Assembly: GCA_017999915.1 (NCBI GenBank)
Contig: JAGNKX010000002.1
Location: 124,001-188,000 of the forward strand
DNA length: 64,000 nucleotides
Source: Spirochaetota bacterium
GTDB lineage: Bacteria; Spirochaetota; UBA4802; UBA5550
Reading direction: 5' to 3'
This document shows positions 1 to 64,000 of this stretch, in pieces. The position numbers were made by a program, and so were the translations under genes. Each line of letters opens with the position of its first letter. Within the stretch, counting starts at the first letter, position 1. The notes beneath the pieces were generated by a model. The model saw only the letters and a program-made list of their open reading frames with translations, was not told the DNA's origin and did no database searches.

Positions 1-167
1 TGGTGATAACCGGGGTGGATGCGGGTTTTGGATCGCGCTCCTATTGATTGTTGACAAAATAATCGCCTCCCCTGTAATATGTTTCAGGCACAGAGGGAGC
101 GGCCCGGTAAAAAAATGAAACAAAATCTCTTTTCTTTTCCTAATACTATGTGCAACCAGGAATAACC

Positions 168-905
168 ATGAAATTGATCAACCTAATAACGCTTATCCTG
201 ATCATGGGCGCTGCCGCCGCAACGGTCGGATGCAAAAAAGACAGCGACAGCTCGATCATCCCCGGGTACTGGTCCCCCGGCGATTTCCGCCCGAGGGGCC
301 TCGCGCGGGAAAAGGCGTACAAGCTCCAATTTTTAGATAATTCATCCGCTCCAACTGCCACCAATTATTGTTCCTCTGGCACCACCATCACCGATCCCAA
401 TACGACCGATCCGACAAACACCGCGTCAACGGGCCGGTGCGGCGCCGTCTACGGCATCTGGCTCACCGGTACATCGTACCAGAACAGCCTGGGATCGGAG
501 GGGATCGCCGTCAAGAACACCCATCTGCCCTCCGCCACCATGATGATAAAAATAGTCCGATTCATGGGCCAGCCATGGGACATCATCCTGAACCTGAACG
601 GCATAGTCTATACGGCCCAGAGTTCGGCCCTGGAGCTGATGTCATGCGAAAGCGTGGATTGGACGACCCCGGACTACACTGCTCCGGACGGCACAATATA
701 TGCCAACTCCGGCGTGAGGCTCAAATTGATGTATGTGCGATTTCTCCAGGATATAACCCTCACTTCCTCGGCCGGAACCATAACGATAGTGCAGACAGGC
801 ACTCTGCCTGATCCGACCCATCCGCCCACCTGGTATGATTCGTCGAATGTGCAGCACTTCAATCTTCCGGCCACGGGAGATTTCATCCTGGCCCAGGCGT
901 TATAA
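168..905 (+). CDS. Putative lipoprotein of unknown function
   Basis: The N-terminus is a hydrophobic signal segment (residues 4-20) followed by a cysteine at residue 22 in the context TVGC, a relaxed spirochaetal-type lipobox, so the product is probably lipidated and exported. The mature part (about 220 residues) is rich in Thr, Ser and Pro with predicted beta character and no domain I recognise. I chose the ATG at 168 rather than the in-frame GTG at 150 because an AGGA ribosome site (157-160) sits at proper distance before it and the signal peptide starts there. It converges on cheB and is not part of the chemotaxis operon. Confidence 0.6.
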   Translation: MKLINLITLILIMGAAAATVGCKKDSDSSIIPGYWSPGDFRPRGLAREKAYKLQFLDNSSAPTATNYCSSGTTITDPNTTDPTNTASTGRCGAVYGIWLTGTSYQNSLGSEGIAVKNTHLPSATMMIKIVRFMGQPWDIILNLNGIVYTAQSSALELMSCESVDWTTPDYTAPDGTIYANSGVRLKLMYVRFLQDITLTSSAGTITIVQTGTLPDPTHPPTWYDSSNVQHFNLPATGDFILAQAL

Positions 906-910
906 ATGCC

Positions 911-930
911 GCTCCCGAAATGCGGGAAGC
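911..930. terminator. Weak hairpin between convergent genes
   Basis: GCTCCCG and GCGGGAAGC pair around a short AAAT loop just after the lipoprotein stop codon and before the end of cheB. There is no clear T-run, so terminator function is only suggested by its position between converging genes. Confidence 0.3.
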
Positions 931-966
931 TTTCGAGGAAGATTTCGATAAACCGGCAGGACGCGT

Positions 967-2058
967 CTAGTCGTTGAAGGATTTAATATAATCTATCATG
1001 CCCTTGATGTTCCGTTCCATGGCCGCGGCGCCCAGCTTTTGCGCCTCGTTGGGCATGCCGTAGACCACGCAGGACGCCTCATCCTGGGCGATGGTAACGG
1101 CGCCGGCCTGCCTCATTTCGAGAAGCCCCGCGGCCCCGTCGGCGCCCATGCCGGTGCAGATGATGCCGAGGGCGGACTTCCCCGCCACCAGGCTCACCGA
1201 CCGGAAGAGGACGTCCACCGACGGCTTGTGGCGGTTCACCGGCGGGCCGTCGTTGATCTCGGTCCAGTAGCCGTTCCCGTCGGCCCTGAGGATCATGTGC
1301 TTCCCGCCGGGTGCGATCAGCGCCATTCCCTTGTAAAGGCGGTCCTTGTCCTTCGCCTCGCGCACCATGATGGCGCACTTGTCGTTAACCCGGTTGGCGA
1401 ACGCCTCGGTGAACTTCTCGGGCATATGCTGAGTGATGACGATGCCCGGGAGGTTGTCGGGGAGGTTCACCAGGATCTCGTCTATCACCTCGGTGCCGCC
1501 GGTGGAGGCGCCGATTGCTATGACCTTTTCGCTGCGCGCCCTGATCTCGCGCGGGTCCTTTTTCTGAAGGATGACGTCGGCGGAATACTTCTTGTCGACG
1601 ATCATCGGCATCGGCTTTTCTTCGGGAAGTATCCTCGTTGACGCGCTCCGCTTCACCTTGGAATTGCTGGCCATTATTATCTTCTCTATCAGCGATTCGG
1701 CGAACTCCTTCATGCTGGCGCCGTCCTGTATCGAGGGCTTCAGTATGAAATCAACGGCCCCGCTCTCCAGCGCCTGAAGGGTGACCTTCGCGCCGCTGTC
1801 GGTGAAGGAGCTGACCATGATGACCGGCATGGGCGACGCTATCATCAGCTTTTTCAGGAAGGTCAGGCCGTCCATCCGCGGCATCTCTATATCCAGGGTG
1901 AGGACATCGGGACGCGCCTTGTTGATCTTGTCGGCGGCGATATACGGGTCCAGGGCGGTCCCCACGACCTCGATCCGCGACGATTGGGACAGGGCCTCGG
2001 TGAGAAACTTCCGCATAACCGCTGAATCATCGACAATCATGACCTTGATTTTATTCAT
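967..2058 (-). CDS. cheB: Chemotaxis protein-glutamate methylesterase/deamidase CheB
   Basis: CheB removes methyl groups from chemoreceptors when activated by phosphotransfer from CheA. At 363 residues it has the normal two-domain layout. The receiver (about 1-125) has the acidic pair in VDDS and phosphoacceptor Asp56 in TLDIEMP. The esterase domain (about 170-360) carries the catalytic triad Ser185 (IGASTGG), His211 (ITQHMPE) and Asp307 (GMGADGA). The start overlaps the end of the upstream cheD by 8 bases, indicating translational coupling. It is the last gene of the operon and ends with TAG, which shows that amber is a genuine stop codon in this genome. Confidence 0.95.
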   Translation of the reverse strand: MNKIKVMIVDDSAVMRKFLTEALSQSSRIEVVGTALDPYIAADKINKARPDVLTLDIEMPRMDGLTFLKKLMIASPMPVIMVSSFTDSGAKVTLQALESGAVDFILKPSIQDGASMKEFAESLIEKIIMASNSKVKRSASTRILPEEKPMPMIVDKKYSADVILQKKDPREIRARSEKVIAIGASTGGTEVIDEILVNLPDNLPGIVITQHMPEKFTEAFANRVNDKCAIMVREAKDKDRLYKGMALIAPGGKHMILRADGNGYWTEINDGPPVNRHKPSVDVLFRSVSLVAGKSALGIICTGMGADGAAGLLEMRQAGAVTIAQDEASCVVYGMPNEAQKLGAAAMERNIKGMIDYIKSFND

Positions 2059-2611
2059 TCGGGAAGCTCCTCCGGGCGTATTCTTTCTCCTCTTTGCCTA
2101 TCTCATCGATGACATCCTTCCGCGTCGATTTCTTAAGATAAACCTTTCCGGTCTTCACGTCAAGAAGAAGTTTTCTGGTGTAATTGCTCCCCGTGTCGCT
2201 TTCGGTGATGGGGATATCCTCGATTTCCATCATCAGGTTCGCCAGCCGCACGTTGTCGTCCGATATCGAAGAAGAGCTCTGGATGCTTTCCAGCACATGG
2301 CCCCCGCCGAACACCTTCGCAACGATATTTTCCCTCTTGCAGCCCATGGCGAGCATGTCGGACAACAGCCTGTTGATCGCCGTAATGCCGTACTTGGCCT
2401 GCTTATCGGAAAATATATCCCGCGTGGTTATCCTCCCGGGCAGCATGAAGTGATTCATGCCGGCCACCCCCTTCTCGAGGTCGACAAGGCACACCGCCAC
2501 GCATGAGCCGAGGAGCGTGCCGATGATTTCGTTTTCACCCGAAACGTAGTATTCTCCCGGATGAATGATCTTGATGTCCTTGCCGAATTTCGTGTTGTTA
2601 CGGATATACAT
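2051..2611 (-). CDS. cheD: Chemoreceptor glutamine deamidase CheD (catalytic residues intact)
   Basis: CheD deamidates specific receptor glutamines and in many bacteria binds the phosphatase CheC. At 186 residues it is close to family length. The active-site residues are all visible: Thr32, Cys37 in LLGSCVAVC and His54 in GMNHFMLPG, corresponding to the Thr-Cys-His triad known from Thermotoga CheD. It lies between cheR and cheB and overlaps cheB by 8 bases. No CheC or CheX gene is present in this operon, so its usual partner must be elsewhere or absent. This copy should be the active enzyme, in contrast to the paralogue at 3501-4100. Confidence 0.93.
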   Translation of the reverse strand: MYIRNNTKFGKDIKIIHPGEYYVSGENEIIGTLLGSCVAVCLVDLEKGVAGMNHFMLPGRITTRDIFSDKQAKYGITAINRLLSDMLAMGCKRENIVAKVFGGGHVLESIQSSSSISDDNVRLANLMMEIEDIPITESDTGSNYTRKLLLDVKTGKVYLKKSTRKDVIDEIGKEEKEYARRSFPNE

Positions 2612-2650
2612 TGCGCATCGGGTCCTTGACTGTTTATATCAGATCACGCC

Positions 2651-3484
2651 TCACAACTGCATGATGGATTTCCGGTAAATCGTATGGCCCAGCAGCGTGA
2701 ACCTGTTGGTAATGCTGGTCAGGTTCTCCGAATGGCCTATGAACAGATACCCGTCATCGTCAAGGTACCTGCCGAACCTTTCAAACAGTACCTTCTGCGT
2801 CGGCCTGTCAAAATATATGATCACGTTTCTGCAGAATATTATATCCATTTTCCCCTTCATCGGGTAGGCGTCCTCGAGGAGATTCAGTCGCCTGATGGTC
2901 ACCATCTTGCGGATCTCATCCTTGACCTTGAAGAGGCCCTCGTTCCCGCCGGTGCCCCGCATGAAATATTTCTTAAGCACGGAAACATCGATATCCTTCA
3001 CCTGCTCAAGGGTATACATTCCCGCGTACGCCTTTTCGAGAACATTGGTGTCGATATCGGTGGCGAGTATCTTGATCTCCGGCGTCTTCGCGCTGCCGAA
3101 AAACTCCTTCACGGTGATAGCGATCGAATACGGCTCTTCCCCCGTTGAGCACCCTGCGCTCCAGATCTTTATCGTCTTCTTGCCCCGCTCGATGAAATCG
3201 GGAAAGCAATTGTCCCGCATGTAATCAAAGTGCTTGAATTCCCGGAAAAACTCGGTTTTGTTGGTCGTGATGGCGTTTATGAACTCGATCTTTTCTTCAT
3301 TGTAATTGTCGATGAGATAGTTGTAGTAATCGCGGTACGACGACAGGCCGAGAAACCGCAGGCGCTTGGAGAGACGCGCCTGTATGAGGGCCTTCTTCAG
3401 GTCGGTGAGCTTGATCCCCGCTTCCTGGTAGATCAGCTCTTTAAATTTAATAAATACATCGTCATCAAATTCGATAAAATTCAT
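2651..3484 (-). CDS. cheR: Chemotaxis protein methyltransferase CheR
   Basis: CheR transfers methyl groups from S-adenosylmethionine to receptor glutamates. The 277-residue product shows the helical N-terminal domain, the TTNKTEFFRE stretch (about 73-82) and the SAM-binding WSAGCSTGEEPYS stretch (about 108-120), followed by the ILATDID and IIFCRNVIIYF motifs. The open frame extends upstream to 3556, but that would overlap the preceding cheD-like gene by more than 50 bases. The ATG at 3484 follows a GCAGG site, leaves a 16-base gap and starts with the usual CheR N-terminal helix, so it is preferred. No TPR extension is present. Confidence 0.93.
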   Translation of the reverse strand: MNFIEFDDDVFIKFKELIYQEAGIKLTDLKKALIQARLSKRLRFLGLSSYRDYYNYLIDNYNEEKIEFINAITTNKTEFFREFKHFDYMRDNCFPDFIERGKKTIKIWSAGCSTGEEPYSIAITVKEFFGSAKTPEIKILATDIDTNVLEKAYAGMYTLEQVKDIDVSVLKKYFMRGTGGNEGLFKVKDEIRKMVTIRRLNLLEDAYPMKGKMDIIFCRNVIIYFDRPTQKVLFERFGRYLDDDGYLFIGHSENLTSITNRFTLLGHTIYRKSIMQL

Positions 3485-3500
3485 AACTGCCTGTCTGCTC

Positions 3501-4100
3501 TTATTCGAAAAGGACGACACGGCCCGCCTGTCTCTTGTTCCTGAATTCACTGTCAATGTACTCCTTTTCCATCTTCATGAATTCCGAAGAATCTTCATTG
3601 TTCTTCAGGATCTGCCGGTACACCGTGCCTTCCCGCGGCTCAAAATAGATTTTTCTCCTGAAATCGCCGCCCATATCGCTCCGCTCCACGTGAATCTTTT
3701 CAAGGGTGAAATATTCGTGGATGAAGCGTATGTTGGATTCGGCAAGGGCGCTGCTGTTGGTTATCCCGGTATTGGAATAACCGGCGCCGAATATCTTGGC
3801 GCGGATGAAATGCCGGTCGCCGCCTATCTTGACAAGCTCCCCCATCAGGTATTCCATGCTGAGTATGCCGCGCCGCGCGATCTCATCGGTAATGATTCCC
3901 TCGGTGCCCATGGTCCCGGGAACCACGAACAGCACCATCCCCCCGATTCTCCTCGGCGGGTCATAAATGCAAACCGCGACGCTGCTCCCCACCACGGTCC
4001 CCATCATGCAATCTTCTTTTGTGGCGAAATAGTCTCCCGGGTACAGGATATAGAGGTCTTTTTTGAATTTATTACTTTCACTTTTTATCATAATTTCCAT
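3501..4100 (-). CDS. CheD-family protein lacking the catalytic Cys and His (pseudo-deamidase)
   Basis: The 199-residue protein aligns with CheD over its length (YPGDYFATKED, GTVVGSSVAVC, RIGGM...FVVPG, KIFGAG) but the catalytic cysteine is replaced by Ser40 and the MNHF histidine by Leu57 (MVLF). Only Thr35 of the triad remains, so deamidase activity is not expected. The surrounding fold motifs are well conserved and the frame is open, arguing for a retained non-catalytic role, for example binding receptors or a CheC-type partner. It sits between cheW and cheR in the same operon as the intact cheD at 2051-2611. An alternative ATG at 4091 has a slightly better ribosome site. Confidence 0.85.
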   Translation of the reverse strand: MEIMIKSESNKFKKDLYILYPGDYFATKEDCMMGTVVGSSVAVCIYDPPRRIGGMVLFVVPGTMGTEGIITDEIARRGILSMEYLMGELVKIGGDRHFIRAKIFGAGYSNTGITNSSALAESNIRFIHEYFTLEKIHVERSDMGGDFRRKIYFEPREGTVYRQILKNNEDSSEFMKMEKEYIDSEFRNKRQAGRVVLFE

Positions 4101-4116
4101 GTTTTATCAATACAAT

Positions 4117-4623
4117 CTATTCCTCGTCGTGATCTTCATTTATTATCTCGAATTCAGCCGACGTCAGTATCTTGTCGACATCGAGAATTATCACCAGGGT
4201 GTCGTCCCTCTGGCCGATTCCCTGCATGTATTCGGTATTGATCTTCGCGCTGAAGGACGGCGTTTCCTGGATGCTTTTCACCGGGATGCTCAGCACGTCG
4301 GAGACGGAATCGACGATCATGCCCACCAGGCGGTCCTTGACCTCCACGATGATGATGACGGTAAAATTGTTATACTCGGCCTGCTCCATGTCGAACTTCA
4401 GCCGAAGGTCAATAACCGGAACGACGGCCCCGCGAAGGTCGATGACACCCTTCATGAACGGCAGGGTGTTGGGCATGGAGGTTATCCTCGTCATGCCGAT
4501 GATCTCCTGCACCTTCATGACAGGGACACCGTATATTTCATTCTTTATGAAAAAGGTCACATACTGCTCGTCATCGCCGGCATGTCCCAGATCTCGCACT
4601 TCAACTTGTTCTGTTGTATTCAT
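4117..4623 (-). CDS. cheW: Chemotaxis coupling protein CheW
   Basis: CheW links chemoreceptors to the kinase CheA. The 168-residue single-domain protein shows the typical opening strand YVTFFIKNEIYGVPVMKVQEI, the central PFMKGVIDLRGAVVPVIDLR block, and the VGMIVDSVSDVLSI segment. The N-terminal 18 residues and the acidic C-terminal tail are extra to the core. It lies 9 bases downstream of cheY and 16 bases upstream of the degenerate cheD-like gene, clearly within the operon. Confidence 0.95.
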   Translation of the reverse strand: MNTTEQVEVRDLGHAGDDEQYVTFFIKNEIYGVPVMKVQEIIGMTRITSMPNTLPFMKGVIDLRGAVVPVIDLRLKFDMEQAEYNNFTVIIIVEVKDRLVGMIVDSVSDVLSIPVKSIQETPSFSAKINTEYMQGIGQRDDTLVIILDVDKILTSAEFEIINEDHDEE

Positions 4624-4632
4624 TTCCGTCTC

Positions 4633-5007
4633 CTACCTGATAAATCTCTGGACAACCCCCAGCAGTTCGGCCGGCTGGAACGGCTTTACGATCCACCCGG
4701 AAGCGCCCGCGTCCTTACCTTCCTGTATTTTATGCTCCTCCGACTCCGTCGTGAGGACGATCAGGGGAGTGAACTTGTCATCCTTCCTGAAATTCTTGAT
4801 GAAGGTTATGCCGTCCATCTGCGGCATGTTGACGTCGACAATTCCCATGGCGATGGTCTCTCCCTTGTCCGTCATTGCCTTGATTTTCTTGAGAGCGTCC
4901 ATGCCGTTTTCCGCCTGCTCCACGGGCAGACCGACCGCCTTCAGCGCGAACTCGACGCTCACGCGGATGGTGGGTGAATCATCAATAACCATAATATACT
5001 TGCCCAT
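4633..5007 (-). CDS. cheY: Chemotaxis response regulator CheY
   Basis: A stand-alone 124-residue receiver domain. It has the acidic pocket in VIDDSPT (residues 7-13), phosphoacceptor Asp58 in GIVDVNMPQMDG, the Thr-Thr pair at about 86-87 and the conserved Lys108 in IVKPFQP. Phosphorylated by CheA, it would bind the flagellar switch (FliM/FliG). Its place between the STAS gene and cheW supports assignment to this chemotaxis pathway rather than to an unrelated two-component system. Confidence 0.93.
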   Translation of the reverse strand: MGKYIMVIDDSPTIRVSVEFALKAVGLPVEQAENGMDALKKIKAMTDKGETIAMGIVDVNMPQMDGITFIKNFRKDDKFTPLIVLTTESEEHKIQEGKDAGASGWIVKPFQPAELLGVVQRFIR

Positions 5008-5029
5008 CGAATCCTCCAGTAAATAGTAT

Positions 5030-5278
5030 CTATACTTTTATCCCGCAGATCTGCATCTGGTGTTTGACAAAACGCGGAACCGATTTCAGCTTTATCGTCT
5101 TTCCCGCGTTTTTCGCGGCGCGTCCCACTGCCATGATGAGCTGGACCACCGAAAGGTCGACCCGCTCCACTTGGGAGAAATCTATCACGACCTCTTCGCT
5201 TGTCTTGAACTCATCAAGAACGGCCGCGTGCAATTCCTTGATTTTCTTAATTCCCACATCAGGCTCAAGCTTGATCAT
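5030..5278 (-). CDS. STAS-domain protein of the chemotaxis operon
   Basis: An 82-residue single STAS (anti-anti-sigma-like) domain. The region VVIDFSQVERVDLSVVQLI carries the usual strand-loop-helix with a serine (DLS) at the position phosphorylated in SpoIIAA/RsbV proteins. Small STAS proteins are known in several spirochaetal and deltaproteobacterial chemotaxis operons, where their role is unclear. It begins 9 bases after cheA and is followed 22 bases later by cheY. No anti-sigma kinase of the RsbW type is adjacent, so a scaffold or switch role is possible but not shown. Confidence 0.85.
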   Translation of the reverse strand: MIKLEPDVGIKKIKELHAAVLDEFKTSEEVVIDFSQVERVDLSVVQLIMAVGRAAKNAGKTIKLKSVPRFVKHQMQICGIKV

Positions 5279-5287
5279 ATGACGCTC

Positions 5288-7414
5288 CTATTTCTCCGTA
5301 TTGATGTCTTCTATGTCCTCCACGAGACCGTGGATATCGACGATCAGGGCCACCTTGCCGTCTCCCAGGATCGCGGCGCCGGATATGGAACGGCTCCGGG
5401 TGATGTAATTATCGAGGCTCTTGATGACTATCTGCTGCTGCCCCAGGAGGTCGTCCACCAGGAGACCGATGCGGGTATTCCCGGACTCGACGACGATGAC
5501 CAGGCCTTCCCACGGGTTCTTGTGGTGCGCGTCAATCCCGAACAGGTCATAGAGGCGCGCCAGCGACACGAACTCGCCGCGGAACGATATCATCTCGCCC
5601 TTCCCCTCGACCGTCTTGACGTCTTCCTTTTTCGGCTGCATCGATTCGACGATGGAAAGCAGCGGGATGATGTAGATGTTCCGCCCGATGCTGACCAGCA
5701 TGCCGTCTATGATCGCCAGGGTGAGGGGCAGCTTGATGCGGATGGTCGTCCCCTTTCCCTCCTCGGATTTCATCTCGACGGTGCCGCGCAGCTCCTCTAT
5801 GTTGGTCTTGACGACGTCCATGCCGACGCCCCGTCCCGACAGGTCGTCCACGCGCTCCGCGGTGGAAAATCCCGGATGGAACAGGTAGGAGAGGAGCTTT
5901 TCCTTGGCGGCCTCCTCATCTTCCTTCAATAATCCCTTTTCAACCGCCTTGCTCCGGACCCTGGCGAGGTTCACGCCCCTTCCGTCATCGACGATCTCGA
6001 TGAAGACGTTTCCCTCCTGGTGGTAAGCCCTGAGGGTCACCATGCCGGCGGCCCCCTTGCCCGTCGCGGTGCGCTCATCCGGCAGCTCGATGCCGTGATC
6101 GATGGCGTTGCGTATCATATGCTTCAGTGGATCGCTCATCTTTTCTATGACGGTCTTGTCCAGCTCGGTGTCGCCGCCCTCGATGACCAGCTTGATGTCC
6201 TTGCCGCGGTCATGGGCGCTGTCGCGCACGAAGCGGCGGAACTGTTCAAAGGAGGGGCCTATGGGAATCATGCGGATCGACATGATCTGCTCCTGGAACT
6301 CCCGCGTGATCCGGTCGAGGCCGTAGAGGGCGTTTTTGAGCTGGAACCCGGTGTCCTTATCGTCGTCTATCTCGTCGGCGATCCTGTTGAGGGCCGACTG
6401 TCCGATGACGATCTCGCCGAGAAGGTTGAGGATATTATCGAGCCTGTTCGTGTCGACCCGCACAGTGTTCAGCTCGATCTTCTTCTTGAGCTTCTCCTGC
6501 TCTTCAAGGGCGTCCTTCACGTCCTTTTCCGAGGCGAGGCCTTTCTTCACTATGATATCGCCCACTTTCGTCTTGTGCGAGTCATGATACCGGAGCACCT
6601 CGTCAAGCTCAGCCTCGTTGATGATCCCCTTCTCCAGCAGTATCTCGCCGATACGTTTCTCCTGGGGAAGCTCGCCTCCCCTCTTGGAGAAGTTGTATGT
6701 CACGTCCTCGACGACAATGGCATTGCGGTCCTTCACGAACATGAACACGTCATTGATCTTCTCGACCGGCTCGAGGGTCTTGATGATAAGGTCCCATGAC
6801 AGGTAGCATCGCTCCGGATTCATGGCATCAAGGTCCGGCAGCACCTCACGGTTCACGTTCTTGGTGAGAAGGGTTCCCACGGTGAGCAGGTCCTCGATGA
6901 TCATGAGGGGATCGATACCGGTCTCGAACACGTCTTCCTGGAACTGCGCCTTGATCCTGAAATAGTTATAGACACCGGTCTTTTTCTTAGCAGCCTCGGC
7001 CGCCTCCTCGTCGCCGCCTTCCTCGGCCTGCACCTCTCCCGCGAACTCGGCTATGCGCTTTTGAAGCTCGCCCATGGCGACCTTCGACTCTTCGGTTTCC
7101 GCCTTTTCGGTGAACAGCTCGTCCCGAATCCAGTCGATGCTGTCAAGGATGAGATCGATCAGGTTGTTATCGACGGCCACCTCGCCCGAACGGACCTTGT
7201 CGAGGAGGTTTTCCAGCTTGTGGGAAAAGTTATAGATCGAAGTCAGGCCGACTATTCCCGAGCTCCCCTTCAGTGTATGGAAGGAGCGGAAAATCCGGTT
7301 TATGATCTCCTGGTCGCCGTCATTTTCCTCCAGCTGGACGAGATCCGATTCGAGCTTTTCGATGATCTCCTTCGCCTCGCTGATGAACACTTCTTTGATT
7401 GCTGATTCGGTCAT
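5288..7414 (-). CDS. cheA: Chemotaxis histidine kinase CheA with an MshEN-like insert
   Basis: CheA (708 residues) autophosphorylates and passes phosphate to CheY and CheB. Domains in order: HPt with phospho-His46 (FRSFHTLKG), a region around 150-240 in the place of the P2 domain, an insert at about 254-308 with two GEILLEKG.../GDIIVKKG... repeats, the P3 dimerisation helices (about 315-390), the P4 ATPase with N-box HMIRNAIDHG (432-441) and the GRGVGMDVV loop (528-535), and a CheW-like P5 domain (about 570-705). The insert resembles the type II secretion ATPase N-terminal (MshEN) fold, which binds cyclic-di-GMP in some proteins. First gene of the operon, preceded by GGAGC. Confidence 0.95.
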   Translation of the reverse strand: MTESAIKEVFISEAKEIIEKLESDLVQLEENDGDQEIINRIFRSFHTLKGSSGIVGLTSIYNFSHKLENLLDKVRSGEVAVDNNLIDLILDSIDWIRDELFTEKAETEESKVAMGELQKRIAEFAGEVQAEEGGDEEAAEAAKKKTGVYNYFRIKAQFQEDVFETGIDPLMIIEDLLTVGTLLTKNVNREVLPDLDAMNPERCYLSWDLIIKTLEPVEKINDVFMFVKDRNAIVVEDVTYNFSKRGGELPQEKRIGEILLEKGIINEAELDEVLRYHDSHKTKVGDIIVKKGLASEKDVKDALEEQEKLKKKIELNTVRVDTNRLDNILNLLGEIVIGQSALNRIADEIDDDKDTGFQLKNALYGLDRITREFQEQIMSIRMIPIGPSFEQFRRFVRDSAHDRGKDIKLVIEGGDTELDKTVIEKMSDPLKHMIRNAIDHGIELPDERTATGKGAAGMVTLRAYHQEGNVFIEIVDDGRGVNLARVRSKAVEKGLLKEDEEAAKEKLLSYLFHPGFSTAERVDDLSGRGVGMDVVKTNIEELRGTVEMKSEEGKGTTIRIKLPLTLAIIDGMLVSIGRNIYIIPLLSIVESMQPKKEDVKTVEGKGEMISFRGEFVSLARLYDLFGIDAHHKNPWEGLVIVVESGNTRIGLLVDDLLGQQQIVIKSLDNYITRSRSISGAAILGDGKVALIVDIHGLVEDIEDINTEK

Positions 7415-7474
7415 TATCGTGCTCCAGATGTTATTTTACTGGTCAAATCTCCGGATATAGTTTATTACCTTATG

Positions 7475-7503
7475 AATGTACCCATGGGGCCCTGTATTGT
7501 CAA
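7475..7503 (-). promoter_or_regulatory. Sigma70-type promoter of the chemotaxis operon
   Basis: On the minus strand TTGACA (7503-7498) is separated by exactly 17 bases from TACATT (7480-7475). This places the transcription start about 55 bases before the cheA start codon. The -35 box is perfect; the -10 box matches four of six consensus positions. Confidence 0.55.
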
Positions 7504-7635
7504 TTGGCGAACACCCAAATATCCTGTAGGAAAAAATCCTATATTTTTGTAGGAATCGCGTTCACCAGGCTTCCGGACCGATCCAGGCACCCTCATCCCC
7601 CCGGCCCCCTCTTTCAGACCTCACCCGTGCTCCGC

Positions 7636-7664
7636 ACACTCTCTCCTTGCCAAGGAGAGGGTGT
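7636..7664. repeat. Strong palindromic hairpin (REP-like)
   Basis: ACACTCTCTCCTTG pairs with CAAGGAGAGGGTGT around a single base, with one G-T mismatch over 14 pairs. It is embedded in a C-rich tract (CCCTCATCCCCCCGG) of the kind seen in dispersed palindromic repeats of many bacterial genomes. No T-run follows on either strand, so a simple terminator is less likely than a repeat element. Confidence 0.5.
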
Positions 7665-7845
7665 CTGTATTAAAGCATGCATCCAAGCTTCACTCTGCAT
7701 TTCATGGCGAGGGGCCGAGGGGAGCATGTACAGGAGAACCCGGTGGGGTGATTAAGGTATTTAATGATAGACAAATATCCCTTATTCGACTAATTGTTCA
7801 TCAATATGCGCGTAACAGACATTCGCCGGAAGACCCTTACAGACT

Positions 7846-8487
7846 ATGATCATAACTCCTCGAAAGATTGTTCCATATATTCTCATACTTACCCTGATGC
7901 CTGCCATGTTTCCCTGCGGCGCCGGGGCAAGGATTTACAAACGGATCAATCAAGACGGATCGATCGATTTCTATAACAGGAATGAACGGAACGGCGGTAC
8001 ATCGCATAAGGTGAACCGCAGCATATCGAGCAAGTTCGACGGTCTCATCGAGAACCTTTCAGAAAGGCACGGCGTGGACCCGCGGCTGATCAAGTGCATC
8101 ATACGGGTGGAATCGGACTTCAACCCGGACGCAGTGTCCTCCGCCGGGGCCATGGGCCTCATGCAGCTCATGCAGGAGACGGCCGAGTACTATGCCCTGA
8201 GGAACCCCTTCGATCCGGAAAAGAACGTGGACGCCGGCATACGGCATTTCAAGTCGCTGATGGGCTATTTCAGGAACGACATTCCCCTGGCCCTGGGGGC
8301 CTATCACGCCGGCATCGGAAGGGTGCGGAAGCGGATGGCCCTCCCCCCCATCCAGGCCACCATCGATTACGTCAACGCCATCATGTCGCTCTACACCGGA
8401 GAGAATAAGAATTATTCGGAGCACGCGGTCCGGAGGCTCTACAAGAGGGTCGAAAGCGACGGAACCATCGTCATCTACAGCAAGTAG
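7846..8487 (+). CDS. SLT-family lytic transglycosylase, exported
   Basis: The enzyme cleaves peptidoglycan glycan strands to 1,6-anhydro products. An N-terminal hydrophobic signal (residues 8-27) is followed by a short DUF4124-like strand region (YKRINQDGSIDFYN). The SLT domain begins near residue 62 and holds catalytic Glu89 (IRVESDFNPDAVSSAGAMG), the GLMQLM motif and GAYHAGIGRV. At 213 residues it is a compact member of the family. It is transcribed away from the chemotaxis operon. No strong ribosome site is visible before the ATG. Confidence 0.88.
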   Translation: MIITPRKIVPYILILTLMPAMFPCGAGARIYKRINQDGSIDFYNRNERNGGTSHKVNRSISSKFDGLIENLSERHGVDPRLIKCIIRVESDFNPDAVSSAGAMGLMQLMQETAEYYALRNPFDPEKNVDAGIRHFKSLMGYFRNDIPLALGAYHAGIGRVRKRMALPPIQATIDYVNAIMSLYTGENKNYSEHAVRRLYKRVESDGTIVIYSK

Positions 8488-8658
8488 GCCGCGGGGCGGC
8501 CGCGCCGACAGGGGCGGGGCAGCAATCATTGATTTTTATGTTTACATTTATTTGACATACTTTTGATTTATGCCTATTATATAAGCACCATTGTGTTTGG
8601 GCATACAGGCAGGTATCAATCGGGTTGATGAACTAAAAACAGTTATATAGTGTGCAAT

Positions 8659-9069
8659 ATGCCATATAACATCAGCTACAACGAAGAACATAAAATCATT
8701 GAAAGCGTATTCACCGGAAAGGTCAACATTGAAGACCTGATAGATCTGATGAAGTCCGAAACAAATCTATCGCTGCAATACGATTGTTTTCTATCGTTGA
8801 TAGATTTCACGAGAGCCAAGATCGACATCGATACGATGACGATATACAACATACCCAACTTGATCGAGCAGATCGCGCGTCCCCTCGGTGAAAACAAGCA
8901 CAAAACCAAATGGGCCATGCTGGCCAATAAAACCGACGTCAACCTGGCATTCATCGAAATAGTGACCCAGCATAGGGGCCTGAAGCTGCAATTATTCGAT
9001 TCCACCGAAATAGCAAAGCTCTGGCTCTTCGGGAAGACAAACCGCACTGCTCCGGGAGAAATCACTTAA
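8659..9069 (+). CDS. SpoIIAA/STAS-like protein of unknown function
   Basis: A 136-residue cytoplasmic protein with the pattern of SpoIIAA-like (STAS/SEC14-type) proteins: an opening strand pair (NISYNEEHKIIESVFTG), a helix (DLIDLMKSE), a central strand with an Asp (LSLIDFTRAKID) and a C-terminal segment QLQLFDSTEIAKLWL typical of this family. Members in other bacteria are uncharacterised. Start is ATG 8659; an in-frame GTG at 8650 is also possible. It converges on fliG and their ends overlap by 8 bases. Confidence 0.6.
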   Translation: MPYNISYNEEHKIIESVFTGKVNIEDLIDLMKSETNLSLQYDCFLSLIDFTRAKIDIDTMTIYNIPNLIEQIARPLGENKHKTKWAMLANKTDVNLAFIEIVTQHRGLKLQLFDSTEIAKLWLFGKTNRTAPGEIT

Positions 9070-10072
9070 CGAAGGTATTGCCACCGCGGAGATTGATCAT
9101 GCCGTTGTCGTCCAGCGACCGCATGACCGATTCGATCTTCTTGCGGCAGTCCTCCACCTCGGCGAGCCTGACAACGCCCATGATGTTCATGTCGTTGAGT
9201 ATGTCGGTGGCGCGGTTCTGACTCATGTTGCGTATAAACTTGAACCGTATCTCGTCGCCGGCCCCCTTGAGGGACTTTGCTATGAGGGCGTCGTCGTTGA
9301 TGGCGTCGATGAGAATGCGGATCTCCTGGTTGGTGAGGTTCACCACGTTCTCAAAGGTGAAGATCTTCTCGGTGATCTGCTGGGAGACGTTGGGCATCGC
9401 GATCTCAAGGTCTTCCATGATCTTCCGCTCCTCCTCGCCCGGCATGTGCTGGAGTATCTCGATGAGGGTATCCAGCCCCCCCGCCGAGAGGCCCTGGTTC
9501 TTTTTCTGGTATTCCTGGTATTTCTTCTTGATGGTCTTCACGATGCCGGCCACCGCCTCCGGCATGACCTTGTCCATGCGGGCCATGCGCAGGGCCACCT
9601 CCTTGGCCTTGGAGCGGTCGATGGCGGTCATGATGGCGGCCGACTTCTCCGGCGCCAGGAACGACATGGCCACCGCGATCGTCTGGGGGTGTTCGTCCTT
9701 GAGGAAGGTGATCAGCGCCTGGTCGTCTATCTCGTTCAGGTTCGCGAACTCCTTGTCAACGTCGATGTTGGTGAACTTCGTGAGGATCTGGTCGGCCTTG
9801 GCGTCGCCGAAGGTCTTGGTGAGGATCTCCCGCGCCGTGCCCTCGCCGCCCCGGAGGCGCCGCTTTTCCCTGCGGAGGTCTATAAGGAACTGGCCGATCA
9901 GCTCTTCGCGCTCCTGGGGGCCCAGCCGGTCGATCTTCGCCACTTCCGTGGTGATCTTCTCGATGCTGGCCTCGTCGAGATGCTTCATGATCTCCGCCGC
10001 CACCCTGGGGCCCAGGGCGACCATGAGGGCGGCGGCGCGCTCAACGCCGTTCATATCAAACACTTCTTTCAT
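9062..10072 (-). CDS. fliG: Flagellar motor switch protein FliG
   Basis: FliG (336 residues) forms the rotor ring that couples to the stator and CheY-controlled switching. The N-terminal domain, the middle-domain EHPQTIAVAMSFL motif (about residues 127-139) and the C-terminal torque helix region (FIRNMSQNRATDILNDM) are all present. In that helix the usual acidic pair DD is ND, so one of two charges important in enteric FliG is missing. The gene is not in a flagellar operon but is coupled to rnfB through a TAATG overlap. Spirochaetes often carry two FliG proteins; this isolated copy may be the second one (FliG1-type), which is inference. Confidence 0.92.
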   Translation of the reverse strand: MKEVFDMNGVERAAALMVALGPRVAAEIMKHLDEASIEKITTEVAKIDRLGPQEREELIGQFLIDLRREKRRLRGGEGTAREILTKTFGDAKADQILTKFTNIDVDKEFANLNEIDDQALITFLKDEHPQTIAVAMSFLAPEKSAAIMTAIDRSKAKEVALRMARMDKVMPEAVAGIVKTIKKKYQEYQKKNQGLSAGGLDTLIEILQHMPGEEERKIMEDLEIAMPNVSQQITEKIFTFENVVNLTNQEIRILIDAINDDALIAKSLKGAGDEIRFKFIRNMSQNRATDILNDMNIMGVVRLAEVEDCRKKIESVMRSLDDNGMINLRGGNTFVK

Positions 10073-11001
10073 TACGACGCCTCAACCTTGCTCTTTTCAC
10101 CAAATTTCTTTACGCCTTTTCCCGATGATTCAAGGCGCTTCTTTGACTTCTCGAGAGGATGAATGACCGGCACCGGGCATACGTACACGCAACGGTAGCA
10201 CTGGATGCAGAGGTCATAGTCGATGCGCGCCAGGAAATTGTCCACCCTGATGGCCGGCACGACGGCCGCGGGGTCAAGGCCGGGGTTCTTCTCCGCGATG
10301 GCCTCCCGGCACGCCTTTTCGCAGAGCTTGCAGGCGATGCAGCCGACGTCGCAGCCCTTCTTCATGACCGGGGTCCGCTCCTCGTTCATGCACATCACGC
10401 GGATGTCGTTCCCCTTCGGCGCAAGGCTGATGATATGGCGGGGACAGGCCTTCACGCAGAGGCCGCAGCCGGTGCACCGGTCTGACCTGACCACGGGAAG
10501 GCCGTTATCGTCCATGTACATGGCGTCGAAGCGGCAGGAGCGCACGCAGTCGCCGAAGCCGAGGCAGCCGTAGGAGCATATCTTGAACCCGCCCATGACG
10601 CCGTTTGCGGCGGTGCAGTCCCTGGGACCGCCGTAGGTGAACCGCGGCCGTGTCTCCGCGATGCCGCCGCGGCAGTGGACACGCGCCGTCACCGCGGTCC
10701 TGGCGCCCCCGTACCGGACGCCCATGATCTCGGCTATCCTGGCCGCCGTTTCATCTCCCCCGACCGGGCAGAGATCGATGGCGAACTTCTCCTCCACGAT
10801 GCGGGTGGCGTAGGCCGAGCACCCCGGCATGCCGCAGGCAGCGCAGTTGGCGCCCGGCAGGGCATCCGTGACCTTCTCAATGCGAGGGTCCCTGGAGACC
10901 CGGAGCTTCACCATGGCGATGGACAGGAAGAGGCCGAACGCCGCGGCGAGGGCCGTAACGACGGCGATGGATTGGGGGGATGGTACTATGGTATCAATCA
11001 T
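10072..11001 (-). CDS. RnfB-like electron transport ferredoxin subunit
   Basis: The 309-residue protein starts with one membrane helix (about 9-29), then a Fes-type four-cysteine cluster (NCAACGMPGC...LCP), then ferredoxin motifs CSYGCLGFGDCVRSC, CTGCGLCVKACP, CIACKLCEKAC and CIQCYRCVYVCP. This is the layout of RnfB, the iron-sulfur subunit of the ferredoxin:NAD oxidoreductase Rnf complex. No other rnf genes are nearby, so it may serve an Rnf complex encoded elsewhere or act on its own. Its stop codon overlaps the fliG start (TAATG), so the two proteins are made from one message. Confidence 0.85.
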   Translation of the reverse strand: MIDTIVPSPQSIAVVTALAAAFGLFLSIAMVKLRVSRDPRIEKVTDALPGANCAACGMPGCSAYATRIVEEKFAIDLCPVGGDETAARIAEIMGVRYGGARTAVTARVHCRGGIAETRPRFTYGGPRDCTAANGVMGGFKICSYGCLGFGDCVRSCRFDAMYMDDNGLPVVRSDRCTGCGLCVKACPRHIISLAPKGNDIRVMCMNEERTPVMKKGCDVGCIACKLCEKACREAIAEKNPGLDPAAVVPAIRVDNFLARIDYDLCIQCYRCVYVCPVPVIHPLEKSKKRLESSGKGVKKFGEKSKVEAS

Positions 11002-11190
11002 TGTTTTTTCTGGAAACGGGCCGAAACTATCTGGATAAGAGTAATTTATGCTTGAAAAAAATCAATTCTTTATTTTCTCATGAATTAGCGTCCGGCGCGG
11101 CAGAGCCCGGCCGCCGTAAAACCTTCAAGCTTATGCCGCTCTTCTCCGATTTATAAGAGTGTAGCCTTAACTGAACGGGGTTCCCGGGGA

Positions 11191-11847
11191 ATGCTGAGAA
11201 CTAACATCGATACCACCTACCAGACCGAGATCATTACGGCCCTCAAGAACCGGAGCGACCTGGTCTTCGTGTCGTATTCGGGGCTGGAGGACACCGAGGA
11301 CAAGATCAAGTTCGCCCTGGCCAAGATCCTCGAGCGCTTCCGCAAGGAAGAGCTGTTCACGCCGATCATATCGTGCCTGAAGGAGCTTATCGCGAACGCC
11401 ACCAAGGCCAACGCGAAAACTATTCTCAGCAACGAGGGAAAGATCAAGCGGGACGACGACCCGGCCAACGTGGTCAAGCAGATCCGGGGAATCCTTAACG
11501 ACGAGGCCCTCCTGGAGTACGGGCTCAAGGCCAAGAAGTACAAGCTCTCGACGCGGACCTACCTGAAGGTCCACGGCAACAACCTCATCGTCGAGGTCAT
11601 CAACAATGTGCCTCTTTCGGAAAAGGAACAGAAAAAGATAGGTGAGCGGATAGAGGTTTCGTCGAAATACGACAACATCGCGGAATTCTACATGGAAAAC
11701 CCGGACCCCGAAGCCGAGGGGATGGGCCTGGGCCTTTCGATGGTCGTTATCCTGTTGAAGAACATCAACATATCTCACAAGAACTTCATCGTCACCACTG
11801 ACGGCACCAGCAAGACCTACGCGACAATTCTCATCCCCTTAGCGTGA
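11191..11847 (+). CDS. Orphan GHKL (histidine-kinase-type) ATPase domain protein
   Basis: The 218-residue soluble protein has an N-box helix (LKELIANATKANA, residues 64-75) and a G-box-like GMGLGLSMVVILL (about 177-189), the ATP-binding elements of GHKL ATPases. There is no dimerisation helix with a phosphoacceptor histidine and no sensory or membrane segment, so it is not a classical sensor kinase. It could be an RsbW-like switch kinase acting on STAS proteins, several of which are encoded in this window. Transcribed divergently from rnfB. Confidence 0.75.
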   Translation: MLRTNIDTTYQTEIITALKNRSDLVFVSYSGLEDTEDKIKFALAKILERFRKEELFTPIISCLKELIANATKANAKTILSNEGKIKRDDDPANVVKQIRGILNDEALLEYGLKAKKYKLSTRTYLKVHGNNLIVEVINNVPLSEKEQKKIGERIEVSSKYDNIAEFYMENPDPEAEGMGLGLSMVVILLKNINISHKNFIVTTDGTSKTYATILIPLA

Positions 11848-11892
11848 CACTTCTTTAGTATGATTACTAATTACCAACTATTGCAGAGCATT

Positions 11893-12079
11893 ATTGGCGA
11901 GATATGACAGTTTAGTGCGTTGTGGTATTATCGAACAAACTAACAATCACCTCAAAATCGAGCAAAACAGGATGTTTTGCGTGAAGCGAGGATGGTTCAC
12001 GATGAACCTTCCGCAGCAAAACAACAGATACTATTTGCTCACAATCAAACAGAGCAATAAACAGTCATATCTCGCCTAT
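11893..12079 (+). ncRNA. Structured intergenic element with GGA-loop hairpin, bounded by inverted repeats
   Basis: The ends are imperfect inverted repeats: 13 perfect pairs (GGCGAGATATGAC at 11896-11908 with GTCATATCTCGCC at 12064-12076) and 17 of 19 when extended. Inside are a perfect 8-pair hairpin with loop GGA (GCAAAACA-GGA-TGTTTTGC, 11962-11980), a stem-loop exposing AGGATG (11981-12000), a competing hairpin GGTTCA-CGA-TGAACC (11994-12008) and AGCAAA...TTTGCT. It may be a folded small RNA with CsrA-type sites or a MITE-like element; an 8-base direct repeat CAACTATT lies at 11875-11882 and 12084-12091. The open frame crossing it is not protein-like. Confidence 0.4.
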
Positions 12080-12114
12080 GACTCAACTATTTACTGATTT
12101 ATCCGGGAACAACT

Positions 12115-13044
12115 CTAAACAATCCTGTAAAACTCACCCCGCTCAAGCATATCGGAAGTAATCATCTCCTTCTCCTTCATGGACGCCAGCACCTTCAGGA
12201 GCACCTCCCGGTCCGACCCCAGGGCGACCATGAGATCGTCAAGGGTCGAGGGCCGTCTTCGCAAAATTGATATGATCGATTTCATCAGGTCGGTGACATG
12301 CTTGTCCTCGTAGACACGCTCGGCCGGCCTGCCGATAATATCCACCGCCAGGGGAGCGAAGAAATTCCGCAGCGACTCAAGGGCATCCCTCCCGGCGGGA
12401 GCCACCCATGACTCCGTTCCGGGCCGGTCCAGGCTGTTGATCTGGACAGCGTCGGGCCTGATCTTCAGGGCCGCGTCCCTGAGCTTGGCGAGCTCCTCCG
12501 GCCCGTCGTTGACGCCGGGAATGATGAATATCTCCAGGTAGAGCCGGCCGCGGAACATCGCCCGGAACTCCACGAGGCCGCCGATGACCCTCTCCGGCGT
12601 GATACCGCCGGCGGGCCTTCCGATCCGGGCGAAGGCTTCGGGGCTCGCCGCGTCCAGGGAGGGTACCACGATGTCCGCCGGGGCGATGGACTCCCGCACG
12701 GCCGGGTCCCAGAGGAGAGTCCCGTTGGTGAGCACGGCGATCTTATAGCGGGGATAGCGCTCCCTGATGTGGCCGATGATCCTGCCGATGCCGGAATGGA
12801 GCGTGGGCTCCCCGGAGCCGGAGAAGGTGATCACGTCGAGGCGGGGTGCGCCGGCGAGGTATCCGTCCAGTTCGGCGATCACTTCGTCCGTCGGTACATA
12901 CTCGGCCCGCGTTGACGTGACCGCAGTCGTGGCCCCGCACTCGCAGTAAACGCAGTCAAGGGAGCAGGTCTTGTAGGGCATCAGGTCGACGCCCAGTGAT
13001 ATCCCGAGGCGCCGCGAATTGACCGGGCCAAAGAGGTACTTCAT
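12115..13044 (-). CDS. Radical SAM protein (COG0731-type)
   Basis: A 309-residue radical SAM enzyme. The 4Fe-4S cluster cysteines are Cys27, Cys31 and Cys34 (TCSLDCVYC), and the GSGEPTLH glycine-rich SAM site, NGTLL and IIPGVND motifs follow in normal order. The C-terminal 60 residues (ISILRRRPSTLDDLMVALG) look like a small winged-helix domain. Proteins of this family are widespread and mostly of unknown substrate, some being annotated as wyosine-like. The product lies in the cytoplasm; no substrate can be deduced from neighbours. Confidence 0.82.
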   Translation of the reverse strand: MKYLFGPVNSRRLGISLGVDLMPYKTCSLDCVYCECGATTAVTSTRAEYVPTDEVIAELDGYLAGAPRLDVITFSGSGEPTLHSGIGRIIGHIRERYPRYKIAVLTNGTLLWDPAVRESIAPADIVVPSLDAASPEAFARIGRPAGGITPERVIGGLVEFRAMFRGRLYLEIFIIPGVNDGPEELAKLRDAALKIRPDAVQINSLDRPGTESWVAPAGRDALESLRNFFAPLAVDIIGRPAERVYEDKHVTDLMKSIISILRRRPSTLDDLMVALGSDREVLLKVLASMKEKEMITSDMLERGEFYRIV

Positions 13045-13060
13045 GACTTCGGCCCCGGCG

Positions 13061-14764
13061 TCACTGGCGCTTCATGAGCCTGGTTTTCACATTGAGGGAT
13101 ATGAAACCATCAACTTTTTCCCCCGTGACATAGAGGTCTGTCATTTTGTTGATGACGGCGCTGAGGCCTTTGGCCCGGTAGGTGAAGAGCGTCAGCAGTG
13201 TGCCGAAATAACTTTCCTTTTTTATATGGGCGAGAAAAAAGACATTGGCTCCGAGCCTGCTGATAACATCGTCCTTCACGCTCCTGTCGCCAATCTCCTT
13301 GCCCGCCAGGACCGTGGCCATGAGCTCCCGGTCGTTGCCGAGGTAAAGGCCCCGCCTGTCGCAGGCAACGTAATTCCTGTTGTTCTTCGCGTCAACATAC
13401 CAGAAGGACTTAACGCCCCCTATCGGGGCAGTGCCGTAGCGCTCGGTGTTCTTAAACTTACCGGCGAGGTAGGCCGACGACTTTTCCCACGCCTTTTTAC
13501 CCTGGGCGGGATCGTCGATGGGGAAGTAGAACACGTATCCGCCTCCGGCGCCCCTGGGCTGGCCGGCGAAGATATTGAGGACGCCGCTGTAGGAGGGAAC
13601 GATATCCCTGTCAAAATCTATCCCCATCTCCTCCCTGATCTGCTCCTTGATGCTGCTGTAATAGGCGCATCCGGCCGTGGCGTTCTTGCACAGCTCCTCG
13701 ATCTTGTTGAAATCCAGGGATATGAAGGCGAAAGTCGTGGCATTCTTCACGTAAAGGGACTTGCCCGAAGAGCCGGTCTTCATTATATCCAGGAACGTGT
13801 TCACCGGGGCGCTGGCGTTGTTGAAGCGCGCGGCCAGATCGATATCGATCTCCGTCGGCTTTACCGATCCGCCGATAAAAGCGTAATCGACGGCGTTGAA
13901 GGGCGACGGCCCGACGGAAAGCTTCTCCAGCTCCGACCTGACCGACGGCTGGTTCTGGGCCACATCCGCCACGTAGCGGACGTTTGTCATCACAGCGTCA
14001 TTGAAGGCGCTGTCAGCGGGACCTTTCTTTTCATCCTTGCTGGGAGGAGGTTCGGTATTCTTCTTCTCTTCCTTCTTCATGATATCCTTGAGAAAATCCC
14101 TGGTCGCAAAAGCCCGGAGGTCATAGTTCTTTTTCGTCTTTGCAATGTAATCGGCATACATCGGGTCCAGGGCGAGATAGCCGGCATTGTTCACCTTCGT
14201 GTCGATCACGCTCCGGAGGAGATCCCCGGCGGAGGCGATGATGAAGACGCCGTCGAAGGCGGCGGTGAAAACGTCGCGGCGGATCTGGTACATGGTATGA
14301 CCGTTATACTCGGTTATGGCCGGATATATGTCGGCGTTGTTATTGGCCGAAATCCTTTTAAGGACTTCGACGAACTTCAGGGGAAAGGTCCTGTCATCCA
14401 TGACGGGGATGAAGAGAAGGATGCGCTCCTCGCCGCGGCTGCCCTTCGGGTAGATGGCCAGGCTCGCGGTACGGTTGACGTCTATGCCGGCGTTCTTCAG
14501 GGACTCGATATCCATCGGGTCGAAGCCCAGGCGGTTCTTTATATCATTCTTTTTCTTGTTGAATTTTTCGGCATGCTCCGGGGAGAGCAGGTTGTCCACG
14601 ACGAACTTCAGGGAAACCACGGCGTTCTTGACGCGGGACGTTTTAACGAAGAGCATCACCCTGGAAGGAGTGAACGATTCAACGGCATCGACGCGGTCCT
14701 GGGGATACAGGTCGGATATAACGGCAAGAAAGAGCACGAGAATAAGCGGCAATAACTTTTTCAT
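13061..14764 (-). CDS. Large exported protein, DUF3352-like
   Basis: 567 residues with a clear signal peptide (MKKLLPLILVLFLAVISDLYP) and no further membrane segment, so periplasmic or surface-exposed. The mature region has alternating strands and helices with features such as VMLFVKTSRVKNAV, GFDPMDIESLKNAGID and SLAIYPKG that resemble DUF3352 proteins, a family of unknown function. A charged low-complexity insert (KKEEKKNTEPPPSKDEKK) lies near residue 230. It ends 16 bases before the radical SAM gene and may be co-transcribed with it. Confidence 0.65.
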   Translation of the reverse strand: MKKLLPLILVLFLAVISDLYPQDRVDAVESFTPSRVMLFVKTSRVKNAVVSLKFVVDNLLSPEHAEKFNKKKNDIKNRLGFDPMDIESLKNAGIDVNRTASLAIYPKGSRGEERILLFIPVMDDRTFPLKFVEVLKRISANNNADIYPAITEYNGHTMYQIRRDVFTAAFDGVFIIASAGDLLRSVIDTKVNNAGYLALDPMYADYIAKTKKNYDLRAFATRDFLKDIMKKEEKKNTEPPPSKDEKKGPADSAFNDAVMTNVRYVADVAQNQPSVRSELEKLSVGPSPFNAVDYAFIGGSVKPTEIDIDLAARFNNASAPVNTFLDIMKTGSSGKSLYVKNATTFAFISLDFNKIEELCKNATAGCAYYSSIKEQIREEMGIDFDRDIVPSYSGVLNIFAGQPRGAGGGYVFYFPIDDPAQGKKAWEKSSAYLAGKFKNTERYGTAPIGGVKSFWYVDAKNNRNYVACDRRGLYLGNDRELMATVLAGKEIGDRSVKDDVISRLGANVFFLAHIKKESYFGTLLTLFTYRAKGLSAVINKMTDLYVTGEKVDGFISLNVKTRLMKRQ

Positions 14765-15132
14765 AACAATCTCCGGATCAATATGACTATTGGCGAAGGC
14801 GGGGCGCCAAAGCCGGGCCTTTCGTGTCTGTGACTATATAGCCGATTATTGGGCCGGTGGCAAGTAAAAAAGGAATGTTTGCGAGGGGGAAGGCCTCCCC
14901 GGCCTCCCCCCTTCGCGCTCCCCTCTCCGGGTCGCTCAATCGCCTATCAGTATCCGCCCTTCGGGCGGATATTTTGAGGGCCTGGTTGTTGCAAGTATAA
15001 GTAAATTCTCAGGCCGAGTAATCCATGACGCGAGTGTTTTTGGTCAAGAGGAAACATCTACATATTATTATTGACAGTTCATTCGCTTCTTACTATTTAT
15101 ATAAAAATCCCAGCACAAACAAGGAGCGTTTT
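14765..15132. other. Intergenic region with two hairpins
   Basis: The 368-base gap contains a GC-rich palindrome at 14881-14916 (GCGAGGGGGAAGGCC with GGCCTCCCCCCTTCGC) and a terminator-like hairpin at 14951-14976. The right half is AT-rich and leads into the ribosome site of the decayed lipoprotein gene. No intact gene was found. Confidence 0.6.
14951..14976 (+). terminator. Rho-independent-type hairpin
   Basis: TATCCGCCC and GGGCGGATA pair perfectly around a TTC loop and are followed by TTTTG. Read on the plus strand it would stop transcription entering the decayed C1q-like gene. Confidence 0.5.
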
Positions 15133-15662
15133 ATGAAAATGGTTCGTCATGGCATCACCCTATCTTTTCTTTTCTTATAGTTTCATGCGATAAGCCTAAA
15201 GAAAAAACCGTACTCCCCCCAATTACAAATACTATTCAAAACACCAATGTTTCCGTTAAAGTAACTAAAAGCGCAGTTCAGTCTATCACATCTGGCGTTT
15301 ATACCGCCCTTACCTTTGACACAGAAACCTTTGACACGGACAATATGCACGACAACACCAATCCATCAAGGCTAACAGTAAATACGGCCGGTTTATACAT
15401 TATATAGGGAACGGTTGCCTTTACAGACAACTCTGGTTATGTGGAATGTTTTGTGCGGTTTAATGGAAGTACTGCTATAGTGTCTAATTCTGTTAATGAG
15501 CTCAGCAGTGCCGGTGCTACATTTATAGAAATTTCTACACTATACAACTTCAACCAGAGTGACTATATTGAGTTGCTGGTTGGTCAAGCATCCGGTAGTT
15601 CAAAATTTGTATATCAGACAGAGACGATATTTTCCATGGCACGATTAAGTGGTACTAATTGA
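15133..15662 (+). pseudogene. Decayed lipoprotein gene with C1q/TNF-like domain
   Basis: A strong ribosome site (AAGGAG, 15121-15126) precedes ATG 15133 and a short hydrophobic leader that runs into TAG at 15178. The remainder continues in another frame from about 15183 (SCDKPKEKT..., a lipobox cysteine) to the stop at 15660. A second break is an in-frame TAG at 15405, between LYII and GTVAFTDNSG. After repair the protein would be about 175 residues with a jelly-roll pattern (TAGLYII, ECFVRFNGSTAI, DYIELLVGQASG) like C1q-like domains found in phage and bacterial surface proteins. One frameshift plus one nonsense codon mark it as inactive; a two-part gene is unlikely. Confidence 0.75.
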
Positions 15663-15670
15663 TCGAACCT

Positions 15671-15703
15671 ATCCCCCCTTTTCCCTGAGAGGCAGGGGGG
15701 GAT
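15671..15703. terminator. GC-rich hairpin after the C1q-like pseudogene
   Basis: ATCCCCCC (15671-15678) pairs with GGGGGGAT around a loop of about 16 bases, directly after the pseudogene stop codon. No T-run follows, so termination is only probable from its position. Confidence 0.4.
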
Positions 15704-15734
15704 TGTGGTATTTGCGGGGTTTTTCATTCAATTC

Positions 15735-15898
15735 CCGATAGTTATCGGCTCACCTACCGATAACAATCGGGCCATCTACCGATAACTATCGCCCATCCAC
15801 CGATAACTATCGCCCATCCACCGATAACTATCGGGCCATCTACCGATAACTATCGCCCATCTACCGATAACTATCGCCCATCCACCGATAACTATCGG
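15735..15898. repeat. Tandem array of the interrupted palindrome CCGATAACTATCGG
   Basis: One copy in reverse orientation (CCGATAGTTATCGG, 15735-15748) is followed by seven forward copies at 15757, 15779, 15800, 15821, 15843, 15864 and 15885. Each is CCGATA and TATCG(G/C) around a 2-base AC centre, joined by short CCATCYA-type linkers; the period is 21-22 bases, two helical turns. The first forward copy has one changed base. The same 14-mer occurs singly at other intergenic places (31454, 45889, 45931, 46014). There are no unique spacers or cas genes, so it is not CRISPR. It may be a protein-binding array or a minisatellite grown from a palindromic element. Confidence 0.85.
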
Positions 15899-16018
15899 CC
15901 AAAACAATCCTAAAAAGAATTACTCTGACCCCATACTCTTATCCCGGAAAAAAACAGTTGAACAAATATGGCCAAATATATATGTAGCCAGACAGACACC
16001 CATAAATCGGAGCGCACC

Positions 16019-17218
16019 ATGAGCGGCGTAGAAATCAAAAAAAGCTATGAAGAGATAAACAAGAAAATAAAAGAAGGCAAGGCCGTTGTCGTCACGGCCG
16101 ACGAAATGCCCGATATCGTGGCTAAAGAGGGCGTTGACGGCGCCTTCAAAAAGGTCGACGTGGTCACCACCGGGACCTTCGGCGCCATGTGCTCCTCAGG
16201 CGCGTTCCTGAATTTCGGCCACACGAAGCCGCGCATGAAAATGTCGAAGGTATGGCTCAACAACGTCGAGGCCTATGGCGGAATCGCCGCCGTGGACTGC
16301 TTCATCGGCGCAACCCAGGTGCAGGAGAACGATCCCCTCAACATGGTCCACCCCGGCAGGTTCACCTACGGCGGCGGCCATGTCATCGAGGACCTGATCG
16401 CCCATAAGCGCATCAAGCTCAAGGCGGCAGGGTACGGCACCGACTGCTATCCCCTGAGAGAGCACGAAGCGACGATAACCATCGACGACCTCAGGGACGC
16501 CATCATGTTCAACCCGCGCAACGCCTATCAGAACTACAACTGCGCGGTGAACCTTTCGCAGAAAACCATCTATACATACATGGGCATACTGAAGCCCGAC
16601 ATGGCCAACGCGAGCTACTCCAGCGCCGGCCAGCTCTCCCCTCTGCTGAACGACCCCTACTACTGGACCATCGGCACCGGCACGAGGATATTCCTCTGCG
16701 GCGCGGCCGGCTCCGTGGTGTGGCATGGCACACAGCACGCGCCGGATTGCAAGCGGGGCGACAACGGCATCCCCTGCGAGGGAAGCGGCACCCTGGCCGT
16801 AATGGGGAACATGAAGGAGATGGACCCGCGCTTCGTCCGGGGCGCCTCCTTCACCGGGTACGGATGCTCCATCATGATCGGCATCGGCATCCCCATCCCC
16901 ATCATCAACAGGGACATGGCCTACTTCACCGGCCAGTCCGACAGGGACCTCCGCTGCCAGGTTGTCGACTACGGCAACGACTACTCAGCCGGCATCGGCC
17001 GCTCCCTGGGAGAGGTCACCTACGCCGAGCTCAAAACGGGCCGCATAGATTTCATGGGCAAGACCATCGACGCCTCGCCGCTGTCAAGCTACCCCATGGC
17101 GCGGAAGATAGCCCTGGAGCTGAAAGATTGGATCATGAAGGGATTCACCATCGGCGTGCCCCAGACGCCCCTCCTCACCGTGCCGTGCAAAAAGGACAGG
17201 GACGATGAAGCGCGCTGA
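16019..17218 (+). CDS. Homocysteine biosynthesis protein, DUF39/COG1900 (L-aspartate semialdehyde sulfurtransferase)
   Basis: The family was shown in Methanosarcina (MA1821) to convert aspartate semialdehyde and sulfide to homocysteine, using cysteine persulfides. This 399-residue protein is the short form without CBS domains. Candidate persulfide cysteines are Cys58 (TFGAMCSSGAFLNFGH) and Cys143 (GYGTDCYPLREHE), in the same sequence settings as the two catalytic cysteines described for MA1821. I chose ATG 16019, preceded by GGAG at six bases, over ATG 15968, which lacks a ribosome site. It overlaps the next gene by 14 bases and forms a three-gene operon with UPF0280 and NIL-ferredoxin genes. 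Confidence 0.88.
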   Translation: MSGVEIKKSYEEINKKIKEGKAVVVTADEMPDIVAKEGVDGAFKKVDVVTTGTFGAMCSSGAFLNFGHTKPRMKMSKVWLNNVEAYGGIAAVDCFIGATQVQENDPLNMVHPGRFTYGGGHVIEDLIAHKRIKLKAAGYGTDCYPLREHEATITIDDLRDAIMFNPRNAYQNYNCAVNLSQKTIYTYMGILKPDMANASYSSAGQLSPLLNDPYYWTIGTGTRIFLCGAAGSVVWHGTQHAPDCKRGDNGIPCEGSGTLAVMGNMKEMDPRFVRGASFTGYGCSIMIGIGIPIPIINRDMAYFTGQSDRDLRCQVVDYGNDYSAGIGRSLGEVTYAELKTGRIDFMGKTIDASPLSSYPMARKIALELKDWIMKGFTIGVPQTPLLTVPCKKDRDDEAR

Positions 17219-17933
17219 ACGGACATACCGCAATTTCACCGACACGGCCAGGTGGAAAAGCTGCCGAGTGAAGGTAGAAACATCGGACCTCTATATCAGG
17301 GCGGCCATTGACCTCTCTGCCCGCGCCGAAGAGGCGGTCCGCCGCGCTAGGTGCGAGATCATGGCCCATATCGACCGCCAAAACGAGTTCCTCACATCAT
17401 TCACGCCTCTAGAGCGTCTCAAGGGCTGTCCTCCCATCGTTTCGCTGATGTACGACGCCTCGGAGCGCGCCGACGTGGGACCGATGGCGGCCGTGGCAGG
17501 TGCCGTGGCGGAAATCGTCGGCAGGGCACTTATGGACTATTCCGAAGAAATTATCATAGAGAACGGCGGGGATATCTGGATGCGCCTCGCGGAGCCCGCC
17601 GCGGTAAGCATCTATCCGGGAGGGCACTACTTTGACGCGGTTGCGCTGAAGATACACCCGCATCGGACGCCCTGCGGTATCTGCACCTCCTCCGCGCGGA
17701 TAGGCCTTTCCTTCAGCTTCGGCAAGGCCGACGCTGCCACGGTGATCGCCGGCGACACCGCCCTGGCCGACGCCATAGCCACTGAGGTGTGCAACAGGGT
17801 GCAAAGCGAGGATACGATGGAAGACGCGGCGGATTATGCCATGAGCCGCGGCGCCGACGGCGTTGTCATTATTTATCGCGACCGTCTTGCTGCCAGGGGC
17901 GACGTTGAATTGACCGATCCAAAGGGAGAATAA
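17205..17933 (+). CDS. UPF0280 (COG2122) protein of the sulfide-to-homocysteine pathway
   Basis: The 242-residue product matches the ApbE-like UPF0280 family, recognisable by the GPMAAVAGAVAEIVGR stretch and IIENGGDIWMRL. In Methanosarcina the homologue MA1715 is needed for efficient sulfide assimilation into homocysteine. The exact reaction is not known. Overlap with the DUF39 gene upstream (14 bases) and a 2-base gap to the ferredoxin downstream give a tight operon, which strongly supports a shared pathway. Soluble, no signal peptide. Confidence 0.85.
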   Translation: MKRAERTYRNFTDTARWKSCRVKVETSDLYIRAAIDLSARAEEAVRRARCEIMAHIDRQNEFLTSFTPLERLKGCPPIVSLMYDASERADVGPMAAVAGAVAEIVGRALMDYSEEIIIENGGDIWMRLAEPAAVSIYPGGHYFDAVALKIHPHRTPCGICTSSARIGLSFSFGKADAATVIAGDTALADAIATEVCNRVQSEDTMEDAADYAMSRGADGVVIIYRDRLAARGDVELTDPKGE

Positions 17934-17935
17934 CA

Positions 17936-18355
17936 ATGAATTCAAAAAACGTGCTTCTCATATTCAATAAAAAAATCATGTACAAGCCGCTGATATACAG
18001 GCTTGCGAAGGATTTCGACGTGGTCTTCAACGTGCTGGAAGCGAAAATATTACCCAAGCTTGAGGGCCGCCTTATCCTGGAGCTCCGCGGCACCGAGGAA
18101 TCGATCAACGGCAGCATCGAGTACCTCTCCCGGGAGGGGGTGGCGGTGGAGACCCTCGTCAAAAGGATCGTGCGTGACGACGACCGCTGCATCAACTGCG
18201 GGGCCTGCACCTCCGTGTGCAGAGTCGACGCCCTCTCGATAGACCGGACGACCATGGAGGTGGTCTTCGATCCAGACAAGTGCGTCGCCTGCGGGCTCTG
18301 CAAGATAGCCTGCCCCGTGGGGGCCATGTCGGGGGCGAGCATAGACCTGGATTAA
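17936..18355 (+). CDS. NIL-domain two-[4Fe-4S] ferredoxin
   Basis: 139 residues: an N-terminal NIL domain (about 1-75, a ferredoxin-like fold often found with methionine metabolism) followed by two [4Fe-4S] motifs, CINCGACTSVC and CVACGLCKIAC, each with a trailing CR or CP partner. This is the layout of Methanosarcina MA1822, the electron or sulfur-relay partner of the DUF39 homocysteine enzyme. It is the last gene of the operon, and its TAA stop forms part of the terminator palindrome. Confidence 0.88.
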   Translation: MNSKNVLLIFNKKIMYKPLIYRLAKDFDVVFNVLEAKILPKLEGRLILELRGTEESINGSIEYLSREGVAVETLVKRIVRDDDRCINCGACTSVCRVDALSIDRTTMEVVFDPDKCVACGLCKIACPVGAMSGASIDLD

Positions 18356-18378
18356 CCCGGGGTTTAAACCCCGGGTTA
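18353..18378. terminator. Bidirectional terminator: perfect 26-base palindrome
   Basis: TAACCCGGGGTTT is followed at once by its exact complement AAACCCCGGGTTA. It overlaps the ferredoxin stop codon and lies 14 bases from the end of the converging GNAT gene, so it probably terminates both operons. A loop-free palindrome this long is notable; the real hairpin would open a TTAA loop. Confidence 0.65.
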
Positions 18379-18391
18379 CCGTGAGAGCGGA

Positions 18392-19522
18392 TCATATCTT
18401 CTTATTATAAAACCGGTAGGTCTTGTAAATCCTCGCGCCCATGTGGTCCAGGGCGTTGCGCATGGCGTGGTTGTTTTCCACTATGAGGGACATGTCGGCC
18501 ATGGTGTATCCCATCTTTTTCGCCCGCTCGAAGGTCTCCACGTAGAAATAGGCATCGAGGCCTCTCATGCGGAACTTCGGCCGCACGCCCATGACGATCG
18601 TTTTCAGCCTGTATATCTTCTTCATGGCGAGGAGGATCTTTATAAGCCCGAAGGGGAAGAGCCTTCCATTGGCCTTCTGCAGGGCGGGATTGGCGTCCGG
18701 TATCGACAGGATGAAGCCGGCAATCTCGCCGTGGTACTCCGCCATGAGGACAAGCTCCTGCTTCACGATCGTCTTCAGCTCCTGGGCGAACTTGTCCCAC
18801 TGCTTCTCCGTGAGGGGATAATGGCCCCAGTTCTCGCTCCAGGCCTCGTTGAACACGGTGAGGATCTTCATCTTCTCCTCGTCGAACCTCTTCAGATTGA
18901 CATCCCGTATGACCAGGCCGTCCTTTCCCTCCGCGTTGTCGCGTTTCACCTTCTCCCACATCTTGTAAAAGAGCTTCGGGAACCGCTCTTCGACGGTCTG
19001 CCTGTAGGCGTACCAGTCGACCTTTTTCTCGAACCCGTAATCCATAAAAAGGTCAGGGTAATAGGGAGGATTGTAGGCCAGCTCCACCGGCGGGATATTT
19101 TCATAATCGTCCATCAAGATACCCGGCGCGTCATAGAGCGTGAAGTTGTAAGGGCCCTGCATGTCCGTCATCCCTTTCTCTTTGAGCCACATCCCGGCTG
19201 CTTCGAAAAGGCCCCGCGAAACGCCGGTATCGTTGATCGACTCAAAGAAGCCGATGCATCCCCGCTTCTCCTTAAAATACTCGTTATGGCGATGATCAAT
19301 ATGGGCAATGACGCGGCCTACAATCGCACCATCGCGGTACGCCAGGAACGGCTGAATCTCGCCGACCTCATGGTATGAGCCTGCTTGAATGAACTTCACC
19401 TGCTCCCCGATGAGGGGCGGCACCCAGTATGGATTGCCACGGTAAAAATTCCAGGCGCAGGTGACGAAATTTTTAATGTAGGCCTTGTTATTTTCGATAG
19501 GCACAACCTGGATATTGCTCAT
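18392..19522 (-). CDS. GNAT-fold acyltransferase-like protein (candidate ceramide synthase step)
   Basis: The 376-residue protein belongs to a GNAT-like family common in anaerobic and deltaproteobacterial genomes, recognised by WNFYRGNPYWVPPL, the GRVIAHIDHRHNE strand, GFFESINDTG and the C-terminal MGVRPKFRMRGLDAYFY acyl-CoA-binding-like segment. Its ATG directly abuts the stop of the upstream alpha-oxoamine synthase gene. In Caulobacter the bacterial ceramide synthase is also a GNAT-type acyltransferase, though of a different subfamily, so N-acylation of a sphingoid base is a reasonable but untested role here. No membrane segment is evident. Confidence 0.7.
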   Translation of the reverse strand: MSNIQVVPIENNKAYIKNFVTCAWNFYRGNPYWVPPLIGEQVKFIQAGSYHEVGEIQPFLAYRDGAIVGRVIAHIDHRHNEYFKEKRGCIGFFESINDTGVSRGLFEAAGMWLKEKGMTDMQGPYNFTLYDAPGILMDDYENIPPVELAYNPPYYPDLFMDYGFEKKVDWYAYRQTVEERFPKLFYKMWEKVKRDNAEGKDGLVIRDVNLKRFDEEKMKILTVFNEAWSENWGHYPLTEKQWDKFAQELKTIVKQELVLMAEYHGEIAGFILSIPDANPALQKANGRLFPFGLIKILLAMKKIYRLKTIVMGVRPKFRMRGLDAYFYVETFERAKKMGYTMADMSLIVENNHAMRNALDHMGARIYKTYRFYNKKI

Positions 19523-20716
19523 TTAAATAATCCCCAGCTTCTTCCCAACCTTCTTGAATACCTCGAAGCTCCGGTCAAGGTCCTCCCTGGTATGAGTGGC
19601 CATAACGCCGAGGCGTATGCGCGATTCAGCAGGCGGCACCGCCGGGTGCACAATGGGCGAAGCGTACACGCCCTCGTCGAAGATCATCTTGTTGAAGGTC
19701 ATGGTCTTTTCCACGTTGCGGATGAGGAGCGGCACCACCGCCGTCCGGGAGGGACCGGTGTCGAAGCCGAGATCTTTCAGCCCCTTGAGAAAGTACGAGA
19801 TATTGTCACACAGGCGCTGGCGCCACTGGGGCTCTTCATCCAGGAGCTCAAAGGCCCGGTATACCCCCGCCGCGGTCATCGGCGGCAGGGAGGCGGAGAA
19901 TATGTACGCCGAGGAATTATGGCGCAGGTGATCAATGAAATCGGACGGTCCCGCGACAAAGCCGCCTACCGCGCCGGCGAACTTGGAGAAGGTCCCGGCG
20001 ATCACGTCCGGCGCCTGGGGCAGGCCGAACTGGTCCGGGAGACCGTAGCCCCTCTTCCCCAGCACCCCGAGGCTGTGGGCCTCGTCGATGAGAAGAAGCG
20101 CGCCGTGCTCGTTTTTCAGGCGCTCCAGCTCCTTCAGGTCGGCCCAGTCGCCGTCCATGCTGTAGACCGAATCGACGATGATGAGCATTCGCTGGTACTT
20201 GGTTTTGACACGCTCAAGCAGCGAGGCAAGGTCTTCCGTGTCGTTGTGGAGCCACATCCGCTTATCGCTCCCGGAGAGCGTCACCCCGTCGACGATGCTC
20301 CGGTGCACCAGGCTGTCCAGGAGGGCAACGTCTCCCTTGCCGATGGTGGCCTGAATGGACGCCAGCAGCGCCTGGTACCCGCTGGGCAGGAGCACGCAGG
20401 CTTCACGCTCGTAGAGCCGCGCGACCTTCTCCTGGAGCCGGTAATGGATATCCGTGGTACCGCAGGCCAGGGGAGACCCGCCGATGCCGAGGCCGTACTT
20501 TTCCGCGGCCCTGATGACCGCCTTCAGCACCTCGGGATGCGTGGAAAACCCGAGGTAGTTGTTGGAGATGAAGTTGATCCGCTCCTTGCCGCTTACCGTG
20601 ATGCGGTTGGCGCAGGCCGATGTCACCTCGAGGCTGTAGGTGTATATGTTCTCCTTGCGCAGCATCGACAGGAGCGCCGCCTGCTGCTTCATGGCATCAC
20701 TGACTAACTGACTCAT
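19523..20716 (-). CDS. Serine palmitoyltransferase-like alpha-oxoamine synthase
   Basis: A PLP enzyme of the SPT/KBL/BioF family that condenses an amino acid with an acyl thioester, releasing CO2. Visible active-site parts are the stacking His138 (SLVHRSIVDG), Asp211/His214 in IDEAHSLGVLG and the PLP lysine Lys245 in GTFSKFAGAVGGF. The TFSK context resembles bacterial serine palmitoyltransferase more than glycine acetyltransferase. The upstream acyl carrier protein and acyl-AMP ligase would supply an acyl-ACP, and the neighbouring KDSR-like reductase fits 3-ketosphinganine as product. ATG 20716 has a GAGG site eight bases before it; ATG 20734 has none. Other amino acids (alanine, glycine, cysteate) cannot be excluded. 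Confidence 0.8.
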   Translation of the reverse strand: MSQLVSDAMKQQAALLSMLRKENIYTYSLEVTSACANRITVSGKERINFISNNYLGFSTHPEVLKAVIRAAEKYGLGIGGSPLACGTTDIHYRLQEKVARLYEREACVLLPSGYQALLASIQATIGKGDVALLDSLVHRSIVDGVTLSGSDKRMWLHNDTEDLASLLERVKTKYQRMLIIVDSVYSMDGDWADLKELERLKNEHGALLLIDEAHSLGVLGKRGYGLPDQFGLPQAPDVIAGTFSKFAGAVGGFVAGPSDFIDHLRHNSSAYIFSASLPPMTAAGVYRAFELLDEEPQWRQRLCDNISYFLKGLKDLGFDTGPSRTAVVPLLIRNVEKTMTFNKMIFDEGVYASPIVHPAVPPAESRIRLGVMATHTREDLDRSFEVFKKVGKKLGII

Positions 20717-20742
20717 CGATTGATCCTCATTCAAATAAATTA

Positions 20743-20994
20743 TTAAACCAGCTTGTTCTCGAGATATTTTATTACTTCAAGGACTGTCTGGAGCTCCATT
20801 ACCTCGTCCAGGTCCGGATCGAAATCATACATCTCCGTGATCCTCGAAATGGCCTCCATGCTTTTCAGGCTGTCGAACCCCAGGTCCTCCCTGAAGCGGT
20901 CGCCGTCCTTGATCTCGTCGGGCTTCTTTCCCGACAGCTTGGCGATAATTGCAAGAAAATCCTTCCGGATCTGTTCGGCTGAAATCGTTCCCAT
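20743..20994 (-). CDS. Acyl carrier protein dedicated to the lipid locus
   Basis: An 83-residue acyl carrier protein. The phosphopantetheine attachment serine is Ser42 in [11 protein letters not shown]. The frame is open farther upstream, but ATG 20994 follows a strong GGAG site and gives a normal-length ACP, so I use it. It is wedged between the fatty acyl-AMP ligase and the alpha-oxoamine synthase (8-26 bases from the synthase start), which argues for a specialised carrier handing the acyl chain to that enzyme rather than the housekeeping ACP. Confidence 0.9.
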
Positions 20995-21118
20995 TCCTTT
21001 CTCCTTTATTATGAGGAAAATACGCGCGCACTCCCGCCACGGCTCCATGCACGACGGCACAGTGTGATATATGTCGCAATATTTTCAATGACTATTTTAC
21101 ATCGCGAGGCCGATGACC

Positions 21119-22945
21119 CTATTGCGTGAGGCGCCGCCTGAACAGGTGGAAGTGGCTCATCAGGAAGGTCTTCGCCAGGACCAGGAGATTCTTGCTTTTA
21201 TTCGGGATCAGCTCTCCTTCCAGGTATATCTTCTTGCACAGAAAGCGCTGCGTCTTGCCGCTGGTGGTCTTCGGGATGCTCTCCCTGGGAACCAGCCTGA
21301 TGTCGTCCGGCGCGATGCCCAGCTTGGCGAGGATCTCGCTATGAACTTCCTGCCTGAGCCGCTCCAGCTCTTTTTTATCCTTTACCGTGGTTTCGCACAC
21401 CAGCACCAGGTCCTCGGTGCCCTGCTCCTCGTTATGGACATCAAAGGCGGCGCAGCATCCCTTGCGAATCCCCTTGACCGTGGAGGCAATCCTCTCGATA
21501 TCGTAGGGATAGATATTCTTGCCGCGCTTGATGATCATTTCCTTTTTGCGGCCCGATATGAAGAGCATGCCGTCGAGGACAAATCCCATATCGCCGGAAT
21601 GAAGCCATCCGTCCCTGACGGCCTCCTTCGTGGCCTTCGGATTCTTGTAAAAGCCGCTCATGAGGCTGGGGCTTTTCACGCAGATCTCACCCACCTCGCG
21701 CTCGTGCAGAATCTTGCCATGGTCGTCGACGATCCTGATCTCCTGCCCCACCAGGGGATACCCGACCGACACCAGGTCGATATACTCCTGGGAATTCTGG
21801 CTGTTGGAATCAACGGCGCGGTCATCCTCCTCGAGCTTGCTTCTCATGAAGCGGCGCGCCACGGTGGTTCTGTCCAGAGACGGAAAGGTCGCCGCGAGGC
21901 TGTCTTCCGCCATGCCATACACTGGTAGAAAGATATCCTCCCGGAGGCCGCAGGGCTTGAATTTTTCCAGGAACTTGTTCAGGGTGACCCGGTCCACCGG
22001 CTCGGCGCCGTTCAGGGCAAGGCGCCACGAACCGAGATCCAGCTTATGCACGTCCTTGTCTTCTATTCGCGTTACGCAGTAGTGGTATCCGAAATTGGGC
22101 GCCACGCCCATGGTGACGCGATACTTCGAGATATTCTCAAGCCACCATATGGGCCTGAAGATGAAGGCTTCGGGCGCCATCAGCACCAGGGGAATGTTCC
22201 AGTACATGGTCGATAAAAAGCCCCCGATGAGACCCATGTCATGGTACATGGGGAGCCAGCTGATGCCCACGTCGTTGTCGGTCATGGCGCTGGCCACGCC
22301 GATGCCGTGGATGTTATGGAGCAGGTTCCGGTGGGACAGCATCACCCCCTTGGGCTTTCCCGTCGTCCCCGATGTATACTGGATCAGGGCCAGGTCGTTC
22401 GGTTTCACAACGGGGAATTTTTTGTACTCTTCCTTCGAGACCGGGTTGGCGAAAATCTCATCATCGAAGAGAAACCCGTTCACCAGGTTCGATATGTTCA
22501 TGAGACTGCCGGCTATGAGCTTGATCTTGTCATAGGTGATGAAGTACCGCGCCTCGCAGTCGTGGATGATATGGGTCAGGTTGTCGAGATACTTGCCGAT
22601 ATTGCTGGTGCCCGCCGGCTGGCTGACCGGAACCGGCACGCCGCCGGCTATGATAATGCCGAAATACACGTAGGCGAAATTGCGGCCCGTGGGAAGCATG
22701 ATGACGACTTTGTCGTTCTGCTTAAGCCCCCTGGCCATGAGATACTGCGCGACGGATCCCGCTTTTTCAAGGACCTCCGAAGCTGAGACCCTGGTCTCCT
22801 TGTTCTTCAAATCCATGAAGATGAGGAATTCAGGATTCAATCCCGCCCTCCTCTCAAGGGCCTCAACAAGGGTCTGATATTTCAGTGAATACGTGGAATC
22901 GTTTTTCAAGTGTGCGATTTTTGCTGCTCCCGCTATTGCGTTCAT
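21119..22945 (-). CDS. Fatty acyl-AMP ligase (FAAL-like acyl-ACP synthetase)
   Basis: A 608-residue adenylate-forming enzyme. It shows the phosphate loop YTSGTTGKPKGVML (190-203), the FAAL-type WLPMYHDMGLIGGFL block, NGAEPV, the VYGMAEDSLAATFP stretch and the DGWLHSGDMGF and RGKNIYPYDIE motifs. The enzyme should activate a fatty acid to its adenylate and load it on the downstream ACP. It heads the operon ligase-ACP-synthase-GNAT. A short AAGGAT site precedes the ATG. The C-terminal 40 residues beyond the usual domain end (LLVLAKTFLMSHFHLFRRR) are hydrophobic and basic and may touch the membrane. Confidence 0.88.
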   Translation of the reverse strand: MNAIAGAAKIAHLKNDSTYSLKYQTLVEALERRAGLNPEFLIFMDLKNKETRVSASEVLEKAGSVAQYLMARGLKQNDKVVIMLPTGRNFAYVYFGIIIAGGVPVPVSQPAGTSNIGKYLDNLTHIIHDCEARYFITYDKIKLIAGSLMNISNLVNGFLFDDEIFANPVSKEEYKKFPVVKPNDLALIQYTSGTTGKPKGVMLSHRNLLHNIHGIGVASAMTDNDVGISWLPMYHDMGLIGGFLSTMYWNIPLVLMAPEAFIFRPIWWLENISKYRVTMGVAPNFGYHYCVTRIEDKDVHKLDLGSWRLALNGAEPVDRVTLNKFLEKFKPCGLREDIFLPVYGMAEDSLAATFPSLDRTTVARRFMRSKLEEDDRAVDSNSQNSQEYIDLVSVGYPLVGQEIRIVDDHGKILHEREVGEICVKSPSLMSGFYKNPKATKEAVRDGWLHSGDMGFVLDGMLFISGRKKEMIIKRGKNIYPYDIERIASTVKGIRKGCCAAFDVHNEEQGTEDLVLVCETTVKDKKELERLRQEVHSEILAKLGIAPDDIRLVPRESIPKTTSGKTQRFLCKKIYLEGELIPNKSKNLLVLAKTFLMSHFHLFRRRLTQ

Positions 22946-23540
22946 TTTTATATCCTTAATAGTATTTTTTTATTTACCGCATAAATCTTCAGCCTGACCT
23001 ATACAAAGGCCATTAATAAGCCCGATCATTAGTATTATTGTTACGTGGCGCTGCCGCTGGAACGGCACTTGTGAAATTTTTATCTAAATAATGTAGTGAT
23101 AAAATTTTTTCATGATATATGTTTTGGTAATACTCTTGTTATTGTTCATATTTTCTTTTTGTTTTTTAAGAAAGATACTATCCACCACGTTTCAAAAAAA
23201 ATCATTCTTAAAGCATTGAATATAATAATAAGCAAGATACGTGCCAAATTAATTTTTTATTTACCTCGTTTTTCAGCAAATTATGCATGATTTAATGGCA
23301 TTAAATATATTTTTGATTAATTTCCGATGATCAGGACCAAATAAATCCACACTCCGTATCATATATGCAACCAAACATCCCCAGAGGGCTTTTTATTCAA
23401 TTTGCCCCTTTACCCTTTCACTTGTATGGATTTTTCAAGTCTTAACAAAGAAATTGAATATTCATTGACATGCACAGAGACGCCGTAGCATCTCTAATCT
23501 CCGAGCAAGAAGGCCCTTATGAATCATGGAGATTGACAAC
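22946..23540. other. AT-rich divergent regulatory region of the lipid locus
   Basis: About 595 bases separate the acyl-AMP ligase operon (leftward) from the KDSR-like gene (rightward). The stretch 22950-23460 is distinctly AT-rich compared with the genes on both sides. The frame at 23096-23290 has lysine and isoleucine bias typical of AT-rich noncoding DNA and no ribosome site. I see no gene and no clear operator. Confidence 0.55.
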
Positions 23541-24383
23541 ATGGCTGATGCAAAAAGATTTTTTTCAGGCAAAACGGCAATTATCACCGGCGGCTCCAAG
23601 GGAATCGGGAAAGCGGCTGCCATGGAATTCGTTTCCGGCGGCGGGAGCGTATGCATTGTCGCGCGGAACAAAAAAGATCTGCAAAGCGCCGCTGACGAAA
23701 TAAGCAAAGCCCGCGCAAGTGATACCCAAACGGTCGCAACGATCGCCTGCGACACCACTGACATGAAAAAGCTCAAGCCCCTCATCGAGGGATACATCAA
23801 AAAAAACGGCATTCCCGATTACCTCATGAATTTCGTGGGATACGCGCAGCCCGGTTACGTCCAGGACTACACATTGGAAGACTTTAAAGGGAACATGGAA
23901 ACCAATTACTACGGCCAGCTCGTTCCGATCCTTATCGTCCTTCCTCACTTTATGAAAAGAGGGTCCGGTTATATTGTCACCTGTTCATCGCTCCTCGGAT
24001 ACCTCGGCATGATCGGATACGCAACCTATTCGCCGTCAAAATTCGCCATCTGCGGCCTCACCGAATCCCTGCGCAGCGAGCTATCGCACCGTGGCATACG
24101 GTTCTCCATCCTGTATCCACCCGATACCGACACGCCGGGATTCGAAAACGAGAACAAGTTCAAGCCGGCGGAAGTGATGATCATGTCGGAAACGGGCGGT
24201 CTTCTCACCGCCACGCAGGTGGCGCAAAAGCTCATGCGGGGAATAATGAAGAACCAATTTTACATCCACCCGGGACAATCCAGGCTGCTCTGGTCGATCG
24301 CCCGTCATTTCCCGAACCTCGCACACTGGATCATGGACGGGGAGTTTAAAAAGGCGATGAAGAAGCTGAACAACAAAAAATGA
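23541..24383 (+). CDS. 3-ketodihydrosphingosine reductase-like SDR
   Basis: A 280-residue short-chain dehydrogenase. It has the NAD(P) loop TGGSKGIG (16-23), catalytic Ser150, Tyr163 and Lys167 (Y-S-P-S-K), and the segment YPPDTDTPGFENEN (192-205). The YPPDTDTPGF string is the hallmark of eukaryotic KDSR, which reduces 3-ketodihydrosphingosine to dihydrosphingosine, and the following KFKP...ISET-like context also fits. NFVG replaces the usual NNAG. It is divergent from the SPT-like operon, giving the second step of the same pathway. ATG 23541 has GGAG nine bases upstream; ATG 23526 lacks a site. A C-terminal KKLNNKK tail ends the protein. Confidence 0.83.
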   Translation: MADAKRFFSGKTAIITGGSKGIGKAAAMEFVSGGGSVCIVARNKKDLQSAADEISKARASDTQTVATIACDTTDMKKLKPLIEGYIKKNGIPDYLMNFVGYAQPGYVQDYTLEDFKGNMETNYYGQLVPILIVLPHFMKRGSGYIVTCSSLLGYLGMIGYATYSPSKFAICGLTESLRSELSHRGIRFSILYPPDTDTPGFENENKFKPAEVMIMSETGGLLTATQVAQKLMRGIMKNQFYIHPGQSRLLWSIARHFPNLAHWIMDGEFKKAMKKLNNKK

Positions 24384-24392
24384 GGGAAAATA

Positions 24393-24419
24393 AAAAACCC
24401 GGCTGCCGGCCGGGTTTTT
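24393..24419 (+). terminator. Rho-independent terminator of the KDSR-like gene
   Basis: AAAAACCCGGC and GCCGGGTTTTT pair around TGCCG, ending in a T-run, ten bases after the stop codon. With an A-run on the other side it can serve the converging gene as well. Confidence 0.85.
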
Positions 24420-24438
24420 CTCTGACAAACGCTGCTTA

Positions 24439-25314
24439 TTACTTATAATCGTTAATTCGCTCGCTTTTCTTTTCGTCCTGTTCAACAAGCTCCTGCATAT
24501 GCTTGTAGTGGGGGGATTCAATGCCGTATTTAAGCTCGACTGCCTGTAACATGCTCCTGTTCTTCTTGCTCTTGTATGTATTGATCTCATCCTCGGAGGC
24601 ATGCCTGTATTTCTGGAGGACCTTCTCCATGTATCCGTAGCAGCTGGACATGTACTTGTACGCCCATATGTCCTTTGCGTTCTTGTCGGACAACGTTATA
24701 TAGCGCTCCAAAAGGGCTATGCAGGGAAGAAAATTCTGAAGGTCATACTGTGTTGAGACATATACCTGAAACAACCTGGTCTGGAAATTGAGGAACCGCG
24801 GCTCCTGCCTGATTTCCTGGTGCTGCACCTGGTCGAGATAATTGATGGCCTTGGTCAGATACGTAACGGATTTCATCTTGGCCTCCGTCTTCTTTGACCA
24901 GATGAGGCGCTGCTCGGCGTTCTTCCTGTCGATCTCCTGCCAGTACCACCGCTCATTGAGATTCTTCTTCTCCTTATTGGTGGTCCGGATTTTTATCACC
25001 TCGTTTTCCATGTCTTCGAGAATATCGAGCCCCGTCGAGTACTCGTCGATTGCAAGCTTTAAAAGATTGTCGGAATATTCCTTGTTCAGCTTTTCAAGCT
25101 CCTGGATCGCCTTGATGTAAGGTTTAAAGTCCCTGATCCTCCACCCGGTCACTTCCACTTCGCTGAACTCATTGAGGGCGGATGAATCCTTTTTCTCTTC
25201 TTTTTTCTTTTCATCCGCCTGCTGAGCGGATATCCGGGACGATAACCCCACGGTGAATACAAGGGCCCCTATCAGTACAGCAATAATAATCTTTGACATA
25301 TTTCCTGGTTTCAT
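24439..25314 (-). CDS. Exported helical protein, possibly FcpA-like flagellar sheath protein
   Basis: 291 residues with a signal peptide (hydrophobic 8-26, cleavage near ISAQQA), then a charged Lys/Glu stretch (34-45) and an almost wholly helical body with motifs such as EIDRKNAEQRLIWSKK, SVTYLTKAINYLDQ and FQVYVSTQYDLQNF. This composition, length and spacing recall the leptospiral flagellar coiling protein FcpA, which coats periplasmic flagella. That similarity is from memory and unverified. It stands alone between the KDSR terminator and the DnaC-like gene. If not FcpA-like, it is an uncharacterised periplasmic TPR-type protein. Confidence 0.55.
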   Translation of the reverse strand: MKPGNMSKIIIAVLIGALVFTVGLSSRISAQQADEKKKEEKKDSSALNEFSEVEVTGWRIRDFKPYIKAIQELEKLNKEYSDNLLKLAIDEYSTGLDILEDMENEVIKIRTTNKEKKNLNERWYWQEIDRKNAEQRLIWSKKTEAKMKSVTYLTKAINYLDQVQHQEIRQEPRFLNFQTRLFQVYVSTQYDLQNFLPCIALLERYITLSDKNAKDIWAYKYMSSCYGYMEKVLQKYRHASEDEINTYKSKKNRSMLQAVELKYGIESPHYKHMQELVEQDEKKSERINDYK

Positions 25315-25530
25315 ATATTAACCCCTTACAGCAAGATAAATCAGACCGTGAATGCACGCTGAATCGCCCGGTGCAATACCACACTACACTATCGGCTATA
25401 TAATATGGAAAATTCATTCTTTTTTCAATAATAAATGCCTCCTTTGCCGTAAATCGGCCGGTATATGTCGCATAATTATTGTTGACATAATGGAATCCCT
25501 GATAAAACGTACATTTTCAAGCTTATCATC

Positions 25531-26343
25531 ATGAAGACCGAGACCAAGACCATATCAGCCTCACAGTACTGCGATTTTTGCGATAAAACGGGCATAATCC
25601 ACAATCCTCATTTTGAGTCGCTCGGAGAAAACGCCCTTGTCCCCTGCCCCAAATGCGTTATAAAAAAATGCCGGTGCCTGGGGGAGGACCCCTACTATAT
25701 CTTCAACAACGGGAAGATCGAGGAATGTTTCTGCCGTGAAACCAGGATGAAAATCATGAAAATCAACATGATTTACAACCGCTCGGGTATTAACAAGAAG
25801 TATCAATGGAAACAGCTCAACCATTTCAAATCCGTCAACAAGCAGGCCGATGAGGCGAAAAACGCCGCCTATGACATCGTAAGACAGTTCCCCAACGTGC
25901 ATAAGGGCCTGTACCTGTGGGGCAATGCCGGCACCGGCAAGACCATGCTGGCTTCGATCATCCTCACCGAGATCATCATCCGCCACGCAGTGGAGGGAAG
26001 GTTCATCAGCATATCCCGAAACTTCTTCAAGACCCTCCAGGAATCGTTCCACGAGGGATCGGAAACGTACGGGGAATCGGGCAGGATCGAGAAGGAGCTT
26101 GCCGACGTGGACATCCTGGTGATCGACGATTTCGGTATCCAGAAAGACACTGAATGGAAGCAGGAGACCCTCTACGACCTGGTGGACGCCAGGTATGAGG
26201 CTGAAAAGTTTACCATCTTCACGTCAAACACCAATCCGCACAAGGCCCTCAAGGACCTGTCCCAGGGGAGGATCCTCTCCCGCATTAAGGAGATGTGCCG
26301 CATCCTGGAAATCAGCGGCGAGGATTACAGGGAAAAGCTGTAA
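25531..26343 (+). CDS. DnaC/IstB-type AAA+ ATPase with N-terminal zinc-binding region
   Basis: 270 residues. The C-terminal two-thirds is a DnaC-like helicase-loader ATPase with Walker A GNAGTGKTM (131-139), Walker B ILVIDDFG (195-202) and sensor TSNTNP. The first 70 residues carry four Cys pairs (C14/C17, C39/C42, C47/C49, C66/C68), probably binding zinc as in primosomal DnaI-type loaders. The likely role is loading DnaB at replication forks, though IstB transposition helpers share the fold and no transposase is nearby. Its stop codon touches the folK start. Confidence 0.8.
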   Translation: MKTETKTISASQYCDFCDKTGIIHNPHFESLGENALVPCPKCVIKKCRCLGEDPYYIFNNGKIEECFCRETRMKIMKINMIYNRSGINKKYQWKQLNHFKSVNKQADEAKNAAYDIVRQFPNVHKGLYLWGNAGTGKTMLASIILTEIIIRHAVEGRFISISRNFFKTLQESFHEGSETYGESGRIEKELADVDILVIDDFGIQKDTEWKQETLYDLVDARYEAEKFTIFTSNTNPHKALKDLSQGRILSRIKEMCRILEISGEDYREKL

Positions 26344-26796
26344 ATGGCGATCGTCTACATCGGCCTCGGCTCAAACCTGGGCGACCGTGAAAAAAACCTG
26401 AAAGACGCAATCAACGCCCTTGTCTCACGTCCATCCATGAAACTCCTGAAACAGAGCTCTATCCTCCAAACGGAGCCCGTCGATTACCTGGACCAGCCTC
26501 TATTCCTTAACATGATCATTGTTGTAGAAACAGACCTTACTCCCCATGAACTTTTGAAAACAACCGGAACGATTGAGCTGGAAATGGGCCGTCAGAAGAC
26601 GATCCCCAAGGGCCCCCGCACGATCGATCTGGACATTCTTCTCTACGACGATATCATTTTAAAAACCGCAGAACTCACCATCCCCCATCCGGAGATCAAG
26701 AACCGGCAATTCATCATGCGACACCTGGTCGAACTAGATCCGGTACTGGCGGACCCGGCAACGAAACAGCGCTATCGCGACATTGTGCGTGCGTGA
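26344..26796 (+). CDS. folK: 6-hydroxymethyl-7,8-dihydropterin pyrophosphokinase
   Basis: HPPK transfers pyrophosphate from ATP to hydroxymethyl-dihydropterin in folate synthesis. The 150-residue protein shows the GLGSNLGDRE opening, LQTEPVDYLDQPLFLN and the signature GPRTIDLDILLYDD followed by IPHPEIKNRQFI. The ATG follows directly on the stop codon of the DnaC-like gene (TAA-ATG), so the two are translated from one message. It converges on umuC with an 11-base gap. No folP or folB is adjacent. Confidence 0.93.
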   Translation: MAIVYIGLGSNLGDREKNLKDAINALVSRPSMKLLKQSSILQTEPVDYLDQPLFLNMIIVVETDLTPHELLKTTGTIELEMGRQKTIPKGPRTIDLDILLYDDIILKTAELTIPHPEIKNRQFIMRHLVELDPVLADPATKQRYRDIVRA

Positions 26797-26807
26797 TCGC
26801 CTCGCCC

Positions 26808-28079
26808 CTACGCTCGCACCACCGGTAGCTCGTCCCAGTGGGTGGTGTAGCGCGGCGACAGGAACTCCCGCCGCATCTGCCACGGCTTGATGATCCCCTC
26901 AGCCGCGAAACGGAGGGTGTGGCGGCCCATGGCCCGGTTGATGCCGTCCACAACGCCCATGAGGCTTCTCGTGCGGTCCGTGTCGTGGAAACGGCTGAAC
27001 AGGTCCAGCTGTGCGTCACCCTCCTGCATGATCTCGTAGAGCATGACCCCCGCCTTCTTGTACCGATACCCCCGCCGGTATATCCCCTCCAGGAGGCGTC
27101 CCGCCACCTGGATCAGGCGCGGCGTGTACGATGACGGCACCGGCAGCCGGCAGGAGATGCCGCTGGAATACTGGGGATCGTTCTCCTTGAACCTGTTGGT
27201 GGAGAGAAACACCGTCACCGAACCGGCGACGCTCCTCTGGGCCCGGAGCTTTTCCGCGGCGCGGCTCACGTAGGCGGCAACGGCCTCCCGGAGCTCCTCA
27301 AGGGACTCCACCGGCCTGCCGAAGGAACGGGAGCTCACGATCCCTTTCTTCGGAGCGGGGAGCTCTTCGAAGGGGATGCAGGGCACGCCCCGCAGCTCCC
27401 AGGCGGTGCGGAGGCCCACGACGGTCATGTTCCGGCGGACCCATTTGTCCGGCGCGTCGCGAAGCTGGCGGGCGGTGCGGATACCGTTGCGATAGAGGAG
27501 CTGGCGGTACTGGTGTCCCACGCCCCATACATCCCCCACGTCCGTGGCCTCCAGCACCGCGTCACGACGCGCGTGGTCGATGAGGGCGCAGACGCCCCGA
27601 CAGCCCGGGTCCCTCTTGCCTATCCTGCTGGCGAGCTTCGCCAATGTCTTCGTGGGGGCAATGCCGATGCTTACCGGAATTCCGGTCCACTGCTTCACGG
27701 TGTCCCGCATCATCCTCCCGTATTCCACGGGATCGCCGCCCGCGCCAGGCACGGACAGAAAAGCCTCGTCGATAGAATAGACTTCCATATCAGGGGAAAA
27801 CCGCGCCAGGCACTCCATGACCCGCCGCGACATGTCGCCGTAAAGCGTATAGTTCGAGGAAAAGACGGCCACCCGGCCTCCCCTGATCAGATCCCTCACC
27901 TTGAAGAAGGGGGCGCCGAAAGGGAGGCCCATTTCCTTCACCTCGTTGGACAGGGCGACCACGTTGCCGTCATTGTTGGAAAGCACCACCACGGGCCTCT
28001 TCCAGAGGCCGGGCCTGAAGACGCGCTCGCAGGAAACATAGAAGTTGTTGCAATCGACCAGACAGCAGAGGTCCTTCAT
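26808..28079 (-). CDS. umuC: Y-family DNA polymerase UmuC
   Basis: The catalytic subunit of an error-prone translesion polymerase (Pol V). 423 residues with metal ligands Asp9 ([16 protein letters not shown]) and Asp104/Glu105 ([10 protein letters not shown]), the steric region [10 protein letters not shown], the helix-hairpin-helix [11 protein letters not shown] and a complete little-finger domain. The gene overlaps the upstream ribbon-helix-helix gene by 4 bases (ATGA). With umuD at 28647 it forms an umuD-RHH-umuC group, probably DNA-damage inducible, although I could not identify a LexA box. Confidence 0.93.
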
Positions 28080-28543
28080 GGGTTCCGCCTATTGCTGATG
28101 GCGTTTCGGGGGAGGAGTTTGCCGATGTTGTAGGGATAGCCCCATATTAATTTCCAGCATACTGCGTCATTGAGTATTTCTTTGATGAGGACGTAATCTT
28201 TGTACTGATAGTTATCGGTATCTTTATTTTCCATTATCTCCTTCAAATATTTTCTTACCGCATATGCGAGGATTAATGAAACCGACATCTTCAGAAGCCT
28301 CCTGAGATCCAGCAAATACTCATAATCATCCATTCGCAGTTGCACGTGAACGGTGCGCCACGCAGCGGGACTGCTCCTCTCCTGGTAACGGACCATCCTG
28401 CCGAACCGCACCGAATTGGAAGCATCATCCATAATTCTTTTGATAAGCACCACGATCATGGCGGAGCGTGAAATGCGGCGCGACCGCGCGGCCCAGTTGA
28501 TTTTTTCCAGAATGTCAGAATGAATATTGAGTGTAGTTTCCAT
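28076..28543 (-). CDS. Protein with two ribbon-helix-helix-like units, inserted between umuD and umuC
   Basis: 155 residues. Residues 1-37 ([34 protein letters not shown]) and about 64-105 ([34 protein letters not shown]) both show a strand followed by two helices as in ribbon-helix-helix DNA-binding proteins. The tail (about 115-155) is unrecognised. It overlaps umuC by 4 bases and follows umuD by about 100. Such a gene is not part of standard umuDC operons; it could be a local repressor. The second unit carries weaker similarity, so the tandem reading is an inference. Confidence 0.6.
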
Positions 28544-28646
28544 GTATAACCCCCCGCCCTTTACCGGATATCATAAAAAGATATACGAACGGAGATCATT
28601 ATAATGAAAAATTTTCCAACCGGCACAGGCTTTGGGCCAGCCCATG

Positions 28647-29111
28647 TCATCGGAAGCTGCGTATCACATGCACGACGACGCCCCATACCTCGAAATCCAT
28701 CTCGCCCGTCACCTCCAGGGATGGATAATTCTGATTCTCCGAAAGAAGCCAGACGCGGCCGTCCTCGCGGACGAACCGTTTCACCGTCAGTTCGCCGTTC
28801 AGCGCCGCGATGACGATATTCCGGTCCCGGACCGATTCAGCCCGGTCCACCACCAGGACATCGCCTGAATTGATCCCCGCACCGGTCATGGAATCGCCGG
28901 AAACGCGCACGAAAAAGGTGGCGGCCGGATGCCGTACCAGGAACTCATTCAGGTCCAGTCCCTTGTCCACGTAGTCATCTGCCGGGGAAGGAAAACCTGC
29001 CGGGATCCTGGCAACGAACAGGGGAAACCGGGCCGGGACGCATCCCCCGGCACGCCGGATGGATTCGATAGAGCCGTCCCAGGCCAGCCGGATCTCTTTA
29101 AGGGCCTCCAT
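28647..29111 (-). CDS. umuD: UmuD-type self-cleaving S24 protein
   Basis: 154 residues, S24 peptidase fold. The Ser-Lys dyad is Ser74 (VSGDSMTGAGI) and Lys111 (GELTVKRF), and the probable RecA-stimulated cleavage site is Ala38-Gly39 (RIPAGFPSPADDY). The first 25 residues are too short for a DNA-binding domain, so it is UmuD and not LexA. The processed form should join UmuC as Pol V. It lies 11 bases downstream of the DUF3795 gene and may share its transcript. Confidence 0.9.
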   Translation of the reverse strand: MEALKEIRLAWDGSIESIRRAGGCVPARFPLFVARIPAGFPSPADDYVDKGLDLNEFLVRHPAATFFVRVSGDSMTGAGINSGDVLVVDRAESVRDRNIVIAALNGELTVKRFVREDGRVWLLSENQNYPSLEVTGEMDFEVWGVVVHVIRSFR

Positions 29112-29122
29112 GGACGCCTCCG

Positions 29123-29470
29123 TTACCGCCGGATGGTCTGGATACGGCGGGTGGCCATTTCACGGGCAAAGGCCTCGTAGCCTTTTTCCCTGATCAATGC
29201 AATGCAGGCGGCCCGGTCAGAGCGGAACACAAATCCGAATATCCGCGCCATGAAATTATTGAACCTGCCACACTCACGTACATCCTGAAACTCATCACAA
29301 TCTGCGCAGGATTTGTAGCCCCGCTCCAAGCAACAGGTCCGCACCCCGCACCAGCCTGCCTTTTTATTCTCCCGGCATCCGGGACATTTCTCCCCCAGGT
29401 ACCGTGAACAGGCAGCGCAATAGAGACCGCACAGGGCTATGAGATCCTTATCCACGGTTATTTCGCGCAT
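29123..29470 (-). CDS. Small cysteine-rich DUF3795-type protein
   Basis: 115 residues with ten cysteines, in the order LCGLYCAACSRY, CPGCRENK, WCGVRTCC, SCADCDEF, typical of DUF3795 proteins that probably bind a metal or iron-sulfur centre. The function of the family is unknown. ATG 29470 is preceded by AAGGAGG at good distance; the frame is open upstream to 29557 but that segment is not family-like and contains the dispersed GGGGTCAGAG motif. It stands ahead of umuD, with a divergent MarR gene on its other side. Confidence 0.72.
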   Translation of the reverse strand: MREITVDKDLIALCGLYCAACSRYLGEKCPGCRENKKAGWCGVRTCCLERGYKSCADCDEFQDVRECGRFNNFMARIFGFVFRSDRAACIALIREKGYEAFAREMATRRIQTIRR

Positions 29471-29606
29471 ACATCCCTCCTTTTTTGATAGCGTGGGGTC
29501 AGAGCAACTCCCATCTTCCAGAAACAATATAGGAAGCCGCCCATAATATGTCAACATTTGTTTAGTATTTTATTTTTATCATTACTGTTTCCAGAAAAAG
29601 CTTGCA

Positions 29607-29647
29607 ATTTTATTTGACTAGTCAATATTTGACTTATCAAATAAAAT
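29607..29647. promoter_or_regulatory. Double palindromic operator before the MarR gene
   Basis: ATTTTATTTGA (29607-29617) and TCAAATAAAAT (29637-29647) are perfect inverted repeats. Between them are two TTTGA-centred palindromes: TTGACTAGTCAA (29614-29625) and TTTGACTTATCAAA (29628-29641), 14-15 bases apart. They end 12 bases before the MarR start codon, as expected for autoregulation. Confidence 0.65.
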
Positions 29648-29658
29648 AGGATATTGAG

Positions 29659-30078
29659 ATGGATGACAGACTTCTTTTCCTCATGTCAAAAGCCCAGCAT
29701 ACCATGAAAAATTATGTTAGGAGAGAATTCACCAATGGCGGCGTTGAATTTACTCCAGCACAAATGGGGATACTTTTTGCCCTTAAGCTGAAGAACGGTC
29801 TTTCGATGAACATATTGAGCGAAATCGTATCGATCGATAACGCGGCCGTGACGCGCCACGTGGATACCCTTGAGCGCAACGGATTGATAACACGGACACA
29901 GGACCCCGAAGATAGAAGAAAATATATGGTCTCCATTACGGAAAAGGGGATTTCCGAAGCTGACAAATCAAAAGAGATAGTCCGCAAAATCAACTCAATG
30001 CTCAAAGAAGGATTCAGCGAAGAAGAGGTGGAAGTATATAAAAGAATGTTAAATAGTTTCTTTGTTAAATTTAAATAA
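29659..30078 (+). CDS. MarR-family transcriptional regulator
   Basis: 139 residues with a winged helix-turn-helix: FTPAQMGILFALKLKNGLS leads into MNILSEIVSIDNAAVTRHVDTLERNGLI and the wing RTQDPEDRRKYMVSITEKG. The C-terminal helix provides dimerisation. The gene is followed after 22 bases by a hotdog-fold protein gene, the likely regulated partner, and preceded by the palindromic operator at 29607-29647. The ligand is unknown; the neighbour suggests an acyl or aromatic compound. Confidence 0.88.
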   Translation: MDDRLLFLMSKAQHTMKNYVRREFTNGGVEFTPAQMGILFALKLKNGLSMNILSEIVSIDNAAVTRHVDTLERNGLITRTQDPEDRRKYMVSITEKGISEADKSKEIVRKINSMLKEGFSEEEVEVYKRMLNSFFVKFK

Positions 30079-30100
30079 CTACGGAGATACGGGAGGTCCT

Positions 30101-30565
30101 ATGAGCAAAGTTTTATCAGCGTACAACAAATTGCACGGGCTGCCTCTGGGCAACTATCTTTTTTCAAAAGTAGTATGCCAGATGGCTCCCTACTTTAAAA
30201 CCATCAAGCCCCGCTTTGTCGAACTGAAACCGGGATATTGTGAGATCAATATGAAAAACCGGAGGGCCATTCGGAATCATCTCAACAGCGTCCATGCCAT
30301 CGCCATGTGCAATCTCTGCGAGCTTGCCGGCGGCACGGCCATTGATGTTTCCCTGCCCGCCCACCTGCGGTGGATTCCCCGTGGTATGGATGTCAAGTAT
30401 ATCAAAATTGCAAAAAGCAACCTGAAAGGGACCTGCTCGATACCGGGTGATGACATAAAAGGAAAGGGGTCTGTTCCGGTGACCGTCAGCGTGACCGATG
30501 CCAACAATACAGAAGTAATGAAGGCCGTAATCGATATGTATATTACAGAGCGGGATAAAAAATAG
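30101..30565 (+). CDS. DUF4442-type hotdog-fold protein (putative thioesterase)
   Basis: 154 residues of the DUF4442/hotdog fold, seen in MAPYFKTIKPRFVELKPGYCEINMKNRRAIRNHLNSVHAIAM-type composition around residues 27-68 and the CELAGGTAID helix. Related proteins hydrolyse acyl-CoA thioesters but this group is uncharacterised. ATG 30101 is preceded by GGGAGG; an upstream ATG at 30062 overlaps the MarR gene and is unlikely. It forms a two-gene unit with the MarR regulator. Confidence 0.75.
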   Translation: MSKVLSAYNKLHGLPLGNYLFSKVVCQMAPYFKTIKPRFVELKPGYCEINMKNRRAIRNHLNSVHAIAMCNLCELAGGTAIDVSLPAHLRWIPRGMDVKYIKIAKSNLKGTCSIPGDDIKGKGSVPVTVSVTDANNTEVMKAVIDMYITERDKK

Positions 30566-30571
30566 AAACAA

Positions 30572-31234
30572 TCACAGGGGCGTGACACAGTCAGGCGACT
30601 CATTTCTCGGCGAGTTGACCATGGGCGATACCGGATATGCCTCCATTTCATCGGACCTGTACGGAGCCACCAGGGCAAGGAGGTCCTCCGGCAGGGCAGC
30701 CGGATCAAGCCAGCGCTCATGACACTCGCCGGGGATGATCACCGGCATTCTGTCATGGATCGGCGCCATGACGGAGTTGGCCGCCGTGGTGATGATAGTG
30801 CAGGTGCGAAGTTCCTCACCTGATGAGGATTTCCATGTTTCATGGAGCCCCGCAAAGGTGAACAAATCGCCGGTCTTAAGCTTCACAAAATAGGGGCTCT
30901 TGACCTTCCCTTCTTTTTTCCATTCATAAAAACCGCTGGCCGGGATAAGGCACCGCCTCTGTTTAAAGGCATTCCTGAAGCTGGGCTTCTGATGTACCGT
31001 TTCACCGCGGGCATTGATGAGATTATTCCCTATGGAAGGATCCTTGGCCCAGTGTGGAACAAGTCCCCACTGATAATCCACCAGAAGGCGCCGCCCATTA
31101 TTCATGATAACCGATAATATACTGCTCCCCGGGGCGATATTGTAGCGAGGAGTGATATCCGTGATAACTTCATCAATGAAAAATATTTTAATGATATTAC
31201 TTATCGGTTCAATCTGGGCAAAACGGCCGCACAT
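30572..31234 (-). CDS. SRAP-domain protein (YedK/HMCES family)
   Basis: SRAP proteins bind abasic sites in single-stranded DNA through a thiazolidine crosslink formed by the N-terminal Cys. At 220 residues all key parts are present: Cys2 after Met1, Asn74 (LINARGET), Glu104 (SGFYEW) and His160 (IHDRMPVI). It probably protects damaged DNA together with the SOS genes 1.5-4 kb away. It converges on the hotdog gene with a 6-base gap. Confidence 0.9.
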   Translation of the reverse strand: MCGRFAQIEPISNIIKIFFIDEVITDITPRYNIAPGSSILSVIMNNGRRLLVDYQWGLVPHWAKDPSIGNNLINARGETVHQKPSFRNAFKQRRCLIPASGFYEWKKEGKVKSPYFVKLKTGDLFTFAGLHETWKSSSGEELRTCTIITTAANSVMAPIHDRMPVIIPGECHERWLDPAALPEDLLALVAPYRSDEMEAYPVSPMVNSPRNESPDCVTPL

Positions 31235-31612
31235 GGTACTTTTCCCTCATTAGACCATATCTTAACTCTGACGCCTGCTCATATTCAAAAATCCACTATT
31301 AGTATAGCTATGAATACGGAGAAAACACAAAAATAAAACTGTCCTCTACGGGCAAATTTATATTAATAAATATTTTTTTCAACGGCAATATGATGAAAAA
31401 CCCATTTTTAGAGTTTTACACTCACCCGGAGTATCATAGTTTACTCCGACCACCGATAACTATCAGCTAATATAAACCCGGTGCCAGAGCTACAGTGCCA
31501 GTTATAAAAAATCACAAAATTGATAAAAATATATGAATTTTTTCCCGTCGATGTCGATAATTGAAGTGGATTAATCTATCAATAATGAACAACGCATGTT
31601 AAAGAGGATTAT
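31235..31612. other. AT-rich intergenic region with a small inverted repeat and one palindrome copy
   Basis: It contains CGGAGTA-N8-TACTCCG (31427-31448), a perfect 7-base inverted repeat that may be an operator, and a single degenerate copy of the window's palindromic element, CCGATAACTATCAG (31454-31467). No coding sequence is seen until the small gene at 31613. Confidence 0.55.
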
Positions 31613-31786
31613 ATGAACGTTAACACCAATGAAAACCAGATAATTATCGAGACAATCCAGAAAGGCAATGACCTGTTAAAGATGATCACTGCCGCCAAGC
31701 TTGGCGTGGATGAGAAAATGATGAAGGCCGAAGTTGTCGCCAATGTTGAAGCCGGTGTCGGGGAAAACCTCGATCTAGAAGCATGA
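31613..31786 (+). CDS. Small 57-residue protein, weakly YjfB-like
   Basis: A short open frame with an AGAGG site before the ATG and a terminator 9 bases after the stop. The product is helical (NQIIIETIQKGNDLLKMI, KLGVDEKMMKAEVVANVE) and ends GVGENLDLEA. The length and the ending resemble small YjfB-type putative motility proteins, which end in an N-x-D-I/L motif, but the similarity is weak. Gene boundaries are well supported by signals on both sides; the function is unknown. Confidence 0.6.
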   Translation: MNVNTNENQIIIETIQKGNDLLKMITAAKLGVDEKMMKAEVVANVEAGVGENLDLEA

Positions 31787-31794
31787 TAAACAAG

Positions 31795-31820
31795 AAAGGC
31801 GAGACACAGCCCGCCTTTTT
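31795..31820 (+). terminator. Rho-independent terminator of the small gene
   Basis: AAAGGCG and CGCCTTT pair around a 10-base loop and run into a T-tract, just after the 57-codon gene. It may also serve the converging heat-shock operon from the other side. Confidence 0.75.
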
Positions 31821-31850
31821 AATCATCATTCCTTGTTTAAGCATCACCGC

Positions 31851-32225
31851 TTAATGCACATTGATGGCTATCTTACGCGGTTTTACTGATTCATGTTTCT
31901 GAAGGACCAGCGTCAGCACCCCGTCTTCAAATACAGCGGAAACCTTATCCCTGTCGATATCATTGCCAACGGTGAATCTCCTGAAGTAATCATACTGTGA
32001 GAACTCAGAATACATCAGCTCCTTGTTCTCCGGCTTATACGGTGCAACCGATCCCCTGATCTCGAGTTCATCATTCTCCATGGTTATCTCCAGCTTTTCC
32101 CTGGTTACACCGGGCATTTCAAGCTTCAGGGTGTACTGATCCGCCGTTTCGTAAATGTCGGAAAGGGGAACCAGAACCCGTTCTTCCCTGGTATTATTGT
32201 CATTTTTGGTGATTTCCTTCATCAT
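31851..32225 (-). CDS. Small heat-shock protein (Hsp20), third in array
   Basis: A 124-residue alpha-crystallin-domain chaperone that binds unfolding proteins. The domain runs from about 20 to 115 with ADQYTLKLEMPGVTREKLEI, the EFSQYDYFRRFTV strand and the A-x-x-x-G-V-L signature (AVFEDGVLTLVL). It is the most divergent of the three paralogues and lacks the extended N-terminal arm. It follows the middle copy by 11 bases and is the last gene of the CIRCE-controlled operon. Confidence 0.92.
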   Translation of the reverse strand: MMKEITKNDNNTREERVLVPLSDIYETADQYTLKLEMPGVTREKLEITMENDELEIRGSVAPYKPENKELMYSEFSQYDYFRRFTVGNDIDRDKVSAVFEDGVLTLVLQKHESVKPRKIAINVH

Positions 32226-32236
32226 GGCTGCACCTC

Positions 32237-32644
32237 CTATTTGATCTCAATTTTCTTCGGCTTGGCATCTTCGCTCTTATGGAGCTTGACATGGAGAATA
32301 CCATTGGTCAATTCCGCGCTGATGGTACCGGGATCAACCCTGTACGGAAGTTTGACTGACTTTTTAAAGGCGCCAAACTGCCGCTCCCTGCGGATATAGG
32401 GATTGTCAGCGTAATCGTTCTTCTTTTCACCTTCGATAACCAGATTGTTATCAACCAGGTTGATATTCAGATTATCGGCTTTTACCCCCGGAACCAGGGC
32501 CCTCACTTCAAGCTCGTCTTTTCCTTCATAGATTTCCATGTTTGGAAATTCACGGCTTTTCCACCTTCCGGTATAATCATTGAAATATGAATTTACCGTG
32601 TCTTTCAGATTGAAGATGTCATCAAAAATATCATAGGTGTACAT
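32237..32644 (-). CDS. Small heat-shock protein (Hsp20), second in array
   Basis: A 135-residue alpha-crystallin protein with a short N-terminal arm (MYTYDIFDDIFNLKDTVNSYF), the core strand ELEVRALVPGVKADNLNI and the AELTNGILHVKL signature. Hsp20 proteins form oligomers that hold denaturing clients. It lies 11 bases from each neighbouring hsp20 gene, and its ribosome site is the GGCATG-flanked AGGAGG just upstream. Divergence from its neighbours suggests an old duplication rather than a recent one. Confidence 0.92.
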   Translation of the reverse strand: MYTYDIFDDIFNLKDTVNSYFNDYTGRWKSREFPNMEIYEGKDELEVRALVPGVKADNLNINLVDNNLVIEGEKKNDYADNPYIRRERQFGAFKKSVKLPYRVDPGTISAELTNGILHVKLHKSEDAKPKKIEIK

Positions 32645-32655
32645 AGCATGCCTCC

Positions 32656-33111
32656 TTACTTGACATTGATTTTAATTTTCTTTGGCTCTTCTACTTTATC
32701 TTTGGGAATATCGATGCTCAATACTCCATTTTTAAACTCAGCCTTGACTTTTTCGGCTTTAATCCCCTCCGGCAGCCTTATTGTCCTCTGGAAGGAGCCA
32801 AACCTTCTCTCTGTAATCAGTGAATTCTTGTCATCACCTTCCCGTCTTTCTTCTGTCTTCTCTCCCTTGATGGTCAGGTAGCTGTTTTCGATGTTCACAT
32901 CTATATTCTTTTCATCCATGCCAGGTATCTCCGCCTTGACATAGATCCCCTTCGGGTCCTCATGAACATCGATTGAAGGCATCCAATCAGTTTCGAACAT
33001 GCTTGCCGGCTTGATTGAGAAGAAGTCATCAAATAAATTCGAGATGCTTCTTCTAAATGCATCGATCTCAGAGCCATAGGAATTATCTCTTTTCTTAATT
33101 CCAAATTGCAT
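32656..33111 (-). CDS. Small heat-shock protein (Hsp20), first in array
   Basis: A 151-residue alpha-crystallin chaperone, the longest of the three, with an N-terminal arm (to about 45), the conserved PSIDVHEDPKGIYVKAEIPG and SFQRTIRLPEGIKAEKVKAEF stretches, the AEFKNGVLSIDIPK signature and a C-terminal EPKKIKI anchor. It starts after AAAGGAGG and directly follows the CIRCE element and promoter. It heads the three-gene operon and is probably the main product under heat stress. Confidence 0.93.
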   Translation of the reverse strand: MQFGIKKRDNSYGSEIDAFRRSISNLFDDFFSIKPASMFETDWMPSIDVHEDPKGIYVKAEIPGMDEKNIDVNIENSYLTIKGEKTEERREGDDKNSLITERRFGSFQRTIRLPEGIKAEKVKAEFKNGVLSIDIPKDKVEEPKKIKINVK

Positions 33112-33138
33112 GGCGCACCTCCTTTACTTGATTATTGT

Positions 33139-33165
33139 TAGCACTCAATATCATTGAGTGCTAAC
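33139..33165 (-). promoter_or_regulatory. CIRCE element (HrcA operator), perfect consensus
   Basis: TTAGCACTC-N9-GAGTGCTAA matches the CIRCE consensus exactly. It lies at the transcription start of the promoter at 33170-33197 and 28 bases before the first hsp20 gene, so HrcA should repress all three small heat-shock genes. Confidence 0.95.
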
Positions 33166-33169
33166 AATA

Positions 33170-33197
33170 AAATACAAAAGATTTAATAAAACGTCAA
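33170..33197 (-). promoter_or_regulatory. Sigma70-type promoter of the hsp20 operon
   Basis: On the minus strand TTGACG (33197-33192) and TATTTT (33175-33170) are about 16 bases apart. The predicted start falls inside the CIRCE element, the usual geometry for HrcA repression. Confidence 0.7.
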
Positions 33198-33305
33198 GAG
33201 GCTGATAAATAAATTTAATAAAAAAATTTGGTGCAAAAATTATGGAGGGGGTCAGAGCAATAAATAATTAATTTATTATATATTAATATTTTTATATTTA
33301 ATAAT

Positions 33306-34349
33306 TCATTTATATACTGGTGAAATTTCGTAATGATAATTCTTCCCATCAAATATAATACTTATCTTAACAATTCTGTTCATTGGCATGTAAATCTGTT
33401 CTTTTTTAGGCTGACGGATATTATTCTCCCTTTCATATCTTCCCTTTACCGCATTGAGCGTCCATCGTTCCAGCTTTAAAAAATGATATTTGTTCTCTTC
33501 AACCTTTACGTGGAATTCCCTTGATAAACCGGCTGGGCCTGAATCCGTTCTCCCTGATTCAGTGCCATCAATAAAAGCCTTATAAAACACCATTTCGCGA
33601 TCATCTTGCTCTGCCCCCTGAATATCCTTAACATCCACCACCAGGTTATATTCCGCAGGCATCAGAAGCTCTCTTTTATTAGAATACAGGTACAGCGCCC
33701 TTCCGGAAATCATATCAATAATTTCCGTTTCTTCGCCATTGGAGATGAAAACCATTCTGCCATTCACCACTTCCTCGATCCTGAGAAGATCCTGGCCCGC
33801 CAGAGATATCGGAACAACAATACCATTATGGGTCAATGACAGGCCGGCCCCTCTTTTTACCAGCAGTATCAGATCCTGCTTATCGACATGGTAATCCAGG
33901 ACATCAGGCAGCTGGGATAATTCCATTGAATTCAGGTTAAACCTGTTCAGTACCCGGCCAGCCCCGGATGAAGACCGGGGCTCGGCAAGGATATAGGCAA
34001 TCCCTCCGGAAACCATGAGCTTACCCACCGCGAATTTATCATTCTCAAAAGGCAGCTTTTTTTCATAGCTTACGGTGCCGGAACGTACATCCAGACAGCC
34101 GATATAAGGTTCACCGGCGCCGGAATCAGGCTTTATAGCCACATAATAAATCCCATCATCCCCATGATAATGCAGGGAAATAACGCCGGTGACGGGAACC
34201 GCTTTTGCCGATTCCCCTGAATACAGGATAATTTTTCCGTCCTCAACGGAATAGATACATGACAGCCTGTCCTCGGCCAGGATTGCGGAATCGGGCAGGG
34301 ACGCAATGGATGACAGGGCCAGTATCAATGCGATGCTAAATTTTTTCAA
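33306..34349 (-). CDS. Exported protein of unknown function
   Basis: 347 residues with a signal peptide (MKKFSIALILALSSIASLP) and a strand-rich body with repeated units (DGKIILYSGESAKAVPV, GTVSYEKKLPFENDKFAVG, YHVDKQDLILLVKRG) that suggest a beta-propeller. No enzyme motif is seen. Its start overlaps the end of the decarboxylase gene by 14 bases, so both are translated from the same message, though a direct functional link is not obvious. Confidence 0.6.
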   Translation of the reverse strand: MKKFSIALILALSSIASLPDSAILAEDRLSCIYSVEDGKIILYSGESAKAVPVTGVISLHYHGDDGIYYVAIKPDSGAGEPYIGCLDVRSGTVSYEKKLPFENDKFAVGKLMVSGGIAYILAEPRSSSGAGRVLNRFNLNSMELSQLPDVLDYHVDKQDLILLVKRGAGLSLTHNGIVVPISLAGQDLLRIEEVVNGRMVFISNGEETEIIDMISGRALYLYSNKRELLMPAEYNLVVDVKDIQGAEQDDREMVFYKAFIDGTESGRTDSGPAGLSREFHVKVEENKYHFLKLERWTLNAVKGRYERENNIRQPKKEQIYMPMNRIVKISIIFDGKNYHYEISPVYK

Positions 34350-36063
34350 GGCGGCTTTCGAACTGCGCTTTATAGATTTTTTTACCCAGGGTATTCTGGA
34401 GCTCGATGATCTCCTTCAGTATCTCCGGCGTGGTAAGTGGGTTGATGGTGATGGCCCTGAGCACGACGATGTCCTGGTAGAAATAATTGGGGGAATCGAA
34501 CATGGTCCTTGATACAAAGGTATTGTCATCTTCCCGCAGCTCCTTGTGGAGCTCGATATTGAGCTCATTGAGGAGGCTGTTTATGTTGTGGAGGCGGCGG
34601 AGCCATGTATTCTGTATCTGGTGGTGCGGCTGGCCAGACCTGACGCCGCTTATATTCAGCATAAGCTTTTCTATCTTTTTCTGGACCTCTTTGGGAACAA
34701 ACCGGTAGTTGAATATGAACAGCTCCGGTTGGTTCATCGGCTCGAAATTGCAATGCATCTCCACCAGGCCCCTCAAAACCGAAGTCAGCTCAAAGGCATG
34801 CTCGAACAAAAGCCTGAACCCGTCGGTGCCCAGGATCTTGAACGTGGCCCAGGGCTTCAGGGCGGCAAAGGGCCTGGACCCTTCCACGGTAAACCTTCCA
34901 AGGTCGACCGAATCCTGGCGGATAATATAATTTGAAAAATGCTTCAGGTGGTTGAGATCGGTCTCGTTCTTAAATAAGGCCATGCCCATGGATGCCGGCG
35001 AATAAAGCAGCTTGTGGGCATCGACCGTGACGGAGTCGGCATCCTGTATGCCGTTGAAAAAATACCTGAGCTGGTCAATAATCAGCACAGATCCGCCCCA
35101 GGCGGCATCGACATGGAAGTGAGCGCCGCATTCGTCGGCGATCGTCCTGATAGCCTGGAGGTTGTCAATGTTCCCGGTTTCAGTGGTGCCGGCAATTCCG
35201 ACAATGGCCATTATCTTGATGCGATCCTGGCCCTTTTCGTTGTGCTCGCGTATTTGGTTGCAGATCCTGCCCAGCTCGATGATATCTATCTTGTTCTTTG
35301 AATTCACCGGGATCTTGATGACATTGTCGTTGCCGATGCCGATGATGCGGGCCACCTTGTCTATCGAATAATGGCCGCGCTTTGAAACAAGGATCACCGC
35401 CCTACGGTACCCGTAATGCAGAAAAGCCTCATGGAGGCCCGCCACCCGGATTCCCGGGAAATCACCGTCCGGACGGAAGGCCTTGTTCCTGGCAACAAGA
35501 AGAGCCGTCAGGTTTGCCATTGTACCGTCAGTGGTGACGTTTCCCAGGGCCACATCCCAGTTCTGGATATGAGACTTGTAAAAGCCGGCGCTCTTGTTGT
35601 AAACCAGCCGATGCATCCATCCGATGAGTTCCTTCTCGACGAAAGATGAAGCCTTGGCCGTTTCAATCTTCACCTGGTTCTGGTTGAGAGCGGCGATTAT
35701 CATTTCGATGAGGATCATGAAATAAGGGATCGCGCTGGTCATGTGGCCGATATAATAGGGATTTCCAACTTTCACCGAGTGGGCTATGATTTTATTTTTG
35801 ATCTCGAGGAGGACATCTTTAAGAAGCTGGGGACGTTTTGGTATGTTCACGTTGGAAAACAATTTTTCCAGTTCTTGCAGGGGTATTTCGCTGTGGATAC
35901 CCCCTCTTTCCTTGAAAAAATGATGGATCAGGTCGAGAAGCTCGGTACCGAACTCAAGGAACTTATCAGGGGAATCCGGCATGATAAAGAGCTTCTTCAA
36001 CTGGCTCATATCAGGCTTGATCATCTGCCCCTGGGTATCTTTCTTTTTTAGAAAACTATACAT
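34336..36063 (-). CDS. PLP-dependent aspartate 1-decarboxylase, PanP-like
   Basis: A 575-residue group II decarboxylase. The PLP lysine is Lys351 in TVDAHKLLYSP, His231 (KRGHYSIDK) should stack on the cofactor and Asp319 (HVDAAWGG) pairs with the pyridine N. The stretches YYIGHMTSAIPYF, ALNQNQVKIETAKAS and VGIAGTTETGNID agree with PanP, which makes beta-alanine for pantothenate in vibrios and others lacking PanD. Glutamate or other amino acids remain possible substrates. The N-terminal 80 residues are an extra helical part. Confidence 0.78.
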   Translation of the reverse strand: MYSFLKKKDTQGQMIKPDMSQLKKLFIMPDSPDKFLEFGTELLDLIHHFFKERGGIHSEIPLQELEKLFSNVNIPKRPQLLKDVLLEIKNKIIAHSVKVGNPYYIGHMTSAIPYFMILIEMIIAALNQNQVKIETAKASSFVEKELIGWMHRLVYNKSAGFYKSHIQNWDVALGNVTTDGTMANLTALLVARNKAFRPDGDFPGIRVAGLHEAFLHYGYRRAVILVSKRGHYSIDKVARIIGIGNDNVIKIPVNSKNKIDIIELGRICNQIREHNEKGQDRIKIMAIVGIAGTTETGNIDNLQAIRTIADECGAHFHVDAAWGGSVLIIDQLRYFFNGIQDADSVTVDAHKLLYSPASMGMALFKNETDLNHLKHFSNYIIRQDSVDLGRFTVEGSRPFAALKPWATFKILGTDGFRLLFEHAFELTSVLRGLVEMHCNFEPMNQPELFIFNYRFVPKEVQKKIEKLMLNISGVRSGQPHHQIQNTWLRRLHNINSLLNELNIELHKELREDDNTFVSRTMFDSPNYFYQDIVVLRAITINPLTTPEILKEIIELQNTLGKKIYKAQFESRLEKI

Positions 36064-36407
36064 TGCAAATATACGTTACGATTATATCCGCTACAAGCGC
36101 AAGGAGAGAAAACGATACCACTCTCATTGCGAATAACCTTTTTTCAAGCATTTTAATAACATTACATCCAGTTTTATAAAAACATCAGATCAAAGAATAT
36201 CCATATTTTGAATAAAACCATACCATTCATTACCGTTAAATCATGAACATTAATATATTTTTGTCATATTTCAAACCCTTATTTTGTAACAAATATACTT
36301 AATATTTATCTTTATTACTAATCATTTTTGCTCATGGGATTTTGAAATTATGTCGAAATTATCTACATGGAGATAATATTCCATTAAACACGGATGGAGA
36401 GTATATC
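36064..36407. other. AT-rich intergenic region
   Basis: The 344-base gap between the divergent decarboxylase and STAS genes is strongly AT-rich from 36160 to 36330. No hairpin, repeat or coding sequence stands out; promoters for both genes presumably lie here. Confidence 0.5.
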
Positions 36408-36710
36408 ATGGAAGATAAGAAAACATGGATTTTCCCAAAAAACATCAGCATTGAACAGGTTTCTTCCTATGTTGAGCAATTGAGATATATCAATCCGGGA
36501 GAAACAGTGACTTTTGATTTAAGTAAAACCATAAATATTCACTCCTCATTCATCGGTTTCTTGCTGCACGCAAAGCAAAACATTGGCAGAAGCGAAGGGA
36601 AACTGGTGATGGTCCTTTCTTTGACCCTGGAGAAAATACTGATAATGCTCAATATAATCAATTATTTCTCTCCGGAAATTGTGACTGTTATCAATAAAAA
36701 AACAGCGTAA
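36408..36710 (+). CDS. STAS-domain (anti-anti-sigma-like) protein
   Basis: 100 residues with a STAS pattern: VTFDLSKTINIHSSFIGFLLHAK carries the strand-loop-helix with a serine pair at the usual phosphorylation position, followed by KLVMVLSLTLEKILIMLNI. ATG 36408 is preceded by GGAGAG and starts the domain cleanly; an upstream ATG at 36342 has no site. It may be the substrate of a GHKL kinase such as the product of 11191-11847, which is speculation. Confidence 0.72.
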   Translation: MEDKKTWIFPKNISIEQVSSYVEQLRYINPGETVTFDLSKTINIHSSFIGFLLHAKQNIGRSEGKLVMVLSLTLEKILIMLNIINYFSPEIVTVINKKTA

Positions 36711-36729
36711 AAAACGACCCGCTAAACCC

Positions 36730-36754
36730 GCCCGGCTTCATTATAGAAGCCCGG
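36730..36754. terminator. Hairpin after the STAS gene
   Basis: GGCTTC and GAAGCC pair around ATTATA, with GC-rich flanks, 20 bases after the stop codon. There is no T-run, so function as a terminator is uncertain. Confidence 0.35.
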
Positions 36755-36788
36755 CGCCCCATTTATGCATTGTCCCATAAAAAACAAA

Positions 36789-36828
36789 TTGACAATCAGC
36801 AGGTACATGAGAGTATAGTAAAATACTA
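36789..36828 (+). promoter_or_regulatory. Promoter and operator of the ArsR gene
   Basis: TTGACA (36789-36794) and TATAGT (36814-36819) are 19 bases apart. The palindrome AGTAT-N6-ATACT (36812-36827) overlaps the -10 box, the expected place for ArsR autorepression. Confidence 0.5.
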
Positions 36829-36851
36829 AAATTCTGCTGACAGGCAAACCT

Positions 36852-37136
36852 ATGAAATTTAACGAACAACAAGTTGACCTTGTTACCGAATTACTGAAAT
36901 CAATCGCCCATCCGATCAGGATGAAAATACTGTGCTTCCTGATGGAAGGAGAAAAAAACGTCGGTGAAATCGAGCAGCAATTTGGATCCACCATCTCTAA
37001 TATATCCCAGCACCTGACCGTGCTCAGGAAGGCGAACATCATCGACCGTAGAAAAGAAGCCAATTTCATGTTCTATTCGATTAAGGACAACAACATACTT
37101 AAATTGATGGAGACGTTGAAGAACAACTTCTGCTAA
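36852..37136 (+). CDS. ArsR-family transcriptional regulator
   Basis: 94 residues forming a winged helix-turn-helix: LLKSIAHPIRMKILCFLMEG, NVGEIEQQFGSTISNISQHLTVLRKANII and the wing EANFMFYSIKD. Only one cysteine (the last residue) is present, so the classic metal-binding CVC motif is lacking and the signal may be redox or non-metal. The gene ends exactly where the outer-membrane protein gene begins (TAA-ATG), so it probably controls that gene. Confidence 0.88.
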   Translation: MKFNEQQVDLVTELLKSIAHPIRMKILCFLMEGEKNVGEIEQQFGSTISNISQHLTVLRKANIIDRRKEANFMFYSIKDNNILKLMETLKNNFC

Positions 37137-38918
37137 ATGCCACTACGTGCCGTCATAACAGTCTTTATCATTCTTTGTATTCCCAACGCTACATTCTCGA
37201 AACAGCGCACCCTTGAAATTTCCGGGCTCAAGGTATATTCCGAGGAGAAGCTTTTCTCCCACCTCGACCTGGAACGCTTTGAACAGGGAACGATGTCCGG
37301 AAAAGACGTCATCAACGCCGTCATATCATTCTACAGCTCCAGGGGCTATACCCTGGTCAAGGTCTATGTCATCGAAGATTCCGAATCTGTCTTGAAAATC
37401 TATGTCGACGAGGGCGCCCTCGGCAAGATCATTTTTCTCAGCATGGACGATTTCACCACCCTCTACCTCAAGCTCGTATTCAAGCTCAGGAACAAGGTCT
37501 TCAACTACCGTGCCGTCGAAGAGAACATCGCGAAGCTGAAAAAAGGAAAGCGCTGGAAATATATAACCTGGCAGCTGAAACCGGTGAGAGATTACGACTC
37601 GTCGCTGCTTCAAATCGACCGGGTCCTGAACCTGGAGATAATGAGGAAAATGAGGCTCGCTTTTTTCGACAGGTTCGGCCCCCGCTATGACCTGATCATT
37701 ATTTTCAACAGGGCCAATCTCCCTGAAGTCGACGAGCGCTCCCTGGGGAGGGACAAGAAAAGCGATTCAACAAGCCCGGCCGAGGAGAAGAAAAAGGCCC
37801 CCGATAAAAAAAAGAAGAAAATAACCCTGAATAAATTCGATTACGGCCTGAGGATCAATTATTACAAGGGCTTCATCCCATACCTGAAATACTATCACCT
37901 GGGACTGTTTGCCCCCGGAGATTTTTTCATGGGCGAAACATCGGCCGGCTTCATGTACGGCCTTGACCGCAAGTTCACCCGGCCGCCCCGGGAAACATAC
38001 GCCCATCTCAACCTGAATTATTTTTTCACCCCCACATTCAAGGATTTTTTCACGCCCCTCCTGAGGTTTGACATGTACCAGAGCAAGGCCGCCCGTCCGG
38101 ACCTGGGCCTCTGGCAATACAGCTTCCTGCTGCTCAACGCCATGTTCGCGCCGGGCATAACGGTCCTGACAAAATTCAACATGTATATAGGCATGGGCGT
38201 CGAGGCCGCCTTTATTTTTCAGAGCAAGTTCAACAAGTACCTGATATACCAGTACGACCCGTTCCAGCTTGTATTCGGCGATAACACCCTGCAGAAGATC
38301 AAGATCGCCACGGACCTTGCCGAGTTTCACCGCAAGGTGAACAATCATATTGATACGTACGCCTATGTCGAGGCCGGAATGATCTACGATTTCAGCAAAA
38401 AAGGGACCAGGATATACGAACTGAGAAAGAACAGGCTTAAAAAGGAGATAGCCCTGGCCTATGACTTTTATATCCTGAGAAAAAACTTTCACACCATTCG
38501 GCTCATCGGCAACTTCGATCACGAGTTCAAGAATCACAGCATTTATTCAGGTGGGATAGTATATCAATTCGCCTATGGCGATACGCCGTTTTACAAGGAG
38601 GCCTCGGTAAGCAACATCAGTTTCATGGGACTCCAGAGGATGGCCTATTTCTCGAAAAACGCGCTCTCCCAATCCAATGAATACCGCTTATCGATATACC
38701 AGGATTTCTTCTATGTCGGCGTATTTTTTGATATGACGTTTTTCGAGGGGTCCGGGAGGGATCTCAAGGGGCCCTAGTTCGGTTTCGTCGGCGGTCCCAC
38801 GGTGCGGCTTCTGATACTGGATCACTTCGAGCTTTATCTTCAGTACGGCTGGGACTACCTGATATCGACGGGAAGCAACCAGGGCTTTTTATACTTCAAT
38901 GTCTATAACAAATGGTAA
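37137..38918 (+). pseudogene. Outer-membrane beta-barrel protein gene with an in-frame amber codon
   Basis: The frame opens at ATG 37137 with a signal peptide (LRAVITVFIILCIPNATFS), a POTRA-like region (about 23-190), a Lys-rich linker (about 215-235) and many amphipathic strands of a barrel. TAG at 38775 stops it after 546 residues. The same frame then runs on for 46 codons to TAA at 38916, with strand-like sequence (FGFVGGPTVRLL, ELYLQYGWDYL) ending FLYFNVYNKW, a normal barrel end. So the stop is most likely a recent nonsense change, a sequencing error or a read-through site. TpsB/BamA-like transport is possible. Cotranscribed with the ArsR gene. Confidence 0.75.
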
Positions 38919-38962
38919 GGGACGGCGCATCCGCATATCCTCGCGGAAGCCGGCTGGTCCCG

Positions 38963-39781
38963 TCAGCGGATGCCACTTATCCTGTCCATCCTGAAAAACC
39001 GCTTGTCGTTCCTCATGTAGCAATGGGCCAGCACATAGGCATCGCCGCCGGCGGTGATGAATTCCATGGGCAGGATGGTTCGGCTGGTAACGGTTCCTGA
39101 ATGATCCGTGTAGGTGATATCTGCCTTCTCTCCCAGCTTCAGGCCCATCAAGCTCCTCCCCTTCCCGGTTATCCTCTTTCCTTTCACCTTGATGAAGCGG
39201 ATGAGCCTCCCATGATATCTGACCAGGTCATTGATCGTCCACAGACCGGAAGGGTCCTCCTTCCTGACGATATTCCTGAATACCTCCATGCAGGCGGTTG
39301 CGTCGGGGATGGCGCGGTGCGGAGTGATATTCAGCCGCAGGTGGCCGCAGATGGTCTCAAGCCTGTAATTGGCAAGGCCAGGCCACGCGCGCCGCGCCAG
39401 GCGCACCGTATCGACCGCATTCATCTCCGGCGCGGGCAGCCCCCCCTTGAGAAAGGCCCAGCCAAGGAAGGAAAGATCAAAGCCGGGATTGTGAATCACG
39501 AGCACTGCATCTCCAGTAACGCGCGTAATATCACCGAGGATCTCATAGATGGGCGGAGCGTCACGCACCATGTCATTTGTGATGCCGTGAATGGCCGTCA
39601 CATCATCGGGTATATTCACCCCGGGATTCACCAGGGTCTGGAAAGATTCGATTATACTATCGGCGGTGAAGCGTATGATACCGACCTCGACGATCATGTG
39701 GAGGGCCGCGTTGGTCCCCGTCGTTTCAAGATCAAGGGCGCAGAATATGGTTTCGGAAAGCTTTTTTCTGGTATCGATCAT
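38963..39781 (-). CDS. DnaQ-type 3'-5' exonuclease fused to a WYL-like domain
   Basis: 272 residues. Residues 10-175 are a DEDDh exonuclease: ALDLETTG (ExoI), AIHGITNDMV, LVIHNPGFDLSFL (ExoII) and HRAIPDATA (ExoIII). Residues about 200-272 form a second domain ending in AYVLAHCYMRNDKRFFRMDRI, which matches the end of WYL ligand-sensing domains. The exonuclease may degrade DNA under control of a nucleic acid sensed by the WYL part. It lies next to murB but five bases apart without obvious functional link. Confidence 0.82.
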   Translation of the reverse strand: MIDTRKKLSETIFCALDLETTGTNAALHMIVEVGIIRFTADSIIESFQTLVNPGVNIPDDVTAIHGITNDMVRDAPPIYEILGDITRVTGDAVLVIHNPGFDLSFLGWAFLKGGLPAPEMNAVDTVRLARRAWPGLANYRLETICGHLRLNITPHRAIPDATACMEVFRNIVRKEDPSGLWTINDLVRYHGRLIRFIKVKGKRITGKGRSLMGLKLGEKADITYTDHSGTVTSRTILPMEFITAGGDAYVLAHCYMRNDKRFFRMDRISGIR

Positions 39782-39786
39782 GTATA

Positions 39787-40707
39787 TTAAAACATACCGA
39801 TCATTTTGACTTCCGGCTCGAGATCGATCCGGAACTTATCATAGACGGTCTCCCGGACAAGGTTAATGAGGTCGCGTATGTCCAGGGACGTCGCGTTATT
39901 CTTGTTTATGATGAAGTTCGTGTGCAGATCGGAGACACAGGCCCCGCCGACCGATTTTCCCTTCAGGCCGGCGTCATTGATCAGCTTCCAGGATGAATGG
40001 CCTTTCGGGTTCTTGAACACGGAGCCGGCGGAAGGATAATCCAGCGGGTGTTTCATCTTCCGGTCCGCCAGGATATCATCGACCTTCTTCCGCACGGCGG
40101 CCCTGTCTTCAGCGGCGGGAAGCCGGAAGCGTGCGCCGGTGACGTAGACGTCTTCGCCGATATTCATGTGCCGGTATGCGGCCATCGACCTGTCAATGGC
40201 GATGACGCGCCTGTTGCCCTTTCCATCGACGACATCGACATCCTTCACGACATCGGCGAAGTTGCCCATGAAGGTGCCCGCATTCATGATGATGCCGCCG
40301 CCGATGCAGCCGGGGATGCCCGCCATGAATTCAATGCCGGAAAATCCCGAATCAACGGCGAAATCGATGAAGCGCTCCTTTGAGGCCGCGGCGTCCGTAT
40401 AGATGGTTCCGTCACCGAGAACGGACATAGCGGCGCGGCGGGAATCATCCTCGCACAGACGCAGCACGATCCCCTCGATGCCGCGGTCGCCGACAAGGAG
40501 ATTGGAGCCTCCGCCGATCACGGTAAGGGGGAGCTTTTCATCCCGGACCATACCGATGATGTGCGACACCGCCTCGATATCGCGCGGCAGCACCAGGAGA
40601 TCCGCCGGTCCCCCGGTCCTGTACGTGGTATAGTGTTTTAACTGTTCATGTTCTTTTACCGCTCCCCATTCGGAGAGAGCCTTGATAACCGGGGGTGATA
40701 TTTTCAT
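39787..40707 (-). CDS. murB: UDP-N-acetylenolpyruvoylglucosamine reductase
   Basis: MurB reduces UDP-GlcNAc-enolpyruvate to UDP-MurNAc in peptidoglycan synthesis. The flavin-binding block YRTGGPADLLVLP, LTVIGGGSNLLVGD and GIPGCIGGGIIMNAG, plus the catalytic serine context PSAGSVFKNP and the C-terminal LEPEVKMIG, are complete. About 306 residues from ATG 40707; the frame is open to 40782 but the extra N-terminus is not family-like and neither start has a strong ribosome site. Confidence 0.92.
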   Translation of the reverse strand: MKISPPVIKALSEWGAVKEHEQLKHYTTYRTGGPADLLVLPRDIEAVSHIIGMVRDEKLPLTVIGGGSNLLVGDRGIEGIVLRLCEDDSRRAAMSVLGDGTIYTDAAASKERFIDFAVDSGFSGIEFMAGIPGCIGGGIIMNAGTFMGNFADVVKDVDVVDGKGNRRVIAIDRSMAAYRHMNIGEDVYVTGARFRLPAAEDRAAVRKKVDDILADRKMKHPLDYPSAGSVFKNPKGHSSWKLINDAGLKGKSVGGACVSDLHTNFIINKNNATSLDIRDLINLVRETVYDKFRIDLEPEVKMIGMF

Positions 40708-40947
40708 AGTAGCGATATTTGCTTTTCCACTAAAAATAATTTTTTCATTTTTTAATTGACCGGACAGGGGCCATACCCCCATGAAAAGTCATATAAAAAA
40801 GCTATGTTTCAATGGTTGATGAATCTTCTATAATGTCAATAATATTACCGGAAGGGATTTTTAATCCAAAGCGGCTGATATTACCAGTAATAAATGCCTT
40901 CGATAATGCCGATAGTATGAGGTAGAGAGAACCGGGACATCATTATT

Positions 40948-41472
40948 ATGAAAAAATCCTCGAAAAAAAGCGTTTTGCCGGATATCACCGAATTCACCGA
41001 TGCGGACGGCAAGAAGTGGGTCCAGACATCCACCGAGGACCTCTTCTCCATAAAGGAGCTGAACGATATCCTCGAATCGATCGAGAAAAGCAGCGAGTCC
41101 GACGAAATCATCCTTGCCCGTATCGATTTCCAGAAGGTCAACAAGGAATACTACGAAACCGCCATCCAGCTGCAGAAGAAGCTCCACCAGCAGGGAGAGC
41201 TGCTGAAAAAAGTCATCACCGACGCCCGGGCCAAAATCGACCGCAAAAATAAAAAGCTCAAAGAGCTTATCGATTATATCAAGAAGCTTCACCTCCTCCT
41301 CGCCCACCTGTCGGCCAATGAGGAGGACCTCAAGAAATTGAAACTGTCCCCTGAGATGCTCATGCAGACCATGAGCGCCACCATAACCGAAAAGACCGAG
41401 CGCGAGCTTGAATTCGAGGAAGTCGAAGAGACGGAGCTTCCGCTGGACGCAAACATCAAAAAGCTGAAATAG
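40948..41472 (+). CDS. Coiled-coil protein of unknown function
   Basis: 174 residues, lysine- and glutamate-rich, with no signal peptide or membrane segment. An N-terminal short beta-like region (DITEFTDADGKKWVQTS) is followed by a long predicted coiled coil (about 60-125: VNKEYYETAIQLQKKLHQQ, LLKKVITDARAKIDRKNKK) and an acidic end (ELEFEEVEETELP). I cannot assign it to a family. It is transcribed away from murB and lies before cysS with a gap of 155 bases. Confidence 0.6.
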   Translation: MKKSSKKSVLPDITEFTDADGKKWVQTSTEDLFSIKELNDILESIEKSSESDEIILARIDFQKVNKEYYETAIQLQKKLHQQGELLKKVITDARAKIDRKNKKLKELIDYIKKLHLLLAHLSANEEDLKKLKLSPEMLMQTMSATITEKTERELEFEEVEETELPLDANIKKLK

Positions 41473-41627
41473 CCGCGGGCCGCCCCTCCCCCGGGTCTCC
41501 AAAAAATGTTTGACAACACCCGACGGCAAATGACGACATACCAGTAACGGAACATGTATTTTCAGGGCGGCGCCGCTATTTCGCACCCTCTACGTGACAC
41601 CGGTCATTATTATCCGAGGAACCTGGC

Positions 41628-43058
41628 ATGGCCCTTTCAATCCACAATACCCTCACCGGCACCGTCGACGAAGTGATTCCCGGCGGCATCCGGAAGGAAA
41701 ACATCGGCGACTATCCCCCGATAACCATATACTCCTGCGGACCCACGGTGTACAGCTATTCGCACATCGGGAACTTCCGCACCTTCATCTTCAACGACCT
41801 GCTGCGGCGGTACCTGAAATTCAGCGGCTTCCGGATAAACCACGCCATGAACATAACCGACGTCGAAGACAAGATCATCGCCGGGGCGAACAGCGAGGGG
41901 ATCACCCTTGCGGAATATACTGGCCGCTACACCGCCATATTCCTGGAGGACCTTAAGTCGCTCAACATCGAACCGGTGGAGCACATGCCGAGGGCCACCG
42001 AATCGATCGATGCCATGATCGACATCATCGAGAACCTCAGGAAAAAGGGATTCGTGTACGAAAAGGACGGCTCCCTCTATTTCAGCATCGCGAAGTTCCA
42101 TAAGTACGGGAGGCTCTCCCGCCTCGACACCCGCGAGATACGGACGGGCCTCCGCTACGATACGGACGAATACACCAAGGACGATGTGCGCGACTTCGCC
42201 CTCTGGAAGGCCCCGAAGGAAAATGAGATTTCCTGGGAAACGCCCTTCGGCAAGGGCCGGCCCGGCTGGCACATCGAATGCTCGGCCATGATTCGGAAGA
42301 TATTCGGCTCCACCATAGATATCCACACCGGCGGCGTCGACCTCGTGTTCCCGCACCATGAAAACGAGATCGCCCAGAGCGAGGCCGCCTACGACGAGAA
42401 GTTCGTGCGGCACTGGATCCACGCGGAGCACCTCCTCGTGAACGGCACCAAGATGTCGAAATCGCTGGGGAACTACTTCACCCTGCGGGACCTTTTGGGA
42501 AAGGGCTATTCTCCGCGGTCGATCCGCTATCTCCTGGTGTCGGCCCATTACCGCAAGCAGTTCAACTTTACCATCGAGGGGATCGGCCAGGCGGACCAGG
42601 CCCTGGAGCGGATCGACAACATGGTCGTCCGCCTGAAGGACATACGCGGGGAGGGAGAGAAAAATCCCGATACGGAAAAACTCGCCGGTGGGATGATCGC
42701 GAAATTCACCGAGGCCATGGACGACGACCTGAACATTTCCCGCGGCCTCGGAATTTTCTTCGAATTCATTCACTCCGTCAATACCATGATCAACGATGAG
42801 CGCCTTACGAAAGCCGATGTCGATATCATCATGGAAACGCTGAAAAGAATCGACTCAGTCCTGGGCGTCATCTTTTTCAGCGGCCAGGCCCAGGCTGACA
42901 TCAACGAACCATGGATCGAATCGATGATAACCGAGCGCATCCAGGCCAAAAAGGACAAGAACTTCAAGCGCGCCGACGAGATCCGCGCCATCCTCACCGA
43001 CAAGGGGATCGTCCTCGAAGACACCAAGGAAGGCACACGGTGGAAGATAAAGGGCTGA
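41628..43058 (+). CDS. cysS: Cysteine-tRNA ligase
   Basis: A complete 476-residue class I synthetase. It shows the zinc cysteine in IYSCGPTVYSYSHIGN with the HIGN nucleotide motif, WHIECSAM and HHENEIAQ zinc ligands, and the KMSKSLGNYF loop. The anticodon-binding helices follow and the C-terminus (ILTDKGIVLEDTKEGTRWKI) is typical. The end overlaps the rlmB start by 19 bases, a common cysS-rlmB arrangement. Confidence 0.96.
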   Translation: MALSIHNTLTGTVDEVIPGGIRKENIGDYPPITIYSCGPTVYSYSHIGNFRTFIFNDLLRRYLKFSGFRINHAMNITDVEDKIIAGANSEGITLAEYTGRYTAIFLEDLKSLNIEPVEHMPRATESIDAMIDIIENLRKKGFVYEKDGSLYFSIAKFHKYGRLSRLDTREIRTGLRYDTDEYTKDDVRDFALWKAPKENEISWETPFGKGRPGWHIECSAMIRKIFGSTIDIHTGGVDLVFPHHENEIAQSEAAYDEKFVRHWIHAEHLLVNGTKMSKSLGNYFTLRDLLGKGYSPRSIRYLLVSAHYRKQFNFTIEGIGQADQALERIDNMVVRLKDIRGEGEKNPDTEKLAGGMIAKFTEAMDDDLNISRGLGIFFEFIHSVNTMINDERLTKADVDIIMETLKRIDSVLGVIFFSGQAQADINEPWIESMITERIQAKKDKNFKRADEIRAILTDKGIVLEDTKEGTRWKIKG

Positions 43059-43780
43059 TTTTCGGCCGAAATCCCGTCCTTGAATATCTCCGCGCCATGG
43101 GCCCGGAGACCCGCGCCGAGCTCTACGTGGCCCAAACAGCCCACGGCAAGATCATAGACGAGATCGTGGCGACCGCCCAGGCGAGAAAAATAAGGGTCAG
43201 CAGGATGGAAAAGGATTTTTTCGGGAGCCTGGGGCCTTCGTCCCGCCACCAGGGCGTGGCCCTCAAGCTTCCGACCCCGGTGGCTGAAGCTGACAGGGCG
43301 GGCATTGACGGCCTTTTTACCCGTACGGCCGTTAAGAAAGGGGTCCTGGTGCTCCTCGACCAGATCACCGATCCTCACAATACCGGCTCGATCATCCGCA
43401 CGGCCGAGGCTCTTGGCTGCGATGGCATCATCATGCCGAAGTCGCACTCCTCCGGGATCACGCCCGCGGTCGTCAAGTCTTCAGCCGGAGCCACGGCGCA
43501 TATCGAGATAGTACAGATCAGCAATGTCGCCTCCTTTCTCGAAGAAGCCAAGAGTCACGGATTCTGGATTATCGGCACGGCAGACGCGGGAAACCGCGAC
43601 CTGACGGAGCTCGGCACGGTCCGGCCCGCTGTGGTGATAATCGGCAGCGAGGACTCCGGCATGCGCCGCCTCACCGAGGAAAAATGCGACTACATCGTCC
43701 GCATCCCCCTGGCCGGACGCATATCCTCCCTCAACGCGTCGGTCGCCGCCGGCATCATACTGTTCCAGATAATGCATTAA
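43040..43780 (+). CDS. rlmB: 23S rRNA 2'-O-ribose methyltransferase, RlmB/TrmH family
   Basis: A SPOUT methyltransferase that methylates G2251 of 23S rRNA. From a GTG start at 43040 (within the end of cysS, after AAGGA) it is 246 residues: an L30e-like substrate-binding domain (LIFGRNPVLEYLRA) and the knotted catalytic domain with LLDQITDPHNTGSIIRTAEALG, VIIGSEDSGMRR and IPLAGRISSLNASVAAGIIL. No ATG gives a full-length protein, so the GTG start is favoured. The frame before 43040 is a shadow of cysS. Confidence 0.9.
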   Translation: MEDKGLIFGRNPVLEYLRAMGPETRAELYVAQTAHGKIIDEIVATAQARKIRVSRMEKDFFGSLGPSSRHQGVALKLPTPVAEADRAGIDGLFTRTAVKKGVLVLLDQITDPHNTGSIIRTAEALGCDGIIMPKSHSSGITPAVVKSSAGATAHIEIVQISNVASFLEEAKSHGFWIIGTADAGNRDLTELGTVRPAVVIIGSEDSGMRRLTEEKCDYIVRIPLAGRISSLNASVAAGIILFQIMH

Positions 43781-43801
43781 TGATATCCCTGCGGGGCTTT
43801 T

Positions 43802-43822
43802 TTAAGGGGCTTCGCCCCTTAA
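43802..43822 (+). terminator. Terminator hairpin after rlmB
   Basis: TTAAGGGGC and GCCCCTTAA pair around TTC, preceded by a T-run (43798-43804). It can stop the cysS-rlmB transcript. Confidence 0.65.
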
Positions 43823-43882
43823 CCCCTGTTGAATATACTGGACACGATTTCTGCATTAAAGGTTAACTACAACTTCGGTACC

Positions 43883-43984
43883 ATCAGGCCTCAGAAAAAA
43901 GAGCCGAAAGGCCGAGGACTGTCTGAGTCTTCCAAACCTATGTCCGAGTTCCGCAGGCCTGGAGGCTTTTTTCTGAGGCCTGAT
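43883..43984. repeat. Long inverted repeat forming a 100-base stem-loop
   Basis: The arms (43883-43903 and 43964-43984) pair over about 20 bases with a 2-base bulge. The central 60 bases hold AGGCCGAGG and CCGCAGGCCTGG, which can add short helices. It may be a large terminator, a leader structure of lepA or a small mobile repeat. Confidence 0.5.
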
Positions 43985-44089
43985 ACAATTTGATTTTGCT
44001 TGACATACACACAATCCTAAAAAAAATACTTGCCAATAATGAACATCTAAAACTATCTGCACATAAACATTAATGCGACCAAACGACCC

Positions 44090-45886
44090 ATGGACTTAAA
44101 CCAGATCAGAAACTTTTCCATAATCGCCCACATAGACCACGGCAAATCGACGCTGGCCGACCGCATCATCGAGAAGTGCCGGCTCATCGATCCGCGTAAC
44201 CATCGCGACCAGATCCTCGACACCATGGACCTGGAGCGGGAGCGCGGCATCACTATCAAGTCGAATGCCATCACCCTGAACTACACGGCCCGCGATGGAA
44301 AGAGCTACATCTTCAATCTCATCGACACCCCGGGCCACGTGGATTTCACCTACGAAGTGTCGCGGGCCCTGGCCGCCTGCGACGGCGTGCTCCTTGTCGT
44401 GGACGCCTCCCAGGGAGTCGAAGCGCAGACCATAGCGAATCTTTATCTCGCTCTCGACAATGATCTCGAGATACTGCCGGTCATAAACAAGATCGACATG
44501 CCCAGCGCCGATATCTCCCGCACCAAGGAGAGCATTGAAAAGAGCCTTGGCCTTGACGCCGAAACGGCGGTGCCCGTTTCGGCCAAGGACGGCACCGGCA
44601 TAGACGATCTCCTTGAAAAGATCGTGGAGTTCATCCCGCCGCCCAAGGGAGATCCAGACGCTCCCCTGCGCGCCCTGATCTTCGATTCGTTCTTCGACAA
44701 CTACCAGGGCGCCATCATGAAGGTCCGCATCATCGACGGAACGGTCCGCCGCGGCGATCCGATCATGTTCTTTTCAACGGGTAAAAAATACGAGGTAACC
44801 GAAGTGGGGATTTTCCGGCTCACCCTCGAGAAGAGGGAAAGTCTCGAACCGGGTGACGTCGGATACATCGTAGCCGGCATCAAATCAGTCATCGACACGA
44901 AAATCGGAGACACCGTGACCCGGTCCGACAGGCCGGCTGCGGCGCCGCTCAAGGGTTTCCGGGACGCCAAGCCGATGGTCTTCTCCGGCCTTTACCCGAT
45001 GTACAGCGACGATTACGAGAACCTGAAAGACGCCCTGTACAAGCTGCGCCTCAATGACGCTTCCCTGATATTCGAGCCGGACAACTCCTACGCCCTGGGC
45101 TTCGGGTTCCGCTGCGGCTACCTGGGCCTGCTTCACATGGAGATCGTGCAGGAGCGACTTGAACGCGAATTCGACCTGGCCCTGGTCACGACCGCGCCGA
45201 GCGTCGAGTACAAGATATACATGGCCAGCGGCGACCAGCTGACCATCGATAACCCGGTCAAGATGCCGGACCCGTCGCTCATCGAACGCATCGAGGAGCC
45301 CTTCGTGAACGCCACCATCATCACGCCGACCGATTACATCGGCAACATCATGGCCCTGGTTACCGATTGCCGCGGCATCCACAAGGACATGCAGTACATC
45401 GACAAGCAGCGGGTCCAGCTCCACTACGACTTGCCCCTGTCGGAAATAGTCTTCAATTTTTACGACAAGCTCAAATCCATATCCCGCGGCTACGCTTCCT
45501 TCGATTACGAGCTGAAGGATTTCCGTGAATCGAACATGGTAAAGGTCGACATCCTGGTCAACGCCGAGCCGGTGGACGCCCTCTCCTTCATCGTGCACGA
45601 GGTCAAGGCCCGTATCCGCGGCAAGGACATCATCACCAAGCTGAAGGACATCATTCCCCGGCAGCAGTTCAAGATACCGCTCCAGGCGGCCATCGGATCC
45701 TCCATCATCGCGCGGGAGAACATCTCCGCCGTGCGGAAGGACGTCACAGCCAAATGCTATGGCGGGGACATCACCCGGAAACGGAAGCTCCTTGAAAAGC
45801 AGAAAGAAGGCAAAAAGAGGATGAAGCAGATTGGATCGGTTGAAGTGCCCCAGGAGGCCTTCATGACGATTCTCAAGATTGATTAG
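44090..45886 (+). CDS. lepA: Elongation factor 4 (LepA)
   Basis: A translational GTPase that back-translocates or remodels ribosomes. The 598-residue protein has G1 [10 protein letters not shown]2 RERGITIK, G3 DTPGHVDF, G4 NKIDMPSA and G5 VSAKDGTG, then domain II, the EF-G-like domains and the LepA-specific C-terminal domain ([28 protein letters not shown] region). No frameshift is seen. The gene stands alone between an upstream stem-loop and downstream palindromes. Confidence 0.96.
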
Positions 45887-45888
45887 GA

Positions 45889-46027
45889 CCGATAACTATC
45901 GGATCTTCGTCATGAAGTATCCGGTATTGACCGATAACTATCGGTCTATCTGTTCAAATTCAGCTGCTCTGGCACCTGTATTGACCGTCAACCAATCCCT
46001 GTACACGTGTTTACCGATAACTATCGG
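45889..46027. repeat. Three spaced copies of CCGATAACTATCGG
   Basis: Perfect 14-base copies lie at 45889-45902, 45931-45944 and 46014-46027. The first two are 42 bases apart and the last 83, close to multiples of the 21-base period of the array at 15757-15898. The third ends 13 bases before the HD-protein start codon, a typical operator or leader position. Confidence 0.8.
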
Positions 46028-46040
46028 TCAAATATAGCCA

Positions 46041-46697
46041 ATGAACCAACAGGAACTGCAAATAATCGAAGCCGCCACCGCATACGCGCAGAAACGGATG
46101 AGCCGACTCCACTCCAGCCACGGCTGGGACCACGTGGAGCGCGTGGTTCGCCTGGCTGAAAAGATTGCGGCAGCGGAGCAAGCCGCCGACATCTTCATTG
46201 TGAAGACCGCCGCGATCCTCCACGATATAGCGCGCCTGGACGAGGTGGACAGCACGGGAAAGAGCTGCCACGCCGAGCATGGCAGCAGGATGGCCCACGA
46301 ATTTCTTCTTTCCCTCGGCCTTGATCCGGCCCGGGCCGATCTCATCCGACAGTGCATCCTGTGCCATCGCTACCGCAATGACCATGTCCCCTCCAGCATC
46401 GAGGCCAAAATACTCTATGACGCCGACAAGCTCGATTCTATCGGCGCTGTAGGCATCGGCCGGGCCTTTCTCTTTTCGGGCGAAGTGGGGGCGCGGCTCC
46501 ATAACCCCGATATCGACATTAATCTCACCGAGGCCTACGGCAAGGAGGACACCGCCTTTCGCGAATACATGGTGAAGCTCAGGTTCATCCATGAGCGTAT
46601 GCTTACGGCCGAGGGTAAACGAATGGCTGAAGAACGTCATCAATTCATGGTAGCCTTTTTCGAACGACTCCAGAGCGAAGTAAAGAATCTGAACTGA
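46041..46697 (+). CDS. HD-domain phosphohydrolase
   Basis: 218 residues of the HD superfamily. Metal ligands are in SHGWDHVERVVRLA, ILHDIARLDEVD and the later CHRYRND and YDADKLDSIG motifs. Similar YedJ/YfbR-type proteins hydrolyse nucleotides or phosphate esters; the substrate is unknown. No clear ribosome site precedes ATG 46041, but the palindrome CCGATAACTATCGG ends 13 bases upstream and might regulate translation or transcription. Confidence 0.85.
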   Translation: MNQQELQIIEAATAYAQKRMSRLHSSHGWDHVERVVRLAEKIAAAEQAADIFIVKTAAILHDIARLDEVDSTGKSCHAEHGSRMAHEFLLSLGLDPARADLIRQCILCHRYRNDHVPSSIEAKILYDADKLDSIGAVGIGRAFLFSGEVGARLHNPDIDINLTEAYGKEDTAFREYMVKLRFIHERMLTAEGKRMAEERHQFMVAFFERLQSEVKNLN

Positions 46698-46716
46698 ACC
46701 GAGCCGGAACGATATA

Positions 46717-46757
46717 AAATACCCCGTCCCGATACATCGGGGCGGGGTATTTTTTTC
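46717..46757. terminator. Bidirectional terminator
   Basis: AAATACCCCG and CGGGGTATTT pair around a loop of about 16 bases that can itself pair (CCCGAT with ATCGGG). A T-run follows on the plus side and an A-run precedes it, and it lies between converging genes. Confidence 0.85.
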
Positions 46758-46775
46758 GCATAATGTTTTGCGCGA

Positions 46776-49337
46776 TCAGGCCCAGGTGACCTTCAATTCA
46801 GGATAGAATTTCCTCGCGCTTTCAGGGTGATGGGGCATCACCCGCACGGTGAAGCCGAATTGGCCGGACTGAAGGCAGAGCATCTGTCCCTGGAAAACGC
46901 ATGACCCCTTTTCCGTCCTGCCGTTTTCCCTCATGGGAAGCGCTACACCTTCAACGATCTCGCCATTCCTGTCAAGGGCGCCGAAATACAACTCCACCGT
47001 CACGTGTTCCGGCTTGATGTCACCCAGCTTAATCTCGGCGCGCACCGTTATCTGCGTGTTCACCTTGATCTCCTTTTCGTCGGAAATATCAACATGGGCA
47101 ACGCTGACCGCGTCCCACTTCTTCATAATGTCGGCCTTCCACGAGGAAAACTCGCGCGCAAGCTTATAGCTATCGCCATGGAAATTGACAAAATGCTGGT
47201 GTGCCGTTTTGTAGAATTTTTCAGTGTAATCCTTCACCATGCGGTTTGTATTGAAGATTGCGGTATTGCTTTTCATCGATTCCTTCATGCGCACGACCCA
47301 TTCTCGCGGGAGCCCGTCAAGGCCCCGGTTGTAAAAGGCCGGCTTCACTTCCTTGTCGATGATATTGTACAGGAACAGGCTTTCGACATCGTCCTGGTAG
47401 GAAAGGTCGTCATATTCCTCGCCGTTGCCGATGGCCCATCCGTTGGAGGTGTTGTAGGCCTCGTCCCACCATCCGTCAAGAACACTGATATTTATGCCGC
47501 CGTTTGGGACGACCTTCATGCCGCTGGTTCCGGACGCCTCCTTGGGCCTGATCGGGGTATTGAGCCACACGTCCACCCCCTGCACCAGGTACCTGGCGAT
47601 ATTCATGTCGTAATCCTCGATGAACACCATTTTCCGCCTGAACCGCTCATCGCTGCAGTAATGGATGATCTGCTTGATGAGCTCCTTGCCCATGTGGTCG
47701 CGGGGATGGGCCTTGCCGGCGAATATGATCTGCATCGGACGCTCCCGGTCATGGAGGAGCTGCGACAGCTTTTCAATGCTCCTGAGTATCAGGGTGCCCC
47801 GCTTGTATGTGGCGAACCGCCGGGCGAACCCTATGGTCAGGGTGTCCGGATCAAGGACCGAGTTGGCGATGTCAGCCTCCTTCGGCGATACCCCCCTGGC
47901 CAGGAGCTGGTCGCGAAGCTTCCGCCGCGCGAAGGAGACGAGGCGCTCGCGGAGCCTCTCCCTGCAGCGCCAGAGCTCCGAATCCGGAATGTGATCGACG
48001 TTCTGCCAGATGGTGTTGTCCGCGGGGTTATCGATCCACCGGGGTCCCAGGTACCTGTTCAGGAGCCGCATCATTTCATCGGACGTCCATGAAAGTGTCT
48101 GCACGCCGTTTGTGATATGATCGATGGGAACCTCGTGCACCGGCAGGGACGGCCATATCCGTTTCCACATGTTCCGGGAGACCTTTCCATGAAGCCTGGA
48201 CACGCCGTTGCATCCCGATGCCGTCTTCAGGGCCAGCACGGTCATACAGAATGACTCTTTCTTGTCCTCCGGCACCTCGCGGCCCAGGGCGAGAAACTGT
48301 TCACGCGAGAGCCCCATCGATTTGTAGAAATCCTCGAAATACGCCTCTATCATCTCGGGCGGGAACCGGTCGTTGCCGGCCGGGACCGGCGTATGGGTCG
48401 TGAACACGTTGCTTGCCGTCACGAACTCATGGGCCTCGTTATAGGAGAGGCGGTCCTCCTCCATGGCCGCCCTGATCCGCTCCAGCGCAAGAAAGGCCGC
48501 GTGCCCTTCGTTCATGTGATACACGGTAACGCGCTTCTTCATTGCCTTGAGGGCGCGCACGCCGCCTATGCCGAGGAGGATCTCCTGCTTGATCCTCTTC
48601 TCGTTGTCGCCGCCATACAGCTCGTCGGTGATGGAGCGGTCCTCAATTTCATTCCAGTCGATATTGGTGTCCAGGAGATAGATCATTATCTTTCCAACGG
48701 TCACGGCCCAGATCTGGGCGAACACGGCGCGGCCCTGCAGGTCGACCGAGATCATTAGCGGTTTCCCGCCGTCGTCCATTACCAGCCGCGCCGGCATGTT
48801 GTAGAAGTCAACCTCGGGAAAGCTCTCCTGCTGCCACCCGTCAAGATTCAGGTACTGGTGAAAGTAGCCAAGACGGTAAAACAGGCCCACGCCGAAGAGG
48901 GGCAGGCCCAGCTCGCTGGCCGACTTCAGGTGGTCACCGGCCAGGATGCCGAGGCCGCCCGAATACATCGGCAGGCTTTCATGGATGCCGAATTCCGCGG
49001 AGAAATAGGCAATGCCGGCTTCTTCGAAACCCTTCTGGTGCTCATCGTACCACGTCTTCCGCGTCATGTGCCATTCCAGCTCCTGCTGGACTTTCTCCAT
49101 GTGTGCCAAAAAGCTTTCCGATGACGCGGCCTCGTCAAGAAGGTTCTGGGATATCGATCCGAGCATCTTTACTGGATTGTGCGAAACGGCGCGCCACAGG
49201 TCCACGTCAAGGCGCCGGAAAAGCTCGATCGCCTCGAAATTCCATACCCACCACATATTATTGGCAATGGCGAGCAGCGGCTCCAGCTTAGGGGGTAGAT
49301 TCGGAACGACTTTGAATTTTTTTACTATTGCCATCAT
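46776..49337 (-). CDS. glgP: Alpha-glucan (glycogen) phosphorylase
   Basis: GT35 enzyme releasing glucose-1-phosphate from glycogen. The 853-residue protein belongs to the DUF3417-containing type: N-terminal WNFEAIELFRRLDVDLWR, then FSAEFGIHESLPMYSGGLGILAGDH, and the PLP-binding lysine in EASGTSGMKVVPNGGINISV. The C-terminal 100 residues form an extra beta domain (VTVELYFGALDRNGEIVEG). No other glycogen genes are nearby. It is transcribed after the histidine kinase with a 107-base gap and might be read through from it. Confidence 0.92.
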   Translation of the reverse strand: MMAIVKKFKVVPNLPPKLEPLLAIANNMWWVWNFEAIELFRRLDVDLWRAVSHNPVKMLGSISQNLLDEAASSESFLAHMEKVQQELEWHMTRKTWYDEHQKGFEEAGIAYFSAEFGIHESLPMYSGGLGILAGDHLKSASELGLPLFGVGLFYRLGYFHQYLNLDGWQQESFPEVDFYNMPARLVMDDGGKPLMISVDLQGRAVFAQIWAVTVGKIMIYLLDTNIDWNEIEDRSITDELYGGDNEKRIKQEILLGIGGVRALKAMKKRVTVYHMNEGHAAFLALERIRAAMEEDRLSYNEAHEFVTASNVFTTHTPVPAGNDRFPPEMIEAYFEDFYKSMGLSREQFLALGREVPEDKKESFCMTVLALKTASGCNGVSRLHGKVSRNMWKRIWPSLPVHEVPIDHITNGVQTLSWTSDEMMRLLNRYLGPRWIDNPADNTIWQNVDHIPDSELWRCRERLRERLVSFARRKLRDQLLARGVSPKEADIANSVLDPDTLTIGFARRFATYKRGTLILRSIEKLSQLLHDRERPMQIIFAGKAHPRDHMGKELIKQIIHYCSDERFRRKMVFIEDYDMNIARYLVQGVDVWLNTPIRPKEASGTSGMKVVPNGGINISVLDGWWDEAYNTSNGWAIGNGEEYDDLSYQDDVESLFLYNIIDKEVKPAFYNRGLDGLPREWVVRMKESMKSNTAIFNTNRMVKDYTEKFYKTAHQHFVNFHGDSYKLAREFSSWKADIMKKWDAVSVAHVDISDEKEIKVNTQITVRAEIKLGDIKPEHVTVELYFGALDRNGEIVEGVALPMRENGRTEKGSCVFQGQMLCLQSGQFGFTVRVMPHHPESARKFYPELKVTWA

Positions 49338-49444
49338 TACCTCGCGGTTCTTTCTGTCATGTGTTGTATGCTACCATGCCTGTGGAGCGGCGGCGCGCCG
49401 TCGTTTCATATTCACCATGCGATCCGACTGCGGCTCGACCCCAT

Positions 49445-50902
49445 TCAATGTGCCACGGGCAGATAGACAAAGAAGGTCGACCCCTTACCTTCGGCCGACT
49501 CCACGTCGATGTAGCCGTGATGACGCTTGATAATGGCGTAACTGGTGGCCAGTCCCAGGCCGCTCGCCATTTCCTTGGTCGTGTAGTAAGGGTCAAAAAT
49601 ATTGTGAAGCGACTCAGCCGGGATGCCCGGGCCCTCGTCGCTGACCGAGATCCGAACATAGTTACCCGGCTGCAGTGATATCTCGTGGTGGGACGCTTCC
49701 TTCTCGACCCTGGCGTTATCCGCATTGATCCGTATCATACCCGGTCGGGGCATCGACTCGATGGCGTTGTTGAGAATATAGGTAATGACCTGGCCGATCT
49801 GGAACTCATCCACCTCGACGCGCCACAGGCTTTCCTGTATTGCGAGCGTATGAGGGCCGCCATAATTGCGTAATACGGAATCAACGACCGTCGCGAGAGA
49901 CTCGCTGTAATCGATTACCTGCCGTTCGGGCTTTCCACCGCGGGCGAAGGTGCTGAGCCGGCGGGTAAGATCAACGGCCTTCATTGAAGCGATCTCGGCG
50001 TCGTTCAGGACCTCGATCAGGCTCCTGTTCTCCGGTTTCACTTCCATTTTGGCGAGGGAGATGTTACCCAGTATCGCGGTGAGCACATTGTTATAATCAT
50101 GGGCTATGCCGCCGGCGAGTATGCCGATGGCCTCCATCTTCCGCGCGCGCAGAAGCTCCATTTCAATCTTGTTCTTCTCGGTGATGTCCCTGATGATGCC
50201 CCGGAACCCCGATATCCTACCTTCGCCATTCTTGATAATCGCTATGGATCCTTCTATCTTCCTCTTCCTGCCGCTTTTCGTAATCGCCGTGAAATTTATG
50301 ATACGTGTCGGCTTTCCGGTTTTAAACACTTCATTATAGCGCTTGAAAACTTCCTCCGCATCTTCGCGGATAAAGCATTTGCTGTAATTCATGCCTATCA
50401 TCTCGCCATAATCATATTCCGTTATGCGGCACATGGCGTTATTGACCGCCAGAAAATTCCCTTCAACATCGCATTCGTAGTAACCGTCTTCGAGGGAGTC
50501 AATGATGGTATGCCACTTGTCGTCGTTATTTCCCATCATGAAATCCGTTACATCATTGGCGACGATGACCACTCGATTGTCGCCGTTATTCCCCTGTATG
50601 CCGGCGATACACGACAGATGTCTCTCCGCTGATGATTTTGTTTGTATGGTCACGGTCTTCCTGATAATGGCATTGGCATTCTTTGCCGCGGCAATAATTT
50701 CCATGAACGTATCGGCCAGATCGGCTGCCTTTGAGGGAACAATGCCGTCCGTTTCATTTTTATCGACCATCCGGAGGAATCCGCGATTAACAAACGCCAC
50801 GGCCCCATCCAATCCGCATACGCAAACGCCTATGCCGGCCTGCTCCAGGGCCATCTCAACCAACGACGCAAATCCGCCCCACTGTCCATCAGCACCCATC
50901 AT
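49445..50902 (-). CDS. PAS-domain sensor histidine kinase, soluble
   Basis: 485 residues without membrane segments. Two PAS domains (about 12-115 and 130-250, with YYECDVEGNFLAVNNAMCRITEY and a PAC end ISGFRGIIRDITE) precede a kinase core with phospho-His in GIAHDYNNVLTAILGN, N-box ITYILNNAIESM, and G-box DEGPGIP and GLGLATSYAII. No receiver domain is attached and no response regulator gene is adjacent. It is the last gene of the signalling operon that includes the SpoIIE phosphatase, 12 bases downstream of it. Confidence 0.9.
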   Translation of the reverse strand: MMGADGQWGGFASLVEMALEQAGIGVCVCGLDGAVAFVNRGFLRMVDKNETDGIVPSKAADLADTFMEIIAAAKNANAIIRKTVTIQTKSSAERHLSCIAGIQGNNGDNRVVIVANDVTDFMMGNNDDKWHTIIDSLEDGYYECDVEGNFLAVNNAMCRITEYDYGEMIGMNYSKCFIREDAEEVFKRYNEVFKTGKPTRIINFTAITKSGRKRKIEGSIAIIKNGEGRISGFRGIIRDITEKNKIEMELLRARKMEAIGILAGGIAHDYNNVLTAILGNISLAKMEVKPENRSLIEVLNDAEIASMKAVDLTRRLSTFARGGKPERQVIDYSESLATVVDSVLRNYGGPHTLAIQESLWRVEVDEFQIGQVITYILNNAIESMPRPGMIRINADNARVEKEASHHEISLQPGNYVRISVSDEGPGIPAESLHNIFDPYYTTKEMASGLGLATSYAIIKRHHGYIDVESAEGKGSTFFVYLPVAH

Positions 50903-50914
50903 TTGTACCTTCCG

Positions 50915-52447
50915 TCAGTTTTTTATTTCAAAACCGATAAGGACCATGTCATCCTGCAAGGGGACAGGGCCGCGGAACCGTTCGATTTCACGCATTATAT
51001 GATCAAGCGACCCTTCCAGGGTCATCGATCCGCTCTGGATGATACTGTCCCTCAGCCCTTCCACCTCTATCATGCCGCCCTGCTCATTCCTCGTCTCGAT
51101 GATGCCGTCGGTATATAGATATATCCTGTCACCCGGCTGAATGTCAACGGTGATCTCCTGAAACTGCGCTGCCCCAGAAAGACCCACCGGCATGCCTTCC
51201 GATGCCAGCATCCGGGCAGACCCGTCCGTGGAACGGTATAGAATCGGCGGGGTGTGGCCTCCCTTGGCGAATCGAAACGTCGCCCCGCTCATTGAAAAAT
51301 CAAAATAGCCATACAACGCGGTTATAAAAAACAGTACCCCGCCTCCGGCAAGATCGCCGTTCAAGTCCTTTATATAGCGGGACGGTTCAGCTCCCCTCCC
51401 GGCATTGAGCCTGTCCGTTATTGACCTGAGCAGCGTTAGAAAGAGCGCTGCTGAAACGCCATGTCCGGCCACATCGCCTATGAAAACACCAAGACCATGC
51501 TCATGTAAAGTATTAAATGAAAAAAAATCTCCCCCTATGGCCTCAAGCGGCTTGAACCGAAAATCGACCAGCACGCGTTCATACCGCGGCGGCGCCTCGG
51601 GGAGAAGCAGGCGCGTTACCGCCTGGGCGTTCATCAACTGCCACTCCAATTCGCTGTTCTTTTCCTTCAGCTTCTCGCCGGTTATCCGCAATTCCTCTTC
51701 CGCCCTTTTGCGCTCGGTAATATCCTCCTTGACCGCGACATAATGCGTTATATCGCCTTCATCGTTCTTGATCGGGGATATCGATGCCGACTCCCAGTAT
51801 AATTCACCGTTCTTTTTGGAATTATGAAAATCGCCCCGCCATTCCTTTCCCGATGATATGGTCGTCCAGAGATCTTTATAAAACTCGGGCCTCTGGTCCC
51901 CTGATTTTAAGATCCTTGGATTATTGCCCATCGCCTCATTGAAGCTATACCCCGTGAGGCTCGTAAATTTCGGATTTACGTACTCTATGGAGCCGTTCCT
52001 GTCGGTTATGACAACGGTCGCCGGGCTCTGCTCAACGGCCATGGTAAAGGTCTTGAGTATGGATTCCACTTTAGGATCATGGGGCTGTTTGGCTTTGATG
52101 ACTCCAACCGAGTAATCGTTATTCCCATCGGCGCTGACCATATTGATTATAATGCAATTGCACTCTGAGGAATCTTTCCTGACGAGACGAATCTCCTGCT
52201 TGACGCAAACTCCGTATTCGCCTTTAAAAAGCCCATCGATGGTTTCTTTGTTATCAGGAACAACAATTGATTGTATCGGCATTCCCCTGAGTTCATCCTG
52301 GCCGTGGCCGGTCAGCTTTTCAATTATCGGGCTGATCTGGATAAAGCGTCGTTCACGATCGAGCATGTAAACCGCCATATCATTCAGGCTGAAAAGCGAT
52401 TCACAGATGCCGTTGATCGTAAAGTTTTCGGGATCAATCGATGTCAT
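50915..52447 (-). CDS. PAS-domain SpoIIE-type serine phosphatase
   Basis: 510 residues: two PAS domains (about 15-120 and 135-255, with YVNPKFTSLTGYSFNEAMGNNPRIL), a short coiled linker, then a PP2C/SpoIIE phosphatase (about 290-510) with the metal motifs DFRFKPLEAIGGDFFSF, FIGDVAGHGVSAALF and GDRIYLYTDGIIETRN. Such enzymes dephosphorylate STAS anti-anti-sigma proteins in response to a signal. Two STAS proteins are encoded elsewhere in this window, at 5030 and 36408; a link is plausible but unproven. Confidence 0.92.
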   Translation of the reverse strand: MTSIDPENFTINGICESLFSLNDMAVYMLDRERRFIQISPIIEKLTGHGQDELRGMPIQSIVVPDNKETIDGLFKGEYGVCVKQEIRLVRKDSSECNCIIINMVSADGNNDYSVGVIKAKQPHDPKVESILKTFTMAVEQSPATVVITDRNGSIEYVNPKFTSLTGYSFNEAMGNNPRILKSGDQRPEFYKDLWTTISSGKEWRGDFHNSKKNGELYWESASISPIKNDEGDITHYVAVKEDITERKRAEEELRITGEKLKEKNSELEWQLMNAQAVTRLLLPEAPPRYERVLVDFRFKPLEAIGGDFFSFNTLHEHGLGVFIGDVAGHGVSAALFLTLLRSITDRLNAGRGAEPSRYIKDLNGDLAGGGVLFFITALYGYFDFSMSGATFRFAKGGHTPPILYRSTDGSARMLASEGMPVGLSGAAQFQEITVDIQPGDRIYLYTDGIIETRNEQGGMIEVEGLRDSIIQSGSMTLEGSLDHIMREIERFRGPVPLQDDMVLIGFEIKN

Positions 52448-52493
52448 GGAGTAATATTATCAAAACAGGCGGGGGATGACAATAAAAAAATCT

Positions 52494-53294
52494 TTACCAG
52501 GGGGCGACACAGGCAATACGGAATCCATAATAGGGGCTCCTGGCCGTCGGGCACTTTCGCAACCTGAATTCCCGCGTCCTCTGCACCGGGAGGCTCATAT
52601 GCGAACCGCCCCGTAAGACCTTGTATACGGTCCCATAGTCCCTTAGTTCTTTCCCGCCGGGATAGGCTTTATACCAATCCTCAGTCCACTCCCATATGAG
52701 GCCGGCAGGATCGCCGTCTACCGGTTTCTCGCCGCGTTTTATGTATTCAGAAACATACACCTGCCCGTCAACACGCACCAGGCCATCTGCCCACTCCTCC
52801 ATGCCGGGAACACCGCCCATCCGCGCGAAGACCTCCCATTCGGCTTCATGGGGCAATCGCACGGTAAAACCGGCTTTTGCGGTGAGCCATGAACAGTACG
52901 CTGCGTCGTCATTCCAGCTCACCTGCATGACAGGCCCGTCGTCATGGCGATATTGCTCATCATCTATTGTTCCGAAAGGGCAAAGCCATGTTACTTTCGA
53001 TTCTTTCTGCCACCGCTCTTCGCGCCATACCCAGCCCCACCCTTCCCGTTCTCCCTCGGTCAGGTAACCGGTATCTTTTATGAACAGGGCAAATTCGCCG
53101 CATGATGTGAGAAATTTTCTGATATAGACTGTTTCGAGGCTTGTGCCGTATTGTGGAAACGAGCCGGCGATATACTCTTTTTTAACTGCAGGATCTTTCA
53201 GGGCATGAAACGCTTTTTCCATGGTATCGGCCGAGATGCCGATCATGTAATGACCGCCGGGGATCCTGATGAATTCAGACTGGCGCAAGACCAT
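52494..53294 (-). CDS. Formylglycine-generating-enzyme-like (SUMF1-fold) protein
   Basis: 266 residues with the FGE-sulfatase fold: FIRIPGGHYMIG, PVMQVSWNDDAAYCSWLTAKAG, RLPHEAEWEVFAR, LIWEWTEDWY and the final KVLRGGSHM...GFRIA. The cysteine pair used by true formylglycine-generating enzymes in the last motif is missing, so sulfatase activation is unlikely. Many bacterial members are cofactor- or peptide-binding proteins of unknown role. It lies 8 bases from the GAF gene and 46 bases from the phosphatase gene in one operon. Confidence 0.85.
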   Translation of the reverse strand: MVLRQSEFIRIPGGHYMIGISADTMEKAFHALKDPAVKKEYIAGSFPQYGTSLETVYIRKFLTSCGEFALFIKDTGYLTEGEREGWGWVWREERWQKESKVTWLCPFGTIDDEQYRHDDGPVMQVSWNDDAAYCSWLTAKAGFTVRLPHEAEWEVFARMGGVPGMEEWADGLVRVDGQVYVSEYIKRGEKPVDGDPAGLIWEWTEDWYKAYPGGKELRDYGTVYKVLRGGSHMSLPVQRTREFRLRKCPTARSPYYGFRIACVAPW

Positions 53295-53302
53295 GGATAC
53301 TA

Positions 53303-55072
53303 TTAATTAACGGCGTCCATCAGGCTGTATGCGTCCTTGCCGTCCAACGGATATTCCGCGGTAAGGAACGTGACGAGAAGCTGCACATCCCTGGTGCTGA
53401 AAGACTGGACCAGCTCATTGCTGATCGCGTTGGCCAGCGGCACCGCGTATTTCTTGTCCTTGCCGGGCAGGACAATGAGAATCTTGTTGCGGTCGAACCG
53501 GACTGAAAAATCCCTGTCACCGAGGCGGGTTCGGGTGAATTTTTCAAAATGACCGAACAGGTTCTTCACTTTTTCATTGCCGAACAGCCCCTGATACCTC
53601 TTGTAATTTTTGATGGACAGCAGAATCAGCGTGATCGGAATGGAAAGATCCCTCGCGTTCTTTATCTCGTCATTGATGCGGTTAAAGACCCCCTCGATGG
53701 TGTCGGCATAGCCTCCGCGGCTGCTCTCTATCGTCCTCGTGATGGCTATATAGGGGAAAATGAAATCCACGCATTTCATGATCCGCGCGTGAACGTAGTC
53801 GAGGGGCGCCGTTTCAGATATTTCGTATACCATGATAAAGCCGAGAAGATCGCCGCCCAGCTTGAACGTGAACAGGTCCAGTATGGACATGCTTTTCAGC
53901 TGCGAATCGGTAAATACTTCCGTCAACGACTTGGACCGCCGCGGTTCGTTGAACATGATTGGACTTTCCGCATGGGCGATGTCGCGTATCAGGCTCGCGT
54001 GAGACGAGATGCGGAAGTCCGGCTCATCCAGCTTCAGCCTGTTTTCCTCCTCCGCAGTGAAAAGAACAAAGTCCCTGCTCCCTTCATCCTTGACATATAT
54101 GGAGAAGCCGGTTATGCCAAGCTCCTTGAATTCATCCTGTATGATAGCGCGGACCTTGCCGAGGCCCAGCTCGGAGGCTATCCTGCCCCGAATCTTGTCG
54201 ACGGCCGAAATATGCGAGCTCGGCCCGCTCCCGGCGTCGTTGATCTCCTTGAACCGTATGGCCCTGTAGGAAAACGCCGAATATTCGGCTATGATATTGA
54301 AGAATCCCTTTTCCTCGCCGGTGTAATCCTCTGAATTGAGCTTGTTCCCCAGGACGATGGCGCCCAGCACTTCTTCGTTGTAAACGATCGGCACCAGCAG
54401 TTTCGCGTCGATGGATATATAGTTGTAATAATCATCGCTGAAGGCCGGATCATCCTTGAACTCATCCATATCGAGGATCTCCCTCCTGGATATGAGCTGC
54501 TTCAAGATGCCTGCATGGGGACGGAAAACAACCTCGTCTTTGCTGATGGTGACGCCGCGGGACTCCTCGATCTCCCATTCGTCCGGAATCTCCCTGCTCG
54601 GCCTCATGACCGATGACGATGATGCGCCGACCTGGCCCATGACCGAAAAAAGAATCACGTCGAAGAGCTCCTGCGTTGTCGTCGCTTTCAGCAAGTCCCT
54701 GCTCAGCTCGTACAGCGCCAGGTTGTCGAGCAACACGCCGGTATCTTCCCATGCATGTGTCGAAGGAGCGGCGCCAGCCTCCTCCACGCCGCTCATGGTG
54801 AATCTCGGCCCGGCATCGGCCTTGGCGTCGCCGGCACCCTGTTCAGCCTCAACGGCCGCTCCGCCTTCTCCGTCGGCGTTATCGACCATGACCAGGTCCT
54901 CCCTGTCAAGGTACACTATATCAGGTTCCGTGTCCGTCGCGTTGGCGGCCTCGGGGCGGCTTTCATCGGGCAGACCGGTATCGGCGGGCCCGGCGATCCG
55001 GTCCATGATGGACTTCTTGCCGTCTCCGCCTATCTTGTTTTTATACTGCAGCGCTTTTTCCAGCAGGCCCAT
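53303..55072 (-). CDS. GAF-domain protein with degenerate GGDEF-like domain
   Basis: About 589 residues. An acidic low-complexity N-terminus (to about 125) is followed by two GAF-like domains (about 125-275, 300-420). The C-terminal part (about 440-580) has a nucleotide-cyclase-like pattern, but the GGDEF motif is replaced by RFDRNKILIVLPG, so it should not make cyclic-di-GMP. It may bind nucleotides or act as a scaffold. ATG 55072 directly follows the preceding stop codon (TAACATG); an ATG at 55090 inside the upstream gene is less likely. Confidence 0.78.
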   Translation of the reverse strand: MGLLEKALQYKNKIGGDGKKSIMDRIAGPADTGLPDESRPEAANATDTEPDIVYLDREDLVMVDNADGEGGAAVEAEQGAGDAKADAGPRFTMSGVEEAGAAPSTHAWEDTGVLLDNLALYELSRDLLKATTTQELFDVILFSVMGQVGASSSSVMRPSREIPDEWEIEESRGVTISKDEVVFRPHAGILKQLISRREILDMDEFKDDPAFSDDYYNYISIDAKLLVPIVYNEEVLGAIVLGNKLNSEDYTGEEKGFFNIIAEYSAFSYRAIRFKEINDAGSGPSSHISAVDKIRGRIASELGLGKVRAIIQDEFKELGITGFSIYVKDEGSRDFVLFTAEEENRLKLDEPDFRISSHASLIRDIAHAESPIMFNEPRRSKSLTEVFTDSQLKSMSILDLFTFKLGGDLLGFIMVYEISETAPLDYVHARIMKCVDFIFPYIAITRTIESSRGGYADTIEGVFNRINDEIKNARDLSIPITLILLSIKNYKRYQGLFGNEKVKNLFGHFEKFTRTRLGDRDFSVRFDRNKILIVLPGKDKKYAVPLANAISNELVQSFSTRDVQLLVTFLTAEYPLDGKDAYSLMDAVN

Positions 55073-55073
55073 G

Positions 55074-57173
55074 TTATACACCCAATTCATTCAGCACTTT
55101 CAGATACAATTCGAAATACTCCGAGCTGGCGAATTTCTTTATTATTTCCTCCGGAAGCGTTTCAAAGAGCCCGTCGAGGTACTTAAGCAGCATTTTGATG
55201 TTCATCTGTTTCCCCGGCGGGAACTCTTTGACAAAACGGTCCACATCGGCCTCGTTATCCAGAATGACAACGCGATCGGTTATATCGTAAATCTCATCCT
55301 CGGTCTTGGCCCTCGCGGCTTCGGTTACCGGCCCGGCTTGATCGATGGCGGCCGCTTCCCCGGCATCTTTCTTCGGTTCCAGCTTCAGGCTTTCGATGCC
55401 GAAGGTCCTTTCTACAAGCTGCCGTATCTCATCCTCAGTCTTCCCCGTTCGCCGTATGAGCTGTTCCGTGATATCCCGGATGTCTTCCTCGAAAATCAAC
55501 GCGCTGCCGGATGAAACGTCGCTCTCGATGGAATCCCTCTCATAGTCCATGAGGCTGTTTTCTTCCGGAAGAAGGTAACGGCAGCTCTTCCTGTCACGGG
55601 CAAGTCCTTCTTTCGCCGCCCGATCGAACTCATACAAACGGTACCGGTCAAAGATATGAATATCCTTGAACTCGTCCTTATAAAGAATGTCTTCTATGGT
55701 ATCAAACTCGTCCGCCGTGAGTCCCAGGAGCTCTATCGCGGCAGGGATCGTCCTCCCTCCGGGAATGCCGAAAAAATCGTCGATCTCCCTGATATAACTG
55801 CTATAGTCTTCCTCGACGATAGCCGTATGGATGTAGTCGAGCTCCTGATCGCTGTATTTATATTCAAGATCAACAAAGAGATCTTCATGGGACGGGTCGA
55901 ATTCTTCGGTCATGACAGCGATTCGCTCGCGGTCCTCATCGACATTGGCCTCACGCATTACGAATGCCGCGCCTTCCTCAACCTGCACCATGCCTGATAT
56001 GATCTTGTCAAGGTCACTCTCGTTGAAGATGCTCTTATCATCCGATCCGCCGTCCTTAGCCCCTTCATCAATGAAACATGGTTTTCCCAGGTCACCGTTC
56101 CCGCCAAGGATTCCGGCTGAAATCAGGTCCCGGTATTGCATAGGGGCGCGCTCTTTTCTTGATTTCTCTGCTCCAGCGCCGATTTCTACGCTGATAGCCG
56201 CCTTCTGCTGCGTATCCCCGTATTCAATCGGTTTCAGCCAGTCCCCGTCTCTCCCTCCGGGCTTGGCCCCCATGTTGAGGTCTTCCATGGAAATGACCAC
56301 ATCGTCTTCCGAACCGGGCCCAACTTTTATTCCCGGCTCCTTCCCGACCGGCGGCTTTTCTTCAGCCGCTGCGGCCATCGCGCCATCACCGCCTTTCCTG
56401 GTCTCACCACGTTCTGCGGCCGATTTTTGCTTTATCTCTTCCGATTTTTCGGAAACGGGCAGGTCCCATATGACATATTCGTCGTCGCTCTCGACATATC
56501 CCTCGACCATGGCAGGAGCTTTCGCGGGATGCGCTAGTCTTCCCCGCTCTTCGGCCAGAGCCTCTCGCGCGGCAGCTATCCCCGGGCCGATCTCCCTGTG
56601 GTCCTTTACAATTATTTTATCAGCCACGCCATGGTTTTCATCATCCGCGACAAGCTCTTCGAGGGGTGTCCATTTGCGTCCATGCTCGTCATATTTTTCG
56701 AGTTCTTCGAGGGTAATCCATGTTCTGCCGTCATCATATTCAACTTCTTCTTTTACTATTTCTTGAACAGGGGCGGCTTCTTCCGCTATTTCATGATCCG
56801 GTACCGCATCTTCCCGCGGAGCTTCGTGTTCTTCCAAAGCAATATGCTCATCTTCCGGAGCTCCGGTCTTCAAGGGAATTTCAGTTTCGATTTCCTTCTC
56901 TTCAACGGCATGTTCCCGTGCTTTATCGGAAGTTCTCGCTTTTACATCATCTTCAAGGGGTATGATATTGAAGTCCTCAAGCTCACCTACCAGATCATTT
57001 TCTTTAATTAATAAAATATCCTCGCTGGCTATTTTTTCGGCTTCGTTCAGGTCAATGTTCCCTATATTACCTATATCAAAGTCGCTTGGAAGATTCTTCC
57101 GTACGCTATCGGGAATGACGATGATAGCTTCCCCAGCCTTGGAACCAGTATGTTGTATAATATCTTTTGCCAT
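55074..57173 (-). CDS. Large acidic protein of unknown function, head of the signalling operon
   Basis: 699 residues, strongly acidic, without signal peptide or membrane segment. Notable parts are a tandem pair DDGRTWITLEELEKY/EHGRKWTPLEELVAD (about 147-177), many Glu/Ala-rich linkers, and a folded-looking C-terminus (from about 420) ending LLKYLDGLFETLPEEIIKKF, ASSEYFELYLKVLNELG. I do not recognise a family. It starts the operon that continues with GAF, FGE-like, SpoIIE and histidine-kinase genes and probably serves as a scaffold or regulatory partner for them. Confidence 0.65.
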   Translation of the reverse strand: MAKDIIQHTGSKAGEAIIVIPDSVRKNLPSDFDIGNIGNIDLNEAEKIASEDILLIKENDLVGELEDFNIIPLEDDVKARTSDKAREHAVEEKEIETEIPLKTGAPEDEHIALEEHEAPREDAVPDHEIAEEAAPVQEIVKEEVEYDDGRTWITLEELEKYDEHGRKWTPLEELVADDENHGVADKIIVKDHREIGPGIAAAREALAEERGRLAHPAKAPAMVEGYVESDDEYVIWDLPVSEKSEEIKQKSAAERGETRKGGDGAMAAAAEEKPPVGKEPGIKVGPGSEDDVVISMEDLNMGAKPGGRDGDWLKPIEYGDTQQKAAISVEIGAGAEKSRKERAPMQYRDLISAGILGGNGDLGKPCFIDEGAKDGGSDDKSIFNESDLDKIISGMVQVEEGAAFVMREANVDEDRERIAVMTEEFDPSHEDLFVDLEYKYSDQELDYIHTAIVEEDYSSYIREIDDFFGIPGGRTIPAAIELLGLTADEFDTIEDILYKDEFKDIHIFDRYRLYEFDRAAKEGLARDRKSCRYLLPEENSLMDYERDSIESDVSSGSALIFEEDIRDITEQLIRRTGKTEDEIRQLVERTFGIESLKLEPKKDAGEAAAIDQAGPVTEAARAKTEDEIYDITDRVVILDNEADVDRFVKEFPPGKQMNIKMLLKYLDGLFETLPEEIIKKFASSEYFELYLKVLNELGV

Positions 57174-57307
57174 GTTTGCTACATTATTAAAAGCAAAGAC
57201 TTCCTGGATAAATAGTGAAAAAATGTATATTATACTTTCATTTTTTACGTATTTTCCTATATATAATATCGATTATTCTGTAAAATAAATCAAGATTTTT
57301 AATTATT

Positions 57308-57467
57308 AGCAGTTTGCTGAAAAACAGCAAACTGCTAAACGATACATGGATGTATCGCCATTTTTCGAGGCATTAGCCGAGAAAAATATGAGGTTTTACG
57401 AATTCACTTCGTAAAACCGACATGTGCTGGACAGGATGTCCGAATGCCGGCGCAGCGCAGGATGCGC
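57308..57467 (+). ncRNA. Chain of hairpins, three with GGA loops (candidate CsrA-binding RNA or palindromic repeat)
   Basis: Six hairpins follow each other: AGCAGTTTGCTG-N5-complement (57308-57336); CGATACA-TGGA-TGTATCG (57340-57357); TTTTTC...GAAAAA (57361-57386); GGTTTTACGAA-TTCAC-complement (57392-57418); GGACA-GGA-TGTCC (57429-57441); GCGCA-GGA-TGCGC (57455-57467). Three expose GGA in the loop flanked by CA and TG, the CsrA consensus ACA-GGA-UGU, yet with different stems. A similar hairpin occurs in the element at 11893. It could be an RNA that titrates CsrA, or a mosaic of dispersed palindromic repeats. Confidence 0.4.
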
Positions 57468-57714
57468 CAAAAAGCGTCGGCAAAAACTCCACGGAGGGAA
57501 TTTTTCAGGTAACAGTTAGATCAATAATGATACTTTTGTCCGCCTTTTAAGATCTTGTGATTTTCTAACAATGTTCCGTCAATTCATGGACATCGGTCTT
57601 TTATTTGCATCGGGCTGCAATTAATATGAAATTTTTAAATAATGCAGGTTTCAGAAAGGTGATGCATATTTTTGCATTCCAGCCCTGCATGGCGGCTCAA
57701 AGGGCCTTATTACG

Positions 57715-57748
57715 CAGGAAAGGATGACATTTCTGCCATCCTTTCCTG
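57715..57748. terminator. Strong hairpin after the ATP synthase operon
   Basis: CAGGAAAGGATG and CATCCTTTCCTG pair perfectly around a 10-base loop, 28 bases beyond the atpC stop. There is no T-run on the minus strand, but the position and stability fit an operon end. Confidence 0.6.
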
Positions 57749-57775
57749 TTATATAGAATAATTTGAAATCGTCTT

Positions 57776-58180
57776 TTATCTGCTGGCAACCTTGATCCGA
57801 GCCTTGATACGCCTTTCTTCGCCCTGGAACCTTACCCATTCCGGAGAGAAAGCCTTTATCTCTCTTTCCTTCTGCTCTTTCAGTTCTTTCAGCTTCTCCT
57901 CGAGAGCATGTTTATCCAGCTCGCTCTTCTTGCTTGCCGTTTCAGCAAGTATGATGAGCTTGTTATCGCGTATCTCGACAACGCCGCCTTCAACTACGAA
58001 ATATTCGGTTGTTTTTCCGTCCTGCAGCCGAATTTCCCCCACACCCAGTTCAGAAATCAGGGGTGCGTGGTCAACGAGGAAACCCATTTCGCCGTTGTGT
58101 GCCTGAACCACGGCAAATGCGATCTCACCTTCGTAAATATAACGGTCCGGCGTTAAGATGCTGCATTTTATCTTCTTCAT
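57776..58180 (-). CDS. atpC: ATP synthase epsilon subunit
   Basis: 134 residues. The N-terminal beta-sandwich (ILTPDRYIYEGEIAFAVVQAHNGEMGFLVDHAPLI) and the helical C-terminus (KHALEEKLKELKEQKEREIKAF) are complete. The epsilon subunit links the rotor shaft and inhibits hydrolysis. It is the last gene of the operon, 6 bases after atpD, and is followed by a hairpin at 57715-57748. The C-terminal helix pair is longer and more charged than in many homologues. Confidence 0.93.
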   Translation of the reverse strand: MKKIKCSILTPDRYIYEGEIAFAVVQAHNGEMGFLVDHAPLISELGVGEIRLQDGKTTEYFVVEGGVVEIRDNKLIILAETASKKSELDKHALEEKLKELKEQKEREIKAFSPEWVRFQGEERRIKARIKVASR

Positions 58181-58186
58181 CTTATA

Positions 58187-59626
<1,440 letters not shown>

Positions 59627-59643
59627 TCAACGAATATACACTT

Positions 59644-60525
59644 CTATTTGAGAGCCGCGGCTCCGCCGACGATCTCCGAAATTTCCTTGGTGATCTTCGC
59701 CTGCCGTGCGCGGTTATAGGTAATGGTAAGCTCCCTGATCATATCCGAAGAGGCGTCGCTCGCGTTCTTCATTGCAACCCGCCGGGCAAATTGCTCGGAG
59801 AAGGACGATTCCAGGAAGCAGGTATATAATTTAACCTTGAGATATAGTTGTATCAGATACGCGAAGATCCTCGTCGGATTGGGCTCAAAGTAAAACTCGA
59901 GCTGAGCTCCGGGATACATATCCTTGATTTCTTCCTCTTCGAGAAGAATGGGCAGAAGCCTGGTCAACGCCGGTTTTTGAGAAGATGACGTTTTCACCTT
60001 GGTATATGATATCCATATCTCATGGAACTCGCCGCTGAGGAACAGATTTCTCAATTCATTTCCGATCGCCGCGGCGTCTTCAAACGACAGCTTGTCTTCC
60101 GGGTTGATCATCGATTTGAACAACGGTATCTGCGCAAAATTGTAGAAACCGATGGCCTTTTTGCCCACGCAGTAAATCTGGGTATCCTTTTGCTCGTCGG
60201 CGTTCTTTTTCTTGAAGTTCATCGTGTTCTCGATGATATTCGTGTTGAAGCTGCCGCAGAGTCCGCGGTTACCCGTAATTTGAAGCACCAGGACACGCGC
60301 CGGATCGTCAACTTCCCTGAAATGGGGGTCTTCCGATACGGTGACGCCTGAGTTGACCAGATTGGCCAGTATTTCATTGACCTTAAGCTCGTAAGGTTTG
60401 GTCATCTCAAGCCGTCCCTGCATCTTTTTCATCTTGGCGGTCGACACCATTTCCATCGTGCTGGTGATCTTCCGGGTATTGGTGACGGATTTTATCCTCT
60501 TTTTTATATCCCTTTGAGTAGCCAC
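59644..60525 (-). CDS. atpG: ATP synthase gamma subunit
   Basis: 293 residues forming the central shaft. The N-terminal KRIKSVTNTRKITSTMEMVS and C-terminal ELTITYNRARQAKITKEISEIVGG helices and the ITGNRGLCGSFNTNI core strand are typical of the family. The gene lies 19 bases downstream of atpA in the operon. Length is normal and no regulatory insert of the chloroplast type is present. Confidence 0.96.
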   Translation of the reverse strand: MATQRDIKKRIKSVTNTRKITSTMEMVSTAKMKKMQGRLEMTKPYELKVNEILANLVNSGVTVSEDPHFREVDDPARVLVLQITGNRGLCGSFNTNIIENTMNFKKKNADEQKDTQIYCVGKKAIGFYNFAQIPLFKSMINPEDKLSFEDAAAIGNELRNLFLSGEFHEIWISYTKVKTSSSQKPALTRLLPILLEEEEIKDMYPGAQLEFYFEPNPTRIFAYLIQLYLKVKLYTCFLESSFSEQFARRVAMKNASDASSDMIRELTITYNRARQAKITKEISEIVGGAAALK

Positions 60526-60544
60526 AGTCTATTCCCTTCGTATG

Positions 60545-62621
<2,077 letters not shown>

Positions 62622-62665
62622 GTTATTACCCTGTTATCATTTTAATATTAGGACAGTTCAGTAAA

Positions 62666-63175
62666 TTACTGAACTGTCCCTATTTTATTCAAAGCTTCTT
62701 CGACAAGAGCTTTCTGATCTTCCGGCTTAATGTTCTTGTTGATAATTTTAGACGCGATTTCCGTCGACAGCAGAACAACTTCCGTCTTGATATCCAAAAG
62801 CGCTTTATCCTTGGCAAGGTCGATCTCTTTTTTGGCGCGATCGGCGATCGTTCTCGATTCCGTCGTCGCCTTTTCCACGATATCGGCCTTGATCTTTTCG
62901 GCCTCTTCCCTGCCCTTGGCGATTATCTGGGACGCCTCGTTCCTGGCGTTGTCCATCATCGTCTTGTGCTGGGTAAGCAGCTTTTCGGCTTCCTGACGTG
63001 TCCGTTCGGCATTGTCAATGTCAAATCGAATCTTTTCTGCTCTGGCGTCCATCGAATCAACGATTGGTTTCCATGCCGCTTTCCAGAGGACCAGTACCAT
63101 GATGAGAAAAGTTACTATAGTCCACAATAATAGACCTGGATCGACCCGGAGCAATCCTTCTTTCAAGAATTCCAT
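62666..63175 (-). CDS. atpF: ATP synthase b subunit
   Basis: 169 residues with one membrane helix (about 11-29, LLLWTIVTFLIMVLVLW) followed by a long charged coiled coil (ARAEKIRFDIDNAERTRQEAEKLL and on) that forms the peripheral stalk. This is the normal b-subunit layout; a single b gene is present, so a homodimer is expected. It lies between atpE and atpH. Confidence 0.95.
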   Translation of the reverse strand: MEFLKEGLLRVDPGLLLWTIVTFLIMVLVLWKAAWKPIVDSMDARAEKIRFDIDNAERTRQEAEKLLTQHKTMMDNARNEASQIIAKGREEAEKIKADIVEKATTESRTIADRAKKEIDLAKDKALLDIKTEVVLLSTEIASKIINKNIKPEDQKALVEEALNKIGTVQ

Positions 63176-63239
63176 ATAAATACCTTTTAAAAAAGCTAAA
63201 TTCTACTAAGCTTATGCTAAAATAGGCAACGGCTTAGGC

Positions 63240-63533
63240 TTACTTCTTCACTTCTTCAGCTGCCGCGGGTTTCTTCTCTTCTACGCTAACCGGCGTTTGC
63301 TGCTTTTGAATGGCGAGCATGAAGGTAATAACGAGAGCAAAGAACGTGAAACCTTCGATAAGAGCCGCTGCGATAATCATCGCCGTTCTCAGGTCACCGC
63401 TCAATTCAGGCTGACGGGCCATACCTTCGATAGCGCCGGAGGCCAAGCGGCCGATACCCATTGCAGCGCCGATAACAACCAGACCAGCTCCTAAACCAGC
63501 TCCCAGATACGACAAACCTAAATATTCCATCAT
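63240..63533 (-). CDS. atpE: ATP synthase c subunit with charged C-terminal tail
   Basis: 97 residues: two membrane helices joined by the ARQPE loop, and the ion-binding Glu60 in ALIEGFTFFALVI. The sodium-specific Gln and Ser-Thr pattern (ES-T after the acidic residue) is missing, so proton coupling is expected. The C-terminal tail of about 20 residues (QKQQTPVSVEEKKPAAAEEV) beyond the second helix is unusual; most c subunits stop near residue 78. The operon order atpB-E-F-H-A-G-D-C is standard. Confidence 0.95.
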   Translation of the reverse strand: MMEYLGLSYLGAGLGAGLVVIGAAMGIGRLASGAIEGMARQPELSGDLRTAMIIAAALIEGFTFFALVITFMLAIQKQQTPVSVEEKKPAAAEEVKK

Positions 63534-63626
63534 TTCCTCCTAGGTATTTGATACTTAATATTTTACCCTTTATTATTTTAAATTAATTCTTAATGAATTA
63601 ATTTATATGCAACTCAATCACCGGCA

Positions 63627-64000
63627 TCAGTGGGCATGCATCGATGAGCCGATAAACATTGCCGACAGGACCGTGAAAATAAAGGCCTGCAGCCACGCCA
63701 CAAGAAGCATTTCAAGAGCGTAGATCATCAGTGAACCCACAATCGAGCCGATACCGACAAAGTAAGACTGGAACATCATGACCAGGAATATGAATATCAG
63801 GATAACGACGTGTCCCGCGGTCATGTTCGCGAAAAGACGGACAGTCAGCGCAAAAGGCTTAATGAGAAGACCGATAAGCTCGATCGGCCACAGGAGACAG
63901 AGCCCGAGTATGAACGGCACACCATGGGGAACGGTGCCCTTGTAAATCCAGAGAGGACCCTGCTTGACGAAACCGACTCCCAGGATCAGAACAAGGGTAA
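63627..64000 (-). CDS. atpB: ATP synthase a subunit, N-terminal part beyond the window
   Basis: Only the last 123 codons are in the window; the frame stays open through position 64000. The visible part includes [20 protein letters not shown], the segment [16 protein letters not shown] with the essential arginine facing the c ring, and two final membrane helices. The upstream residues ([19 protein letters not shown]) are in frame, so the ATG inside this stretch is not the true start. Confidence 0.93.

Follow-up and report, generated by a model that had tools for sequence, protein, structure and literature searches.

A candidate sphingolipid locus with a KDSR-family reductase and an alpha-oxoamine synthase outside the SPT clade in a spirochaete family

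Sphingolipids are best known from human cells. In bacteria, the pathway of Caulobacter crescentus and E. coli B comprises five genes (AasR, AcpR, Spt, Epi/CerR and Aca/bCerS, the last being YghO), and YghO/Aca is a known family of bacterial ceramide N-acyltransferases. In this pathway AcpR, loaded by an AasR-type ligase, is the carrier preferred by SPT (PMC9386255). In Bacteroides thetaiotaomicron, which has the SPT BT_0870, the SDR-type protein BT_0972 was shown to be a bacterial KDSR that reduces the free base (PMC9278070), and Pseudomonas PfSgaAB(C) combines an alpha-oxoamine synthase (AOS) having SPT activity with a proposed KDSR homolog, PfSgaC, on an acyl chain from a polyketide synthase (PMC12134224). 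Desulfobacterota carry CerR-SPT-GNAT operons (L176-L185), and the cysteate acyl-ACP transferase SulA/CapA of Alistipes is an ACP-dependent AOS with the SPT fold. We found no description of sphingolipid synthesis in spirochaetes in the open-access literature.

The locus reported here lies between positions 18,392 and 24,383 of the window (the whole stretch of DNA analysed, 64,000 nucleotides), and the assignment of its host to the spirochaetes was borne out. The five open reading frames that a preliminary description had placed there are all present and intact, with concordant gene classes in Pfam and NCBIfam. With the Caulobacter/E. coli B pathway the locus has in common a dedicated acyl carrier protein (ACP), an acyl-ACP ligase, an AOS and a YghO-family GNAT; it differs in using a KDSR-type classical SDR where those bacteria have the epimerase-type CerR, in an AOS that falls outside the SPT clade, and in a GNAT that is not constant at the locus. 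BT_0972 is likewise an SDR-type 3-ketosphinganine reductase, but it is not clustered with the SPT and the Bacteroides scheme includes neither fatty acyl-AMP ligase (FAAL) nor ACP. Where Pseudomonas draws on a polyketide synthase the spirochaete locus has FAAL and ACP, and in the AOS tree a comparable enzyme, from the PKS cluster of Shinella, has a different position. The Desulfobacterota operons also place an AOS next to a YghO-family GNAT, but their AOS belongs inside the SPT clade and their reductase is epimerase-type, and no ACP or FAAL was seen within the 4-kb stretches. As parts, the ACP, ligase and GNAT are already known from Caulobacter/E. coli B and the KDSR from Bacteroides.

FAAL, ACP and AOS form one operon on the minus strand. 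The FAAL (21,119-22,945; PF00501) is an AasR-like acyl-ACP synthetase, matching E. coli B AasR at 33% identity over 557 aa and the NCBIfam fatty acyl-AMP ligase model PRK09192 at 445 bits, which is below the cut-off. The ACP (20,743-21,006; PF00550, 45.8 bits) has 87 aa from its ATG, with an alternative GTG start at 21,060, carries the DSL phosphopantetheine motif and matches E. coli B AcpR weakly. A FAAL-type ligase and an ACP adjacent to the synthase, in the same order in nine genomes, reproduce the AasR/AcpR-type arrangement, and the dedicated ACP and acyl ligase described earlier thus stand. The AOS, a PLP-dependent, SPT-like enzyme, occupies 19,523-20,734, with a probable true start at 20,716 (codon 7), the ATG at which its orthologs begin; its stop codon abuts the start codon of the GNAT (18,392-19,522, minus strand; 376 aa; PF00583). 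The SDR (23,526-24,383, plus strand) is transcribed divergently.

Read from these genes, the locus is likely, with some room for doubt, to make a sphingoid base and probably ceramide. In the pathway that we infer, with its substrates, step order and product, a free fatty acid would be activated by the FAAL at the expense of ATP and transferred to the dedicated ACP; the AOS would condense this acyl-ACP and a small amino acid, of which L-serine is the likeliest, releasing CO2 and leaving a 3-ketosphinganine-type base; the KDSR-type SDR, drawing on NAD(P)H, would reduce the 3-keto group, giving sphinganine; and a YghO-family GNAT (the operon copy, another copy or both) would N-acylate this to dihydroceramide. 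The ceramide-type route is supported by the E. coli B homologs, which match the FAAL, the GNAT and the AOS. The sphingoid-base route put forward in the preliminary description is accordingly plausible in outline, but the GNAT subfamily given there and the membership of the synthase in the SPT clade were not supported.

The SDR belongs to the eukaryotic KDSR family, as had been proposed. It forms a well-supported clade with TSC10 and human KDSR (support 100/99), in a tree that left out BT_0972 and used a human sequence taken to be KDSR, and the clade with TSC10 persists at 96/88 when the human sequence is left out. A search of a Prevotella chromosome for an ortholog of BT_0972 returned generic SDRs only. 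TSC10 (8jat) is also the best solved relative. The protein carries TGGSKGIG, the catalytic Ser, YxxxK and, at residues 197-206, YPPDTDTPGF; a second KDSR-like SDR in the same genome lacks the PPDTDTPGF motif. We predict from these features that the enzyme reduces 3-ketosphinganine as KDSR/TSC10 would. A KDSR-type reductase is not new in bacteria, with BT_0972 (PMC9278070) and PfSgaC (PMC12134224) preceding it. No CerR gene was found at the locus; with E. coli CerR as a query the genome gave one weak match (E 3e-17), and a deltaproteobacterial CerR gave many extended SDRs at 27-29% that were mutually indistinguishable.

The position of the AOS is less simple. Its best solved relative is the Sphingobacterium SPT (8guh/3a2b), and against solved structures it scored 304 bits with SPT and 224 bits with the cysteate transferase. 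Its top NCBIfam model is SPT (CFB) at 362 bits (cut-off 640), hardly above BioF at 356 bits, both scores being below the cut-offs. In the trees the clade of characterised SPTs (support 100/98) excludes it and places it on a neighbouring branch (a 34-row group, 91/80), so membership of the synthase in that clade was not upheld. A joint clade of this AOS with SPT alone was weakly rejected (AU p 0.028 and 0.047), and a grouping with BioF/KBL was not rejected (p 0.14 and 0.10). As judged from these trees, the AOS is a separate lineage beside the SPT clade, and probably its sister.

At the active site, the catalytic and pocket positions K251, H144, N58, S87 and A281 are kept together with G86, S192, T248, S250, S280 and R374, a set that takes in the PLP lysine and the residues holding L-serine. 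Most of the SPT pocket is thereby retained, including N52, S81, H138, S185, T241, S243, K244, S273, A274 and R367 in the numbering of the Sphingobacterium SPT (PMC10196870). The TFSK active site that had been read as SPT-like is indeed present (residues 248-251) but is not diagnostic, as a BioF encoded next to bioD has TFSK too. Compared SPTs differ in three places, with GSR for GSP, Asn for S359 and TFSKS for TFSKF (F252); these changes, the placement outside the SPT clade and the near-equal SPT and BioF scores count against the proposed sphingoid-base route.

A further reading, which the trees permit, makes the AOS a BioF or KBL that sits in an atypical gene neighbourhood and serves biotin or threonine metabolism. 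We consider this very improbable, given operon partners that are FAAL, ACP and KDSR, residues 243 and 274 that are unlike those of Coxiella-type KBL, and the lack of bioB above cut-off in eight of the nine genomes carrying the locus, the one studied here included; in the ninth, G002, a different AOS adjoins bioB. Hardly any weight goes to a sulfonolipid route in which the AOS would be a cysteate acyltransferase of the SulA/CapA type making a capnine-like product: SulA does accept acyl-ACP, and its pocket is almost that of SPT (PMC9304779), but Lys281, which marks SulA, is replaced by Ala in 12 of 12 members of the AOS clade, and the solved cysteate transferase scored far under SPT. BioF, KBL and SulA identities were accordingly rejected on pocket residues and bioB context. 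Use of alanine, glycine or another amino acid, giving a long-chain amino alcohol that is 1-deoxy or modified in some other way, after reduction and N-acylation by the partner enzymes, is unlikely but deserves more attention, since the AOS forms a lineage of its own and differs beside the substrate pocket, SPT itself accepts Ala and Gly poorly (PMC10196870), and uncultured bacteria with unusual sphingolipids have been reported (PMC11334938). Against it stand the retained L-serine-holding residues and the Ala at 274, which is Thr in BioF and Asn or Thr in KBL. Condensation of serine with a long acyl thioester is, on the pocket residues, the most likely reaction.

Nine genomes of this family of uncultured spirochaetes have this AOS (68-94% identity), and FAAL-ACP-AOS was found in all nine; at eight of these loci the divergent SDR is present as well (57-77% identity, alignment A2). 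This constancy of order excludes a chance assembly. The genome without the SDR at its locus, G010, counts against the main reading. A GNAT stands at the locus in two genomes only, the one studied here and G010, with a remnant of 31 residues in that of G003. The conserved unit is therefore four genes (FAAL, ACP, AOS and SDR): the full five-gene route claimed at first is present in this genome but is not what the family conserves. No second AOS was found in this genome.

Sister families have a canonical SPT, a KDSR and a GNAT, and one genome of the same order (L042) has an SPT-clade AOS, a KDSR and a GNAT side by side. Since none of the nine locus-bearing genomes has a canonical SPT, the cassette probably took its place, and replacement of an SPT that the sister families retained is the most likely history. 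Among 39 genomes of the order, in a test that ignores shared ancestry, a GNAT accompanied an SPT-like AOS in 17 of 18 genomes against 1 of 21 (Fisher p 6e-9), and a KDSR-like SDR in 18 of 18 against 4 of 21 (p 2e-7). FAAL-ACP-AOS also occurs in three deltaproteobacterial MAGs with no adjacent SDR or GNAT, although in one of them the contig ends near the ACP. Two candidates were discarded: an AOS fragment in G003 proved to be no SPT but a different type of AOS (63% to L122), and a hit near the second GNAT (L003, on G000 C19) does not represent an AOS. The AOS and SDRs retrieved from plasmids were for the most part unrelated and served as references only.

The operon GNAT had been assigned to another subfamily; it belongs instead to the YghO/Aca family, aligning at full length with E. 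coli BL21 YghO (30% identity over 375 aa, E 1e-62) in a comparison made against YghO that left out CC_1154. A structure model of it, computed with two sequences as input, was of low quality (pLDDT 56) and was discarded. The operon copy branches with that of G010 only, apart from an order-wide GNAT, and the genome has a second, vertically inherited YghO-family GNAT elsewhere, at G000:C19:47443-48549. The absence of a GNAT from seven of the nine loci, and of any good GNAT from the whole G001 genome, counts against the ceramide reading. The rarity of the GNAT at the locus would also suit a cassette whose product is not a membrane ceramide but a long-chain aminoketone or amino alcohol, secreted as a signal or secondary metabolite, the neighbouring GNAT being incidental, as would the deltaproteobacterial loci and the free sphinganines from PKS-AOS clusters (PMC12134224; Shinella plasmid). 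We hold this to be improbable, as nearly all locus-bearing genomes have the vertically inherited YghO-family GNAT, which tracks the SPT-like AOS in the order. From its family, a YghO-family GNAT probably N-acylates the sphingoid base, in keeping with the ceramide route.

More tentatively, the locus may represent a second bacterial origin of sphingolipid synthesis, in which an ACP-dependent synthase from outside the SPT clade replaced SPT in one spirochaete family, with deltaproteobacterial exchange in either direction and a eukaryote-type KDSR reducing before N-acylation; the synthase might also take a different amino acid in place of serine, with an undescribed base as its product. If the sphingolipid route proposed for the locus is right, surveys by canonical SPT and CerR would miss or misjudge this spirochaete lineage, the first step would be open to takeover by a neighbouring enzyme lineage supplied by a dedicated carrier protein, and the combination with a KDSR-type reductase would make the disputed order of the bacterial steps testable in a natural system.

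The FAAL and SDR genes are separated by an A+T-rich intergenic region of 580 bases (22,946-23,525), which presumably holds both promoters; a promoter scan of it gave one weak minus-strand match, no more than in shuffled sequences. The scan also found a plausible terminator between the SDR and fcpA.

The five genes of the preliminary description were recovered in the window as an intact minus-strand operon encoding a fatty acyl-AMP ligase (FAAL, 21119-22945), an acyl carrier protein (ACP, 20743-21006), an alpha-oxoamine synthase (AOS, 19523-20734) and an N-acyltransferase (GNAT, 18392-19522), with a short-chain dehydrogenase (SDR, 23526-24383) divergent from it on the plus strand. All five classes were supported by Pfam and NCBIfam. 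The AOS and GNAT genes abut and are thus probably co-translated. The genome (5.46 Mb, 29 contigs) has near relatives filed as Spirochaetes bacteria, e.g. RBG_13_51_14 and RBG_16_49_21.

We compared the locus across all nine genomes of this spirochaete family that carry the AOS, which was 68-94% identical across five congeners and three further genera. The order FAAL-ACP-AOS was kept in all nine (in G004 a contig break falls inside the locus), with the SDR lying divergent beside this cassette in eight, G010 lacking it at the locus and having another SDR resembling 3-ketosphinganine reductase (KDSR). The GNAT adjoined the AOS only in the window and G010, with a 31-residue remnant at the locus in G003, so the conserved unit comprises four genes; the five genes proposed to form a full route occur together as one set in this genome only. 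Among 393 Spirochaetota genomes, close AOS relatives were confined to these nine genomes of four genera. The cassette also occurred in three deltaproteobacterial MAGs (AOS 62-63% identical; the third contig ends near the ACP), which suggests horizontal transfer, to or from deltaproteobacteria.

By pairwise score, the solved structures nearest to the AOS were Sphingobacterium serine palmitoyltransferases (SPTs), with 304 bits vs 257 for the next kind. In a phylogeny including added Desulfobacterota sequences, the AOS, first described as having an SPT-like active site, fell outside the SPT clade (branch supports 100/98) and was not placed with BioF/KBL either: the SPT clade adjoins a group of the window AOS clade and some further AOS (joint support 91/80), BioF/KBL lying outside. 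AU topology tests weakly rejected a clade of this lineage and SPT alone (p 0.028, 0.047) and were compatible with a clade joining it to BioF/KBL (p 0.14, 0.10); that the AOS is a BioF is excluded by context. The AOS keeps the PLP- and L-Ser-binding residues defined in Sphingobacterium SPT (PMC10196870), has Ala281 where cysteate transferases carry their marker Lys281 (PMC9304779), and departs from the SPTs compared at GSP, S359 and F252. The likeliest substrate would be L-serine. An AOS sister to the window clade sits in a conserved gene set with oxidoreductase-like and further ORFs (L119:7973-13651, L121:8122-13800), and three congeners hold another, near PKS-linked AOS in the tree and with no recognised partner genes (L122:4812-6104, L123:3599-4888, L204:2094-3323). 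A 43-45% identical AOS was found in 10/395 Desulfobacterota genomes (L176-L185), those placed in the tree falling in the SPT clade; most are flanked by a gene resembling CerR (epimerase-type ceramide reductase) on one side and a YghO-family GNAT on the other, with a PAP2-like ORF nearby.

The best match of the SDR among solved structures was TSC10, a 3-ketodihydrosphingosine reductase. A phylogeny built from 53 SDRs grouped it (100/99) with TSC10, human KDSR (37.5% identical over 232 aa), other KDSR-like SDRs from this order and an SDR encoded in a Shinella PKS-AOS-SDR cluster, and the clade persisted at 96/88 once the human sequence and the longest entries were left out. Its proposed KDSR type was thereby borne out at the level of sequence. 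PPDTDTPGF is missing from the other KDSR-like SDR of this genome. The Shinella plasmid genes (L144:3202-12813; type I PKS, AOS and KDSR-like SDR, consecutive) lie within a capsule gene region and resemble the PfSga cluster. CerR-like and KDSR-like SDRs are fused in one ORF of 632-651 aa in two deltaproteobacterial genomes carrying a related cassette (L166:8938-10893 and L167:8761-10659, minus strand), and adjoin unfused in sister families (L129:8402-10252, L201:5314-7357, G037, G034, G036, G027, G025) and in G016, a genome without an SPT-like AOS.

The GNAT, previously assigned to another subfamily, shows full-length homology to YghO of E. coli B (30% identity, E 1e-62), listed as the product of that strain's ceramide N-acyltransferase gene aca (PMC9386255), and so belongs by homology to that known family. 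It branches with that of G010 only; a second, vertically inherited YghO-family GNAT (here G000:C19:47443-48549) is present in nearly every genome of the order with an SPT-like AOS. The FAAL is 33% identical to the E. coli B enzyme over 557 aa and the ACP matches E. coli B AcpR weakly; in Caulobacter, this ligase type loads a dedicated ACP, and the loaded ACP is preferred by SPTs (PMC9386255).

Sister families of the order have a canonical SPT-clade AOS, a KDSR-like SDR and a YghO-family GNAT, in one case as a single operon (L042). Across 39 related genomes, the GNAT was present in 17/18 with an SPT-like AOS vs 1/21 without, and the KDSR-like SDR in 18/18 vs 4/21, p-values being only a guide given shared kinship. 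The nine cassette genomes keep KDSR (9/9) and mostly a clear GNAT (8/9), and no canonical SPT was found in them. The most economical interpretation is that the cassette substitutes for SPT. The locus likely works like an SPT pathway, and would make a sphingoid base that probably feeds ceramide synthesis. An SDR-type 3-ketosphinganine reductase is known from Bacteroides (PMC9278070) and a dedicated ACP and ligase from Rhodobacteria (PMC9386255); sulfonolipid synthesis provides an example of an AOS fed by an ACP (PMC9304779), and 40 bacterial phyla are proposed to have Spt-like proteins (PMC11334938). The locus is a new combination of known parts; also new are a synthase lineage that branches apart from the SPT clade and the likely displacement of SPT by this lineage inside one spirochaete family.

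Beyond the SDR, a relative of the Leptospira flagellar coiling protein FcpA (24439-25314, minus strand; under the family cut-off) is conserved beside the locus in most of the nine genomes. Three neighbouring genes (15968-18355, plus strand) encode an HcyBio homocysteine synthesis enzyme, a UPF0280-type protein and a NIL-ferredoxin, a trio that resembles the sulfide-dependent homocysteine route of methanogens.
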